Assembly: GCA_017437045.1 (NCBI GenBank)
Contig: JAFSBY010000043.1
Location: 1-64,000, forward strand
DNA length: 64,000 bases
Direction: 5' to 3'
Origin: Alistipes sp.
Lineage (GTDB): Bacteria; Bacteroidota; Bacteroidia; Bacteroidales; Rikenellaceae
Part shown: positions 1 through 64,000 of the stretch, one piece after another
Numbering within the stretch: position 1 is the stretch's first letter
How the letters are laid out: every line of letters starts with the position of its first letter
Program-made: the position numbers and the translations under genes
Notes under the pieces: generated by a model
Databases searched by the model: none
What the model saw: only the letters and a program-made list of their open reading frames with translations
Told to the model about the DNA's origin: nothing

Positions 1-290
1 ACCAGCTGACGGAGATCACCTTCCCCGAAGGTATGACCATCGGAGGTTACCTTTCTCTCTACAACAACCAGCTGACGGAGATCTCCTTCCCCGAAGGTAT
101 GACTATCGGAGGTGGCCTTTATCTCAGCAACAACCAGCTGACGGAGATCTCCTTCCCCGAAGGTATGACTATCGGAGGTGACCTTTATCTCAGCAACAAC
201 CAGCTGACGGAGATCTCCTTCCCCGAAGGTATGACTATCGGAGGTGGCCTTTATCTCGACAACAACCAGCTGACGGAGAAACCGGACATG
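1..290 (+). repeat. 66-bp tandem repeats inside the LRR gene
   Basis: Units of 66 bp start at the ATG codons at 33, 99, 165 and 231, with part of an earlier unit at 1-32. The middle units differ at only a few bases, so they are near-identical at DNA level and not just at protein level. The 66-bp length keeps the reading frame if copies are gained or lost. Confidence 0.95.
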
Positions 291-755
291 TCACGTGTTA
301 ATCGCAATGCCCCCGAACCGATGATGTGGGAGTGGCGCGGTAGAAAGTTCATCAAGGCCGACGGTATCTTCCAGCTGCTCGTAGAACGTCGCGGTAATGT
401 ATGCCACGTGAAGAGCATCGGCAGTGGCAAGATCTCATACCTCGTCACGGATGGCAACGGGAAGTGGGCGCATGGCGACACGATTGCCGAGGCTAAAAAG
501 GATCTGATTTACAAGATCGCCAACCGAGACAAGTCGAAGTACGAAGGATGGACGAAGCAGACCGAGGTTAGCTTTGAAGAGGCTATCGAGGCTTACCGCG
601 TAATCACCGGTGCCTGCGCTGCCGGAACACGAGGATTCGTTGAGCGTGTATTGCCTGAAAGCGAGAAGCGCGACCGATATACGATCGCCGAGGTAATCGA
701 GCTGACAAAAGGGCAATATGGCCACGAAGCATTCAAATCTTTCTTCGACAAATAG
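1..755 (+). CDS. Phage leucine-rich-repeat protein, 5' end outside window
   Basis: The reading frame is open from base 3, so the gene starts upstream of the window; the first in-window ATG (33) only begins a repeat. The N-terminal part is a run of nearly identical 22-residue repeats with the core YLSNNQLTEISFPEGMTIGG, a short leucine-rich-repeat pattern. The last unit degenerates at NNQLTEKPDM. A non-repetitive C-terminal domain of about 150 residues follows, starting near MMWEWRGRKF and ending KSFFDK; I do not recognise it. No signal peptide can be judged. It heads the early/accessory block of the prophage. LRR repeats usually form binding surfaces; the partner is unknown. Confidence 0.8.
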   Translation, partial: QLTEITFPEGMTIGGYLSLYNNQLTEISFPEGMTIGGGLYLSNNQLTEISFPEGMTIGGDLYLSNNQLTEISFPEGMTIGGGLYLDNNQLTEKPDMSRVNRNAPEPMMWEWRGRKFIKADGIFQLLVERRGNVCHVKSIGSGKISYLVTDGNGKWAHGDTIAEAKKDLIYKIANRDKSKYEGWTKQTEVSFEEAIEAYRVITGACAAGTRGFVERVLPESEKRDRYTIAEVIELTKGQYGHEAFKSFFDK

Positions 756-833
756 ATGAACACAATAGCAAACCTCCTATTCTGGCTATACTTCGGCATC
801 AGAGCCGTAGTGGCGGAATGGATAAACGGATGA
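756..833 (+). CDS. Possible 25-residue hydrophobic peptide
   Basis: An ATG immediately after the stop of the LRR gene opens a 25-codon frame (starts MNTIANLLFWLYFG, ends AEWING) that stops 4 bases before the next gene's ATG. The tight fit and a single hydrophobic stretch suggest a small membrane peptide. Length is too short for certainty, and no family is recognised. Confidence 0.35.
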   Translation: MNTIANLLFWLYFGIRAVVAEWING

Positions 834-837
834 GACG

Positions 838-1167
838 ATGAAGAACGTAGAACACATCAACGCGGAGCTGACCAAGTATCGCAATGAATTGGCAACCCTC
901 TACAAAGAGCAGGACGACCTCCTAAAGGAGCGCGCTCGGGGGGGGGTGACTGACGTCGATTTCAAAAACAAGCAGAAAACCATCGACCTATCTTTTAAGA
1001 CGGTAAGAGGCCGGATTGATCGCCTCGAGAAATTGCGGATATACCGTGAGCGAACGAGCGATGAGGGTGTGATCTTGGAGAGAGATCGGCTGGTAAATCT
1101 GCTTAAAAAGAAGAAAAGAGTTGCGATCAAACGCGCGATCGAAGATTTGGATTTTATAATTGATTAG
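838..1167 (+). CDS. Hypothetical coiled-coil phage protein
   Basis: A 109-residue, highly charged, almost entirely helical protein (MKNVEHINAELTKYRNELAT...), rich in K, R, E and D with heptad-like spacing. No enzymatic motif is visible. It contains a run of nine G (938-946), read as R-G-G-V within the chain; a one-base change in the run would truncate the product. It ends just before the start of the PAPS-reductase-like gene (ATG 1169), so the two are probably co-transcribed. Confidence 0.65.
   Translation: MKNVEHINAELTKYRNELATLYKEQDDLLKERARGGVTDVDFKNKQKTIDLSFKTVRGRIDRLEKLRIYRERTSDEGVILERDRLVNLLKKKKRVAIKRAIEDLDFIID
938..946 (+). repeat. G9 homopolymer in coding sequence
   Basis: Nine consecutive G residues lie inside the 838-1167 gene. 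The frame is open with nine G. Runs of eight or more G are slippage-prone. Confidence 0.9.
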
Positions 1168-1168
1168 T

Positions 1169-1933
1169 ATGAGCTTGCAAGGAAAAATAGACTATTCCAT
1201 CAACCTCCTGCGAAGAGCCGAGCCGATGGCGTTGCGGATGAGCGATAAGGGCTTCTTTCTTGCGTTCAGTGGCGGAAAGGATAGTCAATGCCTCTACCAC
1301 ATAGCGAAAGAGGCCGGTGTGAAGTTCGAGGCACATTACCAGCTCACAACGCTTGATCCTCCCGAGCTGGTTTATTTTATCCGCGAGCATTACCCTGACG
1401 TGATCATAGACCGACCACGATATACGTTCCTGCAACTTTGCGAGAAGAAAGGGATGCTTCCAACGAGAGTTGCGCGATTCTGTTGCGCAGAGCTTAAGGA
1501 GTGCGCTGGTGAGGGTACGGCAACGCTCATCGGCATTCGACGAGCCGAGAGCCGAAATCGAGCAAAACGAAACGAAGTCGAAATAAGCGGCCATAAGTTC
1601 AGCGGGTCGCTGGATCAATTCAACAGAGAGAATGAGATCGAAGGTCAATGTATGGCCAGGTTCGGCAAGAAGGATAAGCTGATAATTGCTCCGATCATAG
1701 ATTGGAGCGATGAGGATGTTTGGGCCTTCATCCACGACCGAAAGCTGGCGTACTGCAAGCTCTACGATGAAGGATGGAAGCGTATCGGGTGTTTGTTTTG
1801 CCCAATGGCTCGAAAGTCCGAGCAGCAAATGGCAAAGGAGCGATACCCGAAGTATAAAGCAGCGATCATTCGCACGATCCACAGAATCAGGAACCGCGAA
1901 AGCGGGGGGGGGTATGTGGACGACTATCCCTAA
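1169..1933 (+). CDS. PAPS-reductase/PP-loop family protein, C-terminus frameshifted
   Basis: 254 residues from ATG 1169; an in-frame TTG at 1160 is a weaker start. The PP-loop SGGKDS sits at residues 34-39 (FLAFSGGKDSQCLYH), as in phosphoadenosine-phosphosulfate reductases and related adenylating enzymes such as DndC. Cysteines occur in RFCCAELKE and in RIGCLFCPMA, typical of the phage branch of this family. The frame ends early at YVDDYP just after a G9 run (1904-1912). The next frame continues without interruption to 2030 as IPNLTDEQVFDWWTGK and on to LQQKLEL, which reads like the true C-terminus. One G fewer would join the two. Substrate is unknown; assimilatory sulfate reduction is unlikely in a phage, and nucleotide or nucleic-acid modification is an inference. 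Confidence 0.8.
   Translation: MSLQGKIDYSINLLRRAEPMALRMSDKGFFLAFSGGKDSQCLYHIAKEAGVKFEAHYQLTTLDPPELVYFIREHYPDVIIDRPRYTFLQLCEKKGMLPTRVARFCCAELKECAGEGTATLIGIRRAESRNRAKRNEVEISGHKFSGSLDQFNRENEIEGQCMARFGKKDKLIIAPIIDWSDEDVWAFIHDRKLAYCKLYDEGWKRIGCLFCPMARKSEQQMAKERYPKYKAAIIRTIHRIRNRESGGGYVDDYP
1904..1912 (+). repeat. G9 homopolymer at the frameshift point
   Basis: Nine G residues follow CGCGAAAGC. With nine, translation stops at 1933. With eight it would run to the stop at 2030 and add the LTDEQVFDWW tail. With ten it would also stop early. Confidence 0.9.
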
Positions 1934-2026
1934 CTTAACCGATGAGCAAGTCTTCGATTGGTGGACTGGGAAAACAGGGATTAGAGAATATTATGCAAAG
2001 AATTATTTACAGCAGAAATTAGAATT

Positions 2027-2497
2027 ATGAGAGAAATTAAATTCCGAGGCAAACGCCTCGACAACGGAGAATGGCTGTATGGCAACCTCGTAGAGCTGCG
2101 CAACCCATTCAATCCGAACGACGCACCGGCATGCTTCATCATGCCGAAGGAGGTGAACATAGCGGCTCCGGATAGCATAGCCGAGCAGGAGGTTGTCGAT
2201 CCCGACACCGTAGGTCAGTTCACGGGCTTGCTTGACAAGAACGGCAGGGAGATTTATGAGGGGGATGTATTGCTGTTACCGTCTAATGGTAAAATTGACG
2301 CATACGAGCGCGGTGAAGAATTATCTCAGCCAAATAGGCTCCATTTTGCCGTTGTATGGGCAAAGCAATGTCAAGGATTCGGGCTGTGCTCCCCGTACGA
2401 AGCACTATTTAACGCCCCAGATGTAGCAGGGATGGCTGCCGTTGATAGAATGTATATCATCGGCAACATCCACGACAATCCTGAATTGATGCAATGA
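2027..2497 (+). CDS. YopX-family phage protein
   Basis: 156 residues beginning MREIKFRGKRLDNGEWLYGN, with the later block VGQFTGLLDKNGREIYEGDV. Both are the hallmark blocks of the YopX family, small proteins common in temperate phages of Firmicutes and Bacteroidetes. The molecular role of the family is not established. The start at 2027 falls at the very end of the extended PAPS-reductase frame (stop 2028-2030), an overlap that supports that frame being the intended one. Confidence 0.85.
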   Translation: MREIKFRGKRLDNGEWLYGNLVELRNPFNPNDAPACFIMPKEVNIAAPDSIAEQEVVDPDTVGQFTGLLDKNGREIYEGDVLLLPSNGKIDAYERGEELSQPNRLHFAVVWAKQCQGFGLCSPYEALFNAPDVAGMAAVDRMYIIGNIHDNPELMQ

Positions 2498-2525
2498 AAA
2501 TGTCGAATGAGTAAAAAATTGAGCT

Positions 2526-2957
2526 ATGAAAAAACGACGATATTGGCTTGTTGTTAAGGATGTCATGAAATCCTATGTTACGAATGTAAAGTACATCTAT
2601 GTAGTTGGTGATGTGTTCTCGAGCTTCGAAGACGAGGCTACGGAAAGCGTCGTCGAGATAGATGCGAGCTTGGCCAAAGAGCTGAAAAAAATCCAGACAA
2701 AAATACGAAGGGTAAATGCTGAGCAGGAAAACTTCTATAAAAAGGACATGGATTTCAGATGTACATCAAATTGGCGGTATAGTCGCAAGATGGAAGGTTT
2801 GGCAATAGAAGAGCGTACATACAAACGACGGTACGCAGAGCTTATCGAGCAGCGACTCGGCTTAAGCATTTGCATAACACAATCACCGCGATACGGAGTT
2901 GAAATAAAAGAATTGGTATGGCAGAAATCGTTAAACAGAGCAACAGAGGTTTCGTAG
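2526..2957 (+). CDS. Hypothetical phage protein
   Basis: 143 residues, mixed beta N-terminus (RRYWLVVKDV) followed by a charged helical region with KELKKIQTKIRRVNAEQ. No known domain is recognised. The C-terminal 13 codons overlap the start of the next gene in another frame, which is usual in this compact block. Confidence 0.55.
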   Translation: MKKRRYWLVVKDVMKSYVTNVKYIYVVGDVFSSFEDEATESVVEIDASLAKELKKIQTKIRRVNAEQENFYKKDMDFRCTSNWRYSRKMEGLAIEERTYKRRYAELIEQRLGLSICITQSPRYGVEIKELVWQKSLNRATEVS

Positions 2958-3211
2958 AACCAACAATATCAGAAACCGTCGAATTAAAGGTTCGGACAAA
3001 GGCAGATGCAATTGTGTATGCTATCGAAATGACAAAGTTTTCAAAAGCCCCATACAAACAAGCGAAGAAACTGTTCAACTTTATTTGCAAGAATGTTGAG
3101 CTTCCCGATACCGATGTTTTTACATTGGAGCAGGTACACAAAGTTGCTGCAGGGATTGTTGATATGGTTTATGAAAAAGCGAGGGAGGGGAAGAATAGAA
3201 AAAGAAAGTAA
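2918..3211 (+). CDS. Hypothetical phage protein
   Basis: 97 residues, helical and lysine-rich at the C-terminus (AREGKNRKRK). Starts inside the end of the previous gene. No domain recognised. Codon use is more AT-rich than in the structural genes further on, as in the neighbouring genes to about 4.8 kb. Confidence 0.5.
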   Translation: MAEIVKQSNRGFVEPTISETVELKVRTKADAIVYAIEMTKFSKAPYKQAKKLFNFICKNVELPDTDVFTLEQVHKVAAGIVDMVYEKAREGKNRKRK

Positions 3212-3214
3212 AAA

Positions 3215-3460
3215 ATGAGTAATAAATTGATTCAATCCGAAGAAAGCGATTGTAAATTCTTGAGCCTTTTTATCAAGGCTCAAGTAATAGCCAAAGGTTC
3301 AGAGCACCCCTCTTACTATAGAGTAGAACTTTTTGACGAGGTGAGTATATTATCATTAGCTCCATATTTGGACAGGGGGATTGTGTGCTTGCTATGCAAG
3401 TTGGGTGGTGGAACAATAATTTCAATCCCAGCCGAGTGGCTACAAATGATGGAGGAGTAG
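3215..3460 (+). CDS. Hypothetical phage protein
   Basis: 81 residues starting 3 bases after the preceding stop. It ends with a beta-rich stretch (GIVCLLCKLGGGTIISIP) and an acidic tail whose GGAGGAG can act as ribosome binding site for the next gene. No family recognised. Confidence 0.5.
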   Translation: MSNKLIQSEESDCKFLSLFIKAQVIAKGSEHPSYYRVELFDEVSILSLAPYLDRGIVCLLCKLGGGTIISIPAEWLQMMEE

Positions 3461-3462
3461 TT

Positions 3463-3894
3463 ATGAAATTCAATAGCCAAGTTTGTACGACCAAAGAGCA
3501 GTCGGAGCGATTGCTTGCTTTGGTCTTGAAGAAGGAAACTGCAGATATGGCTTATGAATATAAGCCTAAACATCTTGCGGATACTGACCCAGATAAAGAT
3601 TGGATTCTTGTTGCCCACAGTCCTTGTGGCACAGATATTCCTGCTTGGTCTCTACATAGGTTGATTGAAATGATGCCACAAGGTATTCAAGATTGTAGGT
3701 ATCGTAGTTTTGCGTTAGCGGTAAATTCAGAAGGGGTATCTTATGAATATCACTATATAGACGAAGAAGGTCAAGGATATAACGATTTGATTGGTTGTAC
3801 TGATTTATCTGACAATCTTTACGATGATATTATAGCGCATATCGAGTGGCTAATAGGAGAAGGCTATTTTAACAAAGAGTATTTGGAGGAGTAG
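3463..3894 (+). CDS. Hypothetical acidic phage protein
   Basis: 143 residues from ATG 3463, which directly follows the previous stop and a GGAGGAG motif; the frame is open further upstream but that part overlaps the preceding gene. The product is acidic (pattern of D, E and Y) and contains DWILVAHSPCGTDIP. No family is recognised. It sits in an AT-rich cluster of small genes. Confidence 0.5.
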   Translation: MKFNSQVCTTKEQSERLLALVLKKETADMAYEYKPKHLADTDPDKDWILVAHSPCGTDIPAWSLHRLIEMMPQGIQDCRYRSFALAVNSEGVSYEYHYIDEEGQGYNDLIGCTDLSDNLYDDIIAHIEWLIGEGYFNKEYLEE

Positions 3895-3896
3895 AT

Positions 3897-4028
3897 ATGA
3901 GTATATTGGAATGTAATGCACCTGTTGGATGGGTGTGTCCTAAATGTGGAAGAGTATATGCCCCATTTGTCTTATGTTGTGACTATTGTAACAACAGAGT
4001 AGTAATAGAGCAAAATACATCTAAATAG
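3897..4028 (+). CDS. Small zinc-ribbon protein, 43 residues
   Basis: ATG 3897 follows a GGAGGAG motif and the stop of the previous gene. The product has Cys14 and Cys17 (VCPKCG) and Cys27/28 and Cys31 (CCDYCNN), a four-cysteine zinc-ribbon arrangement. Such mini-proteins are common in phage early regions and may bind nucleic acid or host proteins. The target is unknown. Confidence 0.65.
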   Translation: MSILECNAPVGWVCPKCGRVYAPFVLCCDYCNNRVVIEQNTSK

Positions 4029-4030
4029 TT

Positions 4031-4180
4031 ATGTGGAAAATAATCAAAAATATACTTGCAAAGAAAGCCTGTTTCCACGATTGGAAACTTGTAAAGGAGG
4101 TAGAATTAAGTTGTCTCCACAAACAGTTTATATATATCTGCCAAAAGTGTGGAGAGATTAAACAAATTGATGTTCAATAA
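4031..4180 (+). CDS. Small Cys/His zinc-binding protein, 49 residues
   Basis: ATG 4031 lies two bases after the preceding stop. The product carries Cys14-x-His16, Cys28-x-His30 and Cys37-x-x-Cys40 (ICQKCGEI), a plausible zinc site. It overlaps the start of the next gene by a few bases. It resembles short phage proteins with a CFHDW...CxKCG pattern. Function unknown. Confidence 0.6.
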   Translation: MWKIIKNILAKKACFHDWKLVKEVELSCLHKQFIYICQKCGEIKQIDVQ

Positions 4181-4580
4181 AGCGATGAGACAATTTACAA
4201 CGCCAGAGCAGACCGCCGAGCTGATTGAGTTGGGGTTTGAGAAGCCGAAATCAATAAAGAGTGCTATCCCTATGGGATTCCACGCTATTTGGTGCGATAG
4301 AGCCTACTCCATTGGCGAGTTGATTGAGATACTGCCTACCTATTGTTGGTATAAGTATGGAGATAAGGCGTATAGAGCGCAATTAAAAATATTCTTCGCA
4401 TTAAGCAGGTGGCGTATCGCATATAGAAAGTTTGAAGATGACCACGTTGGCCATCTTTACGGCACACAGGGCGATGAACTTATAGATGCGCTCTACGATA
4501 TGTGCATAAAACTTAAAGAGGAGAATTACAAATTAAACAACCAAAACGATAAAAGATTATGCAGTCAGAAAAGAAAGTGA
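4170..4580 (+). CDS. Hypothetical phage protein
   Basis: 136 residues from ATG 4170 (MFNKAMRQFTTPEQTAELI); an upstream GTG at 4149 would add seven residues and a later ATG at 4185 would remove five. It contains the segment IWCDRAYSIGELIEILP. This pattern recurs in Bacteroidetes phage proteins of unknown function. The end overlaps the next gene. Confidence 0.55.
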   Translation: MFNKAMRQFTTPEQTAELIELGFEKPKSIKSAIPMGFHAIWCDRAYSIGELIEILPTYCWYKYGDKAYRAQLKIFFALSRWRIAYRKFEDDHVGHLYGTQGDELIDALYDMCIKLKEENYKLNNQNDKRLCSQKRK

Positions 4581-4813
4581 AAGTCTACTTCGAGATTGAC
4601 CGAAGCATCTTCGAGGGTGTGATGTTTTCGATGGATATACACGACCCCGAAAAGAGGAAGAAGACGTGGGATGAACTTTGCGAAAATGAGATTGATATAA
4701 GACCATCGGCATTTACTCGGATGGGAATGACGGATAAAGAGATGTACACCTTATTCGTTTGCTTGGCAGTTGGTTCAAAGCATGGGATCGAAGAAATCTT
4801 AAATGCAAAGTAA
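4559..4813 (+). CDS. Hypothetical phage protein
   Basis: 84 residues starting MQSEKKVKVYFEIDRSIF. Beta-alpha pattern without recognised motif. Overlaps the previous gene by 22 bases, as expected for translational coupling. Confidence 0.5.
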   Translation: MQSEKKVKVYFEIDRSIFEGVMFSMDIHDPEKRKKTWDELCENEIDIRPSAFTRMGMTDKEMYTLFVCLAVGSKHGIEEILNAK

Positions 4814-4856
4814 CATAAGAAATCCGCTCTTATAGTTTAATCCAAAAAAGTAAAAT

Positions 4857-5210
4857 ATGACACTTAACGATTATCAACAAAAAGCGATGACGACTAATGC
4901 GGAGTCATCGGACAATGACACCTATTCGCTCTTTGGCCTTATTGCCGAGGTTGGCGAGTTAGCCGACAAAGTAGCGAAGGGTGTGCGAAAAGACTACCTT
5001 TACATCGACGGAAACGACATCCACTTGCGAAGAAATATCGCAGATTTTTCCGAAGGAATGAAAAAGGAACTCGGCGATGTCCTTTGGTTTGTTGCACACT
5101 TCGCTCAACGCTTTGGCTGGCCGCTCGAAGAGGTTGCGCAGATGAACCTCGACAAACTCGCCGACCGCGCCAAGCGAGGCGTGATCATAGGCGAAGGAGA
5201 TAACAGGTAG
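4857..5210 (+). CDS. MazG-like nucleotide pyrophosphohydrolase
   Basis: 117 residues, the usual size for a single-domain MazG-like protein. The metal-binding helices are visible as LIAEVGELADKVAKG (Glu31, Glu34) and KKELGDVLWFVAHF (Glu71, Asp74), matching the ExxE...ExxD signature. Enzymes of this family hydrolyse nucleoside triphosphates to monophosphates and pyrophosphate. In phages they are proposed to clean modified nucleotides or to alter host alarmone or nucleotide pools. The exact substrate cannot be read from sequence. Confidence 0.85.
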   Translation: MTLNDYQQKAMTTNAESSDNDTYSLFGLIAEVGELADKVAKGVRKDYLYIDGNDIHLRRNIADFSEGMKKELGDVLWFVAHFAQRFGWPLEEVAQMNLDKLADRAKRGVIIGEGDNR

Positions 5211-5212
5211 CG

Positions 5213-5440
5213 ATGCGCATGGAGGCGATCTCATTCCTATTCGACGGGCCATCAGAACTGCTATCTGATGCTGAAGTCTCCCAGGACGCGCAGGATGCCA
5301 TTGAAAAGATGGGCGGTGAATGGAGCTCAACGATCATAGGACCGATAAAACAGAAGCAAGATGTCGGCGAAAAAAAATATACAGATAAAGACTTTAGTCT
5401 GCGTGCGGCTGTCGCCATACCAGGACGAAAGAATACGTGA
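5213..5440 (+). CDS. Hypothetical small protein overlapping the RHH gene
   Basis: 75 residues beginning MRMEAISFLFDGPSELLSD. It starts 2 bases after the MazG stop, which favours translation. The last 27 codons overlap the ribbon-helix-helix gene in another frame and look like that gene's shadow. Either a real short gene with a long overlap, or only its 5' part is constrained. Confidence 0.35.
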   Translation: MRMEAISFLFDGPSELLSDAEVSQDAQDAIEKMGGEWSSTIIGPIKQKQDVGEKKYTDKDFSLRAAVAIPGRKNT

Positions 5441-5552
5441 GATCAGCGAATCGCACAATGTAAGCCGATCGGTTACGATTCGCACGATTCTCGAGATAGG
5501 CTTATCCCGTATTTTGGACGAACGGGGTTATGAGAAGAAGGCGGAAAGATAA
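5361..5552 (+). CDS. Ribbon-helix-helix-like DNA-binding protein
   Basis: 63 residues. A short beta strand (KTLVCVRLSPYQDERIREIS) is followed by two helices with SRSVTIRTILEIGLSRIL, the layout of MetJ/Arc (CopG-type) repressors, which bind DNA as dimers through the strand. Probably a small phage regulator. Its target is not evident. Confidence 0.6.
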   Translation: MSAKKNIQIKTLVCVRLSPYQDERIREISESHNVSRSVTIRTILEIGLSRILDERGYEKKAER

Positions 5553-5856
5553 TGCAGAAGTGCCATCAGCGGCAGATTATCTGCAACGAAATTACGATAG
5601 AATTTTATCGGAACTATCTGCCCGCGCTATCAGTATTCGTTTTCTGGAATTTGACGACTTACTACACGAAACCGTCCTGTATATAATGACCGACAAACAT
5701 TGCGAAACTATGAAGAGTGATCAAGAGTTTATCTCCTACTTCAAATATCGTTTCGACATGATACGTTTTCAGACCACTAAAGACTACCACCAAGAACTTA
5801 AAAGCAATGCCGACTATCAACAAGCCCAAAAGAACAGCCGCGAATCGGAGTGGTAA
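5530..5856 (+). CDS. Hypothetical protein upstream of HNH gene
   Basis: 108 residues; starts within the end of the RHH gene and ends inside the HNH gene. The middle part (LEFDDLLHETVLYIM) is mildly like region 2 of sigma-70-type factors, but I cannot support that role from sequence alone. Placement just ahead of the packaging genes would suit a late regulator. Confidence 0.5.
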   Translation: MRRRRKDNAEVPSAADYLQRNYDRILSELSARAISIRFLEFDDLLHETVLYIMTDKHCETMKSDQEFISYFKYRFDMIRFQTTKDYHQELKSNADYQQAQKNSRESEW

Positions 5857-6136
5857 CCATTACGCTGAAGCTCGCAGAAAGATATACCAAACGAAGCGAT
5901 GGGCTCGCCTTCGAGCCGCAAAGATCATGGATGAACCGCTCTGTGAAATATGTAAGAAAAATGGGATATATCGACCGGCTGAAGATGTGCATCACATCAC
6001 CAGTTTCATGAGCACGGATGATCCGATGCGTCGCACTTTCCTTGCATTCGATTACAACAATTTGATGTCTATCTGCAAAGATTGTCACCAAAAAATACAC
6101 AATAGCTATGGCACGTCCAAAGAAAATCAAATTTGA
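5807..6136 (+). CDS. Phage HNH endonuclease
   Basis: 109 residues. The zinc-stabilised HNH fold is visible: Cys46-x-x-Cys49 (CEICKKNG), the His62-His63 pair (DVHHITSF), Asn84/85 (DYNNLMSIC), Cys90-x-x-Cys93 and a final His98. HNH proteins next to terminase genes in HK97-type phages assist cleavage of concatemeric DNA during packaging. Its end overlaps the small terminase start, supporting that link. Confidence 0.88.
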   Translation: MPTINKPKRTAANRSGNHYAEARRKIYQTKRWARLRAAKIMDEPLCEICKKNGIYRPAEDVHHITSFMSTDDPMRRTFLAFDYNNLMSICKDCHQKIHNSYGTSKENQI

Positions 6137-6500
6137 GTTCCCTGCTACTATTCGACATGAAGAGACGAAGGTGGTTGTATCCGGGATTATTCGACAACTC
6201 GAGGAGGAGCGCAAGCTAACCTTCGCTGACATTCCCCATCTACACCGATTGGCGACGAGCTACGATCTTTACCTAACAGCGAATGACGAACTTTTCGCTT
6301 CGGGTGCGATTACGGTGAACAAAAAAGGTGAAGAGGTGAAACACCCATACGTGAATATAGCCCGAGAGAACTGGAATGAGTTCTTGCGGATCACGCGCGA
6401 GTTTGGTATCACGCCAAAAAGCAAATCGCAAATGGGATCGCATAAACCGGAAAAGACAAAGGAGGAAGACCCTTTAGACCTCTTTAACAAAGGCGAATGA
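6108..6500 (+). CDS. terS: Terminase small subunit, P27 family
   Basis: 130 residues starting MARPKKIKFEFPATIRHEE. Size, basic N-terminus, the helical block LHRLATSYDLYLTANDEL and position directly before the large subunit match P27-type small terminases, which recognise phage DNA and recruit the large subunit. The stop overlaps the ATG of the large subunit. Confidence 0.85.
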   Translation: MARPKKIKFEFPATIRHEETKVVVSGIIRQLEEERKLTFADIPHLHRLATSYDLYLTANDELFASGAITVNKKGEEVKHPYVNIARENWNEFLRITREFGITPKSKSQMGSHKPEKTKEEDPLDLFNKGE

Positions 6501-8113
6501 CACCCGCGTATTTCAAATACGCCCAAGATGTAATCGAGGGAAGAATAGTAGCAGGCGAGCTTGTAAGGCTCGCCTGCGAACGTTTCTTTCGGTTTATGGA
6601 AAACGAAGCCTACGAATTTCGTGAGGAGGCTGTCGATCGCGTGTTGAGGTTTTTCGGGCACCTTCGCCACTTTACCGGTCGCCATGCCGGCAAAATATTC
6701 AAGCTCGAACCATATCAGCAGTTTGCCGTAGCGTCAATATATGGGTTTTACCGACGCGAGGATGGCACCAGACTAACAACGTCGGTTTACATCGAACAGG
6801 CGCGAAAACAAGGGAAAACAGCATTTGCAGCAGGCCTGTGTTTGTACAGCCTTATCGGAGATGGTGAGATGAATGCCGAGGTGGACCTTGCGGCTAACTC
6901 GAAGGATCAAGCTCGAATCGCCTTCGATATGTGCAAGAAGTTTGCTCGCGGCTTGAATCCGTCGCAAAGCCAGCTACGGCCGTTCAAGAACAATATCACA
7001 TACGATCGCATGCTGTCTAATATGAACGTATTCGCAGCAGATGATTCTCGCCTGGATGGATTCAATGCTTCGATGTGGCTATTGGATGAGTATCATGCGA
7101 GCAAAGATACAGGCCTGAAGGATGTGCTTCAATCCTCGCAGGGTATGCGCGAGAATCCGCTCGGTGTAATCATCACGACAGCCGGATTCGATAAAGGCGG
7201 CCCTTGCTATGCGTATCGAACGATGTGTTACGAGGTTCTGCACGGCGTAAAACAGGATGATTCTCTTTTTGCGTTGATCTATTGCCTCGACGAAGATGAT
7301 GATTGGAAGGATGAAAGCGTGTGGGTGAAATCAAACCCAAATCTTGGTGTTACGGTGCGTGCATCATACTTGCGCGACCAAGTGAAAAAGGCCCTTAATA
7401 GCCCAACCGAAGAAGTTGGTGTCAAAACCAAAAATTTCAACATTTGGTGCGACGCTGAAACTGTGTGGATTCCGGACCACTATCTCGTTAAAGCGACACA
7501 GAAGATCAACATAGAGGATTTCCGAGGAATGGATTGTTATTGTGGAGTCGATCTCTCTGCTACCGGAGACCTCACGTCTGCCGGATTCCTTATCCCCACA
7601 CAGGATAAATACTATTTCTTTGCCCGATACTACCTGCCGGAAGCTGCACTTTCAGAAAACCGTTTCAAGGTGTTGTATGGTGATTGGCGGTATCGAGGAC
7701 TAATCACTATTACCCCCGGTAATGTAACCGACTATGACTATATCCTGAATGACATCAAGGATATTGGTCGCGTGTTGAATATCCAGAAAATAGCATACGA
7801 CACCTGGAATGCCACGCAGTTTACGATCAACGCAGAGGCCGAGGGTTTGCCTATGGAGCCATTCAGCCAGGCCCTTGGTAACTTTAACCGAAGCGTGAAA
7901 GAGTGCGAGCGTCTATTTATGAGCGGACAAGCTGTTATCGACAATAACGAAATCAACCGCTATTGCTTCCGAAACGTGGTCTTAAAGCGCGACCACAACG
8001 GAAATACCAAACCGACAAAACAGTTTGCAGAAAAGAAAATCGATGGCGTGATTTCGATGTTGCAAGCCCTCGGTGTGTATTTGGTTTCCCCGAGATACGG
8101 AGAGTTCTATTAG
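6497..8113 (+). CDS. terL: Terminase large subunit
   Basis: 538 residues, normal for the HK97/P27-associated family. The ATPase part has a Walker A-like segment EQARKQGKT near residue 100 and a Walker B segment MWLLDEYHAS near residue 195. The nuclease part begins near CGVDLSATGDLT, whose aspartates are candidate metal ligands. It packages DNA into proheads and cuts the concatemer. It overlaps terS by 4 bases, indicating translational coupling. Confidence 0.93.
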   Translation: MTPAYFKYAQDVIEGRIVAGELVRLACERFFRFMENEAYEFREEAVDRVLRFFGHLRHFTGRHAGKIFKLEPYQQFAVASIYGFYRREDGTRLTTSVYIEQARKQGKTAFAAGLCLYSLIGDGEMNAEVDLAANSKDQARIAFDMCKKFARGLNPSQSQLRPFKNNITYDRMLSNMNVFAADDSRLDGFNASMWLLDEYHASKDTGLKDVLQSSQGMRENPLGVIITTAGFDKGGPCYAYRTMCYEVLHGVKQDDSLFALIYCLDEDDDWKDESVWVKSNPNLGVTVRASYLRDQVKKALNSPTEEVGVKTKNFNIWCDAETVWIPDHYLVKATQKINIEDFRGMDCYCGVDLSATGDLTSAGFLIPTQDKYYFFARYYLPEAALSENRFKVLYGDWRYRGLITITPGNVTDYDYILNDIKDIGRVLNIQKIAYDTWNATQFTINAEAEGLPMEPFSQALGNFNRSVKECERLFMSGQAVIDNNEINRYCFRNVVLKRDHNGNTKPTKQFAEKKIDGVISMLQALGVYLVSPRYGEFY

Positions 8114-8117
8114 CCGT

Positions 8118-8137
8118 GTATTACATTTTTTTGGTTA
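8118..8137 (+). repeat. Dispersed 20-bp element, copy 1
   Basis: The motif GTATTACA-T6-TGGTTA lies in the 42-bp gap between terL and portal. It matches the other two copies at GTAnTACA and TGGTTA, with T in place of A in the central run. Confidence 0.6.
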
Positions 8138-8155
8138 CGCTACAAAAGCGCAACT

Positions 8156-9391
8156 ATGGAAATCAATATTTGGGGGCATACCCTATCATTCAGAAAAGCG
8201 TCCAAGAAAGAACTATCGTCCCTCAATGCTTATAGCTATGCGGGAGTGAGCCCTTTGATCTTCAGCCGAGATAGCGCAATGCAACTTTCGGCCGTTTATC
8301 GATGTGTTGAGGTAAAATCAGACGACATCGGATCGCTCCCATTGAAAATTTACAAAAAAGGTGCGGATGGCTTCAAGCAGGAGGCATTCGACCACCCATT
8401 ATCTCGTATCCTGAACATCGAGCCGAATGTAGATATGTCAAGGTTTACCTTCTTTAAGACTATGCAGGCCGCAGTCGATTTGCAGGGTAACGCTTATGCT
8501 TACATTCAGCGAGATCCGCTCAATCGAGTCGAACAATTAGTGTATATACCATCCGCTGCCGTATCCGTCGAATTTGTAACCGATGGGAACGGAGTGCGTC
8601 GCAAATACTATCGCGTGCAAGGGCTGCAAAAGTTGGTGAATCCTCGAGATATTTTGCATTTTTTGAATTTCAGTTACGATGGTGTTATCGGCGTTTCTAC
8701 ACTAACGCATGCAAAGCACACTATCGGTATTGCTGAAAGCAGCGAAGACCATGCCTCGGGATTCTTCCATGGCGGAGGAAATGTATCCGGAATCCTGACC
8801 GTTGAGGGTCGCCAGCTCAATAAGGAGCAAAAAGATCAAATCTACGAAACGTGGGCCAGCCGCGTTGGTGCAGCATCTGGAGCATCAGGCGGTATTGCTG
8901 TTTTGGAGGGCAATATGAAATACCAGCCAATAGCGGTGTCGCCTAAAGATTCACAGCTCATCGAAAGCCGTCTATTTAACGTTGGAGACATCTGCCGCTT
9001 CTTCGGTGTGTCGCCTATCAAATGTTTCGATCTCTCGAAATCAAGCTATTCTACCGTTGAGGCAATGCAACTGCAACACTTGAGTGACACGCTCGCTCCG
9101 CTTGTTGCAAAGTTTGAGGCCGAGTTGAACCGCAAATTACTACTACCAAGCGAGCAAAGTATGTATTCCATCGAGTTCGACACGACCGCATTGTTGCGCA
9201 CGGATAAAACTGCCGAGGCAAAGTATTTACAGACGATGTTTAACATCGGAGCAATCACCATTAACGAGATTCGTCAGAAAAACAATCTTCCCCGCCTTGA
9301 GGGTGGTGATACTCCATTCGTCCCGGTGAATCTGCAAACGCTCTCACAGGCTACCTCTGCACCATCGGAGGCTCCGAGTGGAGAAATGTAA
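8156..9391 (+). CDS. HK97-family portal protein
   Basis: 411 residues. The N-terminal half contains AVYRCVEVKSDDIGSLPLKI and the middle contains GFFHGGGNVSGILTVE, both typical of HK97 gp3-like portals. The C-terminus is low-complexity (ATSAPSEAPSGEM). Portals form the dodecameric ring through which DNA enters and leaves the capsid. Gene order terL-portal-protease-capsid is the standard HK97 order. Confidence 0.93.
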   Translation: MEINIWGHTLSFRKASKKELSSLNAYSYAGVSPLIFSRDSAMQLSAVYRCVEVKSDDIGSLPLKIYKKGADGFKQEAFDHPLSRILNIEPNVDMSRFTFFKTMQAAVDLQGNAYAYIQRDPLNRVEQLVYIPSAAVSVEFVTDGNGVRRKYYRVQGLQKLVNPRDILHFLNFSYDGVIGVSTLTHAKHTIGIAESSEDHASGFFHGGGNVSGILTVEGRQLNKEQKDQIYETWASRVGAASGASGGIAVLEGNMKYQPIAVSPKDSQLIESRLFNVGDICRFFGVSPIKCFDLSKSSYSTVEAMQLQHLSDTLAPLVAKFEAELNRKLLLPSEQSMYSIEFDTTALLRTDKTAEAKYLQTMFNIGAITINEIRQKNNLPRLEGGDTPFVPVNLQTLSQATSAPSEAPSGEM

Positions 9392-9407
9392 TACAAAAAA
9401 ATGGTTA
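9388..9407 (+). repeat. Dispersed 20-bp element, copy 2
   Basis: GTAATACA-A6-TGGTTA, overlapping the portal stop and lying before the protease ATG (9426). It is identical over 20 bases to the copy at 22792. Confidence 0.75.
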
Positions 9408-9425
9408 GGTAATAAAAGCATAGGA

Positions 9426-10025
9426 ATGGAAGAAAACAAAAGAGAAATACGAAACGTCGCCTTCCCAGTATCTCTTTGCCGATCAGAGGATGCGAAAGAG
9501 TCTCGAATCGTTGAGGGCTATGCCATGCTGTTCGATACTCCGTCAGATGGGCTTTGCTTTGATGAGATCATCGAGCGCGGGGCCTTGGATGGCGTGATTG
9601 AGCGAAGCGATGTATTGGCCGTACTGAATCACAGCGTAGATCGAGGCGTGTTAGCGCGTTCTCGCAATGGCGAAGGCTCTTTGCAACTGATCGTGGATGA
9701 GAAAGGCCTTTTGTATCGATTCGAGGCTCCACGTACGGCACTTGGTGACGAATTGCTGGAAAACCTGCGTCGTGGTGAGATTTGCGAGAGCTCGTTTTGC
9801 TTTACGGTTGAGGATGATACGTGGCACTACGGCGATACGCGCGACAGCCGAACGATTCATAAGATCGCAGAACTATTCGATGTTTCGCCAGTGTACAACG
9901 GAGCGTACAGCGCAACAACTGTGTACACGCGAGGCCGCGAAGATATGCACCGAGAAAGAGCAGAGCGTATGCGCGTTGATCTCGGAACTTACCACGAAGA
10001 GTTGCGAAAGCGAATGAACCTTTAA
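9426..10025 (+). CDS. HK97-family prohead protease
   Basis: 199 residues from ATG 9426; an in-frame GTG at 9378 overlaps the portal gene and the repeat and is less likely. The segments VEGYAMLFDTPSDG, LAVLNHSVDRGVLAR with candidate catalytic His69, and GEICESSFCFTV with candidate Ser122/123 match HK97 gp4-like serine proteases. These proteases cleave the capsid scaffold during head maturation. It sits directly before the capsid gene. Confidence 0.92.
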   Translation: MEENKREIRNVAFPVSLCRSEDAKESRIVEGYAMLFDTPSDGLCFDEIIERGALDGVIERSDVLAVLNHSVDRGVLARSRNGEGSLQLIVDEKGLLYRFEAPRTALGDELLENLRRGEICESSFCFTVEDDTWHYGDTRDSRTIHKIAELFDVSPVYNGAYSATTVYTRGREDMHRERAERMRVDLGTYHEELRKRMNL

Positions 10026-10050
10026 TAATAACCTCTAAAAAAGAAAAAGG

Positions 10051-11289
10051 ATGTCACAGAGAAAGAGCATCACAGAGCTGCGCGATGAGATGGCGCAGTG
10101 CAAAAAGCGTTCGGATGCCATTTGGGGTGCGGCAAAGACCGAGAATCGAATGGCTAACGAGGCAGAGACGAAGGAGCTTGGCGAACTTCAGGAGAAGATG
10201 TACAATCTTCGCAATGAGATCGCAGAGGCTGAACTCATTGAGGCTCGCACCGGTATTCCCTATGGGAAAAAGGTAGAGCAGTTCTCACTTACTCGCGCTA
10301 TTCGTGCGAGGATGAACAACAGCGCGTTGCATGACGTAGATGCAGAGTATATCTCGAAAGCATCGGAGGAGCACCGCTCGGCTGGCATTGCGGCAGACAG
10401 CTCGTCGATCATCCTCCCCATCTACGAGAATCGCGCTGCGTACACTGCTGCAAAGGAGGCCGCAACCGGGGTCGTAATTGACGACGTTCAGCAGGAGTTG
10501 CTGCTGCCTTTGGAGGCCAACCTCGTATTGTCGAAGGCTGGTGCACGTATGATGTACGGCTTGAAGGGCAATATCTATTGGCCGAAGCACAGTGCCGTTA
10601 CCGTGAACTGGGAGGGCGAGAATGTCGCCGCGAAGGATGGTGCCGGTACGTTCAGTAAGGGTGCCGTGTTTACGCCGAAGCGACTGACTGCCTATGTCGA
10701 TATTTCGCGCCAGCTGCTCGTTCAGGAGAATCGTAGCGTGGAGGCCCTGATTCGTCAGTTGGCCGCAGTTGCTATGGCCCAGAAGATCGAGCAGACCGTA
10801 TTCAGCAAGGCCGCACATCAGGATAATGTTCCCGATGGCCTGTTCATGGAGACGCCGAATGCTGTAACGGGCGACATGAACTGGGCGAATATTGTCAAGC
10901 TGGAGGAGAAGGCTGATCTGAACAATGCCTTGTTCGGTAATCTCGCCTACATTATGCACCCGGCACTCGTATCGAAGGCCAAGACCAAGGTTAAGGATGC
11001 CTCGGGTGCAGGTGGTTTCATCTTCGACGGCAATGGCGATGGTGTGATCAACGGTTATAAGGCCCTCCGCACGAACAACATGCCGAAGGAGTTGCAGGAT
11101 TCCGCCGACGAGTACGGTATCGTGTTCGGTAATTGGGCTGACTACTTCCTTGGCCAGTGGGGCTCGATGGAGTTGATCGTCGATCCTTACACGCAGGGCA
11201 CGAACGGCCTGGTACGCCTCGTGTTTACGGGCTACTACAACATGGGCATGATTCGTCCCGAGTCGTTCGCTATTGGCTCGTTGAAATAA
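10051..11289 (+). CDS. HK97-fold major capsid protein
   Basis: 412 residues. The first 70-100 residues form a charged helical coiled coil (ELGELQEKMYNLRNEIAEAE), the expected scaffolding delta-domain removed by the protease. The rest shows the HK97 coat pattern, including KRLTAYVDISRQLL and VRLVFTGYYNMGMIRPESFA. GC-rich preferred codons suggest high expression. Cleavage site not determined. Confidence 0.93.
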   Translation: MSQRKSITELRDEMAQCKKRSDAIWGAAKTENRMANEAETKELGELQEKMYNLRNEIAEAELIEARTGIPYGKKVEQFSLTRAIRARMNNSALHDVDAEYISKASEEHRSAGIAADSSSIILPIYENRAAYTAAKEAATGVVIDDVQQELLLPLEANLVLSKAGARMMYGLKGNIYWPKHSAVTVNWEGENVAAKDGAGTFSKGAVFTPKRLTAYVDISRQLLVQENRSVEALIRQLAAVAMAQKIEQTVFSKAAHQDNVPDGLFMETPNAVTGDMNWANIVKLEEKADLNNALFGNLAYIMHPALVSKAKTKVKDASGAGGFIFDGNGDGVINGYKALRTNNMPKELQDSADEYGIVFGNWADYFLGQWGSMELIVDPYTQGTNGLVRLVFTGYYNMGMIRPESFAIGSLK

Positions 11290-11304
11290 TAAACATCAAT
11301 CGGT

Positions 11305-11610
11305 ATGGCATACACCTCCCTTGAACTTGCAAAGCAGCATTTGAACCTCGAAGCCGAGTACACAGATGATGACGCGCTGATTCAAAGCTACATCAACGCG
11401 GCAGAGATGCTTGTGCATGCTGACGTAGGGGAAAGCGAGGACGACCTTGTAGCGAAGTATGGTGTAATACCGGCTCCGCTACAAGTTGCCACACTGCTTG
11501 TTGTTGGCACGTTCTACACTGCTCGAGAAACGGTTGCTTTTGGCGCGATCATGCAGAAGGTACCCACGTACGATATTCTTGTTTCCAAATACAGAAATTA
11601 CTCACGATGA
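11305..11610 (+). CDS. Head-tail connector, gp6-like
   Basis: 101 residues beginning MAYTSLELAKQHLNLE, with DDALIQSYINAAEMLV, the classic start of phage gp6-like connector/DNA-packaging proteins that attach below the portal. Its position directly after the capsid gene agrees. Confidence 0.87.
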   Translation: MAYTSLELAKQHLNLEAEYTDDDALIQSYINAAEMLVHADVGESEDDLVAKYGVIPAPLQVATLLVVGTFYTARETVAFGAIMQKVPTYDILVSKYRNYSR

Positions 11611-11933
11611 GACGCGGACTTCTTCGGGATCGGGCGACCTTTTACACACTAAAGCGTACGCAGACGCCGTATGGCTCCGTAACAACTCAACGCGAGAAAG
11701 TTTGGAGTTGCAAGGCTTTCGCTGAACGTTTCTCGAACGTAACTGGTAAGGATAAGATTGACGCAAAAGAGCAGTTCTATGGGTCGTTTGGTGTTCTTCG
11801 GGTACACAACTACCCCAAGATCAAAGAGGATCAGATCGTTGAATACCGAGGTGTATTTTTCAAGATCATCCTAATCGTCCCGCGATTCTCTGATAACACC
11901 CTGGCGATCAACGTAACGAAGATAAACGAGTAG
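11607..11933 (+). CDS. Head-closure / head-tail adaptor protein
   Basis: 108 residues; starts on the last codon of the preceding gene. It begins MRRGLLRDRATFYTLKRTQ and continues with a beta-rich fold including DQIVEYRGVFFKII, typical of SPP1 gp16-like head-closure proteins. Confidence 0.82.
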   Translation: MRRGLLRDRATFYTLKRTQTPYGSVTTQREKVWSCKAFAERFSNVTGKDKIDAKEQFYGSFGVLRVHNYPKIKEDQIVEYRGVFFKIILIVPRFSDNTLAINVTKINE

Positions 11934-11934
11934 T

Positions 11935-12402
11935 ATGAGTGGATTTGTGGTGGATTTTGAGACGCAGCAGCTGATCGACTTCTTGCTGGCTGAAGCCTCT
12001 AAATTGGAGCAAAAAAAGGCCGTAAAAAAAGGCCTGATGAACGCTGCCCGAATCTTCGTCGCTCGCGGAAAGTTAAATCTTCAGACAAGACTGCTCGGAC
12101 ATGGTGGTGTCGGTAACTTGATGAGAGCCTTCCGCACCAAATGGCGTCAAAAGAATCTTACGGCTTATGCAGGCTTTTTTCGCAAGGGCGATTTGGGCGC
12201 GCGAGCTCAATTTGGCAATCACGCCCACCTCGTAGATTTAGGGTCGGGTCCGCGATTCACCGATTCAGGAGCATATCAAGGTGTGATGCCCGCGAACTAT
12301 TTCTGGCATGACGCCCGATTCACCGAAGAAAAAGCCGCCTATGAGGCCATTTATGATGGAGTACAAGAGGCTATTCAGCGAATGCAAAGTCGATTGAATT
12401 AG
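11935..12402 (+). CDS. HK97 gp10-like tail completion protein
   Basis: 155 residues. Pattern KKGLMNAARIFVARGKL near residue 35 and the later AHLVDLGSGPR match the HK97 gp10 family, which acts at the head-tail junction. Position between adaptor and gp17-like gene is canonical. Confidence 0.82.
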   Translation: MSGFVVDFETQQLIDFLLAEASKLEQKKAVKKGLMNAARIFVARGKLNLQTRLLGHGGVGNLMRAFRTKWRQKNLTAYAGFFRKGDLGARAQFGNHAHLVDLGSGPRFTDSGAYQGVMPANYFWHDARFTEEKAAYEAIYDGVQEAIQRMQSRLN

Positions 12403-12406
12403 AGTT

Positions 12407-12787
12407 ATGGCAGCAGGAACACCTAAATTCAAGGTAATGCGAGATGTGGTTGATCTGTTAAAGGCAGATACCACGATGCAAGAATTTGTCGGTTCAAAAA
12501 TCTTCCCGATCGTCGCCCCGCAGAATACAACAGGTGATTTTATCGCCTACCAGCGTGATGGCGTCGATACGGAACCTCTCAACAAAATGGGAGGCTTTGC
12601 AAGCCTTCGATTTTACTTCTACATCAGCATTGTTAGCACCGATTATGAACGCTCGCTCGACATTGCTGATAGGGTCTATGACGTTTTGCAGGGCACTCAC
12701 AAAACGTTTTCTATCGAGTTCAAGGATAGTACTGAAAATGTTGTAGATCAGAAATTTATTCAAGTACTCAAATTCTCAATTTTGTAA
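12407..12787 (+). CDS. Tail completion/terminator protein, DUF3168-like
   Basis: 126 residues. Contains VGSKIFPIVAPQNTTGDFIA and SLDIADRVYDVLQGT, matching the small tail-terminator proteins (gp17/DUF3168) that end tail polymerisation and join tail to head. Confidence 0.8.
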   Translation: MAAGTPKFKVMRDVVDLLKADTTMQEFVGSKIFPIVAPQNTTGDFIAYQRDGVDTEPLNKMGGFASLRFYFYISIVSTDYERSLDIADRVYDVLQGTHKTFSIEFKDSTENVVDQKFIQVLKFSIL

Positions 12788-12791
12788 AACT

Positions 12792-13343
12792 ATGGCATCA
12801 ACACTCAATAACGAACAGGTTTACAACGCCAAGCAGGATACGATTCAGGGCGACCGAATCATGCTGTACGTCGAGAAACGCATTGATGGTTTGTCGGACG
12901 GAAGCGCACCGGCCACAGACCTATTTCCTATTGCATTTGGCACGTCGTGTAGCGTAGAGATTAGCGCAGACACGATCGACACATCGAATAAAATGGGTGG
13001 CAACTGGAAGAACACGCTTGCCGGCCAGCTCGGGTGGACGGTTTCGTGCGACGCCCTGTTGTCGAAGGCCTCGGGTCACATGTCGTTCGAGACGCTTAAG
13101 CAGATCATGGCTGCTCGCCGCCCGATCGTCGTAATCCTCGGCAAGGTCGCCGACACCGACGAGGAGTTCCAGCAGGCAGCAGAGGCGGGCTATGCCCTCG
13201 AAGAGAGCGACACTGTATATGTACGCGGATCGGCTGTGATCACCCAGCTCTCGCTCAACGCGGGCGGTGGTAGCGAGATCGCTTCGTGCTCGATCACGCT
13301 GACCGGTGACGGTGCACTTTCCGAATCGACCCCGGCAGCATAA
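12792..13343 (+). CDS. Major tail protein
   Basis: 183 residues, beta-rich, with FGTSCSVEISADTIDTSNK near the N-terminus, a typical tail-tube opening. Position after the completion gene and before chaperone and tape measure fits. Codons are GC-rich and a strong terminator follows, both consistent with high expression. Confidence 0.87.
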   Translation: MASTLNNEQVYNAKQDTIQGDRIMLYVEKRIDGLSDGSAPATDLFPIAFGTSCSVEISADTIDTSNKMGGNWKNTLAGQLGWTVSCDALLSKASGHMSFETLKQIMAARRPIVVILGKVADTDEEFQQAAEAGYALEESDTVYVRGSAVITQLSLNAGGGSEIASCSITLTGDGALSESTPAA

Positions 13344-13364
13344 TACGTAACATTGTTTAACCCA

Positions 13365-13396
13365 AGGGGAGGGAGCGTTCCCCTCCCCTATTTTTA
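13365..13396 (+). terminator. Rho-independent terminator after major tail protein
   Basis: A stem AGGGGAGGG / CCCTCCCCT (13365-13373 with 13381-13389) with a 7-base loop is followed by A and five T. It likely lowers transcription into the tape-measure genes relative to the structural genes before it. Confidence 0.8.
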
Positions 13397-13404
13397 TCAA
13401 ATCC

Positions 13405-14055
13405 ATGCTTCATATCGATGTAGCCTCCGTCGTTCGATGGGAGAAGTTGTCCGGGAAATCCTTTGCCTTAATTGACTTTTCGTGCGAAGATGACATGCTC
13501 CAAATGATGTATTGCGCCACGAGAGATCTCCATGGTAAATACACATCATTCAAAGAGTATCGGGCCGCCATGCTTAACGCGCCAAGGGTAATGAAGAAGG
13601 CTTTGCGCGAACTTGCTCAATACCATGAATACATCTCCCAGTTTAAGCAATCGATCAAAGAAGGTGCGGATGTCAAGGAGGATTCGGCTCCGGAGCTGGT
13701 TTCCGATATGGCTGCTCGTCTGATTGTGCATGGGGGCATGAGTGCTTCCTTCGTGATGTTCCAGATGCCTGTTGAGGATATGGGAATATATGCGAAGGTG
13801 ATGGGCGAAAAGATCAAGCAGCAGGCAGAATCAGACCGTCTATGGTGCTACCTCTCGATACTCCCCCACGTTTCAAAAGAAGCTACCAGAACCCGAATGA
13901 GATCTCCGCAAACGTTCTACCCTTTCCCGTGGGAAGAGGAAGATATGGCGAAGCAAGGATTGGCAAACATCGAAAAGAACAAAGAAACCTTCGAGAAGTT
14001 CATGCGTGGCGAACTGCTCGACCCGAATAAATTAACCTGGAAAGCGAGAGGATAG
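13405..14055 (+). CDS. Putative tail assembly chaperone
   Basis: 216 residues, helical, between major tail protein and tape measure, the position of tail assembly chaperones in siphophages. Contains TSFKEYRAAMLNAP and TRMRSPQTFYPFPWEEE. Many relatives make a second product by programmed frameshift; I did not find a clear slippery site or an extended alternative frame here. Assignment rests mainly on position. Confidence 0.6.
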   Translation: MLHIDVASVVRWEKLSGKSFALIDFSCEDDMLQMMYCATRDLHGKYTSFKEYRAAMLNAPRVMKKALRELAQYHEYISQFKQSIKEGADVKEDSAPELVSDMAARLIVHGGMSASFVMFQMPVEDMGIYAKVMGEKIKQQAESDRLWCYLSILPHVSKEATRTRMRSPQTFYPFPWEEEDMAKQGLANIEKNKETFEKFMRGELLDPNKLTWKARG

Positions 14056-14058
14056 TAT

Positions 14059-17000
14059 ATGGCTGATCTTTCACTGAAAATTGCGGTCAAACTTCTGACC
14101 AAAGAATTTAAGAACGGCGTTGCCGGTTTGGTTGCGTCCCTCCGTGGGTTGCAAGCACAGTTCCTTGCGTTCACTTCAACCCTTGGTGCAGGAACGATCG
14201 GACTCTCGAACTTCCTTTCGCGCATGCGGGAGGTGTCGAAAGAGACTACCGCTGCTCGCATAGCCTTAAAAAATGTTTCGTCGAGCGCGCAAGAATTTGC
14301 AGACAGTCAAAAATGGCTTTTGGATGTCTCGAAACGATACGGAGTCGGCATCAACACGCTAACGTCCGGCTTCGCAAAATTTAAGTCTGCGGCCGATAAT
14401 GCCGGCATGTCGTTGAGTGATCAGAAACAAATCTTTGAGGCTGTATCACGCGCTTCGGTGGCATACGCTTTGTCGGCCGAAGATCAGCGTGGCATATTTA
14501 TCGCCCTTCAGCAGATGATGTCGAAGGGTAAGGTGACGGCCGAAGAGCTCCGATTGCAGATGGCCGAGCGCATGCCGGTAGCCCTTCAGGCTATGGCGGC
14601 TGCAAGCAAAACTACGGTAGCAGGCTTGGATGCGCTGATGAAGAAGGGCAAGGTCCTATCGTCCGAGGTGTTGCCCGAGTTCGCGCGTCAGTTGAACAGC
14701 ATGATCCCCAATGTCGATACGGACAACTTGAATAAGTCCCTGATCGATCTGTCGAATACCTTTGTTGCCCTGACCGATAAATTGGGGGTCGAAAAGGCCT
14801 ATAAGAAGGTCGTCGAAATGGCAACGTCTGCGCTCTCCTGGTTAATGGAGAACACCAAAGCGACCGGGGTTGCAATACGAACGTTCATTTCGGCGTTGAT
14901 TGCCGGCGCGATCCGGAAAACATTCCGGGCTTTGGTCGCAGAATCAGAGAAAGCTACGGCGGCCGCTATTGGGGCGATCAAAAAGAAGGAGACCGCAACC
15001 AAAGCGGTAGCTGCGGCCGAAGAGCGCGTGCTGAATGCTAAAACAAAGTATGAGGAGGCTCTTCAAGCTGAAGCCGTAGCCTCGTTTGAAGCCTCGCAGG
15101 CCAAAAAGTTGCGAGCTGCGCAGCGTACAGCATCGGCCCTTCGCCAGCTTGAAAAACGGCAGACAGCATTAGCTGCCGCCGAGGAGCGTGCTCGCGCTGC
15201 CGAGGCCGCAGTTACAAAATCCGTGCAGCGCGATGCAGCCCGCGCAACGGGCAGCGCGTGGTCAAGGGCTTGGCATGGTGCTACACTCGCCTTCAAGGCA
15301 TTTGGCCAGACACTGAAATCGCTTGCCTACTCTACGATTTGGACGGCAATTATCCAGGCTATTTTGGAGGTCGTAAACGCCTTGAAAGATGCGTACTCGA
15401 AATTTGCGGAAATACACAATCTCGCCCAAAAAACACAAGAACGGCTGAACGCTCCGACAGAGGCCACCGAACAAGAAATCTCGATTGAGGCGAATTACAA
15501 AGTTGCTTCAGATGAGAATCAAGCCCTCGCAACTCGAAATGCGGCCTTGCAAAAGATAAATGCCTTGCTTGGTACAGAGTATCAGTTGAACGGCAAGAAT
15601 GATTCTATTCTGGGCGAAATCAACAAAAAGAAGGATCGATACATTCAATACTTGAGGCTTCAGAAGCAATTAGAGAATGCGACCGATGTTCGTAAAACCC
15701 TTTCAAGTCAATACACCTCGTGGCAGAAGGGCAACCAGGAGTGGGGAAGCGGCCTTGCCAAAGCTATCTTTGTTCCCAGTCTGGAGCCCGGCAAGAAAAT
15801 GGTCGATGCCGTATATAATTCGCTCCCAAGTGCGGGTAAAAACCTCCAAGAAGGCATCAATGTCGCACAGGCCGAAATTGACGCGCTAACTACTAAACTT
15901 GCAGAGTTCGCAGGCGAGTTTGATTCATCCTCGCTTCCACAAACGCCAACACCGCCAACAGAAAGCGACGATACCGACGATGGCAAGCGAAAGCAGTCCG
16001 AGCTTGAAAGGGCGCAGGAGAGATACCGCAAATCGCTCGCGGAGCTATCAGCCGAGTATGAGGCGGGGATGCTGTCAGAGCGTGAATTTCAGCGCAGGAA
16101 AAAGGACCTGATAGAGAAGACCTACATCGACGCAAAGGGCACCTCGGATCAGGAGTTATTGGGTAGTGATTTCTACAAGGGGATAGAAGCCGAATTTGGC
16201 GGCTTCACGCACGGCAACCTCCGTGAGCGAGAAGAAGTATTAGAGGATCGAATCGATGAGTTCAACCAGGCTCTTTCCAAACAGAAAGCCCTGCTCGATA
16301 ATGGAGCAATCTCCCAAGATGAGTATAACGATGCGTTGCGAAGTCTTTCCGTCGAGTTCTACAAAGAGTTGAGTTCGCTTGATCTATCTGGACTCTCTGC
16401 AAAAGCGTTAGCTGCTATGGTTTCAGCACGAACCGAAGCAGCCCTCATAAACGCAGACACGCAGTCTCAATATGAGCCCCGCCGCAGAGATAGGACGGTA
16501 GATTTCCTTCGCAATGATACGTCGCAGCTCGAGGAACAAAAGAAGGATGCAGAACATTATCTCGCATGGCTCAAGGAGCAGCAGCTTTCGTCTGTGGCTG
16601 ATCTGTCGGACGAGATCAACAAGCAGATGGCCCAAGTGGAGAGCCTCGAAGAGGCCCTGCAACTCGAAAGAGTTCGAGAGGCTATCAAGGATTATGGCCG
16701 AGAATTGCGAAGAACAGCCTACGAGGGAGTGAAGGGCACCATATCCAACATCGATGGCGTTGTAAACGCTTTCGAGCGCGTCTCGGAGGTAATGAAAAGC
16801 CCCGATGCTTCCGGGTGGGAGCGAATCATGGCGGTTTGGAATGCCATGACATCGGTAGTGGATACCTTTATCGAGATTATCGATCTGATTACAAAGATGA
16901 CCGAGATCACCGAAATGCTGACCAAGGCCAAGCAAATAGAATCTGCGGTAGATACATCTACAACCGAGGCCAAGATCGGCAACCTGGCAAGCGCAACAGC

Positions 17001-17403
17001 CGCCGATTCTGCCGCCACATCAGCGCAGTTGGCAAATTCAAAGAGCCTTGTGGCGGCCAAAACTGCCGAGGCAGGAGCGAATGCAGCGGCTGATACGTCG
17101 AAGATTCCGTTCGGATGGATGGCTATACCCGCCGTAATCGCTGCCGTAATCGCTATGTTTGCGGCCCTGCCGAAGTTTGCCAAGGGTGGCGTAGTTGGCG
17201 GCAACTCGAAGGCCGGCGATAAGATACTCGCACGTCTCAACAGCGGAGAGGGCGTGCTTACCGAGCAGGGCATGGAGAATCTTGCCGGTGCGGCCCGTCC
17301 TCGCACAACGGATGTGCACATAACGGGCGAACTTACAGCAAGCGGCCGTGATCTTCGCCTCGTGCTTGACCGCACAGACCGTCACAACAACCGAATCAGA
17401 TAG
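14059..17403 (+). CDS. Tape measure protein
   Basis: 1114 residues, the longest gene of the prophage. N-terminal tape-measure domain includes RYGVGINTLTSGFAKFKSAA and EELRLQMAERMPVALQAMAA. A long alanine/glutamate-rich coiled coil follows (about residues 290-400), then a hydrophobic segment (TIWTAIIQAILEVVNALK). Near the C-terminus lies GWMAIPAVIAAVIAMFAALP, followed by FAKGGVVGGNSKAGD and a GEGVLTEQG block, a common tape-measure ending. It sets tail length and is probably ejected into the host envelope. Confidence 0.93.
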   Translation: MADLSLKIAVKLLTKEFKNGVAGLVASLRGLQAQFLAFTSTLGAGTIGLSNFLSRMREVSKETTAARIALKNVSSSAQEFADSQKWLLDVSKRYGVGINTLTSGFAKFKSAADNAGMSLSDQKQIFEAVSRASVAYALSAEDQRGIFIALQQMMSKGKVTAEELRLQMAERMPVALQAMAAASKTTVAGLDALMKKGKVLSSEVLPEFARQLNSMIPNVDTDNLNKSLIDLSNTFVALTDKLGVEKAYKKVVEMATSALSWLMENTKATGVAIRTFISALIAGAIRKTFRALVAESEKATAAAIGAIKKKETATKAVAAAEERVLNAKTKYEEALQAEAVASFEASQAKKLRAAQRTASALRQLEKRQTALAAAEERARAAEAAVTKSVQRDAARATGSAWSRAWHGATLAFKAFGQTLKSLAYSTIWTAIIQAILEVVNALKDAYSKFAEIHNLAQKTQERLNAPTEATEQEISIEANYKVASDENQALATRNAALQKINALLGTEYQLNGKNDSILGEINKKKDRYIQYLRLQKQLENATDVRKTLSSQYTSWQKGNQEWGSGLAKAIFVPSLEPGKKMVDAVYNSLPSAGKNLQEGINVAQAEIDALTTKLAEFAGEFDSSSLPQTPTPPTESDDTDDGKRKQSELERAQERYRKSLAELSAEYEAGMLSEREFQRRKKDLIEKTYIDAKGTSDQELLGSDFYKGIEAEFGGFTHGNLREREEVLEDRIDEFNQALSKQKALLDNGAISQDEYNDALRSLSVEFYKELSSLDLSGLSAKALAAMVSARTEAALINADTQSQYEPRRRDRTVDFLRNDTSQLEEQKKDAEHYLAWLKEQQLSSVADLSDEINKQMAQVESLEEALQLERVREAIKDYGRELRRTAYEGVKGTISNIDGVVNAFERVSEVMKSPDASGWERIMAVWNAMTSVVDTFIEIIDLITKMTEITEMLTKAKQIESAVDTSTTEAKIGNLASATAADSAATSAQLANSKSLVAAKTAEAGANAAADTSKIPFGWMAIPAVIAAVIAMFAALPKFAKGGVVGGNSKAGDKILARLNSGEGVLTEQGMENLAGAARPRTTDVHITGELTASGRDLRLVLDRTDRHNNRIR

Positions 17404-17407
17404 GGAT

Positions 17408-19951
17408 ATGAAACACATACGATATAAATCTCATTTCTACGACCGAAACGATCGAAGATACGACATCGAAATCCTCCAGGAGGTCGATAGCATAACCGCT
17501 CCGGAGGGATGGCCTGCAACCATACAGCTGGCGGCCGACCCCTTGGAGATAGAATGGTCCGAGGTCAGCAAACTCGATCCCGTGCAGGGAAGTTGTGCTA
17601 CATTGCGCGTCCTATCGATGACCGATCGGCAATTCTTCGATATGTACACCGTAAACTACGGCACGATCGAGTTGCGTGTCTATCGTGATCCGAGCGCGGG
17701 TGCCGGCTTGCTCACTCCGAATCGTATTCAACTCGAAGGATTCAACACAGCAAAGGCGCAGTATCCCGTTGCCAGTGACATAACGGTATCGGCAACCAGG
17801 TATAACGCTGAAGGAGTCTATATCGGCACGGTGTCATCTACTATTTATGCCGGGGAAACAGAAACTACGCTCTTTGCGATAGAGGGCGTGAATACGCTTT
17901 CCGACCTGCAAATAGAAGGTTCAAGCATCGATGCGATATATCGGTATCACACCACAGACACTCTACTTTATTGGGCGGGCACGCTTGATCCCGAGCTCTT
18001 CGAGGAACCGTATGCGTACAACAATCGCTACGTCACCGAACTTTCGTTCGTTGATCTCGCTCCGCTCGATTATGTGTATTGGGGAGCCAAGGGTTTGATG
18101 AGCATCCGCACGATCGTTGAGAAATGCGTCGAATCAGCAAAGTTCCTGCACGCAAAACCCTTCTTTGAGATGATCGCCACCCAAACCTCTGACCAAGAAT
18201 CGGCTTTTGCATGCACCGTGCAGGCCGAGAACTTCTACGATGATGATGGTGAGCCGATGACCATGCGAGAGGTGCTGGAAGAGGTGCTACGTCCATTCGC
18301 GGTGCGCCTGATTCAGAAGGACGGTATCATGGTATTGTTTGATCTGCACTCGCTCCACGGTGTCGCCCCAGCTACTATCTCATGGTACGGAACAGATTCA
18401 ACCGTTGAGGCAGACCGCGTGTATAACGATATAACGGTGAAATTCTCGCCATACCAGGATGAAACGATTCTCGAAGCAGCAATCGATGAGGATGAAGCGT
18501 TAAATGAGGGGGATGATGGAGTGATCAGTGTACCAGTCTATGGATACACAAAAGAATCCTATGGTGTACCCGGTATAGTCGAGGGGCAAATCATTCGATT
18601 TGATGCTTTTGCGCTACTATTGAAGCAGGCTCCCGTTGAATTAAAGAATCTCAAGGTAAAGAATGGTGCGTGCGTATATCGTGTACAACCTAAATATAGC
18701 GGAGAAAAGGAATCGGGTATTATTTGGTCGTTTTCGACATCGTACCCCTCTCGCCAAGGACAACTATGGCCTTTTTATGGAAACACCCATGCGCCGTTTT
18801 GCGCGATGGGTGACAATTACAAAGGGCGGCACCCGGAGAATCCTGTTACACCCATTATTGAAACGCCCGGGATATATATATCCTCCGACGGAAGAGATGC
18901 GAAGATATTGGTTACGCTTGAGGCGATGTACGATGCTCGCTATAATTGGTTCGAGGCGGCCGATGCTTATAAAACCGGGTTTGATTTGGTGAACTATGAT
19001 TACACAGGAAACAAGTCGTACATCCAAGATAAGGACATGTGCCTCATTCCTGTTGTTATTACTATTAGAGACAAGGCTGGAAATCCGATTTATCGATATT
19101 CCAACAACTATAAACGAATTGGATGGACTGACACCGCTAATCCTTTACGAGAAGAAGGGGTCGGTTGGCATCAAGTTGAATCTGGAGAAGATATATATGC
19201 GAAGCCTGCATGGTTAGCATATTACGGGGAGGATATTGAGGGTAAAGGTGTAATGTCCGATGGGTGGAAAAAGAATTGTCAAGTTCTCCATAGTAACATT
19301 AAGGATGTGCCAACACCCATCTCCAGCAAAAACAACGGAGAATATTTGCCAATGCCTCCTGAATCCGGGTATTTGGTAGTCGAGGTTTGTGCGGGACATC
19401 TATTCATGACCTACGCAGGTAATGAGCTCACTACCCTAAACAATGCTGTCGGCCCAACGGACCCGGTTTATACCGAGAAAGCCCGAACGGTAGCGTACAA
19501 GTCGATTGAGATTAAGATCGTGCCCGAATACGGTGCCGACAAAGTAGAGGCTACCGACATAGAGGATATTGCCTGGTTAAACAAATCTGCGCGCGAAAAT
19601 TTGAGCATCAGCACAATCGTTGGTACGCCCAATAAAAAGATGCCTGCCGCCAAAGGTGCACTTCGGCTGCCGAGCGGCGCGCAGGTGGATTCGTTTACTC
19701 GCGGCGATCATGTGGGGCGGCTCGAAAAGTTGCTGATCGGTACAGCCTACTCGCAGTACGCGGAGCGAAAAAACGTATTGCAGGGCACCGCAGATATGCT
19801 ACTCGGCTTCTACCCTCTCATCGACCAGTCGATTGACGGCCGCTATGTTTTGTTGAGTGAGGTGCAAAATGTCGAGAAGGGAACGAGCAACATTCGAGCT
19901 GCCGAGTTTAACGCGGACGAATACGATTCAATAGAAGAGAAAGAAGAGTAA
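17408..19951 (+). CDS. Tail tip / baseplate protein
   Basis: 847 residues from ATG 17408; the frame is open upstream but that part overlaps the tape-measure gene. It starts MKHIRYKSHFYDRNDRRYDI and contains beta-rich segments and RTIVEKCVESAKFLHAKPF followed by VLEEVLRPFAVRLIQKDG, resembling tail-tip hub proteins of Bacteroidetes siphophages. A stretch at about 18.7-19.4 kb is more AT-rich than the flanks and may be an exchangeable receptor-contact insertion. Confidence 0.78.
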   Translation: MKHIRYKSHFYDRNDRRYDIEILQEVDSITAPEGWPATIQLAADPLEIEWSEVSKLDPVQGSCATLRVLSMTDRQFFDMYTVNYGTIELRVYRDPSAGAGLLTPNRIQLEGFNTAKAQYPVASDITVSATRYNAEGVYIGTVSSTIYAGETETTLFAIEGVNTLSDLQIEGSSIDAIYRYHTTDTLLYWAGTLDPELFEEPYAYNNRYVTELSFVDLAPLDYVYWGAKGLMSIRTIVEKCVESAKFLHAKPFFEMIATQTSDQESAFACTVQAENFYDDDGEPMTMREVLEEVLRPFAVRLIQKDGIMVLFDLHSLHGVAPATISWYGTDSTVEADRVYNDITVKFSPYQDETILEAAIDEDEALNEGDDGVISVPVYGYTKESYGVPGIVEGQIIRFDAFALLLKQAPVELKNLKVKNGACVYRVQPKYSGEKESGIIWSFSTSYPSRQGQLWPFYGNTHAPFCAMGDNYKGRHPENPVTPIIETPGIYISSDGRDAKILVTLEAMYDARYNWFEAADAYKTGFDLVNYDYTGNKSYIQDKDMCLIPVVITIRDKAGNPIYRYSNNYKRIGWTDTANPLREEGVGWHQVESGEDIYAKPAWLAYYGEDIEGKGVMSDGWKKNCQVLHSNIKDVPTPISSKNNGEYLPMPPESGYLVVEVCAGHLFMTYAGNELTTLNNAVGPTDPVYTEKARTVAYKSIEIKIVPEYGADKVEATDIEDIAWLNKSARENLSISTIVGTPNKKMPAAKGALRLPSGAQVDSFTRGDHVGRLEKLLIGTAYSQYAERKNVLQGTADMLLGFYPLIDQSIDGRYVLLSEVQNVEKGTSNIRAAEFNADEYDSIEEKEE

Positions 19952-19955
19952 CGCT

Positions 19956-20333
19956 ATGGCTGAATTTAATATCATAACCGCGCAAGTTGAGGCTACATCT
20001 CGCAAGGAATGGCTGAAGAATAGGCGAACCGAAAAGGCAAACTTATCGTTTGGCTCTGCCAACTCCGTGTCCGATATTCAGATGCAACAGCAGCAACCAT
20101 CCACGCCCGGAGCAAGCAACCTCGCCGCCCTGACGGATGTATCACTCTCCGGCTTGGCCGAGAACGACTTGCTCATATTCGATGGAGAGGCTTGGAAAAA
20201 TGTCGGAAAAGAGACCTTCCTAAAACCGATCAGCGACCAGCTCGACACGATTAACGGGGATGGAGAAACAGAAGGCTCTACCGAATGGAAAATACTACAA
20301 ACGCTAAAATGGAAAACCTTAAATCAACAGTAA
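19956..20333 (+). CDS. Small tail-fibre-associated protein
   Basis: 125 residues. The segment LTDVSLSGLAENDLLIFDGEA followed by WKNV is a short beta unit often found in phage fibre and adhesin proteins. The last codons overlap nothing, and the next fibre ATG follows the stop by one base. Likely a connector or short fibre. Confidence 0.6.
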   Translation: MAEFNIITAQVEATSRKEWLKNRRTEKANLSFGSANSVSDIQMQQQQPSTPGASNLAALTDVSLSGLAENDLLIFDGEAWKNVGKETFLKPISDQLDTINGDGETEGSTEWKILQTLKWKTLNQQ

Positions 20334-20334
20334 T

Positions 20335-21537
20335 ATGGCAACATTAGAAGATTTCAGAATTGAGTACCAAGGTACTCTCGCGCAATTCAAAGCGTCAAAC
20401 TACCCGACGACTTACGCGGACAAGATCGTGCACATCACCGGCGACAGCGCGGGAAAGGATTCCGCGATTTTCGCCAACGGAAAGTATTACGCTGCAACTG
20501 ATGCAGCACTCGCTGCACTTAAGCTCTTCGACAAGGTGAGTGCCGGAGGACAGACCGCGCAAGCAGCGGCCGCAGGCAGCACTTTGGCTTTCGAGGATGG
20601 AGACAGCATCATCATCACGCTAACGTCTTCGGGTATTAAGTTCTCGCTATCCTCGACGTTCAAGGAGATTGTATCGCAACATACTACCCAATTAGAGGAA
20701 CTTTACGAACGAATGGATGCTGAAGAAAGTGCCACTGAGGGTTTCGCCGGCAACATTCAAGACTTAACACAAGACATTGTAGATCAGGAGAGCCGAATAA
20801 CAACCCTTGAGGGCAATGTCGGAGAAACAGATGACCTTAACACAACCAGCAAGAATACGGTAGGGGCTATCAACGAGGTGCTGGCAGCAGTCGGTACAGG
20901 TGGTACGAACGCCGTGGTAACGGTCGAGAAATCTACGGACGGCTTAACCTATACCATCAAGCAGGGAGGCGAACAGGTCGGCGTGATCAACATTCCCAAA
21001 GATATGGTCGTAACCTCCGGCGAGGTGGTAACAAATCCATCGGGCCAGGCCGCAGGTACGTACATTAAGCTGACGCTTGCTAACGTAACGCAACCTCTAT
21101 ACATCAATGTAGGTAAGCTGGTTGATATTTACACGGTTCAGTCGAATGCGGCGCAAATCCAATTAGCTATCGATGCAGCAACCCGTGTGATCAGCGCGAC
21201 GATTGTAAACGGAAGCGTTACCGCAGACAAGTTAGCCGCAGGCGCAGTGACTACTGCAAAAATATCCGACAATAATGTTACGCTGCCCAAGTTAGCGGTA
21301 GCTCTGCAGACGATCCTGAATGGTGCCATTCTGCCGACAAATGTATTTGTAGGATCGATGGGCAACACCTCCGACGATTATCTGAAGCGAACGACCGGGA
21401 CGAATACGGTTGCGATTGCAGCCAATGTGACCCGCGTAGCAAGCGATACGAAGGGCCTTGCGAACTCAAAGGACGTAAAGGAGTACGTCGATGGATGCTT
21501 CGAGACGGCGAAGACGTGGAAGATTCTAACAGCGTAG
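20335..21537 (+). CDS. Tail fibre protein A
   Basis: 400 residues. The N-terminal block FRIEYQGTLAQFKASNYP plus HITGDSAGKDSAIFANGKYY is shared with the next fibre gene. The middle has a coiled coil with repeated LTQDIVDQESRITTLEG and a NTVGAINEVLAAV motif known from fibre stalks. The C-terminus is beta-rich and glycine/alanine/threonine-rich (VTADKLAAGAVTTAKI). Predicted trimeric receptor-binding fibre. Confidence 0.78.
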   Translation: MATLEDFRIEYQGTLAQFKASNYPTTYADKIVHITGDSAGKDSAIFANGKYYAATDAALAALKLFDKVSAGGQTAQAAAAGSTLAFEDGDSIIITLTSSGIKFSLSSTFKEIVSQHTTQLEELYERMDAEESATEGFAGNIQDLTQDIVDQESRITTLEGNVGETDDLNTTSKNTVGAINEVLAAVGTGGTNAVVTVEKSTDGLTYTIKQGGEQVGVINIPKDMVVTSGEVVTNPSGQAAGTYIKLTLANVTQPLYINVGKLVDIYTVQSNAAQIQLAIDAATRVISATIVNGSVTADKLAAGAVTTAKISDNNVTLPKLAVALQTILNGAILPTNVFVGSMGNTSDDYLKRTTGTNTVAIAANVTRVASDTKGLANSKDVKEYVDGCFETAKTWKILTA

Positions 21538-21552
21538 GATAATATAATTATA

Positions 21553-21584
21553 GGCTCGGCGTAAATTCATACGCCGAGCCCTTT
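21553..21584 (+). terminator. Hairpin terminator between the fibre genes
   Basis: An 11-bp perfect stem GGCTCGGCGTA / TACGCCGAGCC (21553-21563, 21570-21580) with a 6-base loop, followed by CTTT. The short T tract makes termination partial at best. Confidence 0.65.
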
Positions 21585-21592
21585 GGACGAAT

Positions 21593-22789
21593 ATGGCAGA
21601 CGAAAAAAACTTCAGGTTCACATATCAGGGTACAGTTGAGGCGTTTAAGGCGACAACTCTTCCGTCTAAATATGCAAACGAGGTGGTATATATCACCGGT
21701 GATGCCTCGGGCAACGGCCGTGCGATCTTTGCCAATGGGGAGTATTACGCCAATGCTGATTCTATGAGCGAACGCGGATGGCGTCCGATGCGCATGAACG
21801 GAAGCAACATCTATTGGAGTAAGATCGCTTCCGTGTCTAACGAAACCATCACATCGGGCGGCCGTGATGCTTGGATCGAGGTCGAGGTAAATGGCGATAC
21901 GAACTACCCGAATGCGTGTCGCTTCATTATCCAAATCACTCAATATCTAAATTCGGCTATCTCGGTGGCCGTGTTCGGTGGGGCTTCTCCTATTCCGAGG
22001 GCCGGCATGACAGGTCCGAAACCTTGTGTTACGGTAGATGCGAACCGTAACGTGTGGCTGAAGATTCTCAACGCACAGTGGGATATGTATGCGGCCATTC
22101 GCCCGCTCAAGCAAGATACTTTCGGTACGATCTCGATTCTCGGAAAGGCAGCTGATGATGGTAGCCATGCCTCGAACTTTGAAACGCAAATTGATGCTCC
22201 CTCCTCGACCTTCCTTGAGGGCTATGGTGGTCTGCGATACGCGATTTCGACCGGCACATACACGCTCACGGGTGCAGTCATCGACGCTACGGCTACCGAT
22301 GCCAAGAAGCTCGGAGGCGTAGATGCTTCGGAGTATGCGAAAACAGAAGAGATATCAGGGCGTAAATATATTTATGCGCAGGGCGGACTTACTGACGACC
22401 AACTTATATATGCGCTCCCTACAAGCAAAGACGGCACAGAAGATGACACTCTCGTGTCCGAAGGGACGTTGAAAACCATCAATGATGAATCGCTTGTCGG
22501 AACTGGTGATATCAAAGTAGCACCAGCCCCATATACGATTCGGACGCTCGCTATAACTGAATTAGCGGTTGGAGAATCCTTCGAGAATGAAATCGAGTAC
22601 ATCAAGCAGGCTATTACTTCAGGTACAGACATAGAGATTTATACGGGTAATGGATACGGGAAAGCGAAAGCTATATACCAGGAGTTGGATGATTATGTAT
22701 ATCTCTCATTCTGCCAAATGGCATCAGTGATTTACATGGAAATCAATATAGACACAGGAGAAATAGAGAGCCTCTCCCTCACCCAGTAA
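21593..22789 (+). CDS. Tail fibre protein B, paralogue of A at N-terminus
   Basis: 398 residues. Starts FRFTYQGTVEAFKATTLPSK and YITGDASGNGRAIFANGEYY, clearly homologous to fibre A over about 55 residues. After this the sequence differs completely: a carbohydrate-contact-like beta domain (EVNGDTNYPNACRFIIQITQ) and then DATATDAKKLGGVDASEYAK, a known phage fibre repeat unit. It is probably an alternative or additional receptor-binding protein docked by the same N-terminal adaptor. Confidence 0.75.
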   Translation: MADEKNFRFTYQGTVEAFKATTLPSKYANEVVYITGDASGNGRAIFANGEYYANADSMSERGWRPMRMNGSNIYWSKIASVSNETITSGGRDAWIEVEVNGDTNYPNACRFIIQITQYLNSAISVAVFGGASPIPRAGMTGPKPCVTVDANRNVWLKILNAQWDMYAAIRPLKQDTFGTISILGKAADDGSHASNFETQIDAPSSTFLEGYGGLRYAISTGTYTLTGAVIDATATDAKKLGGVDASEYAKTEEISGRKYIYAQGGLTDDQLIYALPTSKDGTEDDTLVSEGTLKTINDESLVGTGDIKVAPAPYTIRTLAITELAVGESFENEIEYIKQAITSGTDIEIYTGNGYGKAKAIYQELDDYVYLSFCQMASVIYMEINIDTGEIESLSLTQ

Positions 22790-22791
22790 AC

Positions 22792-22811
22792 GTAATACAA
22801 AAAAATGGTTA
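22792..22811 (+). repeat. Dispersed 20-bp element, copy 3
   Basis: GTAATACA-A6-TGGTTA, identical to the copy at 9388. It precedes the holin-like gene by 13 bases. Confidence 0.75.
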
Positions 22812-22824
22812 CAAAATAAAAAAC

Positions 22825-23142
22825 ATGAACTTTCAAGAAATACTCGTCACACTCATAGGAAGTGGCACAGTTGCCGGAATCGTTTCTGCCCTTGCCTCAC
22901 GCCCGAAAACAACGGCCGAAAAGCGCAAAATAGAAGCCGACGCGGAGGGTTCGATCTCGGACCATTACGATTCTTACGCGGACCGGCTCGAAGAGCGTAT
23001 CGACAAGTTGGAGCATCGGCAGGATATGTCGGAACGCCGCGAGAGTATCTTCAAAAGTGCAATCGCGTGTGCTTATCGCTGTGAGTGTGGTGAGTGCCCC
23101 GTGCTCGAGTATCTATCTTCACACCCTATACCCGAAGAATAA
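22825..23142 (+). CDS. Holin-like membrane protein
   Basis: 105 residues with a single N-terminal hydrophobic segment (ILVTLIGSGTVAGIVSALAS), then a charged coiled coil (YADRLEERIDKLEHRQDMSE) and a cysteine cluster (YRCECGECP). It is immediately upstream of the muramidase, where holins sit. The single-span-plus-coil form is usual for Bacteroidetes phages, but holin activity is inferred from position. Confidence 0.6.
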   Translation: MNFQEILVTLIGSGTVAGIVSALASRPKTTAEKRKIEADAEGSISDHYDSYADRLEERIDKLEHRQDMSERRESIFKSAIACAYRCECGECPVLEYLSSHPIPEE

Positions 23143-23143
23143 T

Positions 23144-23650
23144 ATGGCTTATGTATCGAAACTCATTCCGTTCATCCTAAAGTGGGAGGGCGGATTTGCA
23201 GACCACCCGCTCGATAAGGGTGGCCCGACAAATAAGGGCATCACGTTTAACACGTTCCGAGGATTTTATCCTCATGCAACGGTCAATGACCTGAAGAACA
23301 TGACCGAAGATCAATGGTTTGCAATCTTCATCGATGGATATTGGGAGCCCTGGCGGGCAGATGATATCAAGAATCAGTCGGTGGCCAACATTGTGGTGGA
23401 CTGGGCCTGGGCCTCCGGGGTCAGGACGGCCATCAAGCAGGTTCAACGATTGTTGGGCGTGAAGGCCGACGGCATCGTTGGTAAGCAGACTCTCGGTGCG
23501 CTGAACAACACCAACCAGCAGGAACTATTCAACGACATCAAGGCTGCGCGTTACCGGTTTATTGAGGCCATCATCGAGCGCGACCCCTCGCAGGCGGTAT
23601 TCCGAAGAGGCTGGCGCAACAGGATAGATGATATTCACTTTGAGCATTAA
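23144..23650 (+). CDS. Phage lysozyme, GH108 N-acetylmuramidase
   Basis: 168 residues from ATG 23144, directly after the holin-like stop. The catalytic block LKWEGGFADHPLDKGGPTNK with Glu15 is the GH108 (formerly DUF847) signature. The C-terminal peptidoglycan-binding part contains GVKADGIVGKQTLGALN. It cleaves the glycan backbone of murein for host lysis. No signal peptide, so release depends on a holin. Confidence 0.93.
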   Translation: MAYVSKLIPFILKWEGGFADHPLDKGGPTNKGITFNTFRGFYPHATVNDLKNMTEDQWFAIFIDGYWEPWRADDIKNQSVANIVVDWAWASGVRTAIKQVQRLLGVKADGIVGKQTLGALNNTNQQELFNDIKAARYRFIEAIIERDPSQAVFRRGWRNRIDDIHFEH

Positions 23651-23653
23651 CCC

Positions 23654-24112
23654 ATGAGAAACACCCTGACCATCATCGCCCTTGTTGCGGCCTTTGCATT
23701 CGGCCGATACACCGTCAGACCCGATGTGGTGACGGTGACGGAGGATCGTGTGGTCTATGACACGATCGTGCGCACGGATGTGCGGGTCGATACGGTAACA
23801 CGTGAGCGGGTTGTATATCGAGACCTGCCGATCGTTCGGCATGACACGGTGGTGCTCCGTGACACGGTGAAGGTTGCCGTGCCGATCTACCACTATGTGA
23901 AGCGCGATTCGCTCTACTACATCGAGGCCGATGGGTACGATGTACAATTCAAACGTATAGAGGTCTATCCTCGCACGGTGTACCAGACGCGCACGATCAC
24001 GAAGCAGCCGAGCCGATGGGGCGTAGGGGTGCAGGTCGGCATAGGTGCGACCGACAATGGCCTATCTCCCTACGTGGGCGTGGGCGTACAATACCATTTG
24101 ATACGTTTTTAA
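23654..24112 (+). CDS. Membrane-anchored protein, possible spanin-like lysis factor
   Basis: 152 residues. An N-terminal hydrophobic segment (TLTIIALVAAFAFGRYTV) anchors a periplasmic valine/threonine/arginine-rich beta or coiled segment with repeated RVVYDTIVRTD-like patterns. The C-terminus (GVGVQVGIGATDNGLSPYVG) looks like a beta-barrel strand pair or outer-membrane-contact motif. Proteins of this shape follow lysozymes in many Bacteroidetes phages. A spanin-type role is inference. Confidence 0.6.
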   Translation: MRNTLTIIALVAAFAFGRYTVRPDVVTVTEDRVVYDTIVRTDVRVDTVTRERVVYRDLPIVRHDTVVLRDTVKVAVPIYHYVKRDSLYYIEADGYDVQFKRIEVYPRTVYQTRTITKQPSRWGVGVQVGIGATDNGLSPYVGVGVQYHLIRF

Positions 24113-24128
24113 CCAAAAAAATACAGCA

Positions 24129-24428
24129 ATGAAAAATGTACTCAATCAGCTCTTCCGATGGCTGGATAAGATCGGTAAAGACAAGTATCAGCACTTTGCG
24201 CTCGGCGCAATGATCGCAACGCTCGGGTTCATCGTTGCGATGCCACTCTTTCGCTTTATGGGCCATACGGCCGCATTCTGGGCGTGTTTCGGTATATCGG
24301 TTGCCGCAACGCTGGGGCTGGAGGTATTCAAGGAGTTCCGCGTGGATGTGAAGCCCGACTGGAAGGACATCCTCGCTACGATGCTTGGCGGCTCGATGGT
24401 GTGGATCTCTTTGCTTGTAGCCTATTGA
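24129..24428 (+). CDS. Small membrane protein in lysis region
   Basis: 99 residues with three hydrophobic segments (ALGAMIATLGFIVAMPLF, AAFWACFGISVAATLGL, ATMLGGSMVWISLLVAY). It starts with DKYQHFALG, a motif frequent in Bacteroidetes phage membrane proteins of this locus. Could be a second holin or antiholin. Confidence 0.6.
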   Translation: MKNVLNQLFRWLDKIGKDKYQHFALGAMIATLGFIVAMPLFRFMGHTAAFWACFGISVAATLGLEVFKEFRVDVKPDWKDILATMLGGSMVWISLLVAY

Positions 24429-24445
24429 CACTAATTGACGAAATC

Positions 24446-24760
24446 ATGAAGATCATCTACAACAAGATTATCCCCTTCAATGGGTTCTCGGCTATCAACC
24501 TCTTTGGTGTATTATTTGCACGCAAGGAGTATGAGCCACTATCGGCTCGGACGATCCGTCATGAGGCCATACACACGGCACAGATGAAGGAGCTTGGCTA
24601 CATCGGCTTCTACATTATCTACCTGCTGGAGTGGCTGTATCGGCTCGTGACGACGAAGAATGCCTACCGCAGTATCAGCTTCGAGCGCGAGGCGTATGCG
24701 AACCAAGCAAATAAGAACTATCTAAAGACCCGCCGCGCATTTGCGCAATGGCGTAAATGA
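24446..24760 (+). CDS. Small membrane protein with HExxH motif
   Basis: 104 residues from ATG 24446; the open frame further upstream overlaps the previous gene. It contains RHEAIHTAQ, a perfect HExxH at residues 39-43, with hydrophobic segment GFYIIYLLEWLY and a later SFEREAYANQAN whose Glu could be the third zinc ligand. This looks like a minimal membrane-associated metallopeptidase. It sits in the lysis region; substrate unknown. Confidence 0.6.
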   Translation: MKIIYNKIIPFNGFSAINLFGVLFARKEYEPLSARTIRHEAIHTAQMKELGYIGFYIIYLLEWLYRLVTTKNAYRSISFEREAYANQANKNYLKTRRAFAQWRK

Positions 24761-24761
24761 C

Positions 24762-25073
24762 ATGAAGAAGATCGTCGAGATACTGATCACGCTTTCGATC
24801 GTGGCCATAAACGTTGCACCTCTTTTTGAGGAGCACCCGACGCGCGACCATACCGTAGAGCAGTATCTCGACCTTCCCGATGAACCGGAGCAGGGCACCG
24901 CCCCGACCGTCACTTCATACAAAACTATCGTTCTGATCGCCACCCTCTTCAAGCGCACCGTTCCCGTGCGCGTAAAGTCTCTACGAATCCTCGCGGTCAG
25001 ACCCACTATACATGCCGTAGCCTTTCGTCGCTCGGCACTTCGATCGAGCGACATCCCCACATATCGCATTTAG
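24762..25073 (+). CDS. Hypothetical protein after lysis genes
   Basis: 103 residues from ATG 24762. N-terminal hydrophobic segment VEILITLSIVAINVAPLF could be a signal or anchor. The rest is threonine/arginine-rich without recognised motif. Last gene before the HTH gene. Confidence 0.5.
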   Translation: MKKIVEILITLSIVAINVAPLFEEHPTRDHTVEQYLDLPDEPEQGTAPTVTSYKTIVLIATLFKRTVPVRVKSLRILAVRPTIHAVAFRRSALRSSDIPTYRI

Positions 25074-25149
25074 TGAGCCCTTTTTCTTGGGGTCACGAAA
25101 AAGGTAGGGAAAACTATACCCATAATAAATCACTAAAAATGCGAGAAAA

Positions 25150-25431
25150 ATGTATAATAAAGTATATAACGAGGTGCTCAACCTCGTAGCGGCCGAGACG
25201 GAGATTCCGGCCGAGATCATCACATCCAAATGTCGCCAGGCCGAAGTGGTCGATGCCCGCCAGCTTGTCGCCTGGTTCTGCTTCAAGCGAGGCCTATACC
25301 CGCGCACGATCGCGGAACTGCTCGGCATCAGCCGGCAGGCCGTATGCCAAAAGATTCAGACCATCGGCTATCGACGCGCCAACAGATCATTCGACTATAT
25401 CTATAAGAGGTGCGAAGAGAGACTGCGATAA
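25150..25431 (+). CDS. HTH protein similar to DnaA domain IV
   Basis: 93 residues, fully helical. EVVDARQLVAWFCFKRGLYP followed by TIAELLGISRQAVCQKI resembles the DNA-binding C-terminal domain of DnaA, with the ATPase domain absent. Stand-alone DnaA-C-like proteins occur in Bacteroidetes phages and could bind an origin or an operator. Its own start is preceded by an AT-rich stretch (25081-25149). Confidence 0.6.
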   Translation: MYNKVYNEVLNLVAAETEIPAEIITSKCRQAEVVDARQLVAWFCFKRGLYPRTIAELLGISRQAVCQKIQTIGYRRANRSFDYIYKRCEERLR

Positions 25432-25474
25432 TTCCCTAAACGGTATGTTTTCGTTACGTTTCCGGAAACTTTTA

Positions 25475-25506
25475 TTTGCAAAATAGACAATTCGGCTGTA
25501 TATTTG
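25475..25506 (+). promoter_or_regulatory. Bacteroidetes-type promoter of hicBA
   Basis: TTTG (25475-25478), 20 bases, then TATATTTG (25499-25506), a full match to TTTG-N19/20-TAnnTTTG. The start codon of hicB lies 24 bases beyond. Confidence 0.8.
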
Positions 25507-25530
25507 CATAAATAAAAACAACTATTCACT

Positions 25531-25893
25531 ATGAAACAGGCCCAATTTGAAGGTACGCTTACCATGAAGGAGGGATCGGGCATAAGGGTGTCTTTAGCCG
25601 TCTTTCTGTATGAGGACGACGGAGTGTATTATGCGATGTGCCCGGCCCTTGACATCATAGGATATGGCAATAGCGAAGACGAAGCGAAAACATCTTTTGA
25701 GGTGATGATTGCTGAAGTAATAAAAGAGGTCGTCGAGAATGGTAATTTATTCGTGTGGCTACAGTCTTTGGGTTGGAGTAAGTGCCAGCCTCCTAAAACA
25801 ACGGAGCTCATCAATAAAGACGAAAGCCTCGCTACCATTGTGAATGAGAAATCGTATCGTACCATCCACAAAGATATTCTTCTTCCTTGCTAA
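25531..25893 (+). CDS. hicB: HicB-family antitoxin
   Basis: 120 residues. N-terminal partial RNase-H-like fold: AVFLYEDDGVYYAMCPALDI, then GYGNSEDEAKTSFEVMIAEV, the HicB pattern. The C-terminal part after residue 75 would carry the DNA-binding or toxin-contact region. HicB neutralises HicA and represses its operon. Gene order antitoxin-toxin is the reverse of the classic hicAB. The stop overlaps the toxin start as TAATG. Confidence 0.82.
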   Translation: MKQAQFEGTLTMKEGSGIRVSLAVFLYEDDGVYYAMCPALDIIGYGNSEDEAKTSFEVMIAEVIKEVVENGNLFVWLQSLGWSKCQPPKTTELINKDESLATIVNEKSYRTIHKDILLPC

Positions 25894-26123
25894 TGGGGCG
25901 TCTTTCCAATATCCCCTTGTCGGCTTTCCGATCCTTTTTGGCAAATGAAGGGCTAATGAATAAAGGCTGTAAGGGCGGACATGAAAAATGGTCCAAAGAA
26001 GGGCTACTGCGGCCAATAATCATCCAAACGCATATTAGCCCCATCCCGGAGCGTATAATAAAAAATAATCTTCGGGTGTTAGGGGTGTCAGAAGATAGGT
26101 TGCTCAAATACCTCGGACGATAA
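25893..26123 (+). CDS. hicA: HicA-family mRNA interferase toxin
   Basis: 76 residues from the ATG that overlaps the hicB stop. The dsRBD-like fold shows NKGCKGGHEKW with candidate catalytic His30, then RPIIIQTHISPIPERIIKNN and LRVLGVS. HicA cleaves mRNA when not bound by HicB. In a prophage it may stabilise the element or act in superinfection defence. A terminator follows. Confidence 0.85.
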   Translation: MGRLSNIPLSAFRSFLANEGLMNKGCKGGHEKWSKEGLLRPIIIQTHISPIPERIIKNNLRVLGVSEDRLLKYLGR

Positions 26124-26137
26124 ATTGATTTTTTAAG

Positions 26138-26170
26138 GCGGTAATTCCAAACGGAGTTACCGCTTTTTTT
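26138..26170 (+). terminator. Terminator after hicA
   Basis: Stem GCGGTAA / TTACCGC (26138-26144, 26157-26163) with a 12-base loop and a run of seven T (26164-26170). It isolates hicBA from the cassette that follows. Confidence 0.88.
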
Positions 26171-26175
26171 GTATC

Positions 26176-26263
26176 TGCAAGTAATTCGCAAGTAACCTGC
26201 AACTAACTGATTGCACCGGCCGTGCAACATCACCACCTTTGCAATGTCGGGGAATAGTCCCCG
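26176..26263 (+). promoter_or_regulatory. Promoter with three 11-bp-spaced iterons, palindrome and 5'-UTR hairpin
   Basis: Three direct repeats TGCAAGTAA, CGCAAGTAA and TGCAACTAA start at 26176, 26187 and 26198, exactly 11 bp apart. TTGCAC-CGGCC-GTGCAA (26211-26227) is an inverted repeat whose left arm supplies the TTG of a promoter; 20 bases on lies CACCTTTG (26234-26241), close to TAnnTTTG. The expected transcript then starts with a hairpin CGGGGA-ATAG-TCCCCG (26248-26263). One face of DNA would be decorated by a cooperative regulator upstream of the promoter. Confidence 0.7.
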
Positions 26264-26286
26264 GCAGAACCTTAAAACAAAAGTAT

Positions 26287-26766
26287 ATGGTAATCAAAGG
26301 AGCTGATGGTCACGATTACAGAGTAACTGGCCAGAATCAGGGTAATTTCAATACCGTAGGCGCAGCCGGTGGTATTGGATGGATTGCAGAGAAGGTGCTG
26401 GGTGGCAACCCTCTTGGCAACCTCTTCGGCACGAATTGTCGCGGTAGCATGGGGGACGACGCTCCCATTACGCGCTACGAGGCAAATCTGCTGATGCAGT
26501 TGCAGGCAAAGGATAGCCACATTGCGCTGCTCGAATCGAACATCTACACGGACAGCAAGATCGCTGATGTGTACGAGCGTCTGAATGCGAAGATCAACGG
26601 TAACAAGGATGCACAAGAGGCTATCAACCGAGAGCAGGCCGTTCTGAATGCAACCACCACGTCGGTGATCTCCTGCATGAAGGGTCAGATCGCACAGCTG
26701 ATGTCGCTGACCGACATGGTTGTTCCGCAGTCGAAGGTAGTAGATACGGGTTGCTGCAACTCGTAG
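26287..26766 (+). CDS. Unassigned cassette protein 1
   Basis: 159 residues from ATG 26287. The first half is glycine-rich (GNFNTVGAAGGIGWIAEKVL then GGNPLGNLFG), and the second half is a long helical segment (AKDSHIALLESNIYTDSKIA, then YERLNAKINGNKDAQEA) that looks like a multimerising coiled coil. It ends with a cysteine pair (DTGCCNS). I do not recognise a family. First gene after the elaborate promoter and therefore likely the leading product of the cassette. Confidence 0.65.
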   Translation: MVIKGADGHDYRVTGQNQGNFNTVGAAGGIGWIAEKVLGGNPLGNLFGTNCRGSMGDDAPITRYEANLLMQLQAKDSHIALLESNIYTDSKIADVYERLNAKINGNKDAQEAINREQAVLNATTTSVISCMKGQIAQLMSLTDMVVPQSKVVDTGCCNS

Positions 26767-26784
26767 CATTAAAGGTTGTAGTGT

Positions 26785-27243
26785 ATGGCAACGAACCGAC
26801 AAATATTGGCGGCTGTGCTCGTAAAATGGGCACAGCCTGCCATCGGGCAATTAGCCTCGGGGAAATTCGCGTCGCTCCCATTCTTTGAGGCAGCGAATAA
26901 CAAGGTGCGATCGTTGGGCTGGGTTAGCCCTTCGTGGAGCCTGGAAGCGGAGTTGATGCCTATGGCCGGAGGTCTTGTCAAGGCAGTCGCAGAACCAGCT
27001 ATCGCGTCGATGCTCGATAAAGTACCCGACGAGTTGATCCCGCAGATGGCGCATGGAATTGTTGATGCTGCGCTCGAAAAAGGATCGCTGACCCTATTAG
27101 AGGGACGCATTGAATTTGAAAAGGAAGACCTGGAGGAGTTGAAGCGTTACCTTAACTACAACCTTCCTGTTACCGCGAAAGAGAATTACACGGTTATCAC
27201 GGATAGCCCCGCACCTTCGGATGCCGGTGCGGTCGTTGAGTAG
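26785..27243 (+). CDS. Unassigned cassette protein 2
   Basis: 152 residues. Contains KWAQPAIGQLASGKFASLPF near the N-terminus, an alanine-rich central part (GLVKAVAEPAIASMLDKVP) and a charged helix DLEELKRYLNYNLPV before a disordered tail. No catalytic motif is seen. Spaced 18 bases from gene 1. Confidence 0.6.
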   Translation: MATNRQILAAVLVKWAQPAIGQLASGKFASLPFFEAANNKVRSLGWVSPSWSLEAELMPMAGGLVKAVAEPAIASMLDKVPDELIPQMAHGIVDAALEKGSLTLLEGRIEFEKEDLEELKRYLNYNLPVTAKENYTVITDSPAPSDAGAVVE

Positions 27244-27270
27244 GTGTCCACAAAAAAAACAGAAAACAAA

Positions 27271-27681
27271 ATGAGAACTTCAGCAATTATTACGCCCGTG
27301 TTGGCAGCAGGTTCGGCTGCATCACCGTACTTCGTTCAGCTCAATGTATTACAGGAGCTTTGCCATAAGGCGTGCAAGGACAACACCCCGGTATTCGTGC
27401 CGGCTATATCGTACGTAAGCCTTTCAGAGGTAGCAACGGGTCAGTATGTAGCAACCTTCCATATCGAAGGCGTGATTTCCTACCTGCCGTGCAATGGAGG
27501 TTGCAACAGCAAAACGATGAATATCTCGCAGGACTTCACGATTCCGATTGCCTCGGCGACGGCGCCGACCTCGGTGACTGTGACCTCGGGAGTGGCCGTG
27601 AATACCCTCATTGCCCCTCCGTGCAAGAACTGCACGCGCGAGTTTGTGAGCGAAATCCCGCTGACGATCACCGTATCGTAG
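27271..27681 (+). CDS. Unassigned cassette protein 3 with three cysteine pairs
   Basis: 136 residues from ATG 27271; an in-frame GTG at 27244 would add nine. Beta-rich after a short hydrophobic N-terminus. Cysteines come in three pairs: Cys31/35 (CHKAC), Cys74/78 (CNGGC) and Cys118/121 (CKNC), suggesting bound metal or disulfides. The C-terminal half has alternating hydrophobic beta strands (SEIPLTITVS). Function unknown; could be a structural or adhesion component. Confidence 0.6.
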   Translation: MRTSAIITPVLAAGSAASPYFVQLNVLQELCHKACKDNTPVFVPAISYVSLSEVATGQYVATFHIEGVISYLPCNGGCNSKTMNISQDFTIPIASATAPTSVTVTSGVAVNTLIAPPCKNCTREFVSEIPLTITVS

Positions 27682-27688
27682 CGTAATG

Positions 27689-27761
27689 GCGGCGGGACAG
27701 CGCATTGGGATTGATTTCTCCGATGCCCTCCCGCCGCTTAACTATTGACAAAAATTGTCAA
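27689..27761 (+). promoter_or_regulatory. Long hairpin and 17-bp inverted repeat
   Basis: Arms GCGGCGGGA (27689-27697) and TCCCGCCGC (27729-27737) pair perfectly over 9 bp around a 31-base interior. No T run follows on the + strand, so it is not a clear terminator. Just after it lies TTGACAA-AAA-TTGTCAA (27745-27761), a perfect inverted repeat ending 3 bases before the 27-residue ORF. Possible RNA processing site, operator or translational control. Confidence 0.55.
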
Positions 27762-27764
27762 ATC

Positions 27765-27848
27765 ATGGCAAAGAAAAAAGAGATTCAATCGGCACCAAAA
27801 CCGCTGCCATTGAAGAAGTATCAACCTCTCCCAAAGTTCGGGAGGTAA
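27765..27848 (+). CDS. 27-residue basic peptide
   Basis: ATG 27765 opens a 27-codon frame starting MAKKKEIQSAPKPLPLKK and ending LPKFGR. It is strongly basic and proline-rich. It ends 12 bases before gene 5 of the cassette. It may encode a small nucleic-acid- or protein-binding peptide, or be a leader. Confidence 0.45.
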   Translation: MAKKKEIQSAPKPLPLKKYQPLPKFGR

Positions 27849-27860
27849 AAAAAAGTTTAT

Positions 27861-28373
27861 ATGGGAATGAGTTATAAGGAGATGGTGAAATCGAACGCCT
27901 CGAAATTCAAAGGGAGCGAGGAAACAATGTGGGCTTCTATCGCATTAGTCTCGGAGCTGCTTGATGAGATGGTCGATAAACACCCGGACCTAAAAGATCG
28001 TTATTGGGCTTTCATGCGCGATCAGCACGAAGCAATGGCAGGCCACCACTTCAATGAGGCTTACGCCAAATGGCAGGTTTCACAGATGCACCACAAGGGA
28101 TCGGATGGAGTGGAATACAAGGGTGAACATTGGCCCGTTGAGGCAACGAATAGCGTTCGGGCTAAATACCCGAATAAAATTCCGAGCGAGTACAACGAGT
28201 GGGATGTTTACGTAGCCCTAAACGCCAGCTATCACGATTTCTGCGCATGGGCAAAGAAGAAGTTTTCTGATCAAGCGGAGGCGGAGATCATCGAGCTGGC
28301 TCTTGCATTCTGGTTCCTCGATGAGGACTGGGAGGGCAATACGAAGGTCTGGGATTATTTTCGCAAGCAATAA
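27861..28373 (+). CDS. Unassigned cassette protein 5
   Basis: 170 residues, helical, tryptophan- and aspartate-rich. Motifs ETMWASIALVSELLDEMV, then MRDQHEAMAGHHFNEAYA and NEWDVYVALNASYHDFCAW are reminiscent of a widespread phage protein family of unknown function seen in gut phages. Histidines in HHFNEAY and MHHKG could bind metal. Last gene of the prophage before the terminator and tRNA-Leu. Confidence 0.65.
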   Translation: MGMSYKEMVKSNASKFKGSEETMWASIALVSELLDEMVDKHPDLKDRYWAFMRDQHEAMAGHHFNEAYAKWQVSQMHHKGSDGVEYKGEHWPVEATNSVRAKYPNKIPSEYNEWDVYVALNASYHDFCAWAKKKFSDQAEAEIIELALAFWFLDEDWEGNTKVWDYFRKQ

Positions 28374-28407
28374 TCAAATCGTGCAAACGTTGTGCAAGTC
28401 TTATAAC

Positions 28408-28441
28408 AAACCGCGTTAGAGTTGCTCCTAACGCGGTTTTT
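28408..28441. terminator. Bidirectional terminator at prophage end
   Basis: A 12-bp perfect stem AAACCGCGTTAG / CTAACGCGGTTT (28408-28419, 28428-28439) with T residues on the + strand side. It separates the rightward phage cassette from the leftward tRNA. Confidence 0.88.
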
Positions 28442-28529
28442 GGTACTCGGAACGGGAATCGAACCCGTACGGCCATTACTGGCCACAGGATTTTAAGTCC
28501 GGCGTGTCTACCTATTCCACCATCCGAGC
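28441..28529 (-). tRNA. tRNA-Leu (anticodon UAA), with encoded CCA
   Basis: On the minus strand the sequence starts GCTCGGATGGTGGAATAGGT, shows the D-loop and the anticodon loop CUUAAAA with anticodon UAA. It has a long variable arm (GGCCAGTAATGGCC), the T-loop GGTTCGATTCC, and ends CCGAGTACCA. Acceptor stem pairs GCTCGGA with TCCGAGT apart from a G-U pair. The long variable arm and UAA anticodon define leucine. The 3' end faces the prophage, a classic integration site. Confidence 0.95.
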
Positions 28530-28573
28530 AACCCTGTTTTGCCTCTTTAGCGCGACAAAAGTACAAATTTATT

Positions 28574-29479
28574 TTAATTCTCGCAAGATTCTACCTGCTG
28601 AATAATTGCCTCGTCCTCATCGGGGCGGAACCAATGCACCGCCTCGTCGCGTCGAAACCAGGTCAACTGCCGCTTGGCGTAGCGTCTGGAGTTGCGTTGG
28701 ATGAGGGCTACGGCCTCCTCGCGGGAGATCGTCCCATCGAAGTGAGCGAACAACTCTTTGTAGCCCACCGTCTGCAACGAGTTGAGCCGGCGATAGGGAT
28801 AAACGGCCCGTGCTTCGGCCTCCAAACCGGCCTCCATCATCACTTCTACACGACGATCAATGCGCCCATACAACTCCTCTCGAGGCAGATCAACGCCAAT
28901 CTTTACGATGCGAAAGGGTCGTTCGCGACGCGATCCGGTGCGCAAGGAGGAGTAGGGTTTGCCCGTTTGTCGGCACACCTCCACGGCACGCAACACACGA
29001 GCCGGATTTTGCCGATCGACCTCGGCATAATAGACCGGATCAAGCCGCTCCAACTCGGCACACAACGAGGCTAAACCCTCGGTTTCGAGTTGCTGCATCA
29101 GCTCCGCCCGCAACGCCTCATCCGCCTCGGGCAGATCGTCCATGCCTTCGCATAACGCCTTGACATAGAGCCCTGATCCACCCACAGCAATCACCGTATC
29201 ATGCTCGGTAAAGAGTTGCTCCAAGCGTTCGAGTGCCATCACCTCATAGCGGCCGCAGTTGATCTCGTCGGTCAAGGCGTGGCTGGCGATGAAATGGTGC
29301 TCGGCGTGAGCCAGCTCTTCGGCCGTAGGTTGCGCCGTGCCGATGGCCAACCCACGATAGAATTGGCGCGAATCGGTCGAGATGATCGGGGCATGGAAAT
29401 GGCGGGCAAGGCGAATCGAAAGATCGGTCTTGCCACATCCCGTAGGGCCTACGATCACCACCAACCGTTTAGTACTCAT
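28574..29479 (-). CDS. miaA: tRNA dimethylallyltransferase MiaA
   Basis: 301 residues from the ATG at 29479 (MSTKRLVVIV), which overlaps the upstream stop; an ATG at 29512 would lie inside the upstream gene. P-loop GPTGCGKT at residues 11-18, then STDSRQFYRG and VGGSGLYVKALCEG are MiaA signatures. MiaA attaches dimethylallyl to A37 of tRNAs reading UNN codons, which includes the adjacent tRNA-Leu(UAA). That adjacency may be coincidence. Standard housekeeping gene. Confidence 0.96.
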   Translation of the reverse strand: MSTKRLVVIVGPTGCGKTDLSIRLARHFHAPIISTDSRQFYRGLAIGTAQPTAEELAHAEHHFIASHALTDEINCGRYEVMALERLEQLFTEHDTVIAVGGSGLYVKALCEGMDDLPEADEALRAELMQQLETEGLASLCAELERLDPVYYAEVDRQNPARVLRAVEVCRQTGKPYSSLRTGSRRERPFRIVKIGVDLPREELYGRIDRRVEVMMEAGLEAEARAVYPYRRLNSLQTVGYKELFAHFDGTISREEAVALIQRNSRRYAKRQLTWFRRDEAVHWFRPDEDEAIIQQVESCEN

Positions 29480-29981
29480 CGTCGTAGTCGTCGTCACCCT
29501 CAAAGTCGCCAAATTCGCTCATCGCGTCGTCGAAGATCGACCCTTCGTCATCGATCACCGTCTTCGAGGGGTCATACTGATCGGGCACTTCGGCCACGGC
29601 GTAGATTTCGCGCGGATAGTGTCCCTCGGCGTCCGCCTCATAGGCACCGGTCAGCTCCAGATAGTAGGCACGATCGCCGAATAGATCGAAGAGGTAGATC
29701 AACCGATCGCGCAGATGGTGAATCACCTGCCCGAGCGTCACCTGATCCATCGCTTCGGGGGCATCCGGACCACCCTCGCCCATATCCATCAGCGTAAACT
29801 CGCGCAGCTTCTCCCAGCGGTTGTCGGCCGTAAAGAACGAGGCCATACACGGCTCATATTCGAGGGCTTCGAGCAAAAATTCATGAAAATCGAGCAGCGT
29901 CATGTCATACATCACCTCATAATCGCGCACAAAACGATCATTCTCGTCGCTCAACATGCGAAATCGAAATACCATCGACAT
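29469..29981 (-). CDS. pRiA4b ORF-3-like protein
   Basis: 170 residues. Start MSMVFRFRMLSDENDRFVRD, then LLDFHEFLLEALEY and FTLMDMGEG match the plasmid pRiA4b ORF-3-like family (single beta-grasp-like domain), and the tail is very acidic (FEGDDDYDDEY). Despite its mobile-element-derived name, the family is a common chromosomal gene of unknown function. The stop overlaps miaA's ATG, so both are probably translated together. Confidence 0.82.
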   Translation of the reverse strand: MSMVFRFRMLSDENDRFVRDYEVMYDMTLLDFHEFLLEALEYEPCMASFFTADNRWEKLREFTLMDMGEGGPDAPEAMDQVTLGQVIHHLRDRLIYLFDLFGDRAYYLELTGAYEADAEGHYPREIYAVAEVPDQYDPSKTVIDDEGSIFDDAMSEFGDFEGDDDYDDEY

Positions 29982-30046
29982 AATTGCATCTGTTTTATTG
30001 GGTTAAAGTTTTTGGTTGTCTTGCATCGAGTGATTCGCCGTGTGGA

Positions 30047-30664
30047 TTAGCGAATAAAGTTCGTACCCACTCGTTTCTCGACCTCAGGCAGTCCGAACTG
30101 CTCCTTGCCCAACGCGATCGACTTGATCAGGAAGGCCATGTTACGCGCCATGGAGCGCAACGTCTGCATACCCTCGGCATCCTGCGCAGCCTCGCCCGGG
30201 CGCAGACCGTGGATGATGTTCCAATACTGGCTCGAGGCTACGGGCATGCCCGAGATGGTGAAGTATTTGTTGAGCTGGTCGAACGTAGCCGTGCAGCCGC
30301 CACGACGCGCCACGGCCACTGCGGCACCCACCTTCATACGCTTATCGAAAGGTGTGCTGTAAAACAGGCGATCGAGGAAGGCCGAAAGCGTCCCGTTGGC
30401 CGAGGCATAATAGACCGGCGAGCCGATCACTACCCCATCACACTCCTCAAACAGACGTGCCACCTCATTGACCTCGTCGTCGATCACACAACGCCCGTTC
30501 TTGGCGCACCACAAGCAGGCCATACACCCACGCAGAGCCTTCGTGCCTATTTCAAACGTAACCGTCTCGATGCCTTCCGCCTGCAGGGTTGCAGCCACCT
30601 CATTCAACGCCACGGTCGTATTTCCGTCCTTACGCGGACTACCGTTAATAATCAATACTTTCAT
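30047..30664 (-). CDS. Flavodoxin-fold NADPH-dependent reductase
   Basis: 205 residues. Starts MKVLIINGSPRKDGNT, the FMN phosphate-binding loop of the NADPH-dependent FMN reductase / iron-sulfur flavoprotein family, followed by two cysteines (CMACLWCAKNGRC) and GVVIGSPVYYASANG. Probably a soluble redox enzyme; substrate unknown. A promoter-rich gap (30665-30837) lies between it and the divergent GntR gene. Confidence 0.88.
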   Translation of the reverse strand: MKVLIINGSPRKDGNTTVALNEVAATLQAEGIETVTFEIGTKALRGCMACLWCAKNGRCVIDDEVNEVARLFEECDGVVIGSPVYYASANGTLSAFLDRLFYSTPFDKRMKVGAAVAVARRGGCTATFDQLNKYFTISGMPVASSQYWNIIHGLRPGEAAQDAEGMQTLRSMARNMAFLIKSIALGKEQFGLPEVEKRVGTNFIR

Positions 30665-30736
30665 AACACTATTTTTAGATATAGGAAGAAGATGTACGAT
30701 CTCCTATAGAACAAAAATACGAATTTTCAGCCAAAC

Positions 30737-30796
30737 TACCAAATTATGATTTTTTTGGCCTTAAATTGGTAAAATTGGTATTTTATTGTATTTTTG
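30737..30796 (+). promoter_or_regulatory. Promoter and UxuR-like operator half-sites of the GntR gene
   Basis: AAATTGGTA occurs twice in tandem (30763-30771, 30772-30780) and once inverted as TACCAAATT (30737-30745). TTG (30766-30768) lies 20 bases before TATTTTTG (30789-30796), a full Bacteroidetes promoter. The repeats cover the -33 element, so the regulator probably controls its own gene. AAATTGGT is a half-site of the UxuR/ExuR operator known from gammaproteobacteria. Confidence 0.75.
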
Positions 30797-30837
30797 CCGA
30801 GTCAAAAAGAAAAACGGAATATAAGCACACTAACAAT

Positions 30838-31551
30838 ATGGCTGTAAAGATGTCTACCATCCACCAAGTGGATTTGGTATTGAAGCATGTTAAAGAACTC
30901 ATATACAGCGGAAAACTGACTCCCGGCGAACGCCTGCCGGCCGAGCGTCGATTGGCAACCCAACTCAACGTGGGTCGATCGCAGGTGCGCATGGCCTTTC
31001 AGAAGCTGGAGAAATTCGGCGTTGTCAAGACCTATCCGCAGAGCGGCACGGTGGTGGCTCAAGAGAAGACGCAGGTGCTCGAAAGTCTGATTACCGACGC
31101 ATTAAAGATCGAACAATATGACTTCGCCTCGTTAGTCTATGTGCGTATTCTGCTTGAGATCGAGGCGGTGCGTCTTTGTGTGAAGAATCGCACAGAGGAG
31201 GATTTGCAGAACATCGAAACGGCATTGATCGAGTGTGAGAATTTCTTTCATACGGATCAGCGCGTGAATAAGGACTTTGCCTACCATCAGGCCATTGCCC
31301 GTGGCGGTCACAATCCGGTATTGGCCTCGATGTTGCTGATCATCACGCCCGACGTGTTGCGCTATTATCAGCAATATCAGGTCTGCTCCGTGCCGAGCGA
31401 AGATGTTTGTTTCGAGCACCGCGAGTTGCTGCGTTGCATTCGCGAGCAGGATGAGGAGGCTGCTACCGAGATGATTCGCACCCACTTAAAGGCGTTGTAC
31501 GAATTTTCGCGTTCGGATCAGGCTTCCAAAACCTACTTCCTTGAGGAGTAA
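30838..31551 (+). CDS. GntR/FadR-family regulator of the polyuronate locus
   Basis: 237 residues from ATG 30838. The winged-HTH domain contains LIYSGKLTPGERLPAERRLA then VGRSQVRMAFQKLEKFGVV, followed by a helical FCD-type ligand domain with TDQRVNKDFAYHQAIARGGH. The FadR subfamily includes UxuR and ExuR, which sense uronate intermediates. Given neighbours for lyases and uronate transport, the ligand is likely DEH, KDG or a hexuronate (inference). The divergent position and half-sites in its promoter suggest autorepression. Confidence 0.88.
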   Translation: MAVKMSTIHQVDLVLKHVKELIYSGKLTPGERLPAERRLATQLNVGRSQVRMAFQKLEKFGVVKTYPQSGTVVAQEKTQVLESLITDALKIEQYDFASLVYVRILLEIEAVRLCVKNRTEEDLQNIETALIECENFFHTDQRVNKDFAYHQAIARGGHNPVLASMLLIITPDVLRYYQQYQVCSVPSEDVCFEHRELLRCIREQDEEAATEMIRTHLKALYEFSRSDQASKTYFLEE

Positions 31552-31563
31552 CAAACCAAACGA

Positions 31564-31600
31564 AAGGGGCTGTCTCAACATCGTTGTCGGACAGCCCCTT
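31564..31600. terminator. Bidirectional terminator after the GntR gene
   Basis: Stem AAGGGGCTGTC / GACAGCCCCTT (31564-31574, 31590-31600) with a 15-base loop lies between the convergent GntR and lyase genes. Confidence 0.85.
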
Positions 31601-31623
31601 CTATTTTGGAATAGATCGAGATC

Positions 31624-32628
31624 TTATTTCTTCTCGATCTCGAAATCAGCAAAGAGCAACACCTCATCGCGCAGCGTCGAACGCAGCGAACCATTGCTGC
31701 CCACGCTGCGATAGATACCCCACTTCGGACGCATGCCGGTTGTGCCCGTACGCCAGAAATTGCGGCCCTTATCCTCAATCTTGACCAGCTGCTTACCATC
31801 CGAAAGACGCGTGACCACCAACGAATAAGTACCCTTCTTGGCAAAGGTTACGCGCTCCGTGACAGCCACCCACTCGCCCAAGAACTCACTTAAATTAACC
31901 TTTGCAAGGTATTGATTGCCACCACCCTCTTCGGTCGGTGGCACGAAGATCACCTGGAACTGCTGACCGCCCGATACGGAGCGAGCCGTGAAGGTGATCA
32001 TCGGCATCGAAACATCGGCCGTACCCGTGCTGTTGTCAATGCCTTTGAGCTGGTGGATGTGGCAGAAGTTATTGGTCGTGACCATCTCTTTGGGCAGACA
32101 GAATTTCCAACGCATCTCCAGCGTTTCGCCCTCCTGGGCTACCATCGAGGCGGGCGACTTTCCATCCGTCTTGATCTCGTTTCGCTGGCGATCCTTGATG
32201 TCGGTCTTACCACGATCATCATCAATCTTGGCGTGGATGTGAAACTCGAAGATGTTACGCGCTAACCACGGTGAGTAGCTCTGCGTAATGTGGCGGAACG
32301 GCTCTGAAGCGTGCGAGCCCGACTGATCGGGGGTCTCGTAGTTGTAGCCCTGTCGCGTGATCAGCGTATAGGTGGCCGCATCGTTGCCATCAGCTACCAA
32401 GCGACCTGCTCCGGAGGCCACCACTGGCCACTTATTCAGATCGACCGTCTCGACATCCTCCTTGCCGTCGTTCTTATTATCTTCGGAGTTATCTCCACTC
32501 CCCTGCTCCGGTTTCGGCTCGGGCTCGGGTATCTCAATCGAATGATCCGAGCAGGCCAACGAAAACATCAACGCTAAAGTACACAATAATGACCACATTT
32601 GGTTTACCAGTTTTTTGGTGTTACGCAT
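31624..32628 (-). CDS. Secreted lipoprotein, jelly-roll polysaccharide lyase
   Basis: 334 residues from the ATG at 32628 (MRNTKKLVNQMW); the longer frame overlaps promoters and the divergent gene. Lipoprotein signal ends LMFSLACS. A disordered glutamate/proline linker follows. The catalytic part has RQRNEIKTDG, then NFCHIHQLKG, and the final YSLVVTRLSDG, the arginine, glutamine/histidine and tyrosine strands of jelly-roll lyases (PL7/PL13/PL20 type). The exact PL family is uncertain. Likely endo-acting on alginate at the cell surface. Confidence 0.72.
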   Translation of the reverse strand: MRNTKKLVNQMWSLLCTLALMFSLACSDHSIEIPEPEPKPEQGSGDNSEDNKNDGKEDVETVDLNKWPVVASGAGRLVADGNDAATYTLITRQGYNYETPDQSGSHASEPFRHITQSYSPWLARNIFEFHIHAKIDDDRGKTDIKDRQRNEIKTDGKSPASMVAQEGETLEMRWKFCLPKEMVTTNNFCHIHQLKGIDNSTGTADVSMPMITFTARSVSGGQQFQVIFVPPTEEGGGNQYLAKVNLSEFLGEWVAVTERVTFAKKGTYSLVVTRLSDGKQLVKIEDKGRNFWRTGTTGMRPKWGIYRSVGSNGSLRSTLRDEVLLFADFEIEKK

Positions 32629-32708
32629 TTTTTGTCTATCTTTGTGAAAAATAATTGGTTTACCAATTAACCAAGTGCAAATGTAAGAAGATTTTTTGAC
32701 TAAAACAA
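32599..32708. promoter_or_regulatory. Divergent promoters with UxuR-like operators
   Basis: Rightward promoter: TTG (32615-32617), 19 bases, TATCTTTG (32637-32644), for the esterase. Leftward promoter: TTG (32708-32706), 20 bases, TACATTTG (32685-32678), for the lyase. Between them lies AATTGGT-TT-ACCAATT (32653-32668), a near-ideal UxuR/ExuR-type operator. A second copy, TTGGTTTACCAG (32599-32610), lies inside the lyase signal-peptide codons. One regulator bound here could block both promoters. Confidence 0.75.
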
Positions 32709-32716
32709 CTACCAAG

Positions 32717-33703
32717 ATGAAGAAAATGATCCTTTCGGCCCTGCTTCTTTGCATGGCCACCGTCGGAGCCCTTGCGCAAGAGAAAGTACCGACGAATCGT
32801 TACTCGATGAAGCTCAAAGTCGAGGCTGACGGCAGCTACTCGTTGCTCAATGCACAACGCTATGCCAAGTTTATTGATTTGAGCCCGCTCAGCGACCTGC
32901 TGATTCCCTACGAGCACCAGAACAACCGCCTTTCGAGCAAAGACTATAAGGGTGTCGAGGTCAAAGAGGTGATCTACCGCACCCATACGGGCTACGAGTT
33001 GCAATTAGCCATTGACATGGCCGTGAGCGAAACGCCGGCACCGGTGATGTTCTTTGTGCACGGTGGCGGCTGGGCTCGCGGCAGCAACAGCTCGTCGCGT
33101 TCGCTCTCGCAGTATCTTGCCAAGCAGAAAGGTGTCACGGGCGTACGTGTGCAGTATTCGCTCGCTCCGCAACCCGGAGCCAATGTCGAGGTGTCGATTG
33201 CCGATATCGAGGCGGCTGTTGAGTATATCCGCCAGCATGCTGCCGAACTGCATATTGATCCGTCGCGCATGGGCTTTTATGGTACCTCGGCAGGTGCACA
33301 CCTGGCCGGTGTGGGTGCTATGAAGACTCCCGAGGCGAAGGTCTTTGTCGGCGTATCGGGCATCTACGATCTGGAGACAGCCGCTATCTGCATGCGTTCC
33401 AAGCAGGAGGAGCGCATCAACTATTTCTGCCAGCGCGAGCCGGCTGTATTGCGCCGTTCGTCTCCGCAACAGATCATCCCCAAGCGCAGCAAATGTGCCG
33501 TGTTGTTGTTCTGTGGTACGGCCGACATCACGGTTGAGTGTGAGCAAAGCCGCAACTTTGCCGATGCGCTGAAACGCAAAGGGGTCAAGGAGGTCGAGCT
33601 GGCCGTCTATGACTACTACGACCACAACCTCTCGTCGAAGACATCGGACAAGATGGAGGAGATCTTCTTCCGCACGGTCGATTTCATCGTTGCACACCTC
33701 TAA
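32717..33703 (+). CDS. Secreted alpha/beta-hydrolase carbohydrate esterase
   Basis: 328 residues from ATG 32717. Signal peptide MKKMILSALLLCMATVGALA then QEKV. Oxyanion motif HGGGWARGS, nucleophile elbow GFYGTSAGAHLAG, acid in CGTADITVE and His in DYYDHNLS form the esterase/lipase-family catalytic set. In the middle of an alginate locus, a plausible job is removing O-acetyl groups from bacterial alginate so lyases can act; algal alginate has none. That substrate is inferred, not shown. Confidence 0.8.
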   Translation: MKKMILSALLLCMATVGALAQEKVPTNRYSMKLKVEADGSYSLLNAQRYAKFIDLSPLSDLLIPYEHQNNRLSSKDYKGVEVKEVIYRTHTGYELQLAIDMAVSETPAPVMFFVHGGGWARGSNSSSRSLSQYLAKQKGVTGVRVQYSLAPQPGANVEVSIADIEAAVEYIRQHAAELHIDPSRMGFYGTSAGAHLAGVGAMKTPEAKVFVGVSGIYDLETAAICMRSKQEERINYFCQREPAVLRRSSPQQIIPKRSKCAVLLFCGTADITVECEQSRNFADALKRKGVKEVELAVYDYYDHNLSSKTSDKMEEIFFRTVDFIVAHL

Positions 33704-33724
33704 GAGTGTGCCTCTATAACAGAA

Positions 33725-33757
33725 AGGGCTGCCAACTCGCAAGTTGTGCAGCCCTTC
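33725..33757. terminator. Terminator between convergent esterase and lyase genes
   Basis: Stem AGGGCTGC / GCAGCCCT (33725-33732, 33748-33755) with an inner CAACT/AGTTG pairing, flanked by T-rich sequence on the + strand. Confidence 0.78.
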
Positions 33758-33780
33758 TTTCGTGCTTATAGCGCCTTCGA

Positions 33781-34998
33781 TCAGCGATCCAAACAGAAAG
33801 CGATCCAGAGCGATTGCTCATCCGCACGCTCCACAATTTGACGTGCCGCCTGCAACCAATCCTCGCGTTCGAGTGCTTCACCGGCCACCAAGAGCAGTTG
33901 AGCACCACGCAGCGTATCAAAGGGCTTAATCTGCTGATAGGGCCACCTCTCGGGTTGCAGGTAATAGGGCAACAGATAGTCAATAGCAGCCTCTAACGAG
34001 CGGCCATCCTCACTTCGATAGTGCCACACCCGGCCGCCTACCCCATCGGCCAATGTGCCGGCCATGGCTACGGCTTCGAGGGCAAAGGTCGAATAGTGCA
34101 ACGAGAGCGTTCGCTCCAGCTCTTTGGGCAACGACCCGTCTGCCGCTAACTGCCTATCCAATCGCGGCAACAAATCCGCTTCGATGAGTTGGATCATGCG
34201 CTCCTCCTCGCCCAAAAAACGGAGGTGCATCAGCCGAATGGCATCGTACCACAAACCATGATTATTTTTGGCCATTCGTTCTGCATCTCCCAATTTGCTT
34301 GTTTCGAGCCATACGAGGAACTCCTCGCTCCAACGACGCAGAGCAGCCTCGTCCTCCTCGGTCCAGCATGCAGCCGAGCGAATCAACGGAATGACCGCTA
34401 CGGCACAACTGAACCGACGCGCATCAATAATACCTGCACCACGCCCTGTAGTACGTCCCGGAATCCCTTGGGCGAAATTTAGATTGGGGTGCATGCCCCG
34501 CTCCGCATCCAGGAACCAGGCCCGCACCAACGCGGCTGCCTTCTCGGCATAGCACGCCTCGCCGGTCAGGTGGTAAAGCAAGGCCAAAAGACGTACCTGC
34601 TCACCCAGATATTTCGTGTTTTCGCGTTCGGGAAAGTTATACACCTCGGGGTTACGCTTCCCATCATGTCGCACGTATGGAAGTCCGTCCGTCGTATCGG
34701 GATTGGGCCACCAATAGGGCGAAAGGCTCATGTAGTCGCGCTTATCGCCGCTCGGCGGTACGATCTCCTTCTCGGTGACATAATAGAGCGGTGCACGTAA
34801 AGCCGAATCAGCCTGCAGCCGAAGCGCCTCGACCGTGGCCACCGCGCGCGGATCACCAGCCTTGAAACCATCCCGCAGATGATCGACCATGCTGGTCGGG
34901 AACAAGGTTACGGGCGTTTGCTCATTCGTCGTATCCGGCGAGGTCAGACAACCTGCACAGAGACATACCATCCCCAAAAGAAGTCTTCTAAAAGCCAT
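33781..34998 (-). CDS. Alginate-lyase-fold lipoprotein (PL38/PL5 type)
   Basis: 405 residues from the ATG at 34998; an in-frame TTG gives three more. Lipobox LCAGC at residues 13-17. The motif SPYWWPNPDTTDGLPYVRHD (residues 93-112) and AKNNHGLWYD (Asn245-Asn-His-Gly) are features of the alginate_lyase (alpha/alpha barrel) group, where Asn and His neutralise and abstract at the uronate. The YWWPNP form favours PL38 over classic PL5. Sits on its own transcript next to the alginate operon. Confidence 0.82.
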   Translation of the reverse strand: MAFRRLLLGMVCLCAGCLTSPDTTNEQTPVTLFPTSMVDHLRDGFKAGDPRAVATVEALRLQADSALRAPLYYVTEKEIVPPSGDKRDYMSLSPYWWPNPDTTDGLPYVRHDGKRNPEVYNFPERENTKYLGEQVRLLALLYHLTGEACYAEKAAALVRAWFLDAERGMHPNLNFAQGIPGRTTGRGAGIIDARRFSCAVAVIPLIRSAACWTEEDEAALRRWSEEFLVWLETSKLGDAERMAKNNHGLWYDAIRLMHLRFLGEEERMIQLIEADLLPRLDRQLAADGSLPKELERTLSLHYSTFALEAVAMAGTLADGVGGRVWHYRSEDGRSLEAAIDYLLPYYLQPERWPYQQIKPFDTLRGAQLLLVAGEALEREDWLQAARQIVERADEQSLWIAFCLDR

Positions 34999-35024
34999 GC
35001 TCAACAATCATTGCTAAAACAAAA

Positions 35025-35078
35025 GCGGGGACTTTCTGATTCGCAGACCTTACGCCCGCAGCAACCCGAAGTCCCCGC
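35025..35078 (-). terminator. Terminator of the SusC-to-SDR operon
   Basis: 10-bp stem GCGGGGACTT / AAGTCCCCGC (35025-35034, 35069-35078) with a long 34-base loop; reading leftward it is followed by TTTTGTTTT. It ends the large leftward operon and separates it from the PL38/PL5 gene. Confidence 0.75.
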
Positions 35079-35107
35079 AAAAACAACCTATTTAACGACC
35101 GGTCACA

Positions 35108-35860
35108 CTACGAGAAGAGCGTACCGCCGTTGATGTCGATGTTCGTACCGGTCAGATACGACGACTCGTCGCTTGCCAGGTAGCAAACCAGATCGGCAAC
35201 CTCCGAAGCCTCACCCTCACGACGCAGCGGAGCCGTGTTGTGGAGGTTCTGACGAGCCTCGGGCTTCGTGAAGCGATCGTGGAACGACGTGTTGATCATA
35301 CCCGGGCAGAGCGCATTGACACGGATACCGTCGGGACCCAGCTCCTTGGCCATAGCGCGCGTGTGGCACATCACAGCCGCCTTTGCCGTAGCGTAGATCG
35401 AAGCACCCGGGCCACCACCATCGCGTGCAGCCTGCGACGAGAAGTTCACGATCGAACCACCACGCGGCATCATGGGCACAACCTCGCGCGTGCAGAGGAA
35501 TACCGAACGCATATTGACATCCATCAGGAAGTCATACCAAGCCTCGTCCTGCTCAACGATCTTCTTGCGACCCACGATACCACCGACCACATTGACCAGA
35601 ATATCCACCTTGCCACCGAAAGCCTCACCGGCCTTGGCAAACAGATTCTTCACATCGGCAGCCTTCGTCATATCGCCCTGCACGGCAATAGCCTCGCCAC
35701 CCTCCTCTTTGATCATCTGCAGCGTAGCCTCGGCATCCTCGGGGTTATCGAAATAGTTCAGACAAACCTTTGCGCCCTCACGAGCCAACTTCACAGAGAT
35801 TGCGCGACCCAGGTCGCGTGCGCCGCCCGTAACGACGGCAACTTTTCCACTCAATTTCAT
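35108..35860 (-). CDS. SDR oxidoreductase, probable DEH reductase
   Basis: 250 residues from the ATG at 35860 (MKLSGKVAVVTGGARDLG). Classical SDR: cofactor loop VTGGARDLGRA, VVGGIVGRK, catalytic Ser in FSSQAARDGG and the Tyr-x-x-x-Lys in SIYATAKAA. In alginate loci this enzyme reduces 4-deoxy-L-erythro-5-hexoseulose uronate (DEH) to 2-keto-3-deoxy-gluconate. Role assigned by context. Last gene of the operon. Confidence 0.85.
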   Translation of the reverse strand: MKLSGKVAVVTGGARDLGRAISVKLAREGAKVCLNYFDNPEDAEATLQMIKEEGGEAIAVQGDMTKAADVKNLFAKAGEAFGGKVDILVNVVGGIVGRKKIVEQDEAWYDFLMDVNMRSVFLCTREVVPMMPRGGSIVNFSSQAARDGGGPGASIYATAKAAVMCHTRAMAKELGPDGIRVNALCPGMINTSFHDRFTKPEARQNLHNTAPLRREGEASEVADLVCYLASDESSYLTGTNIDINGGTLFS

Positions 35861-35924
35861 ACAATAATGTTTTTTAAGGTTAAATACTATTAAACTTATA
35901 CTTGAATAAAGTCGTTTACAGAGG

Positions 35925-37388
35925 TTATTTACGGTTCGCTCCATCGACCTGCTCGATGCGACCACCCAACAGGAATACAGCGATCAGACACAACGGCACG
36001 AGCGAGGCGCCCAGAATAAAGAACGAGGTCCAGTTGCCGCTCTGCGTAAGGATCGGGATGAGCCACGTAGCCACGAGCGTACCCAAGACGGCCGAAGCGC
36101 CACCCAAACCGGCCAACGAACCGACCGTCTTACCGGTCTGGAAGTCGCTCACGAGCGTCTGGATATTGGTCATCACAAACTGGAAACCACCCAGGATGAA
36201 GGCCATCAGCACCACAGCCATCATAGCCGACTGGGCCATAGCGGCCAAAATCATACTCGGTACGATCACGCAGCTACCGACGATGATCGCCGTCTTGCGA
36301 GCAAAATTGACCGATTTGCCGCGATTGATCAGCAGACCCGAGAACCAACCACCGGCAATCGAGCCAACGGCTGCACCCACATAGGGCACCCATGCCGACA
36401 TAGCAATCTGCTTGATGTCAAGATCAAAGACCTCGATCAGGTAGATTGGCAACCAGGTTACGAACATCCACCAAATGGGATCCAAGAAGAAACGACCCAG
36501 AATGACGGCATAATTCTTCTTCTCACGCAACAGTTTACCCCACGATTTGCCGACGTCGTTCGATACCTTGCATTCGGGTTGTCCCGAGAGGATATAGTTG
36601 CGTTCCTTTTCGGTAATCCACGGGTGATCCTTCGGGCCCTTCTTGTTGATGAGCAACCAGGGCACTACCCACAGCACGCCCAGCATACCGACAATTACGA
36701 AGGTCATACGCCAGCCGAAGGCAAGGAAAAGGGCCGGAATCAGAATCGGAGCTACGATCGAGCCCAACGAGGCTGCACCACCAAAGATACCTTGTGCCAA
36801 GGCACGCTCCTTCTGCGGGAACCACTCGGCATTCGATTTGGTCGTACCGGGCCACGGACCGGCCTCACCCAATCCGAGCAACACGCGGAAGAAGGTCAGC
36901 GACTTCAAGCCCGACGAGAGCGAGGCCAGCGCATCTGCACCACCCCACAACAGCGCCGAAAGGGTAAAGCCCTTGCGCGTACCGATCTTATCGTAGATCT
37001 TACCCGAAATGAGCTGGCTGATACCGTAGGCAATCATAAAGAAGGTCGTGATGAGTGCCAGCAGGTTTTTAGCCTGACGCTGCTGCTCCTCTTCACTGGC
37101 CGATAGGTCGATCAACCCCAAATCCTTGGCAATACCGCCATCCTCGGTATAGATCAGACTTCCGTCAGCCTGTACGGCCACCTGCGCTTGTTGAGCGATC
37201 GTCTCCGTGCCGTTCAACGTAAAACGATAGGTCGCCGCCCCCTCGTCATACACATAGGCATCGGCTGCTACCGTGTGTTTCGTATTGGCGATCCACATGT
37301 AGTTCAGCGTGCCGCGGTCGAGGTAGTTGATGATCGTCACCAGGGCAATCAGCGAGAGGACGATCCAACGCAATCCTTTAATCTTCAT
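35925..37388 (-). CDS. MFS hexuronate-type transporter with loop insertion
   Basis: 487 residues. TM1 ends in VTIINYLDRGTLNYMWIAN, the anion:cation symporter (ExuT-like) start, and later SGKIYDKIGTRKGF plus PWPGTTKSNAEWFP match that family. Between TM1 and TM2 lies an unusual insertion of about 70 residues (VYDEGAATYRFTLNGTETIA and following), predicted periplasmic and beta-like. Carries unsaturated uronate monomers or oligomers across the inner membrane. Same operon as susCD. Confidence 0.85.
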   Translation of the reverse strand: MKIKGLRWIVLSLIALVTIINYLDRGTLNYMWIANTKHTVAADAYVYDEGAATYRFTLNGTETIAQQAQVAVQADGSLIYTEDGGIAKDLGLIDLSASEEEQQRQAKNLLALITTFFMIAYGISQLISGKIYDKIGTRKGFTLSALLWGGADALASLSSGLKSLTFFRVLLGLGEAGPWPGTTKSNAEWFPQKERALAQGIFGGAASLGSIVAPILIPALFLAFGWRMTFVIVGMLGVLWVVPWLLINKKGPKDHPWITEKERNYILSGQPECKVSNDVGKSWGKLLREKKNYAVILGRFFLDPIWWMFVTWLPIYLIEVFDLDIKQIAMSAWVPYVGAAVGSIAGGWFSGLLINRGKSVNFARKTAIIVGSCVIVPSMILAAMAQSAMMAVVLMAFILGGFQFVMTNIQTLVSDFQTGKTVGSLAGLGGASAVLGTLVATWLIPILTQSGNWTSFFILGASLVPLCLIAVFLLGGRIEQVDGANRK

Positions 37389-37409
37389 CGTTGTTTTGTT
37401 TAGAAAAAA

Positions 37410-37751
37410 TTACTTCACAAAATCAGCACGATGGGGCGAGAAGGTATCGATCAGGATACCGGCCTCGAGGCAAACGCACCCGTGCAGCTCATCCGGAGCA
37501 ACATAATAGCCGTCACCGGCCGTCAGCACCTGCTTCTTGCCACCGATCTCCAACTCAAATTTACCGCTGGCCACGTAGGTTGCCTGGCTGTGGAAATGCT
37601 TGTGCATATTGCCCACAGCATCCTGCTCAAACTTCACTTTGACGATCATCAGCTGGCCGTCATAGCCCATAATCTGGCGTACTACGCCCTCACCGGCAGG
37701 CTCCCACTGCAGTTCCTGCTCCAATTGGTAAGTTCCATTCCAAGTCTCCAT
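37410..37751 (-). CDS. kdgF: KdgF-like cupin
   Basis: 113 residues, single cupin. Metal-binding set near NMHKHFHSQATYV (His50, His52 or 54, Gln56) and DELHGCV (His90), as in KdgF. KdgF linearises 4,5-unsaturated monouronates from pectin and alginate to DEH. It lies directly before the transporter and SDR, which handle that product, and after the PL17 gene, which makes the substrate. Confidence 0.88.
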   Translation of the reverse strand: METWNGTYQLEQELQWEPAGEGVVRQIMGYDGQLMIVKVKFEQDAVGNMHKHFHSQATYVASGKFELEIGGKKQVLTAGDGYYVAPDELHGCVCLEAGILIDTFSPHRADFVK

Positions 37752-37795
37752 AGTCTCTTGTCTGTTTTTTTATTGGTTAATTGTTTCTTGTTGCG

Positions 37796-40003
37796 CTATT
37801 TATTTTGTACGAGGTGATATGCGCCCTTCCACTCGAACCGCTCACCCTCGGCCTTGATGCGGTAGCGACGGTCGGCATCACCCTCCCAGGCTACACACAA
37901 GGTTACCTGTTGCCCATCCTTGAACGATACACGTACGATCGTTGCTTCGGGCGTATCGTAGATCACCTTCACCTCGCGGCACGATGCGGTGAGGTTGGCC
38001 GACTGCTCAACCTGCAGGTCATAGGTGCCGTGCGTCTCCAGAGCCGTTGCAAAGGTGTGGTTCGTGCGGCCCTTTTCGCGGACGAGGAAGGCATCCTCGC
38101 CACGCAGGTGATAGTCCGGGTCGTTGGCTCCGGCACGTACCATGTACAGCTCCGTATCGGGCGTCGTAGCCGTCGATAGAGAGTAGAACTTATCGCGCTG
38201 CAACCAGGTAAAGGTTGTCGTGTTGCTGGTGGTATTTTTACCCCATGCCTCGCGCCACAGATGCTCATAGCCCTGCTTCTCGCCCATTACTTCGAGCTGC
38301 GTCAGCGCCTTCTCATAGGGGAACGAGAGCGAAATCATGTGGCCGCCATACCAGAACGGCAGGTCATACTGATGCGTCGTCTCACTCGTAGCCTTGAACA
38401 GATCCACGATCAACGGATACTGCAAAAAGTCGGTGGTGATGTAGGCCGTCGTGCGCTGCATCTGCACCTGATCGTAAGCGTGCGTCTCACGTGCCGACAT
38501 GATCTGAATCTCGGGCTGCGAGAAGTCGGTATAGACGATCTCGGCATGGTATTTCGACGACTCTTTGATCTTACCGTCGAAGTGACTGCGCTGATCGGCC
38601 ACAAGCGTGTTGTGCGCTACGGTCTGCATGGCAAAGCTCTTGTTTTGCAGCGTGTAGTGACCTTTGTATTTCGCCTCAATATTGATAAAGCGAGCCGCAC
38701 CATAATCTTTCAGAATCTCATCGCCGTTGTTGTAGTAGGCCAGCGTCAGCTTATCGTAGTGGCCATGGCTCAATCCGTGTGAGGTAGCCTTCAGCGTTAG
38801 CAGCGAGTTGAGAGCCGGATCGGTCGATCGAATCGCCGCTACACCACCCTCGTCACCGTTGCGACCATCGCGATACAGTGCGCTGTGGAACGACAACGGT
38901 TCCGCCTCCCCGCGAGCAATATCACGTGCTACGGCATAGCCGGCATCGGTCGGCAGGAACTTCTGCTGATAGCGAGCGGCCAGATCGAGCAGTTGCTTGT
39001 TCGACGGATCGGCGTTGTAGGCGATATCGACGGCATAGATCAGTTCCTGCGCATCGTAGCCTTTATCCAACGCATCATTAAAACGCAGGAAACGACCCTC
39101 ATAGGCCAGCTGGGTCAGCGTAGCCACCGCCTTGGGAATAATCGCGTCGCGGTAGGCAAAAATCTTCAACTCCGGACGGTTGTTGTCAATGCACTGCGCA
39201 AAGACCACAAAGGGCCAAATGGCATACCGTTGGTAGTAAGCACCCTCGGTGAAGTAGCCGTCGGGCGAGAAGAGGTAGTCGAGTTGGCGAATGAATCCGC
39301 CATTTTTACCCGTTTTATCCGATCCGTAGAGGGCGCGATCCACCAGATCTTGATCGCCCATGGCCAATCCGATCATACCCACGCCGGCCGTAGCCCACGT
39401 GCCGTGGTTGTGCATGCGGTTGAAAACGGCATTGTTCGTACAATTACCCTCCAATCCGTTCATAATAAAATCCGCGACGGGACGCAGCAACTGCTCCTCG
39501 ATCGTGCGACGCTCCTTTTCGGTCAGATAATCATAGACACAATCGTACGCCACGGCCGTATGCACCAACCATACACTCTCGTTGAGCGTCTGCCAAAAGA
39601 GACGTCCGGGGGTCTTTGAGAGGGTCATCGGGTGGAAGCCCAACGTCGGGTAGAGCTTCGCATAGGCCAGGAGCATATCGACCACATAGCGGGCATACTT
39701 CTCCTCACCGCTCAACTGATAGGCTACGCCGCAGTCGAACATGTAATAGTAGTTGAGTTTGTGCTGCTCGTGGGTATATCCACCGCCACCATCCTTCGGT
39801 ACGGGGACCACAATCGGCAACTGCAAAGCCTTCTCGGCTCCGGCAAAGGTAGCCTCCAACGAGCGATCAAAGGCGGCCACCTTACCGCGGTTAGCGCGGA
39901 TCTCGGCCACGCCCTCACGGGTAAGTAACAGCGAGGGATGCTGTTGTGCCCACAAGCTGCCGATAAAGCAGAGCAGCATACATGTGAAAAGGGTTCGTTT
40001 CAT
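37796..40003 (-). CDS. Exo-oligoalginate lyase, PL17
   Basis: 735 residues with signal peptide (LLCFIGSLWAQ). N-terminal alpha/alpha barrel with NRMHNHGTWATAG (Asn199-His200) and FTEGAYYQRYAIWP (Tyr256-260), the catalytic region known from Alg17c. C-terminal heparinase II/III-like beta domain follows (SHGLSHGHYDKLTLAYYN, VAHNTLVADQ). PL17 removes unsaturated monouronates from oligomer ends. Probably periplasmic. Confidence 0.92.
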   Translation of the reverse strand: MKRTLFTCMLLCFIGSLWAQQHPSLLLTREGVAEIRANRGKVAAFDRSLEATFAGAEKALQLPIVVPVPKDGGGGYTHEQHKLNYYYMFDCGVAYQLSGEEKYARYVVDMLLAYAKLYPTLGFHPMTLSKTPGRLFWQTLNESVWLVHTAVAYDCVYDYLTEKERRTIEEQLLRPVADFIMNGLEGNCTNNAVFNRMHNHGTWATAGVGMIGLAMGDQDLVDRALYGSDKTGKNGGFIRQLDYLFSPDGYFTEGAYYQRYAIWPFVVFAQCIDNNRPELKIFAYRDAIIPKAVATLTQLAYEGRFLRFNDALDKGYDAQELIYAVDIAYNADPSNKQLLDLAARYQQKFLPTDAGYAVARDIARGEAEPLSFHSALYRDGRNGDEGGVAAIRSTDPALNSLLTLKATSHGLSHGHYDKLTLAYYNNGDEILKDYGAARFINIEAKYKGHYTLQNKSFAMQTVAHNTLVADQRSHFDGKIKESSKYHAEIVYTDFSQPEIQIMSARETHAYDQVQMQRTTAYITTDFLQYPLIVDLFKATSETTHQYDLPFWYGGHMISLSFPYEKALTQLEVMGEKQGYEHLWREAWGKNTTSNTTTFTWLQRDKFYSLSTATTPDTELYMVRAGANDPDYHLRGEDAFLVREKGRTNHTFATALETHGTYDLQVEQSANLTASCREVKVIYDTPEATIVRVSFKDGQQVTLCVAWEGDADRRYRIKAEGERFEWKGAYHLVQNK

Positions 40004-40018
40004 CTTCTTTTATCTCGG

Positions 40019-42250
40019 TTAGTCGTTTTTAAGTCTAAAATCGAATCGTTCGGCGTCGATATACTGCGGTTCGTGGTGGGTCATCGGCCCCGTCACAACG
40101 CGATTGGTCATCGTTAAGATACGCCCCGCTTCGTAGAGGTTGCAATCGTGGATCGAGATCTTCTCCCAAGTGGTCTCGTCGAGGCGGATAGCTGCTCCGC
40201 CACGACCACTGCGCGAGAAGTTGCAATTGCGGATCTCCATCACCTGCGGGCCAATGGCACGAATGACCGAGCCGCGCTCCTTGTTGCAGCAATCCTCGAA
40301 ATTGCACCCGGCAATGGTCACATAGGGACCCGCTGTCGATTCGTCAGAGCCTCCGCGATAGATGTTGATCGGAAGGCCCAAAATGCGGAAGAAGGCGCAA
40401 TCCTCGATCAGCATATCGTCTGCATTGTAGCGCCCTTTGTCATCGCGTTCGGCCGCGAAATGGATGGCATCGCCCGAAAGGTTGCGGAACAACGAACGAC
40501 GAATTGTCACACGCTCGGCAAAGGTAGCCTGTCCACCCTTAATGGCAAACATACCACTCTCGCCAAAATCGACAAACTCACAATCGTCGATGAGCAGGTT
40601 GTAGGGTTCGATCATATTCGCTGCCGTAGCCACACCGGCTGCCGGCAACGAACATCCGGGCTCCAATTGCCCACTAAAGCAAATGCCTGCCAACTCCAAA
40701 TCGGCACCATCGGCGATCGTAAGCAGATTCTCGCGACGATCGCCCACAAAACGGACCAGCGGACGCTCGCCATCAACGCGCTCGGCCTCGATGCGCAGCG
40801 GCTTATCGACACGAATCGTGCGGTCGATCAGGAATAACTCACCGACCAATCGGATGGTCGAGCCGGCCGCAGCCTGATCCACGGCCTGCAAGAGCGACGC
40901 AGCATCGTGCACCTCAATGGCCTTCGTGGCAAACGTGCAAGGCTCGGTAGCCAACAGCTCGGGCTGCAGGAACGAAGCCCCACAACCGGCCGCCAATTCG
41001 GCATAGGTAGGAGCCTTCGGATAGGCCGCCTTCACGTTGCGGAATCCTTTTTGAGTTACCTTGCCGGCCAGCGCAACCTCATTGTCTCGGAAGGTGAAAC
41101 CCTCCACCCGATCAATCGCCAGATAGGGCTCTTGCAGGGCGCTGTTGAAGATCTGATTCTCGCTGAACAAAATCCGTTCGGGAGCCAGCGTACGCTCCAT
41201 ATCTTTACCCGTACCAAACTCAATGTTCGAGCAATCGACAAACAGATTGCGCTCGATCTGCACATCCTCGACCAAACAATAGCGATTCGGCAGCGAATTG
41301 GGCACTGCATTCATCAGCGCCAAAGCCGAGAAGAAGCGGCCTCCCTGCAAACCATAGAGACGGTTGTCATAGATGCGGTGTGCGGCATTGACTACACGAA
41401 TACCGCCCGTATTGCGTTTCCCATTGCCCACGAAGATATTCCCCGAGGCCACGTTTCGATCGCCATGGCGAAGGGCCAAGACGCCCTCACACTCCCAGAA
41501 ACCATTGTTGCGCACCGTGTTGTCGCACGATTTGATCGAGACCACCTCGACCTCACCGTTGCAACGGTCAAACAGATTCTCTTCTATCATCGTATTCGAT
41601 GATTTGTAGGCTTGTTGCGACGTACCCACACGAATCGTTTCCGAGCCATTCGACCCATAGACCGGACGCGGACCAAACCAGTTATGGTCGATGCGGTGGA
41701 AGTTCTGCTGACTGCGTTCCTCGGTCAAAATGACATAGAGCGCAAGACCCAAATTGAGTTTGCGCGTCAGCGAGCAGTGATCCACACGATTGTGGCGACC
41801 ATAGAGTGCCACATAGTTATAAAGCACATCGCGTCGAGCGGGGTTATAGCCGTCGATGGCGCAGTTCGTCAGGCGGCAATGGTTAGCCACCTCTTTGCCA
41901 CATCGGAACTCCACGACCCCACCCTTCGGCGCATAGCCATCCGTAAAATAGAGGCCGGAAATCTCGATCCACTCGCCTGCAATACGCAGCGTCGAAGCAC
42001 CACCGATTCGTACCGCTCCGGCCTCCTCGGCCTCGATGCGAATCGGAGCTGCCTCCGTGCCATGACCGATCCACTTCAGTTCGAGGTCTTGATACGTACC
42101 TTTTTGAATCACGATGCGGTCACCGGCCTGGGCTTTCTTCAGCACCGAGGCCACCTCGTCAGCGCGCACCTGATACTCCGCGCCCAGCGTAACCTGGATC
42201 AGGCTCACCAAGAAAATGGTGCAGATAAGTTTTGTTACAAGTTGTTTCAT
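40019..42250 (-). CDS. Two-domain alginate lyase, PL6
   Basis: 743 residues. Signal peptide TIFLVSLIQVTLGA. N-terminal beta-helix has RLTNCAIDGYNPARR, VSIKSCDNTVR with candidate Lys240, and ALRHGDRNVASG with candidate Arg261, the Lys/Arg pair of PL6 enzymes such as AlyGC. A second beta-helix from about residue 440 (RRSLFRNLSGDAIHFAAERD) lacks this pair and probably helps dimerise or bind. Attacks guluronate- or mixed-rich alginate; specificity not readable. Confidence 0.9.
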   Translation of the reverse strand: MKQLVTKLICTIFLVSLIQVTLGAEYQVRADEVASVLKKAQAGDRIVIQKGTYQDLELKWIGHGTEAAPIRIEAEEAGAVRIGGASTLRIAGEWIEISGLYFTDGYAPKGGVVEFRCGKEVANHCRLTNCAIDGYNPARRDVLYNYVALYGRHNRVDHCSLTRKLNLGLALYVILTEERSQQNFHRIDHNWFGPRPVYGSNGSETIRVGTSQQAYKSSNTMIEENLFDRCNGEVEVVSIKSCDNTVRNNGFWECEGVLALRHGDRNVASGNIFVGNGKRNTGGIRVVNAAHRIYDNRLYGLQGGRFFSALALMNAVPNSLPNRYCLVEDVQIERNLFVDCSNIEFGTGKDMERTLAPERILFSENQIFNSALQEPYLAIDRVEGFTFRDNEVALAGKVTQKGFRNVKAAYPKAPTYAELAAGCGASFLQPELLATEPCTFATKAIEVHDAASLLQAVDQAAAGSTIRLVGELFLIDRTIRVDKPLRIEAERVDGERPLVRFVGDRRENLLTIADGADLELAGICFSGQLEPGCSLPAAGVATAANMIEPYNLLIDDCEFVDFGESGMFAIKGGQATFAERVTIRRSLFRNLSGDAIHFAAERDDKGRYNADDMLIEDCAFFRILGLPINIYRGGSDESTAGPYVTIAGCNFEDCCNKERGSVIRAIGPQVMEIRNCNFSRSGRGGAAIRLDETTWEKISIHDCNLYEAGRILTMTNRVVTGPMTHHEPQYIDAERFDFRLKND

Positions 42251-42263
42251 AGCAATTTACATC

Positions 42264-43643
42264 TTACCATGCGACGCCGGCCGTACGACGAATATTCTCG
42301 ACCGCCACCGCCACATTCGGCACGCGCGGGGCTTGGTTGAGTAGCGGCTGCTCAATCCCCTTGAATCGTCCTCCGTAGAGGTAGTTGTTCGACCATTGAA
42401 TCTTCGGACGGGGCGACTCCACATAGTTAATCAGACAATGCTTCGGGTCGATCGTCGAGACGATATTCTGTTCGATGCGCGTCTCGATGACCGGTTCGGT
42501 CTGCTTCGTCGATCCATAATTGACATTCAGACCATTGCGGCAATTGACGATAATATTGTTGCGTACAATGGCTCGTTTAACCTGCCAATAGCCACTCAGA
42601 GCGGCATTCTTTTCACCACGCATAATCGTCAGGGCCGATTTGTTGCCCGAGCCCTGCAGATCCTGCATATAGTTATTCTCGACCGTATGATCCTCGCCAA
42701 TGATGCGCACGCCGCCAGTGTTATCTACCCCGCCACCGAGGAAGAAATTACCACTCACTCGGCAACGATTCCCATGACGCAACGTGAGCGCACCGCGGCT
42801 CTGCTCAAACAGATTGCCCCGATAAAGATTCGCGCACGATTTATTGGAGACGATCTCGGCCTGCTCGCCGTGGCAACGGAAGAAATAGTTTCCTTCGACA
42901 GTACATGCACCCTGTTGCATCGAGGTCGAGCTCGTACCAATGCGGATGGTCTCTTGGCCGTTGATCATCTTGCCATCGGCCGCATAGAGGGTCACCGGAC
43001 GCTCAAAATGGTTTTTGATGATGCGGTGAGCCGGAGCATCCACGCCCTCCTCGAGCCAAACGACAAGCAGCGTACCCATGTTCTTCTTATCGAGGAACGA
43101 GCAACGCTCCACGCGGTGGTTACGACCATAGAGCGACACCCATTTGGCATCAATATCGGCACGCAACTCGGTGTTCTGTCCCGTGATGGCACACTGCTCG
43201 ACGACGCAGTTTTCGCTGCCCTTATCGAGCGTGATGATCGCCTTGCCCTTGACGGCTGTCGGATCTTTCCACCAGAGACCGCTGACCACAGCCCCCGAAC
43301 CTTTGACTACCAGACGCGAGGCCCCCGTAAAGAGCGTCTCGCCCGGAGCTTCGGCGCGCACCACGACGGGATTCTCCGCCGTACCTGCGGCTTTGAGCGT
43401 GACCACCTGATCGGCATAGCTGCCTTTGCGCCATACGATCTCCGTACCGGCTTGAACGACCCCGAGTGCTGCGACCTCTTCGGCCGAGCTGACCCACACG
43501 ACATGCTTTTCCGGCGTTGTGGGCTCTTCCACCACGCGTTCGCTCAGTATGGCAGCATACGACGACTCTCCGACACCCGCCGCAGCCAATACGCACAATA
43601 CTCCCCAAAGGCGTATTACCGGGTTACATACCTGCTTTTTCAT
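42264..43643 (-). CDS. Single-domain alginate lyase, PL6
   Basis: 459 residues, one beta-helix without the second domain of its neighbour. Signal peptide ends near GESSYAA. Candidate catalytic Lys268 (SNKSCANLYRGN) and Arg289 (ALTLRHGNRC) match the PL6 pattern. Differences from the upstream-acting paralogue suggest a different block preference (for example MG versus GG). Confidence 0.9.
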   Translation of the reverse strand: MKKQVCNPVIRLWGVLCVLAAAGVGESSYAAILSERVVEEPTTPEKHVVWVSSAEEVAALGVVQAGTEIVWRKGSYADQVVTLKAAGTAENPVVVRAEAPGETLFTGASRLVVKGSGAVVSGLWWKDPTAVKGKAIITLDKGSENCVVEQCAITGQNTELRADIDAKWVSLYGRNHRVERCSFLDKKNMGTLLVVWLEEGVDAPAHRIIKNHFERPVTLYAADGKMINGQETIRIGTSSTSMQQGACTVEGNYFFRCHGEQAEIVSNKSCANLYRGNLFEQSRGALTLRHGNRCRVSGNFFLGGGVDNTGGVRIIGEDHTVENNYMQDLQGSGNKSALTIMRGEKNAALSGYWQVKRAIVRNNIIVNCRNGLNVNYGSTKQTEPVIETRIEQNIVSTIDPKHCLINYVESPRPKIQWSNNYLYGGRFKGIEQPLLNQAPRVPNVAVAVENIRRTAGVAW

Positions 43644-43684
43644 CTTTCTCTACTTCCTCATACGGATTTACGGGTTTACTCCTG

Positions 43685-43718
43685 CACCGTCTGTCGCACC
43701 AAAGCAACAGACGGTGCT
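43685..43718. other. Strong hairpin between TIG-lipoprotein gene and PL6 genes
   Basis: 11-bp perfect stem GCACCGTCTGT / ACAGACGGTGC with a 12-base loop inside the operon. No T run, so more likely an mRNA processing or stabilising element than a full terminator. It could separate abundant susCD-TIG mRNA from the enzyme genes. Confidence 0.7.
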
Positions 43719-43766
43719 AACAGGAGCTTTCAAACCAACCTAAACCCGTATGTATTCATATTTCAA

Positions 43767-45740
43767 TTATTGGTTGATCGTTTTCGACCAATAGAAGTCG
43801 AACTCGATGTAACCCTCGCGCGAAGCCACGGCAGCACCATTGGCATCAGCACAGGTCACCTCCTTGATGTGGATGAAACCAATCTTGGCCAAATCGGTCA
43901 ATGCGGCCGGTTTTGCACCGCTCGTGTAGCTCGTATAGCCAACTACGATCACACTGCCTTCCACCCAGGTCTTGCCATCGACACATTCAGCACCCATATT
44001 CGGCTTACCCTGACCCGGCACGCTGCCGTCGTAGGCGGCGATCGACTCTAACTGACCATTCTTGACCTTCTCGGCCCACTCCTTATCATCACCCAGCACG
44101 CGATACATCACGATCGGCGTTCCGTAGGCACCGGGCAGCGAGGTAAAGGCACTACCGTTATAGGTGCAGTGCGTCTTAATTTGGCTGTTCGAGTTGGCAC
44201 AACCGGCAATACCCAATTCGCTCTTCGAGTTTGTGATGAAGAAGATGTAGGGCTTCACGGCGTAATACTCGGCCTCGGTGATTGCCGATTTGGTCAGCGT
44301 GTTGGCGGCCGTCACAGCGGCATTCGAGCCCGAAGCAGCATAGGGATCGAGCTGCGAATCAAGCCACTCCGAGGCGCTTACTACGCGACCCAGGTCGGGA
44401 TAGAAGAAGGAGTTCTCCGACGCATACTGCGTATAGGTAGATTTCGAGTTCGAGCCCAAACCGAGGCGTACACCCTTGAAATAATAGAAGGGATAAACCT
44501 TGATCGTGCCGAAGTCGATCTTCGTACCACCACCATAAACTGCCTCCAGCGAGACCTCCGTAGCGGTCGTAAAGGTCACCTCCTCGGGGATGATGAAGGC
44601 AGCCTCTACATCGTTCGGCTCACCGGCCAACTTGGCCTCAAGGCCACCGACCACGAAGCCCTCGATCGAAGCCATATTCTGACCCTTCACAACCACCGTC
44701 TTGGCCAAATAGCAACCCTCCTCGGCTACCAACTCACCAAAGACGGGCTTGGCAGGACCCTGCGGCGTCGTATCCAGACGCATGCCAGCCACCAGCTTCA
44801 GGCTCTGGGCGGGCGTACCCCACTCGGCCGTCACATCGGCCGTAGCAACCACCGGATCGGTCGGCTCGATCGACGAGGGGAACTTCAGCGTCACCTCCGT
44901 AGCCGTCTGTTCCAAGACGATCAGCTCGTAGCTACCCCACTTAAAGTTCGACAAGAAGTCGATAAACTGACCCGTGAGTTTGAACTCGTCACCGATTACG
45001 GCATTGACACCCTCACCCTGCTGGTAGGCGTCAAGCTTCGGAGTCTGCATCTTGAAGGGAGCCTCGGCCGTCACATCAATCGTGTTCGAGCCGCCCCAGA
45101 TAGCCGAGATGGCTACGTCGCTCTCACCGGCTGCATAGCTGCCTGCCGGAACGACGAAGCTCACCGAGCTATTTTGCGAACCGGCGACCACCGCCGTAAA
45201 CTTATCCGAACGCACCGTCTCGTTGCCGAAACGAATCTCCGAGAGCTGCTCCAGGTTGCGACCCTCGATCTTGATGGTCGTTCCTACCGTACCTTGTGCC
45301 GGGCTGTAACCCGTCACAATGGCATCGGTTACAGGCACCGTGACGTAATATTCATAGGTGAAGATCGCCTGCTCGCCCTGCATCACCAGCAGATCCTGCC
45401 GATAGGGCGTATCGCTCTGTGCCAGCTCCAATGCCGGCACCGTGAATTGCAGCTTCGAGATCGTCTGCTCGACGATTTCGCACTCCATGCCGCCCAGCAA
45501 TACGGCCGTTACCTGATCGAGGTTGAAGCCCTCGGCCGTTACGACCGTACCGATGAAGGCCTGGGTTGTACCACTCTCGCCCGAGCTACCCGTAGCATCG
45601 GGGACGAGTTTCTTCGTCGTAATATTGATTGCTGCCGTGTGGCCTTCGGGGTCGGTGCTGTTGTCCGAGCAGCTCGTAGCGAGTGCACCGATCGCAACAA
45701 CCGCGAAGAGGGCAAGCATATATTGAACTAACTTTTTCAT
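43767..45740 (-). CDS. TIG-domain surface lipoprotein 1, probable glycan-binding
   Basis: 657 residues from the ATG at 45740. Lipobox ALATSC. Several IPT/TIG-type beta domains follow (for instance TGYSPAQGTVGTTIKIEGRN, with NLEQLSEIRFG). The C-terminal domain of about 230 residues (with PYIFFITNSKSELG, SLPGAYGTPIVMYRVL, IGFIHIKEV) is shared with the neighbouring lipoprotein. Located after susD, it fits a SusE/SusF-like surface glycan-binding protein for the polymer. Confidence 0.8.
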   Translation of the reverse strand: MKKLVQYMLALFAVVAIGALATSCSDNSTDPEGHTAAINITTKKLVPDATGSSGESGTTQAFIGTVVTAEGFNLDQVTAVLLGGMECEIVEQTISKLQFTVPALELAQSDTPYRQDLLVMQGEQAIFTYEYYVTVPVTDAIVTGYSPAQGTVGTTIKIEGRNLEQLSEIRFGNETVRSDKFTAVVAGSQNSSVSFVVPAGSYAAGESDVAISAIWGGSNTIDVTAEAPFKMQTPKLDAYQQGEGVNAVIGDEFKLTGQFIDFLSNFKWGSYELIVLEQTATEVTLKFPSSIEPTDPVVATADVTAEWGTPAQSLKLVAGMRLDTTPQGPAKPVFGELVAEEGCYLAKTVVVKGQNMASIEGFVVGGLEAKLAGEPNDVEAAFIIPEEVTFTTATEVSLEAVYGGGTKIDFGTIKVYPFYYFKGVRLGLGSNSKSTYTQYASENSFFYPDLGRVVSASEWLDSQLDPYAASGSNAAVTAANTLTKSAITEAEYYAVKPYIFFITNSKSELGIAGCANSNSQIKTHCTYNGSAFTSLPGAYGTPIVMYRVLGDDKEWAEKVKNGQLESIAAYDGSVPGQGKPNMGAECVDGKTWVEGSVIVVGYTSYTSGAKPAALTDLAKIGFIHIKEVTCADANGAAVASREGYIEFDFYWSKTINQ

Positions 45741-45760
45741 AATGATAGTTGCCGTTTTGA

Positions 45761-47473
45761 TTATTGGATCTTGGAATAGTCGTAATCGTACTTCTGCCAA
45801 TAGCAGTTGAAGGTGTAGTCGCTCATCGAAGCCGGTTTGGACGAATTCGACTGGTCGATCACGAAGTTCACATTGGTAATGTGCAGGAAGCCGATGCGCT
45901 TGAGGTTCGAGGCAAAGTTAAACTTGCCGTCGGCACCCTTCTCGGGACCCGGGTGTGCGTAGTACATCACCAGCACCACCGCATCGGGCTTCACGCCCAT
46001 CACATCCGACTTCTTGTCGCCGAACATATCAACAGCCCACTCCTTGTCTTTGAGCTGCGCGCTCGACGAGCTGACACCGATATCGCCAATGGTTTGGGCC
46101 GTCACGTCAGCCGGGAAGAGCGTCGGGTTGATGTCCGTCAACTCACACTTACGCACCTTGTCGGCCAGCTCCTTCTCGGCTGGATTCGACTCCTTCAGTG
46201 CACGGAAGGCCAAAACAGGCGTACCGTAGCAGCTTGAGTTGGCACCCGGCAGACGATTCTCATTGCCCGAAACATTGGCAATCCAGAAGTTCTTAAACAG
46301 ACCATTCGAACTTGCCGGCGAATTGACACTCAACTCACAGCTGTTGTTACAATAGAAGTAGAAGTAGGGAGCTACCGAATTGTACTCCTCGACACTTACG
46401 TTCGACACCTGTACAGCCGAGCAGGTCGAAGCCTGATACTGATAAGCGATCGGATCCACCACCGTGCGCCAATCGGCATTGGCATAGACGATACCCGTCT
46501 CGGGCGAGAAGAACGACGACATCTGCTCCACCAGCTTCGAGTGGCCCCACGTACGCATATTCTCCCAATACTTCACGAAAGGAACATAGACCAAGAAGGC
46601 ATCCGAGAGAACCAGCTCCTCATAGCCGTCAAAATAGACAGCCTTCAACTCGGTTACGGTCTCACCATCGACAAAATCACCTGCCGGCACCGTAAATTTC
46701 AGCTCCGAATGGCTCTTGAAGCACTGTGCCTCGAAACCATTGACCAAGATCTTGTCCACCTTGTCCAGGTAGCTACCCGTCAGCGTCACCGAGCGACCTA
46801 CATCCGTACGCACGAAGGTCTGCTCATCGAACTGCGGCTTGTAACGTACCACGGTGATCGTCGGGGCACTCTCCTTGGCCGTTTCGGTCATGGCCGAGCC
46901 ATCGAAATAGCGCAGCGTGATGCGCGCCGTCTCCGCCTCGACATAGGGGCACTTTACGACCAACTCCGAAGCCGAGCGAGTGATGATCGTAGCCTCGTGA
47001 GCCGTATCATAGCCCTCGGCCGTGAACAACACGCCATCGACCGCGCTCATATACTTACCGGCAATGAGCATCTGATCGCCCATATCCACCGACGACTGCA
47101 AAATCGTCGCGGTGATCTCGGGGGCTGCATAGGTGTAGGTGAACGGCTCGGCCGAAGCACCAACACCCTCCATATTGTAGAGTTTGATCACACCATCGCG
47201 GGCGTCGGCCGTAGCGATGATCGAAAGTTGAGTGTCGCTCACACGCTCTTTGATCGTCACCTCGACGCCACCAATCTCGGCCTTCGAGACGGCATTCAGG
47301 AATTGACCTGTGATCACGATCTGGCTACCGACCGGTGCGGCCTGCGGCGTAAACGACTCGATGACCGGCACCGATACAATCGTCTCATCGACATGCGTAG
47401 AGTCGCACGCAGCGAAGAGCGTAACGGCTGCAAGAGCCGCAACTGCAAAGAGTCTGTATACAATCTTTTTCAT
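45761..47473 (-). CDS. TIG-domain surface lipoprotein 2, paralogue
   Basis: 570 residues from the ATG at 47473. Lipobox LFAAC. Three or so TIG domains (SFTPQAAPVGSQIVITGQFL...). C-terminal domain PYFYFYCNNSCELSVN, LPGANSSCYGTPVLAFRAL and IGFLHITNV matches lipoprotein 1. It is one TIG domain shorter. Directly follows susD by 13 bases. Confidence 0.8.
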   Translation of the reverse strand: MKKIVYRLFAVAALAAVTLFAACDSTHVDETIVSVPVIESFTPQAAPVGSQIVITGQFLNAVSKAEIGGVEVTIKERVSDTQLSIIATADARDGVIKLYNMEGVGASAEPFTYTYAAPEITATILQSSVDMGDQMLIAGKYMSAVDGVLFTAEGYDTAHEATIITRSASELVVKCPYVEAETARITLRYFDGSAMTETAKESAPTITVVRYKPQFDEQTFVRTDVGRSVTLTGSYLDKVDKILVNGFEAQCFKSHSELKFTVPAGDFVDGETVTELKAVYFDGYEELVLSDAFLVYVPFVKYWENMRTWGHSKLVEQMSSFFSPETGIVYANADWRTVVDPIAYQYQASTCSAVQVSNVSVEEYNSVAPYFYFYCNNSCELSVNSPASSNGLFKNFWIANVSGNENRLPGANSSCYGTPVLAFRALKESNPAEKELADKVRKCELTDINPTLFPADVTAQTIGDIGVSSSSAQLKDKEWAVDMFGDKKSDVMGVKPDAVVLVMYYAHPGPEKGADGKFNFASNLKRIGFLHITNVNFVIDQSNSSKPASMSDYTFNCYWQKYDYDYSKIQ

Positions 47474-47486
47474 AAGGCTCAAAGGA

Positions 47487-48989
47487 TTAGTAGCCGACAT
47501 TCTGGGCTACATCGGGGTTAATATTGATCACGGCGAGCGGAATCGGCAACAGCGTCTGCCAATCCTCGATCGGATTCACCGTGTAGTTATATTCGGAGAA
47601 GAAGGCTTCACCGGCCAAGAAATCATTGACCGTAGCCGTAGCGATCTCCCAACGCAGCAGGTCAAACCAACGCTGATTCTCGAAGGCCAGCTCCAGACGA
47701 CGCTCGGCACGTACAGCCTCGCGGAATTGGTAGCGCGAAGCCACCTCCGAAGCGGCATAGGCGGGAATACCGGCACGCTCACGAATCATATTCAGATAGC
47801 CCAGTGCCTCCTCGGTCGGGCCGTCCACCTCGTTGATCAACTCGGCCAGCAGCAAGACGATATCGCCCACGCGCAACACCGGCCAATCGTTCTCGGCATC
47901 CCACTCGGTAGCCATATCCGGATCGAGGTACTTCACCATGTAACGCTCCTCTTTCCAGGCACCCGTCGTGACGTTCGTGTAACCCTCGGCAATCACCACG
48001 GCTTTACGCACATCGGTTGCATTGGCATTGTAGGCAGCCAGCAGATTGTCCGACGGATAGTTGTAGTGCTTGGGCGAACCGAGCACCACGCTGTTACCGT
48101 TGTTCAGCGGGCCAAAGAGCGTCGTGAAGGGCGAACCCAGACCTACGTTACCCGAAAGGTAGCGCACGGCAAAGATGATCTCCTTGTTCATCTCGTTATC
48201 CTTGGCAAAGATCTTGGCATAGGGCACCAGCTCCGATGCCGTCTTCGGATTGCCGACAGCCGTCAGCACATCCTGCAACAGCGTGCGGGCTGCGAGGTAT
48301 TTCTGCTCACCGATCGCATAGTGGGTCATATAGACCTTGGCCAGCAGAGCCTTAGCAGCCACAAGAGTTGCACGGCCGGTCAAAGCCGCCGGCATCTGCT
48401 CGGGCAACATCTCTTCGTTTACGATGCGCTCCAAATCGCTCTCGATCTGTGCGTAGATCTGCTCGGTCGGCACACGTTGCATGTTGCGCGCCTCGTCAGC
48501 ACCGATCTGCTTCGTCACGAGGAATACAGGTCCATACAGACGAATCATATCGAAATAGATCAGCGACCGCAGGAACAGCGCCTCGCCCTCATATTGGGCA
48601 CGCAAGGCCGGATCCGTGATGACATCCAGGTTGCCCAGCACCATATTCGTTCGATTGATCGTCGAGTAGCAGTTGTCCCAGTACTCGCCTACCCAATCGT
48701 GGGCCGTACCGATCGTACCCTGATCGAGCTGCTCGATCAGCTTCGTATCTTGAGCCGAAGAGCCCGATACACGCATACGTGCATTGTCCGAACGCAACTC
48801 CGTCAGGCTCCACTGATGATACATCACCCCATGCAGGCCGTTGTAGGCACCTACCACCAGCGTATTCACCGCCTCGGCATCCTTCACATAGTCCTCGGCC
48901 GCAATCTCCGAATAGGGGTATTGGTCCATTTCGCACCCTGCAACAAAGGTTGTCAGGAGCAGGATCAAATATGTTGAAATTCGTTTCAT
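47487..48989 (-). CDS. susD: SusD/RagB-family nutrient-binding lipoprotein
   Basis: 500 residues from the ATG at 48989. Lipobox FVAGC at the end of the signal. SusD signatures include MDQYPYSEIAAEDYV near the start, YNGLHGVMYHQWSLTELRSD and EALFLRSLIYFDMIRLYG and, near the C-terminus, REAVRAERRLELAFENQRWF followed by DLLRW. It forms the lid over SusC and captures oligosaccharides. Starts 13 bases after the susC stop. Confidence 0.95.
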   Translation of the reverse strand: MKRISTYLILLLTTFVAGCEMDQYPYSEIAAEDYVKDAEAVNTLVVGAYNGLHGVMYHQWSLTELRSDNARMRVSGSSAQDTKLIEQLDQGTIGTAHDWVGEYWDNCYSTINRTNMVLGNLDVITDPALRAQYEGEALFLRSLIYFDMIRLYGPVFLVTKQIGADEARNMQRVPTEQIYAQIESDLERIVNEEMLPEQMPAALTGRATLVAAKALLAKVYMTHYAIGEQKYLAARTLLQDVLTAVGNPKTASELVPYAKIFAKDNEMNKEIIFAVRYLSGNVGLGSPFTTLFGPLNNGNSVVLGSPKHYNYPSDNLLAAYNANATDVRKAVVIAEGYTNVTTGAWKEERYMVKYLDPDMATEWDAENDWPVLRVGDIVLLLAELINEVDGPTEEALGYLNMIRERAGIPAYAASEVASRYQFREAVRAERRLELAFENQRWFDLLRWEIATATVNDFLAGEAFFSEYNYTVNPIEDWQTLLPIPLAVININPDVAQNVGY

Positions 48990-49002
48990 ACTAATTAGCG
49001 AT

Positions 49003-52000
49003 TTAGAAGTTAATATCGAGACCACAGGTTACGGTCGAGGTGAGCGGGAAGCCACCGCGCTGGTATCCCGAGATCATCGGGCTGGAGTACTGCGACGAGG
49101 TCATACGCGACTCGGGGTTCACACCCTTGTAGTCGTCGCTCCACAAATAGAAGAGGTTCTGACCCGTAGCATAGATACGCAGGCTACGCAGGTGCAACTT
49201 CTTGGCAACCTTCTTCGGCAGCGTATAGCCCACCGTGAAGTCTCGCAAGCAGAGGTACGAGCCATTCTGCAACGGGAAATCGGTCAGCATGATGTCGTAG
49301 CCGTTCTTGGCATACGGCGTCTTACCATCACCACGATGCGTATCGCTCACCCAACGATTCTTCATATAAGACCAGTTGTATTTGTGGGTCTCGTTGTAAT
49401 AGACATCGCCATTGAGCAACGTCACACCCTGTACACCCTGCAACAAGAACGAAATGTCGAAGCTGCCGATGCGGAAGCGGTTGGTCATACCCCACGTGAA
49501 GTCGGGATAGGGATTACCCAGCGGCACACGGTCAGCGTCGGTCAATTGGCCGTCGTTGTTCGTATCGACAATGCGCAGACCACCCGGTACGTCCTGTGCG
49601 AAGTGCGGGTTAGCGGCAATCTCCTCCGTGTTGTTCCAGATGCCCATCGTCTTGAAGCCGTAGAACTGGATCAGCGGATCACCTACGCGAGCAATGTAGC
49701 TCTCGTTGCGCTCACCGAGCGTGATCACCTGCTTCTCGCCACCGATCTCGAGCAGTTTGTTGCGCGAAAGCGAGAAATTCAGGTGCGTAGACCACTCAAA
49801 CTTCTTGCGGCGAATCTGGTAAGTATCGAGCTGCACCTCGACACCCGAGTTGCGCACCTTACCGATGTTGTTCCACTGGCTCGTATAACCCGTAAACGAC
49901 TGCGTCGGTTGCTCGAAGAGCAGGGCGCGCGTCACCGAATAGTAGGCATCTACGGCCAAGCTGATGCGGTTGTCGAACATACCCCAATCCAAACCTACGT
50001 TGTACTCGTCCGTCTGCTCCCAGGTAATCGCGTCGTTCGACTGGGTCGTCGAGGTGTCGGCAATACCCGGCGTGAGCGAACCATTGCCCGTACCGGTCAC
50101 GTAGTTCTTGTTGCCGAGCAGGGCCAACGATGCCTGATGCGGCACAGCGTTGTTACCCGTCACACCATACGATGCACGCAACTTGAGATTCGAGATCCAA
50201 CGCGAATCGCGGAGCCACGACTCCTCCGACATACGCCAACCCACCGATACCGAGGGGAACCATGCTACGCGGTTACCCTTCGTAAAGAGCGAAGAGATAT
50301 CGGCACGCAACGAAGCCGACAAGAGATATTTGCCATCGAACGAGTAGTTCACACGACCCAGAGCCGACTGCAAAATCTTATCGGGATAGCGGTAGGTACC
50401 CGTACCGGCCGAAATGCCGTTGCCGCTCGAAGCCAACTCATAGATCGTACCGGCATTCAGTGTGTGGATGTTGTCCGTAGCGAAGCCCGTAGCCGTCATA
50501 TAGACCGTCTGATGGCGGGTGCTTTGTGCCGTATAACCGGCCAAAACCTCCAAATCGTGCTTACCAAAGGTCTGGTGATAGTTCAGCGTATTCTCCGACA
50601 ACAGATCGACAAAGAAGGTGCTGCCGAAGGTTGCCTCGCTCGGCGTACCATCTTTCGTAGCATTCACGTTGGCGTAGCTGTACGAAGGCGAATAGCGCAC
50701 ATTGAAACCATTCGAGGTCTTGAACTGCAACCCCTTGGCCAGGTCAATCGTCAGGAAGACGTTACCCGTACCCGAGAACTTCTCATTCCAGCGGGTCGTA
50801 TTGGCCATCACACTCTTCGGGTTGTTGTTCGCCGACGAGAAGGGGCTCACCTCCTTATCCCAGGTCGGGTTGCCATACTCGTCGGGAGCACCCGTCGGCG
50901 TGGTGATCTTCGAGAAGTGGCTACCACGCGCAAAGCCCGTATAACCACCCGTGAAGGCCGTTGACCAATCGTTGTGCTTCACCGGAAGGAACGACGGCGT
51001 ACGATAGAAATCAATGAAGTTGTTGCGCGGACGCGAACCCTTCTGATAGTTGGCCGAGACATTGACACCTATATTTACAATAGGCGAAAGTTTTGCATCG
51101 AGTTTCGAGCGGAAGGTCACCTTCTGCACCTCGTTCTGCAACATGATACCCTGATCGCGGGTCCACGAAGCCGAGGTGTAGTAGCGAATATCCTTCTTAC
51201 CACCCGACACCGAGAACTGCACGTTCGTGATGTTGGCTGCATCGCGCAGACCCTCACGCTGCCAATCCGTAGCACCCATATTCGACTCTACCCATGCCGC
51301 AGCACGATCCTGCGCCTTGGCTGCCGGACCGCCTACCGACTCCTCAAAACGCTGCAAGGCGGCATACTCGGTAGCCGTCAGCAGATCGTGCAGCTGATAA
51401 GCCCACTTGATACCGTGGTAGAGTTTCACCGAATAGCGCGGACGCTCAGTCTGACCGCTCTTGGTCGTCACGAGAATTACACCATTTGCTGCGCGCGAAC
51501 CATAGATGGCAGCCGACGCTGCATCCTTCAGAATCTCAATCGAGCGCACATCGGCGGGATTGATGTCGGCCAGGCTCATCGTGCCGGGGAAACCATCCAC
51601 GACGATCAGCGGCGAGCTGTCGGCCGAAATCGAGCCGGTACCACGCACACGCAGCTGGGGAGCAACACCCACCTCCGAGGTGGTGTTATTGACCTGCAAG
51701 CCCGGGATCTGACCCTGCAAGGCAGTCGTCAAATCCGAAACGGGACGGTCTGCCAAGGTCTCACCATCGAGCTTGGCGATCGATCCGGTCAGGTGCGATT
51801 TGGTTTGCGTACCATAACCGACCACAACCACCTCGTCGAGCAGAGCCACCTCGGGCTCCATCACAACCTGAATCTCGGTCTGCGTACCGACGACACGCTC
51901 CTCGGTACGATAACCAATAAACGAGAAGACAATCACAGCCTTTTCATCGGGGACTGTCAGCTCGAAACGACCGTTCAAATCGGTCGAAACACCATCAAAC

Positions 52001-52155
52001 GGAGGATCGCGCAACACGACCGAAACACCCACCATCGGGCCTTCGCTGTCGGTTACCGTACCCTTTACCGTGCGCTTTTGCGCGAACGCCGAAGCCGTGC
52101 CGGATGCAAGAAACAGCACAACGATCAACGCCTTGTAAAGTAGATTTTTTGCCAT
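49003..52155 (-). CDS. susC: SusC/RagA-family TonB-dependent transporter
   Basis: 1050 residues. Signal peptide ends FLASGTASAFA. A CarboxypepD-regulatory-like domain (GTVTDSEGPMVGVSVVLRDP) precedes the TonB box region DEVVVVGYGTQTKSHLTGSI. The plug (AIYGSRAANGVILVTTKSGQ) and the barrel follow, ending in the aromatic-terminated strand STVTCGLDINF. It imports polyuronate oligomers with SusD. First gene of the operon, downstream of two operators. Confidence 0.96.
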   Translation of the reverse strand: MAKNLLYKALIVVLFLASGTASAFAQKRTVKGTVTDSEGPMVGVSVVLRDPPFDGVSTDLNGRFELTVPDEKAVIVFSFIGYRTEERVVGTQTEIQVVMEPEVALLDEVVVVGYGTQTKSHLTGSIAKLDGETLADRPVSDLTTALQGQIPGLQVNNTTSEVGVAPQLRVRGTGSISADSSPLIVVDGFPGTMSLADINPADVRSIEILKDAASAAIYGSRAANGVILVTTKSGQTERPRYSVKLYHGIKWAYQLHDLLTATEYAALQRFEESVGGPAAKAQDRAAAWVESNMGATDWQREGLRDAANITNVQFSVSGGKKDIRYYTSASWTRDQGIMLQNEVQKVTFRSKLDAKLSPIVNIGVNVSANYQKGSRPRNNFIDFYRTPSFLPVKHNDWSTAFTGGYTGFARGSHFSKITTPTGAPDEYGNPTWDKEVSPFSSANNNPKSVMANTTRWNEKFSGTGNVFLTIDLAKGLQFKTSNGFNVRYSPSYSYANVNATKDGTPSEATFGSTFFVDLLSENTLNYHQTFGKHDLEVLAGYTAQSTRHQTVYMTATGFATDNIHTLNAGTIYELASSGNGISAGTGTYRYPDKILQSALGRVNYSFDGKYLLSASLRADISSLFTKGNRVAWFPSVSVGWRMSEESWLRDSRWISNLKLRASYGVTGNNAVPHQASLALLGNKNYVTGTGNGSLTPGIADTSTTQSNDAITWEQTDEYNVGLDWGMFDNRISLAVDAYYSVTRALLFEQPTQSFTGYTSQWNNIGKVRNSGVEVQLDTYQIRRKKFEWSTHLNFSLSRNKLLEIGGEKQVITLGERNESYIARVGDPLIQFYGFKTMGIWNNTEEIAANPHFAQDVPGGLRIVDTNNDGQLTDADRVPLGNPYPDFTWGMTNRFRIGSFDISFLLQGVQGVTLLNGDVYYNETHKYNWSYMKNRWVSDTHRGDGKTPYAKNGYDIMLTDFPLQNGSYLCLRDFTVGYTLPKKVAKKLHLRSLRIYATGQNLFYLWSDDYKGVNPESRMTSSQYSSPMISGYQRGGFPLTSTVTCGLDINF

Positions 52156-52231
52156 AAGCGATGAATTTATTGAATGAAAAAATTGCTAACGTGGTTTTCT
52201 CTATCAACTAATTGATTCTCTGTTTATTTCA

Positions 52232-52275
52232 TGGTTTACCAATCTGGTTTACCAATTTTACAAGTGCAAAGAAAC
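52232..52275 (-). promoter_or_regulatory. Operators and promoter region of susC
   Basis: TGGTTTACCAA occurs twice, 13 bp apart (52232-52242, 52245-52255), and is followed by CAAGTGCAAA that is also present beside the operator at 32653. The minus strand shows TTTCTTTG at 52275-52268, a near match to TAnnTTTG. The operators sit just downstream of it, where a bound repressor would block elongation or start. Confidence 0.72.
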
Positions 52276-52413
52276 AATTTTTTTTCTGAATAAAAAACTT
52301 TTGTGGCAGATTTTTCGACCCGAACGGTATAATAAATTTTTTTAGAATTACCCCTGTTTCCCGGATAAACAACAGAAACCAAATGAACCATTTCCGACGG
52401 AGTAATATGCCGA

Positions 52414-52451
52414 CAAAAAAAGACTGCCCCAACCATTGGTTGAGACAGTCT
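52414..52451 (-). terminator. Terminator of the DUF2795 gene
   Basis: On the minus strand, stem AGACTG-CAACC / GGTTG-CAGTCT with a 3/3 internal loop (52421-52451) is followed by seven T (complement of A at 52415-52421). Confidence 0.8.
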
Positions 52452-52473
52452 CTTGTTTGTTTAGAAGTTGTTT

Positions 52474-52695
52474 TTAATACTCCTCCTCGTTAAAAAAGAA
52501 ATCGTCCTTCGAGGGGTAATCGGGCCAGATATCCTCGATCGACTCGTAGATGTCGCCATCGTCCTCGATCTCTTGCAGGTTCTCCAGCACCTCAAGCGGT
52601 GCGCCCGAACGAACGGCGTAGTCGATCAACTCCTCTTTCGTTGCCGGCCAGGGTGCATCTTCCAATTTGGAAGCCAATTCCAGTGTCCAATACAT
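52474..52695 (-). CDS. DUF2795-family small acidic protein
   Basis: 73 residues. MYWTLELASKLEDAPWPATK, then EELIDYAVRSGAPLEVLENL and the acidic tail with SIEDIWPDYPSKDDF match the DUF2795 family, widely conserved in Bacteroidales with unknown function. A promoter is visible upstream and a terminator downstream, so it is a single-gene unit. Confidence 0.85.
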   Translation of the reverse strand: MYWTLELASKLEDAPWPATKEELIDYAVRSGAPLEVLENLQEIEDDGDIYESIEDIWPDYPSKDDFFFNEEEY

Positions 52696-52770
52696 AGTTT
52701 TATTGTTTTAAGATTTAATAATCAGTCTGTTATCTCACTTACAAACGCCTTTTAGGCGCCTTTGGGCGTG

Positions 52771-52799
52771 CAAAAGTATAAAAAATGTATGAATTACAA
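52771..52799 (-). promoter_or_regulatory. Promoter of the DUF2795 gene
   Basis: Minus strand: TTG (52799-52797), 18 bases, TACTTTTG (52778-52771), close to TTG-N19/20-TAnnTTTG. The leader of about 70 bases contains short GGCG/CGCC repeats able to form small hairpins. Confidence 0.65.
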
Positions 52800-52885
52800 A
52801 TAAAAAAGCGAAAAAAAGACCCTGCACCGATCAAAAAGTGCGAGCAGTCAGCTTGTTTCGGCCAATCGAGAACCACAAACAGTTC

Positions 52886-54403
52886 CTAACGCACTTGGAA
52901 TTGATAGATCTCTCGACCGCGCGATCCGATCACAATGCGGTCGCCTACGACAATGGGCGAAGCCTCAAAATTGGCAGCCAGATGCTTTACGAAACGAATC
53001 GTGCCCGTTGCCCCTTCGATCAGATAGCCGTATCCGGTTACGTCGCCCGTAAAGACAAACAGCGCACCCTCGGGGGTATAAAGGCCCACGGGCGAGGACC
53101 ACGAATAGTGTTTCAGCGCGGTACGATAACGGATTTGCCCCGTACGGCGGTCGATCGCCACAAAGGTGCCTCGTTCGCCTTCCAAGCCGCAGAGATTCGT
53201 AAACAACAGCCCCTCGCAATCCCCGCGTCCGACCAGCGGCGTAGCAAACATACCGGCTTCACGTGCTCGGCCGTAGAGCGAGATCCGCTCGCAGGGGAAT
53301 CGTTGTTGCCACACCACCTCGCCATTCCGTCCGTCGAGTTTTGTAAAATGACAATAGCCCTGTTCACCCTGCTTATCGACGGCCGAGCCGACATAGAGCA
53401 TTGGAATGCCCTCCTCGATAAGCAACAACGGTGAGGCATCACAATCGTCACCATTGAAAAAGTACCACACCGGATGCATCGTATCGAGATTCGTGCAGAC
53501 GACATTGCCGTGATTGTCGAGCGTGTAGCAATAGTTGCGATAGATGGCTGCCGAGGCCTCCATGCCGGCCGCTTTCTGCCCCTTCACCCGATAGCGCATC
53601 ACCGTATGCAGGTGCATCGAATCGGCTTCGGGGTGAGCCACCCATTTATAAAGGCCGCCATTTTCGCCCGGTCGGATCACAAAGTCACCCACGACGATCG
53701 GCGAGGAGTCGTAGGCACCCCATCTGCGCCAAGCCTTCGGGTCGTAATCAAAACAGGAGATGATCCGGTGGCTCATAAGATCGAAGGTCAAAGCGCCAAA
53801 GGGTGTTTCGTGGGGCACACCCTGACCCACATAAAGCAATCCATTCAAACGCGGATCAAGCGACGGCGTGCCCTTGATGGGATTCCCCGTCTGGTAAGGG
53901 GCTCGGGAGGCCTTACCGCTTTCAAAATCAAGGAAACAGATCTCTCCGCTGAGCGATCCGACGATCACCTCACGCTGAGCAAAATGCTCGGTTACGGCAG
54001 ACGAAGCAGTACGTTGTTGGGCGAATAACGAATCCGGCCACTCCACATAGAGCGGCTGGCCGGTCCACCCTGCCCCACCATACCAGGTACCATATTGGGT
54101 GGTGCGATTATCGCTTTCGGTTTGGTAGCACCACACCTGCACGATCGAATCGGGCGGTGCGGCTAAACGCCCTTGTTGGGGCATATCGCGCTTGGGGGAG
54201 CCGCGGAAGGTAAAAATCTGATCGGAGGGATAGTCGATCTTGTCGAGATCAATGGTTGCTGTAGTTGTCGTATCCAACCGTTCGATGGCGACCACCAATA
54301 CCTCGGCTGAGCGGTAGCAGGTGTCGGGCAGCGATTGCGCTTGCAGCCACCCCATACAACCTATTACGCCCAACCCGATCAGCAGTGTTCGCAACGGTTT
54401 CAT
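52886..54403 (-). CDS. Secreted PQQ-like beta-propeller protein
   Basis: 505 residues with signal peptide (LIGLGVIGCMGWLQAQS). Repeated beta-propeller blades with PQQ-like pattern (VGSLSGEICFLDFESGKASR, NHGNVVCTNLDTMHPVWYFF, IEGATGTIRFVKHLAANFEA). No dehydrogenase residues are evident, so this is likely a scaffold or BamB-like surface/periplasmic protein. It is followed 9 bases later by the cobalamin adenosyltransferase gene. Confidence 0.8.
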   Translation of the reverse strand: MKPLRTLLIGLGVIGCMGWLQAQSLPDTCYRSAEVLVVAIERLDTTTTATIDLDKIDYPSDQIFTFRGSPKRDMPQQGRLAAPPDSIVQVWCYQTESDNRTTQYGTWYGGAGWTGQPLYVEWPDSLFAQQRTASSAVTEHFAQREVIVGSLSGEICFLDFESGKASRAPYQTGNPIKGTPSLDPRLNGLLYVGQGVPHETPFGALTFDLMSHRIISCFDYDPKAWRRWGAYDSSPIVVGDFVIRPGENGGLYKWVAHPEADSMHLHTVMRYRVKGQKAAGMEASAAIYRNYCYTLDNHGNVVCTNLDTMHPVWYFFNGDDCDASPLLLIEEGIPMLYVGSAVDKQGEQGYCHFTKLDGRNGEVVWQQRFPCERISLYGRAREAGMFATPLVGRGDCEGLLFTNLCGLEGERGTFVAIDRRTGQIRYRTALKHYSWSSPVGLYTPEGALFVFTGDVTGYGYLIEGATGTIRFVKHLAANFEASPIVVGDRIVIGSRGREIYQFQVR

Positions 54404-54412
54404 CGCAACCGA

Positions 54413-54967
54413 TTATTCCGGTTTCCAGCAGATCTCTTCGACGTGGTAGTGGTCGGTCAGCAGTCGCCCGAGCTGGTAGAAATAGTCCGACAAACGGTTC
54501 AACCAACGCTTCACCTGCTCATCAACACCCCACTTAAAATCAGCGCGCAACGTGGCACGTTCTGCACGTCGGCAAACCGTACGGCACACATGGCATGCCG
54601 AGATCGCGGGATGGCCTCCGGGCAACGTAAAACTGGTGATCGGGCGCAGTTGTGCCTGCATGGCATCGATCTGTTGCTCCAACCAATCGACCTGCTGCGG
54701 AGCCATCGGCGGCACCTGATCGGCCCCACCCTCACCGATGGCTAACAAGGCCTCGACGCTCATCATCTGCGCGAGAATATGGTGCAACTGCTCGATATAG
54801 CACGCCGCCGTCTGATCCGGACGCAGCAGATCGGCCAATTGAGCCGTGAAGGCCGAGAGTTCATCGACCGTGCCGTAGGCCTCGACCCGTTCGTCGGTTT
54901 TGAAGACGCGCTCACCGCCAATCAAGGAGGTCATGCCTCCATCGCCTTGTTTGGTATAGATTCTCAT
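54413..54967 (-). CDS. Cob(I)alamin adenosyltransferase, PduO type
   Basis: 184 residues. ATP-binding N-terminus MRIYTKQGDGGMTSLIGGER, then RVEAYGTVDELSAF and the C-terminal LPGGHPAISACHVCRTVCRR (RAER follows) are PduO-type signatures. It transfers the adenosyl group of ATP to corrinoid Co(I). The stop of the upstream gene overlaps its start by 4 bases. Confidence 0.93.
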   Translation of the reverse strand: MRIYTKQGDGGMTSLIGGERVFKTDERVEAYGTVDELSAFTAQLADLLRPDQTAACYIEQLHHILAQMMSVEALLAIGEGGADQVPPMAPQQVDWLEQQIDAMQAQLRPITSFTLPGGHPAISACHVCRTVCRRAERATLRADFKWGVDEQVKRWLNRLSDYFYQLGRLLTDHYHVEEICWKPE

Positions 54968-55482
54968 AATCGATAGTGTTGTTTCGGTAAACTTGCATGA
55001 GAGAAGAGCAGCAGATAGCCCCGATTATCCACCGAAGTGCACCCATGCTCTTCGACCAATCGGCGGCAAAGCTCTGCCCGCTCACGTCCCTCATAGGGTG
55101 ACATCAACGCTACAGTCGTGCCACGACGAGCAGCTCGCTGGGTCAATTCAACAGTCTCCTCGGCCGATACTTGCGGGGTCAGCACACACAGCTGACACGG
55201 ATTGGACAGGCTGTCGATCGAGAAGGCGTGGTAGTCGAAATGCAGGTAGAGATTTTGCAGCTGAATGGCTCTTCGGCGGACAAATCCACGCGCCATGAGG
55301 GCATCATAGAGCACCGTCTCATTGCCGGTCAGCCGCCCCTTCATAAAGACCTGACGCACGATGGCATAGACAAAGGGGGAATGGACTCCATGCCCCCGAA
55401 AATAACGCGCTCGGGCTACCCGCTGATGCAGCATGGTAAGCCCATAGAGGCGTCGTTTGATATTGCGTCCGCTGATGCGCAT
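54964..55482 (-). CDS. Conserved Bacteroidetes protein with HGVHSPF motif
   Basis: 172 residues. RYFRGHGVHSPFVYAIVRQV is the N-terminal hallmark of a Bacteroidetes family sometimes annotated as SAM-dependent methyltransferase, but the glycine-rich SAM loop is not visible here and the protein is shorter than the family norm. Function open. Overlaps the adenosyltransferase start. Confidence 0.65.
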   Translation of the reverse strand: MRISGRNIKRRLYGLTMLHQRVARARYFRGHGVHSPFVYAIVRQVFMKGRLTGNETVLYDALMARGFVRRRAIQLQNLYLHFDYHAFSIDSLSNPCQLCVLTPQVSAEETVELTQRAARRGTTVALMSPYEGRERAELCRRLVEEHGCTSVDNRGYLLLFSHASLPKQHYRL

Positions 55483-55484
55483 GG

Positions 55485-56771
55485 CTACTTCTTTAACAGG
55501 CCGGCCAGACGACCGGTCGAGAAGGCTATTTGCAGGTTGTAACCGCCCGTATTGGCATCCAGATCGAGCACCTCACCCGCCAGATAGAGACCCTTGACCT
55601 TGAGTGACTCCATCGTGTAGGGGTTCACCTCGTCGCAGCGCACGCCACCGGCCGTCGTCACGGCATACTCAAAGGGAGCATAGTCCGTAATCGGGAAGGT
55701 CAAACCCTTGAGTGTCTTGATCAGGCGAGTGATTTCCGCCTCGGTAACCTTCGAGATATAATTTTTCGAGTGGATGTCCAACTCGCGGGCCAACGGCATC
55801 ACCAACCCCTTCGGCATCAGACGACGCATCAATTCGCCAAAGAACTCCGTCGGAGCCATCTCCGCCATTTCGCGGGCAATGCGATTGCGCAGGGTCTCCT
55901 CGTCCAAAGCCGGTTTCAGGTCGAGCACCAACTTCACGGTCTTCCCGTCAATCAAGGCATCGACCGCATCGCGGCTCACGCGCAGGGCTACAGCACCCTC
56001 AATGCCGCGATCCGAGAAGCCGATCTCTCCAAACTCCTCACGGGCCACCTCGCCATTGATGAAGAGCGTGGCTCGTACATTTTTCAGCAGCAGCCCATGG
56101 AGATATTTCATCTGCGGATGGGTCGTCTTGAGCGGTGTCAGCGACGGACGCAACGGCTCGATCGTATGGCCCAAATCGGCTGCAAACGAATAGCCGTCGC
56201 CGGTCGATCCGGTGCCCGGATAGGAGACGCCACCCGTGCAGAGAATCACCTGCTCGCACTCCTCCTTGCGCTCGAAGCCTCGCTTGTTGCGATAGCGTAC
56301 GCCAAAGACCTTACCGCCGAGGGTCATGATCTCCGTAACGCGCGTCTCGTAGAGGATCTTCACGCCATTATCGACGCAATACTCTAACAGCGCATTGGCA
56401 ATATCCCACGCCTTACCACTGCGCGGGAAGACGCGCTCGCCACGCTCGATGTCGAGCTTCACACCTTGGCGCTCAAAGAAGCGGATCGTCGCGCGGTTGT
56501 TAAACTCGGAGAAGGCCTGCGTCAGAAATTCACGATTCACACGTACGTGCTCCAGAAACTCCTCGGCCGGACGCGCATTCGTCACGTTGCAACGGCCCTT
56601 GCCCGAGATACGCACTTTGCGTCCCGATTTCTCCATCTTCTCCAGCAGCAGCACACGTTTTCCCGTGCGTGCCGCCGTTCCTGCCGCCATCATGCCGGCT
56701 GCGCCTGCTCCGATGACAATCACATCATAGGGCTCGCGCTCCACAGTCGTTGTTTGGTTCAATTCTTCCAT
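55485..56771 (-). CDS. HI0933/YhiN-family FAD-dependent oxidoreductase
   Basis: 428 residues from the ATG at 56771; an ATG at 56783 would overlap a TATCTTTG promoter element (56788-56781), which favours the shorter start. FAD loop YDVIVIGAGAAGMMAAGTAA, then LLLEKMEKSGRKVRISGKGR and CNVTNA, VILCTGGVSYPGTGSTGDGY and the C-terminal GEVLDLDANTGGYNLQIAFS are family hallmarks. Reaction unknown. Separated by 2 bases from the next gene. Confidence 0.9.
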   Translation of the reverse strand: MEELNQTTTVEREPYDVIVIGAGAAGMMAAGTAARTGKRVLLLEKMEKSGRKVRISGKGRCNVTNARPAEEFLEHVRVNREFLTQAFSEFNNRATIRFFERQGVKLDIERGERVFPRSGKAWDIANALLEYCVDNGVKILYETRVTEIMTLGGKVFGVRYRNKRGFERKEECEQVILCTGGVSYPGTGSTGDGYSFAADLGHTIEPLRPSLTPLKTTHPQMKYLHGLLLKNVRATLFINGEVAREEFGEIGFSDRGIEGAVALRVSRDAVDALIDGKTVKLVLDLKPALDEETLRNRIAREMAEMAPTEFFGELMRRLMPKGLVMPLARELDIHSKNYISKVTEAEITRLIKTLKGLTFPITDYAPFEYAVTTAGGVRCDEVNPYTMESLKVKGLYLAGEVLDLDANTGGYNLQIAFSTGRLAGLLKK

Positions 56772-56810
56772 AATTGGGCACAAAGATAGCTAATTTCCTG
56801 CAAATGCGCA

Positions 56811-57287
56811 CTACTCTTCCAACTCAAAAGGTTGAAAACGGAAATCTTTCAACGCCTTCTCCTTCGGGAAGCAGTAATAGGTAGCCTCGGCCGAGGTGCA
56901 CACCTCACCATTGTGCGCCAGGGTCATCTCCAAAATCACAAAGGCTCGCTTCTGCTCTTTGAGACGACAACGCAACTCAAGGGTCTCACCGGCTGCCGAG
57001 GTGACCGGTTTGCGGTATTTGACATTGAGGTTGGTCGTCATGGCCGAGGTCTGCATCTTGCGACCGATCCACCAGCCGCCCAACTCATCGAGCAAGGTCG
57101 ATTGGATACCGCCATGCAACGTCCCAAGCCACCCTTCGTAGTCGGGTGACGGATGCCACAGAGAAACTACCTCGTCACCATCCTCCCAGAACTCCATCTT
57201 CAGGCCATGGGGATTGGTCGGTGCACAAGCAAAACAATTATAGCCCTCCTCCAAGAGTGGCAACCAGGGATTTTTAATCTTTTTCAT
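56811..57287 (-). CDS. PaaI-like acyl-CoA thioesterase (hotdog fold)
   Basis: 158 residues. NCFACAPTNPHGLKMEFWED, then GWLGTLHGGIQSTLLDELGG and VKYRKPVTSAAGETLEL form the hotdog-fold core with the H-G-G/D-E active-site pattern. Probably hydrolyses acyl-CoA. Housekeeping gene between the flavoprotein and the second carbohydrate locus. Confidence 0.88.
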   Translation of the reverse strand: MKKIKNPWLPLLEEGYNCFACAPTNPHGLKMEFWEDGDEVVSLWHPSPDYEGWLGTLHGGIQSTLLDELGGWWIGRKMQTSAMTTNLNVKYRKPVTSAAGETLELRCRLKEQKRAFVILEMTLAHNGEVCTSAEATYYCFPKEKALKDFRFQPFELEE

Positions 57288-57319
57288 GTTATTCTTTTAG
57301 CTTATTGATGGGGATTCGT

Positions 57320-59761
57320 CTATTTTACAGTCAGGGTCAGACGAGCCGGTTTCAGACCTTTAGCCGACACCTCTACCGAGATCTGTCCGGGCTCCGTACC
57401 ACTCTCCACAATCGTGGTCAGTGCGCCGCTGAAGAGCTTCATCGAGGGCTTATGGAACAACTCGAGCGACGTCGGATCACCATTGGCCATGGCACGGAAC
57501 GAGCCTGCGCCCTCGACCTTGACGGCTACCTGATGGGCTGCTGTCGGCACCAGATTGCCGGCACGATCGACAACGCTGACACGCACATAGGCCAGATCTT
57601 CACCCGAAGCATCGAGCACCGTTCGATCTACCTCGACATGCAGCGCATAGGCCTTTCCGGCTGTCACTACTCGACGTTCGGCTACCGCCTCCCCTGTCGC
57701 ATTGTAGGCTACAACACGCACCTCTCCGGGCTCATAGCGCACCTCATTCCACATCAGGCGATAACGTTCCATGTGGCTCGCTTTCGACTTCGTGCGACGC
57801 CCCTGGCTCACACCATTGACAAAGAGCTCCGCCTCGGGATAGGAGGTATAGACAAAGACGGGCGTGATCTCCCCCTCGCGTCCGCGCCAATTCCAATGGG
57901 GCAACACATGGAGCGTCTCCACATCCGTACGCCACACACTGCGATAGAGCCAATAACGATCCTTCGGAATCGAGGCCAAATCAATGATGCCAAACATCGA
58001 GGAGTGGTTCGGCCACGCATCCGTATCATAGGGAGTCGGCTCACCCAGATAGTCAAAACCGGTCCACACGAATTGACCGATCAGCCACGGAAAATCGTCG
58101 TTGGCCGCAAAATCATCATCCGGAATATTCGACCACCAGCAGCACTCCGTATCGTAGGAGGAGGAGTGGTGATCCGCATGCTCGACACTCTTGCCCACCG
58201 CAACCGGGAAGTGATAGACACCACGCGAACTGACCGTCGAGCAGGTCTCCGACCCCAAAATCAGATTTTGAGGCAGGGTTTGGTATCCCTGCTCGTAAAA
58301 ATGAACGCGATAATTGAAGCCCGCCACATCGAGAGCGGCTGCAAATCCATTCTGTAAGACGGTCGGGAACTGATCCATGCCGCACGTTACCGGACGTGTA
58401 GGATCCTCACGGTGGCAGATCGACTGAAGCCACGAAGCGGTTTTGTAGCCCTCCTCGGTCCACTGTGTCGGCACCTCATTGCCGATCGACCACATCACCA
58501 CCGAGGGGTTATTCCGAAAATGGTGCAACATGGTGACCATGTCGCGTTCGGCCCATTGGGCAAAGAGGTGGTGATAGCCATTCTTGCATTTGGCTACATC
58601 CCACTCGTCAAAAGGCTCGATCATGACCATCAGACCCATCTCATCGCACAGCTCCACCAACTCATCGGCCGGCATATTGTGTGCCGTACGCACGGCATCG
58701 CACCCCATCTCTTTGAGCATGGTCAATTGGCGACGGATCGCTGCGCGATTGACCGCAGCTCCCAAAGGGCCCAAATCATGGTGCAGGCAGACGCCCTTAA
58801 ATTTGCGCAACTCGCCATTGAGGAAGAACCCCTTATCGGCACGCAACTCTACTGAGCGCACACCAAAGCGGTTAATGACCCGATCGGTCTCCTTGCCTTG
58901 ATAGTAAATCGTCGTCTCGGCCTGATAGAGTGCCGGTTGCTCTGGCGACCAAAGGGCGGGGGTGTCAATCGTCAGATGCTGTTCGAAAGGCATGCCGTAA
59001 TAGATCTTGCGCAGATCGCGCGTTTCGTCCACCACCCTGCCCGCGGCATCACGAATCCGCGTCAGTACCTCGACGTCCTCGCCGTGTTGCACCCCCTCGA
59101 TGCGGGTCTTAATAGTCACCGAGGCATAATCCGTCCCCACATAAGGGGTCGTAATATAGCTTCCCCACACCGGTACATGCACACGCGGCAGGGTCAATTG
59201 GTGAACTTTACGATAGAGACCGGCTCCCGGATACCAGCGCGACGATTGCTCTTTATTCTCCAGCGTCACGAGCAACTGATTCTCTCCCTCGACGGCCGCT
59301 TCGGTTACATCGAACCAAAAAGCATTGTAACCATAGGGCCACTCCCCCACTTGCTGTCCGTTCAGATAGACGCAGGCCTCACTCATAGCCCCCTCAAAGA
59401 GCAGGATTGTTCGTGTATCGGCCTGCTTCGAGATATGAATCGTCGTGCGATAACAGCCCTTACCGACATAGGGCAGACCACCCGTGCGACCGGTCTTTTC
59501 GGTAGCTACCTGCTCGCCATTTTGCACCACGGCCACACGTTGCAGGTCGTGTTTTCGATCAAACGGCCCCTCAATGGCCCAATCATGCGGCACACGGACC
59601 GTCTGCCACCCCTCGACAGCCTGCGTGTCATGATCCCGTCGGAACTCCCACTCCTTCAGCAGCCGATCCGTCCGGATGGTTTGCGCCGTCAGCGATACTG
59701 CACAGCAAAGTGCAAGCAGCGTCCACAACGCGTGCAGGGTGATTTGATAGCCTTTACGCAT
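57320..59761 (-). CDS. Glycoside hydrolase family 2, DUF4982 type
   Basis: 813 residues. Signal peptide TLLALCCAVSLTAQ. Sugar-binding domain, Ig-like domain, and TIM barrel with acid/base Glu429 (VVMWSIGNEVPTQW) and candidate nucleophile Glu505 (LILGSETCSTVSS). C-terminal part has the DUF4982-like TSYPEAELFVNGVSQGRRTK. Could be beta-galactosidase or beta-glucuronidase; not decidable from sequence. Starts 2 bases after the WYL gene, so one operon. Confidence 0.92.
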   Translation of the reverse strand: MRKGYQITLHALWTLLALCCAVSLTAQTIRTDRLLKEWEFRRDHDTQAVEGWQTVRVPHDWAIEGPFDRKHDLQRVAVVQNGEQVATEKTGRTGGLPYVGKGCYRTTIHISKQADTRTILLFEGAMSEACVYLNGQQVGEWPYGYNAFWFDVTEAAVEGENQLLVTLENKEQSSRWYPGAGLYRKVHQLTLPRVHVPVWGSYITTPYVGTDYASVTIKTRIEGVQHGEDVEVLTRIRDAAGRVVDETRDLRKIYYGMPFEQHLTIDTPALWSPEQPALYQAETTIYYQGKETDRVINRFGVRSVELRADKGFFLNGELRKFKGVCLHHDLGPLGAAVNRAAIRRQLTMLKEMGCDAVRTAHNMPADELVELCDEMGLMVMIEPFDEWDVAKCKNGYHHLFAQWAERDMVTMLHHFRNNPSVVMWSIGNEVPTQWTEEGYKTASWLQSICHREDPTRPVTCGMDQFPTVLQNGFAAALDVAGFNYRVHFYEQGYQTLPQNLILGSETCSTVSSRGVYHFPVAVGKSVEHADHHSSSYDTECCWWSNIPDDDFAANDDFPWLIGQFVWTGFDYLGEPTPYDTDAWPNHSSMFGIIDLASIPKDRYWLYRSVWRTDVETLHVLPHWNWRGREGEITPVFVYTSYPEAELFVNGVSQGRRTKSKASHMERYRLMWNEVRYEPGEVRVVAYNATGEAVAERRVVTAGKAYALHVEVDRTVLDASGEDLAYVRVSVVDRAGNLVPTAAHQVAVKVEGAGSFRAMANGDPTSLELFHKPSMKLFSGALTTIVESGTEPGQISVEVSAKGLKPARLTLTVK

Positions 59762-59763
59762 GG

Positions 59764-60678
59764 TTATTTCTTATGAAATTGATCCTTTACCAAACAACTC
59801 TTTTGAGCCAGGTAGTCAGCAAATTCAGGTGTATCGACCACCGTTATATCCTCGGCCAAGCCCATCACAAAACGCCCCACTCCGGCATAATTGCACACCT
59901 GCGTATCCAGCAACCAGCGCGTAGGGCCGATTTGCGACAGATCACGCTCCGCGAGCGGATACTCCTCGATCAGCAGGTTGCGTGCCATCATGCCCAATTC
60001 GAGCCGTACGCGATGAGTCTCAAAGCCCATCATGCGGAAGCAGTCGATATGCCCCATCTGATGCTGATCTGCATGGCACCAATCCTCGTCGAGCACCTCC
60101 ACCTCGCCGATGCGGGCCGTATTGAAGAGTTTGTTGCGTCCATCCTCCAGATCGTAGCACCACAACTGTACGTAGTTGGTCGTAAAGCCAAAAGCCTCGA
60201 CCCGACGATCGCGCACCACCGCAGCATGCGACGAGGCATATCCCTTCAGCAACACCTGTTGCTGCGAAGCGATCGCATCGATCAGGCGGTTTACATTCTC
60301 GGCATGCTTGCCCTTGACCACACTGCGAGCCAGCGACGTACAATCATAGACCGAGGTGAGTTTCTTGCGCAGATTCTGTTTGAGCAAATTCGTATTATCC
60401 AGCCCCTCGATCAGTTGATTGACCATGTGAGCCTCCTCGTCGGTGAAGTGTACCAACTGCGAGATCTCCTTAAAATGGCGGCTCTCCTTGCCCAATTTAT
60501 AGATGCCGCCATCGAGCTTATGCACGACAAATCCGGCATCCTTGAAGGTGTCGATATAGCGATAGATCGAGCGAGGCGAGGTATCAATCTTCTCGGCCAA
60601 ATCGGCGATCGTATAATTCACGTTGCCGGTCATGAGCATCATCAGCCGCAATACGCGTTCAATTTTAGGTTGGTCCAT
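59764..60678 (-). CDS. WYL-domain transcriptional regulator
   Basis: 304 residues from the ATG at 60678 (MDQPKIERVLRLMMLMTGN); upstream codons overlap the promoter. N-terminal HTH_11-type winged helix has YTIADLAEKIDTSPRSIYRY, followed by a WYL-type ligand-binding region with YVQLWCYDLEDGRNKLFNTA. Co-transcribed with the GH2 gene and divergent from the lyase-fold gene, so likely a local regulator. Confidence 0.87.
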   Translation of the reverse strand: MDQPKIERVLRLMMLMTGNVNYTIADLAEKIDTSPRSIYRYIDTFKDAGFVVHKLDGGIYKLGKESRHFKEISQLVHFTDEEAHMVNQLIEGLDNTNLLKQNLRKKLTSVYDCTSLARSVVKGKHAENVNRLIDAIASQQQVLLKGYASSHAAVVRDRRVEAFGFTTNYVQLWCYDLEDGRNKLFNTARIGEVEVLDEDWCHADQHQMGHIDCFRMMGFETHRVRLELGMMARNLLIEEYPLAERDLSQIGPTRWLLDTQVCNYAGVGRFVMGLAEDITVVDTPEFADYLAQKSCLVKDQFHKK

Positions 60679-60703
60679 GGTTTGGTGTGGGTTATATATA
60701 GGG

Positions 60704-60870
60704 CAAAGATAGCTTTTTTCATGGAAAAACGCCCCTTTTACCGGTAAAAAAAGCAAGATTAACAGCCTTTATCCTCCCGCGCAACGCATCGTAGCGAGTT
60801 CGTTGAACCATTTGACCCCTATTTTGTGACAGAACGTGTACGCTTTTCCGGGCACTTTTTCCTATCTTTG
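60704..60870. promoter_or_regulatory. Divergent promoter region with 14-bp palindrome
   Basis: Leftward -7 TATCTTTG at 60711-60704 serves the WYL gene. TTTTACCGGTAAAA (60736-60749) is a perfect 14-bp palindrome, a candidate operator. Rightward TATCTTTG at 60863-60870 serves the lyase-fold gene, whose ATG is at 60902. Region 60679-60901 holds no gene. Confidence 0.7.
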
Positions 60871-60901
60871 TACCATCACCCCAAAACATGAGATTGCTAC
60901 T

Positions 60902-62485
60902 ATGAAACCTATTTTCACCTCGCTAATTCTTCTCTTTTGCCTTCATAGCCTTTCGGCACAGGAGTTCCGCCATCCGGGCATTCTCCATAGCGAAGAGGCC
61001 TTGCATCGCATCACCCGCCTGGTCGAGACGCAGAGCTATCCGGCTATCGGTTCTTATCAAAAGCTCCGAGCCGATCGCAAATCTTCGTTTCGTTACGCCA
61101 TGCAGGGTCCCTTCCGTGACATCAGCCGATCGGGTAAATATGCCTACACAAAGACCCCTTGCGAAGAGGATTTCAATGCTGCGTACTACAACGCCTTGAT
61201 GTGGCAGATCACCCACGATACGCGTCATGCCGACAAAGCGATGGAGATTCTGCGCGCCTATGCCGCGACATTAGCCAAAGTACACCCGATCGATGCTCCG
61301 CTCTGTGCCGGTTTGCAGGGTTTCATCCTGATCAATGCAGCCGAGATCATGCGCTATACCTACACGGCCGACACCTACTCCAACGGGTGGTGTTCCTCAG
61401 ATACCGAGCAAACCGAGCGCATGGTTCGTGAGGTCTTCATGCCAGTCATGGAGGAGTTCTACGCCACAAAACCCTACACAAACGGGAATTGGGGTATTGC
61501 CGTCACCAAGGCGCAGATGGGTTTTGCGGTCTTTTTGAATGATGCCAAGAGCTACCGCCGCGCCATTGATTTCTTCTACCACGGCAAGGATAACGGCTCG
61601 CTACCCAACTACATCCACGAAAGTGGTCAGCTGCAGGAGAGTGGCCGCGATCAGGCGCACTGCATGCTGGCCATTGGCTGCCTGTCGGAGATTGCCGAGA
61701 TCGCCTGGAATCAGGGAGAAGATCTCTACGCAGCCCTTGACAACCGCATCATGAAGGGGTGTGAATACCTGGCTAAATCCAATTTGGGGTATGAAGTTCC
61801 CTTCTTCACCTGGACAGACCTCACGGGGAAATACTCCTCCTGGCACCAATTTGGCGAGGCAGCCAAAGGTGAGTGGCGTGCCGTCTTTGAACTCCCCTAC
61901 AACCACTATGTCGAGCGTCGAGGTTTGGCGATGCCCTACACCCGCGAGGTCTTGGGCCGCATTCGCCCCGAAGGGATTGGCTGGACATGCGACAATCCGG
62001 GATTTGGAACGTTGCTATTCTATCTCGGAGAGGGTGAAGCACAACCCGCCATGGGGCAAATCGACGAGCGTCCTCAAGAGCGTCTTCACGGATGGAAATT
62101 TGCTTCGGCCGGTATTCGTCTGGTTGATGGTCAGATGCGCTTGAGCTCCTCGGGCGTTGCGCTTTCCAAAAAGGGTATTCGCTACGATGCGGACAAATAT
62201 CCCTACATCGAAGTGACGATACCCCACATGCCCAAGCGACACAATCGTCGTTGGCTGCAGCTGGTGGTCAATATCATGAGTGCACCCGAATATTGGGTTT
62301 TCGACGAGCGTAATGCTGAAAAGATCGACGCTCACACCTATCGTTTCCACATTGCCGGCAGTCGATCGACCAACGGTACTCTCTTCCCATTACGGATGAC
62401 ATCTGTCACCCTGCAACTCGATTTTGGAGAAACGAATGGTGAGGGCGTTGCCTTGAAACAGATACGATCGGTTGCCAACAAGTAG
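60902..62485 (+). CDS. Secreted alginate-lyase-fold protein
   Basis: 527 residues from ATG 60902. Signal peptide ILLFCLHSLSAQ. Alpha/alpha-barrel region with TNGNWGIAVTKAQMGFAVFL and HESGQLQESGRDQAHCMLAI is the alginate_lyase domain pattern, here of a branch distinct from the 33.8-35.0 kb enzyme. A C-terminal beta-rich domain (YPYIEVTIPHMPKRHNRRWL) may bind sugar. Substrate could be alginate or another uronate polymer. Confidence 0.78.
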   Translation: MKPIFTSLILLFCLHSLSAQEFRHPGILHSEEALHRITRLVETQSYPAIGSYQKLRADRKSSFRYAMQGPFRDISRSGKYAYTKTPCEEDFNAAYYNALMWQITHDTRHADKAMEILRAYAATLAKVHPIDAPLCAGLQGFILINAAEIMRYTYTADTYSNGWCSSDTEQTERMVREVFMPVMEEFYATKPYTNGNWGIAVTKAQMGFAVFLNDAKSYRRAIDFFYHGKDNGSLPNYIHESGQLQESGRDQAHCMLAIGCLSEIAEIAWNQGEDLYAALDNRIMKGCEYLAKSNLGYEVPFFTWTDLTGKYSSWHQFGEAAKGEWRAVFELPYNHYVERRGLAMPYTREVLGRIRPEGIGWTCDNPGFGTLLFYLGEGEAQPAMGQIDERPQERLHGWKFASAGIRLVDGQMRLSSSGVALSKKGIRYDADKYPYIEVTIPHMPKRHNRRWLQLVVNIMSAPEYWVFDERNAEKIDAHTYRFHIAGSRSTNGTLFPLRMTSVTLQLDFGETNGEGVALKQIRSVANK

Positions 62486-62533
62486 CAACCGATCGCTCTC
62501 ACAACCAATTATTTCACCTATAAAAAAGATGCT

Positions 62534-64000
62534 TTAACGAATATAGAAGGTCTGGCGAACCGGTTCGGCCGTCGCCACCGCCTTCTCACCTGTACGTCCA
62601 TATTGCCATGCTACCACCGTGACCCGTACAGGAAATTTCGTGCGCGGAGGCAGCTGTGTCAGATAGAGTTTGTCACCCTCGATGCGAGCGGGGCCACACT
62701 CCACATAAAAGCCCACCGGAAGCCCCGAAGAGGCTGTTGCCTGCAACGACACACATCGCTTGCGCGGCGGGATGTCCTTCAAGGGGGCAAAATAGATCTG
62801 TTGCCCAACGCCCTCCGTACGATGAATCGGCATCAAGATGCGGGCTTGTTGAACGGCCGGTTTGTACATATCGTCCCCGGCATGTTCAACGGCAAAATCC
62901 AATTCCACCTGCTTCATATCCCATAACACCAACCGATTCCAGGCAATGCGCAGCCCTACCCCCTCGACCACCTCGGCCGGACCGGAGATCATCCGCAGAT
63001 AGGCCTTGCCGGTGCCACAACCAATCGTATCGCCTACGCTCTTTTGGGTCCACGCCGGCAGTCGATCGTGTCCCGCGGGAACTCGATCATACATCGTTGC
63101 CTCCAACGCAATGGTTACTCCATCTGCTTCGGTGCGGCATTGCGGATGCAATTGCATGTGCGTATTGCGTTGCGGCACCAACTCTCCCTGCTGACGCAGT
63201 GCGGCCAGCTGCGGCAGTTTATGACGCCAACGCGCACCATAGGCAAGGGTTGCCTCGGCCATCTCTTGATCGAAATACCAAAATGCCTGCGCACGATCGC
63301 CTTGATAGGCCGCTACCGGTGCGGCCTCCACCCTCGGCTCTTGATTGCGTCGCCAACGCTCGACGAGCCACCCTTGCTGCGTAGGATCCACATGCCCATA
63401 TTGCAGAGCCTTCCGGATATAGAGGGCTATGTATTGCGCCTTTTCGGGTGTGTAAGCAAAGTGACCCTCGGCCGGACAGGCTAACATCGAAAGCGGCAAC
63501 AACGGATGCTCCTGTCGCTCCTTAAGCCCACGCAACGCCCAACTTTCAGCCGATTCATACTCACCCATCGTCTCCAAGCAGGGAATACGATCTATTGTCC
63601 GATCGCCCCAACTATCATGGCAAAGCCACGTATCACGATGGTACGGCCATTGCCCACTCACCGAGATGCACGCCAACACGCGATCGGGCTTATAGGCGGC
63701 CAAATAGTAGGGCCAGCTGGCGGCCGCCGAATGGCCTATGGGGATCAACGGTGCCGTAGCAATCTCATCATATCCCGACACGGTTGCCAGATCCTGCAAC
63801 AAGGCATCGAGCGTCTCCCAGGCTCCATCTCGAAAATCAAAGCCATGGTTGAACGACGGATGAACCCAAATTTGAGCCACGCCCAGCTCCTCCATGCGTG
63901 CTCGGAAGTCTGCATCTTCGAGCAGTGCAATCTCCTCCATGTTATGTTGAGCCACCAACACCGCTTTTACCTGCTGGCAGGTCGGAGGAATCCACAAATA
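62534..64000 (-). CDS. Secreted alpha/beta-hydrolase-like protein, 5' end outside window
   Basis: The frame is open through the right window edge; 488 codons lie inside. LIPIGHSAAASWPYYLAAYK contains a G-H-S-A-A nucleophile elbow, consistent with an esterase or related hydrolase. A C-terminal part of about 200 residues is beta-rich and has no recognised motif. It converges on the lyase-fold gene and may belong to the same carbohydrate locus. Confidence 0.7.
   Translation of the reverse strand, partial: YLWIPPTCQQVKAVLVAQHNMEEIALLEDADFRARMEELGVAQIWVHPSFNHGFDFRDGAWETLDALLQDLATVSGYDEIATAPLIPIGHSAAASWPYYLAAYKPDRVLACISVSGQWPYHRDTWLCHDSWGDRTIDRIPCLETMGEYESAESWALRGLKERQEHPLLPLSMLACPAEGHFAYTPEKAQYIALYIRKALQYGHVDPTQQGWLVERWRRNQEPRVEAAPVAAYQGDRAQAFWYFDQEMAEATLAYGARWRHKLPQLAALRQQGELVPQRNTHMQLHPQCRTEADGVTIALEATMYDRVPAGHDRLPAWTQKSVGDTIGCGTGKAYLRMISGPAEVVEGVGLRIAWNRLVLWDMKQVELDFAVEHAGDDMYKPAVQQARILMPIHRTEGVGQQIYFAPLKDIPPRKRCVSLQATASSGLPVGFYVECGPARIEGDKLYLTQLPPRTKFPVRVTVVAWQYGRTGEKAVATAEPVRQTFYIR

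Follow-up and report, generated by a model that had tools for sequence, protein, structure and literature searches.

The five-gene block at the prophage end of the analysed stretch of Alistipes sp. DNA (the window, 64,000 nucleotides of contig JAFSBY010000043.1) is tentatively read as a version of an accessory cassette that is exchangeable among gut phages; its products would make up a dispensable late assembly, most likely an appendage borne by the particle or by the cell envelope. The anatomy of the cassette and its exchange as a block are well supported; its function is inferred. As originally predicted, the block (26287-28373) consists of five rightward genes, g1 to g5, all present at the predicted coordinates and flanked on the left by a strong terminator and on the right by an inverted repeat next to a tRNA-Leu gene (Table 1). 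Conservation marks g1, g2, g3 and g5 as real genes, because homologues occur in the same order elsewhere. The case for g4 is weaker: its end resembles, by eye, that of a small basic peptide preceding DUF7841 in loci L003 and L055 (YxPxPKF), and an HMM of that peptide family gave no match to g4.

Table 1. Features of the cassette and its surroundings (window positions)
Feature	Position	Strand	Description
DnaA_C-like helix-turn-helix (HTH) gene	25150..25431	+	93 aa; candidate cassette-promoter regulator
Intrinsic terminator	26135..26166	+	14-pair stem, T-run; parts cassette from upstream genes
Three tandem 11-bp direct repeats	26177..26209	+	candidate operator; 18/24 lag-11 matches
Palindrome	26211..26227	.	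6-bp arms, between repeats and -7 element; read from sequence
Bacteroides-type -7 element CACCTTTG	26234..26241	+	TTTG core 26238-26241, 49 bp before g1 start
g1	26287..26766	+	159 aa; glycine-rich N-terminus, coiled coil (by eye), Cys-containing tail
g2	26785..27243	+	152 aa
g3	27271..27681	+	136 aa, 6 Cys; predicted all-beta
g4	27765..27848	+	27-residue basic peptide
g5	27861..28373	+	170 aa; DUF7841 protein, helical fold
Candidate right-end terminator	28408..28439	.	perfect 12-bp inverted repeat; uncalled by terminator scanner
tRNA-Leu (taa)	28441..28529	-	3' end toward prophage; probable attachment target

Only g5 passes a Pfam family cut-off, that of DUF7841 (PF25223; 101.9 bits vs 25.2; E 3.3e-29), and across PHROGs, Pfam and NCBIfam it alone is named, by Pfam alone (the NCBIfam search covering g1, g2, g3 and g5). 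The expectation that the genes would match no recognised module was therefore incomplete, failing for g5 and holding for g1 to g4, which are unnamed in PHROGs and Pfam; profile searches and structure prediction yielded a helical DUF7841 protein for g5 and an all-beta model for g3, and left g1 to g4 without a family name. The g5 family comprises 68 ORFs by iterative HMM. The AlphaFold model of g5 (pLDDT 92.8) finds as its best BFVD match a crAssphage DUF7841 protein (TM 0.83), and nine of the ten matches at E<=0.001 bear the DUF7841 name, which points to the same fold. Against PDB folds the model gave 69 matches at E<=10 and none at E<=0.001; among the best 50 of the 69 the highest probability, 0.13, was that of 9jlf_B, a phage head-to-tail interface chain (TM 0.26), so that no fold was assigned. 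In sequence searches of the PDB neither the g3 nor the g5 profile gave anything significant; DUF7841 looks like a fold with no relative of solved structure. By iterative HMM, the g1 family numbers 31 ORFs in 70 loci, Crassvirales included, and its members carry depositors' names such as 'putative tail protein', 'spike protein/glycoprotein' and 'outer capsid protein/viral fiber', while the g2 family has five (the window, L022, L024, L029 and DAC19), with no homology detected between g2 and the L080-type g2-like protein. The g3 model (pLDDT 87.3) has eight strands. The g3 family counted 14 ORFs in an earlier HMM run, such runs counting near-identical loci, and 9 in a later one that left those out; L022 and L024 were members in the first run and dropped in the later, and the A5 profile contains L022 and L029, which it also scores.

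The same gene order was found in other phages. The gene set and order of the window version are common to four loci (the window, L022, L024 and L029), and related versions occur in crAss-like phages (p-crAssphage gp61/gp59/gp58), in Bacteroides prophages and in a phage that has a capsid gene of the gp23 type. Cassette-bearing phages include the laboratory Bacteroides phages BF1-TP2 and C3_41T2LP, and crAss002 has at least part of a DUF7841 frame. The original prediction would have fallen had the genes never been found together elsewhere, or had they proved to be known virion proteins always tied to the late operon; the set recurs, and none is known as a virion protein in the data searched. A g1-type gene lies upstream of DUF7841 in 52 of 68 DUF7841 loci (as many as eight of these being hand-listed). 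The genes listed after DUF7841, up to four per locus, include no recognised cassette gene in any of the 57 ordered loci; these loci were selected by DUF7841, and in some it is the only cassette gene recognised. These comparisons show a recurring set in which, in most versions, a g1-type protein comes first, DUF7841 last and other small proteins between. DUF7841 is missing from the cassette of cr116, and in DAC19, which has g1 and g2, none was recognised.

Comparison of related Bacteroides prophages by blastn shows block exchange at sharp boundaries, with g1 to g3 swapped together: DNA identity is 81-100% in stretches on either side, and no blastn match spans the block. Between L018 and L022, upstream stretches are 100% and 90% identical and the promoter 81%, no match is found over g1 to g3, and identity then resumes at 99% from the start of g5. 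L024 and L016 agree at 97% up to 11 bp before g1 and do not match again until g5; L016 and L094 agree at 87% over the repeats, nowhere over the cassette, and at 96% after it. Two Steigviridae, cr106 and cr116, have different versions at one and the same position ahead of the capsid genes; in PhiCrAss001 (absent from the set of 33 records examined for the cassette) the corresponding slot, between gp30 and gp31, is empty. PhiCrAss001 does without the cassette, and its head fibre gp29, whose structure is solved, is of a different family, so a particle can be made without the module. With one Steigviridae phage lacking the module and two others carrying different versions of it, its role is testable.

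The dedicated, regulated promoter that had been predicted is supported by the sequence, which holds the three 11-bp repeats, the palindrome and the TTTG core, and the further claim that the genes form one unit with its own terminator-bounded promoter is likewise borne out. The -7 element CACCTTTG was assigned from the Bacteroides -7 consensus, TANNTTTG. The lag-11 score of the repeats was reached by none of 500 dinucleotide shuffles. The HTH gene upstream matches Bac_DnaA_C at E 9.6e-07 (29.2 bits, slightly below the 31.5 cut-off), and its family has 20 ORFs in cassette loci by iterative HMM. Tandem 11-bp repeats precede the cassette promoter in 13/20 HTH-bearing loci, representing about five distinct repeat blocks, as against 4/1495 control windows, and 15 of the 20 have a TTTG between -45 and -50. 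The association has exceptions in both directions: HTH-bearing L014, L028, L053, L105 and L106 have no clear repeats (the L106 HTH gene being assigned from annotation), HTH-bearing L004 has weak ones (14/24, p 0.024), L105 lacks any recognised cassette gene, and L009 has repeats (p 0.01) without an HTH match. L029 has the cassette with neither an HTH match nor repeats. This pairing of an HTH gene with a repeat-bearing promoter is a candidate for a regulatory circuit in Bacteroidales phages.

At the ends of the cassette the prediction fared less evenly. Of the two strong terminators proposed, the left one stands, with its long stem and T-run, and the right one amounts to an inverted repeat that the scanner did not call; that scanner called 4 terminators against 7.3 in shuffles, that is, fewer than in shuffles. 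Terminator-like hairpins also lie, by eye, 5' of the cassette in L016, L018, L021, L023, L024, L009 and L039. An attachment site was proposed beyond the cassette, and the tRNA-Leu gene is indeed there; however, a search of the genome's contigs gave no further copy of its 3' end. Nor was a left attachment site or a prophage integrase found in the genome, an integrase on contig C17 being rejected as the prophage's own since it sits, by eye, among host-type genes. The upstream genes (25531-25890 and 25899-26120), claimed as a toxin-antitoxin pair, failed the HicA/HicB profile test, giving no Pfam match and a PHROG HicB-like E of 0.3.

The available data allow a model of how the cassette may work. 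The HTH protein would bind the 11-bp repeats and activate the cassette late in infection. The g1 protein may oligomerise into a coiled-coil stalk, anchored by a glycine-rich or hydrophobic N-terminus and ending in a Cys-rich tip; the all-beta g3 protein would decorate or cap this stalk, with g2 and g5 as possible adaptors or assembly factors. Together these proteins would most likely form an optional appendage at the surface of the particle or, with lower probability, in the envelope of the infected cell; phages would swap its outward parts, whereas DUF7841 would retain a more general role. Of the three guesses originally offered, a small structural assembly is the best, yet unproven. A late-region location of the cassette is supported, though less firmly: it adjoins annotated capsid genes in cr106 and cr116, and gene size and order suggest such a position in L036, L038, L039, L040, L072 and L080. 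Among 130 flanking proteins, 11 of them added by hand, 6 match a major head family; no endolysin or amidase family among the flanks exceeds four members, and these are probably the same few proteins recurring, so that this part of the location evidence is thin. Virion genes do not usually have their own promoter, which counts against an appendage on the particle. So do the lack of the cassette in PhiCrAss001, the versions in which DUF7841 is missing or unrecognised and the absence of profile similarity between g3 and the BclA_C-like proteins, whereas the all-beta prediction for g3, the BclA_C-like small proteins of some versions and the depositors' names for g1 speak for it. A literature search, with supplements outside its reach, found no virion proteome naming cassette proteins, no paper on such a swapped late cassette, and none for DUF7841, KP06_gp58-62 or BF1-TP2.

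An alternate scenario, somewhat unlikely, is that the products form an envelope complex of the infected or lysogenic cell, in which a membrane-bound g1 displays or holds the beta protein and alters the cell surface or assists lysis, for example to exclude competing phages. In other versions the 19-residue hydropathy of g1 is 1.25-2.28 (5/16 g1 proteins >1.6), values that suit a membrane protein better than a capsid fibre; L003/L004-type cassettes encode a hydrophobic protein of ~95 residues with a CxxC motif, several cassette loci have lysis-type neighbours, and block swapping would be expected of exclusion specificities. However, at 0.94 the g1 protein of the window shows no clear transmembrane helix. 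Expression from the prophage as a lysogenic-conversion or defence cassette, as originally suggested, would agree with the prophage-end position, the separate promoter and terminators, and the accessory genes that relatives carry between the HTH gene and the cassette. Nevertheless, a lysogeny-only role fits less well and is improbable, as versions turn up in crAss-like phages and in a phage whose capsid gene is of the gp23 type. These versions are not decisive, because p-crAssphage is reported to have, perhaps, a non-lytic, P1-like replication mode; for PhiCrAss002, lysogeny genes are reported as not found. More doubtful still are internal ejection (pilot) proteins, packed within the particle, that help DNA across the envelope, to which the glycine-rich helices, small helical partners and position near capsid genes in Steigviridae would be suited; however, PhiCrAss001 lacks the cassette and has other cargo proteins, and small beta proteins are not known to be typical of pilot proteins. 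A satellite or packaging unit riding on the prophage is scarcely credible, for although the unit is self-contained and terminator-bounded, none of the five genes matches an integrase, primase, terminase, packaging or capsid-remodelling gene, and versions sit inside complete phage genomes.

Returning to the surface appendage, it is possible, and proposed with more reserve than the reading of this block, that such cassettes constitute a class of phage machine not recognised before: a late cassette, exchangeable and shared by phages that differ in tail and capsid type, occurring in Bacteroidota and probably in Bacillota, with a dedicated DnaA-C-like HTH activator acting on 11-bp iterons and a surface complex whose outward parts are block-swapped in an 'allelic slot', DUF7841 being the usual adaptor.

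Among known systems, p-crAssphage (Carjivirus communis) offers the same order in KP06_gp61-gp58, with a g1-family gp61, a g2-like gp59 and the DUF7841 protein gp58, and its zincin gp56, near the cassette, is 48.6% identical to window 24446-24760. However, gp60 is of a separate coiled-coil family absent from the window, g3 is absent from p-crAssphage, and window g2 resembles the gp59 type only marginally (30 columns, hhalign probability 51). The four unexplained p-crAssphage genes gp58-gp61 gain a context, as a version of a swappable module that gut phages of quite different kinds also carry. The Bacteroides prophages L022 and L024 (IMG/VR) share with the window the g1-g2-g3-DUF7841 order, the HTH gene and the 11-bp repeats, but no g4 was recognised in either, and L022 g3 is only 25% identical to that of the window. 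The head fibre gp29 of PhiCrAss001 is, similarly, a small protein with a beta domain encoded near capsid genes; it matches Head_fiber_dimeric (PF25641) at 3.6e-33, whereas none of g1 to g5 matches at E<=1, and g3 was rejected as its relative. The small protein beside DUF7841 in some versions resembles BclA_C / C1q-like proteins (best 5.7e-07, below the BclA_C cut-off), whereas window g3 has no such Pfam match and an hhalign probability of 0.1 to the BclA_C-like family. With phage morons the cassette shares its own promoter and terminators (by sequence), dispensability and patchy presence, PhiCrAss001 lacking it and cr106 and cr116 having different ones; unlike morons, it is multi-gene, lies near late genes where the flanks are readable, and has alternative versions at one slot.

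The five rightward ORFs that occupy positions 26287-28373 of the window are one version of a widespread, exchangeable cassette and are not peculiar to one prophage; its anatomy and exchange, taken jointly, are held with high confidence. The ORFs lie where the original prediction had placed them, and the self-contained unit that it described is real (see table). To the eye, the genes upstream resemble tail, fibre and lysis genes. The attachment site proposed at this end is likely to lie at the tRNA-Leu beside the right inverted repeat but is unproven: the 3' end of the tRNA does face the prophage, but a second copy of that 3' end was not found, as it occurs once in the genome assembly. The contig begins within the prophage, so the left prophage end is out of view, and neither this end nor a prophage integrase was found in the assembly. 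The zincin-like protein upstream shares 48.6% identity with p-crAssphage gp56 and 44.7% with a protein of cr3_1; in their own phages, these two are likewise encoded near the cassette.

Coordinates of the cassette and associated features (window positions unless a locus is named)
Feature	Position	Remark
Contig start inside prophage	1-800	repeat-rich protein with SFPEGMTIGG units
Two fibre-like proteins	20335-21537, 21593-22789	tandem, N-termini alike; probable duplication
Small zincin-like protein	24446-24760	HEAIH motif
HTH gene	25150-25431	DnaA_C-like; candidate regulator
Intrinsic terminator, 14-pair	26135-26166	left border of cassette
Three 11-bp direct repeats	26177-26209	28-bp gap to TTTG of -7 element
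g1	26287-26766	
g2	26785-27243	
g3	27271-27681	
g4	27765-27848	
g5	27861-28373	DUF7841
Perfect 12-bp inverted repeat	28408-28439	right border of cassette, adjoins tRNA-Leu
Bacteroides phage DAC19 genes	L058:9839-11586	g1- and g2-family genes
crAss002 DUF7841 similarity	L057:8001-8180	region without annotated gene
Trp/Gly-rich g1	L094:8172-9146	Bacteroides-type prophage

Only g5 exceeded a Pfam cut-off, matching DUF7841 at 101.9 bits (cut-off 25.2); PHROGs gave no match for g1-g5, nor NCBIfam for g1, g2, g3 and g5. DUF7841 is scarce in the sampled host genomes, with 2 matches among 395 of the phylum (one the window's own, the other below the family cut-off) and none in 14 control genomes. Likewise, g1 (1 of 200 genomes of the source's family) and g2 (1 of 393 of its order) were recovered only from the window's own genome. 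The AlphaFold2 model of g5 is confident and mainly helical (pLDDT 92.8, pTM 0.82, 31 sequences); Foldseek returned 69 PDB matches at E<=10, none of them at E<=0.001, and 10 BFVD matches at E<=0.001, nine named DUF7841. An all-beta fold of eight strands is predicted for g3 (pLDDT 87.3, pTM 0.81, 10 sequences; pLDDT 71.0-78.5 in the other four models).

Overlapping IMG/VR scans yielded 4 loci with g3, 36 with a DUF7841 profile and 6 with a g3 profile, and a DUF7841 protein from a fecal contig added 25; across 84,980 species, represented by one genome apiece, the g3 profile found one locus. Iterative HMMs assigned 31 g1-type, 5 g2, 9 g3 and 68 DUF7841 ORFs in 70 loci, while an earlier run seeded with an L029 protein (L-numbers denote compared phage and prophage loci) gave 14 g3 ORFs. 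We sort the arrangements into versions, labelled A-D here. Version A (g1, g2, g3, DUF7841) is that of the window, and the same gene order, which the original prediction had proposed to seek elsewhere, was found in L022, L024 and L029. Version B, in which a long g1, a coiled coil and a g2-like protein precede DUF7841, is carried by Bacteroides phage BF1-TP2, several Bacteroides prophages and crAss-like phages, including p-crAssphage gp61-gp58. Version C opens with a different protein, glycine-rich and membrane-like, and runs through small proteins, g3 and a hydrophobic protein to DUF7841, which in some loci is preceded by a basic peptide; this version occurs in L003, L004, L006, L015, L025, L033, L053 and L055, starting in L053 2.3 kb downstream of a gp23-type capsid gene. 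Version D has a Trp/Gly-rich g1 and additional small proteins. L094 and C3_41T2LP also encode a distant DUF7841 protein in this version; cr116 lacks it and has a g3 relative (39.7 bits). Further versions include BclA_C-like proteins, in loci that we presume, by gene content, to be Bacillota phages. The window cassette is a mixture, with B-like g1 and g5, a C-like g3 and perhaps a C-like g4. The L094 g1 matches, at 6.5e-18, an HMM from the probable Bacillota phages, a hint of cassette transfer between phyla. In DAC19 a 159-residue protein of no assigned family and a long gene come after the genes of the g1 and g2 families, with no DUF7841 recognised there; in crAss002 the similarity covers query residues 107-169 only, and by that partial match the DUF7841 is a fragment or an interrupted gene. 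No recognised cassette gene lies among the next up to four genes after DUF7841 in 57 of 57 ordered loci, a count that skips 3 of 60 representatives and covers loci picked by DUF7841, some without any other recognised cassette gene. A g1-type gene lies upstream in 52 of 68 DUF7841 loci, up to 8 of these being version-C loci entered by hand; at least 2 of the other 16 are truncated by a contig end. Literature searches found no published description of this cassette.

Exchange is seen in pairwise blastn of related Bacteroides prophages (matches >60 bp). The pair L018 (B)/L022 (A) shares two upstream stretches (100% and 90%) separated by unmatched accessory genes, an 81% promoter, nothing across g1-g3, and then 99% over 5.9 kb starting at the g5 start codon. 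L024 (A) matches L016 (B) at 97% as far as ~11 bp short of g1; no match follows until g5, and the next ~0.6 kb matches at 85%. Such gaps between matching flanks indicate that g1-g3 act as a single exchangeable unit. Between L016 and L094 (D) the repeats match at 87% and downstream at 96%, the entire cassette being unmatched.

The 11-bp repeats of the window score 18/24 at lag 11; the remaining lags between 7 and 15 give at most 11, and none of 500 shuffles scores as high. They precede a Bacteroides-type -7 element, its TTTG 49 bp before g1; by eye, a leader hairpin follows it here and in several Bacteroides loci. Among 24 hand-chosen loci, repeats (shuffle p<0.05) occurred in 12 of the 15 that have the HTH family upstream vs 1 of the 9 that lack it (Fisher p 0.0017), or 7 of 10 vs 1 of 9 once near-identical loci were collapsed (p 0.015). 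In a later set, 13 of 20 HTH-bearing loci scored >=17 vs 4 of 1495 control windows of the same loci, the effective number being small because the 13 comprise about five distinct blocks (the window; L022; one common to seven loci; L003/L055; L034/L104). We infer that the HTH protein may bind these repeats. In L094, the same HTH family and repeats precede a different cassette; the switch thus belongs to the slot, not the cassette. An accessory hotspot lies between the HTH gene and cassette, upstream of the same repeats (L018, L021, L007 vs L016, L024), holding in some prophages an ATP-binding/DUF4325 pair (annotated in L007) and in others, by eye, a HicA/HicB-like pair.

The function proposed below carries moderate to low confidence. 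Readable flanks often hold late genes (capsid in cr106, cr116 and L053; lysis- or tail-type elsewhere). When 130 flanking proteins, in part hand-chosen, were scanned against PHROGs, 6 matched one major head family; the listed endolysin and amidase families have 2-4 members apiece, probably one small set of proteins, and this count gives weak support for a late location. In the g1 proteins the N-terminal region is rich in glycine or hydrophobic, a coiled coil can be made out by eye, and there is mostly a Cys-rich end; this suggests a stalk or membrane-anchored protein. They are frequently accompanied by g3 or by a different small protein of beta-like appearance. We therefore tentatively favour an optional late appendage; the main rival, in which the cassette would encode a complex in the infected cell's envelope, is less likely. 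A published study reports mass spectrometry on a lysate of hankyphage, which is not known to carry the cassette (PMC12135933); other literature drawn on comprises PMC10172136, PMC6235969, PMC8042965, PMC10136315 and PMC12118408.

Among the Steigviridae, cr106 holds version B and cr116 version D in one slot, before a homologous ~380-residue gene (50% identity; "scaffold-like" is our own label, from position) and a capsid gene (75% over 346 residues). The corresponding gp30-gp31 gap of PhiCrAss001 (L010) contains a tiny basic ORF; L025 and L038 have comparable small basic peptides close to their cassettes. The two genes of PhiCrAss001 share 72% and 90% identity with their cr106 counterparts, its gap spans only 235 bp, and it is absent from the 33 DUF7841-bearing phage records; the cassette is therefore dispensable, at least in that slot.
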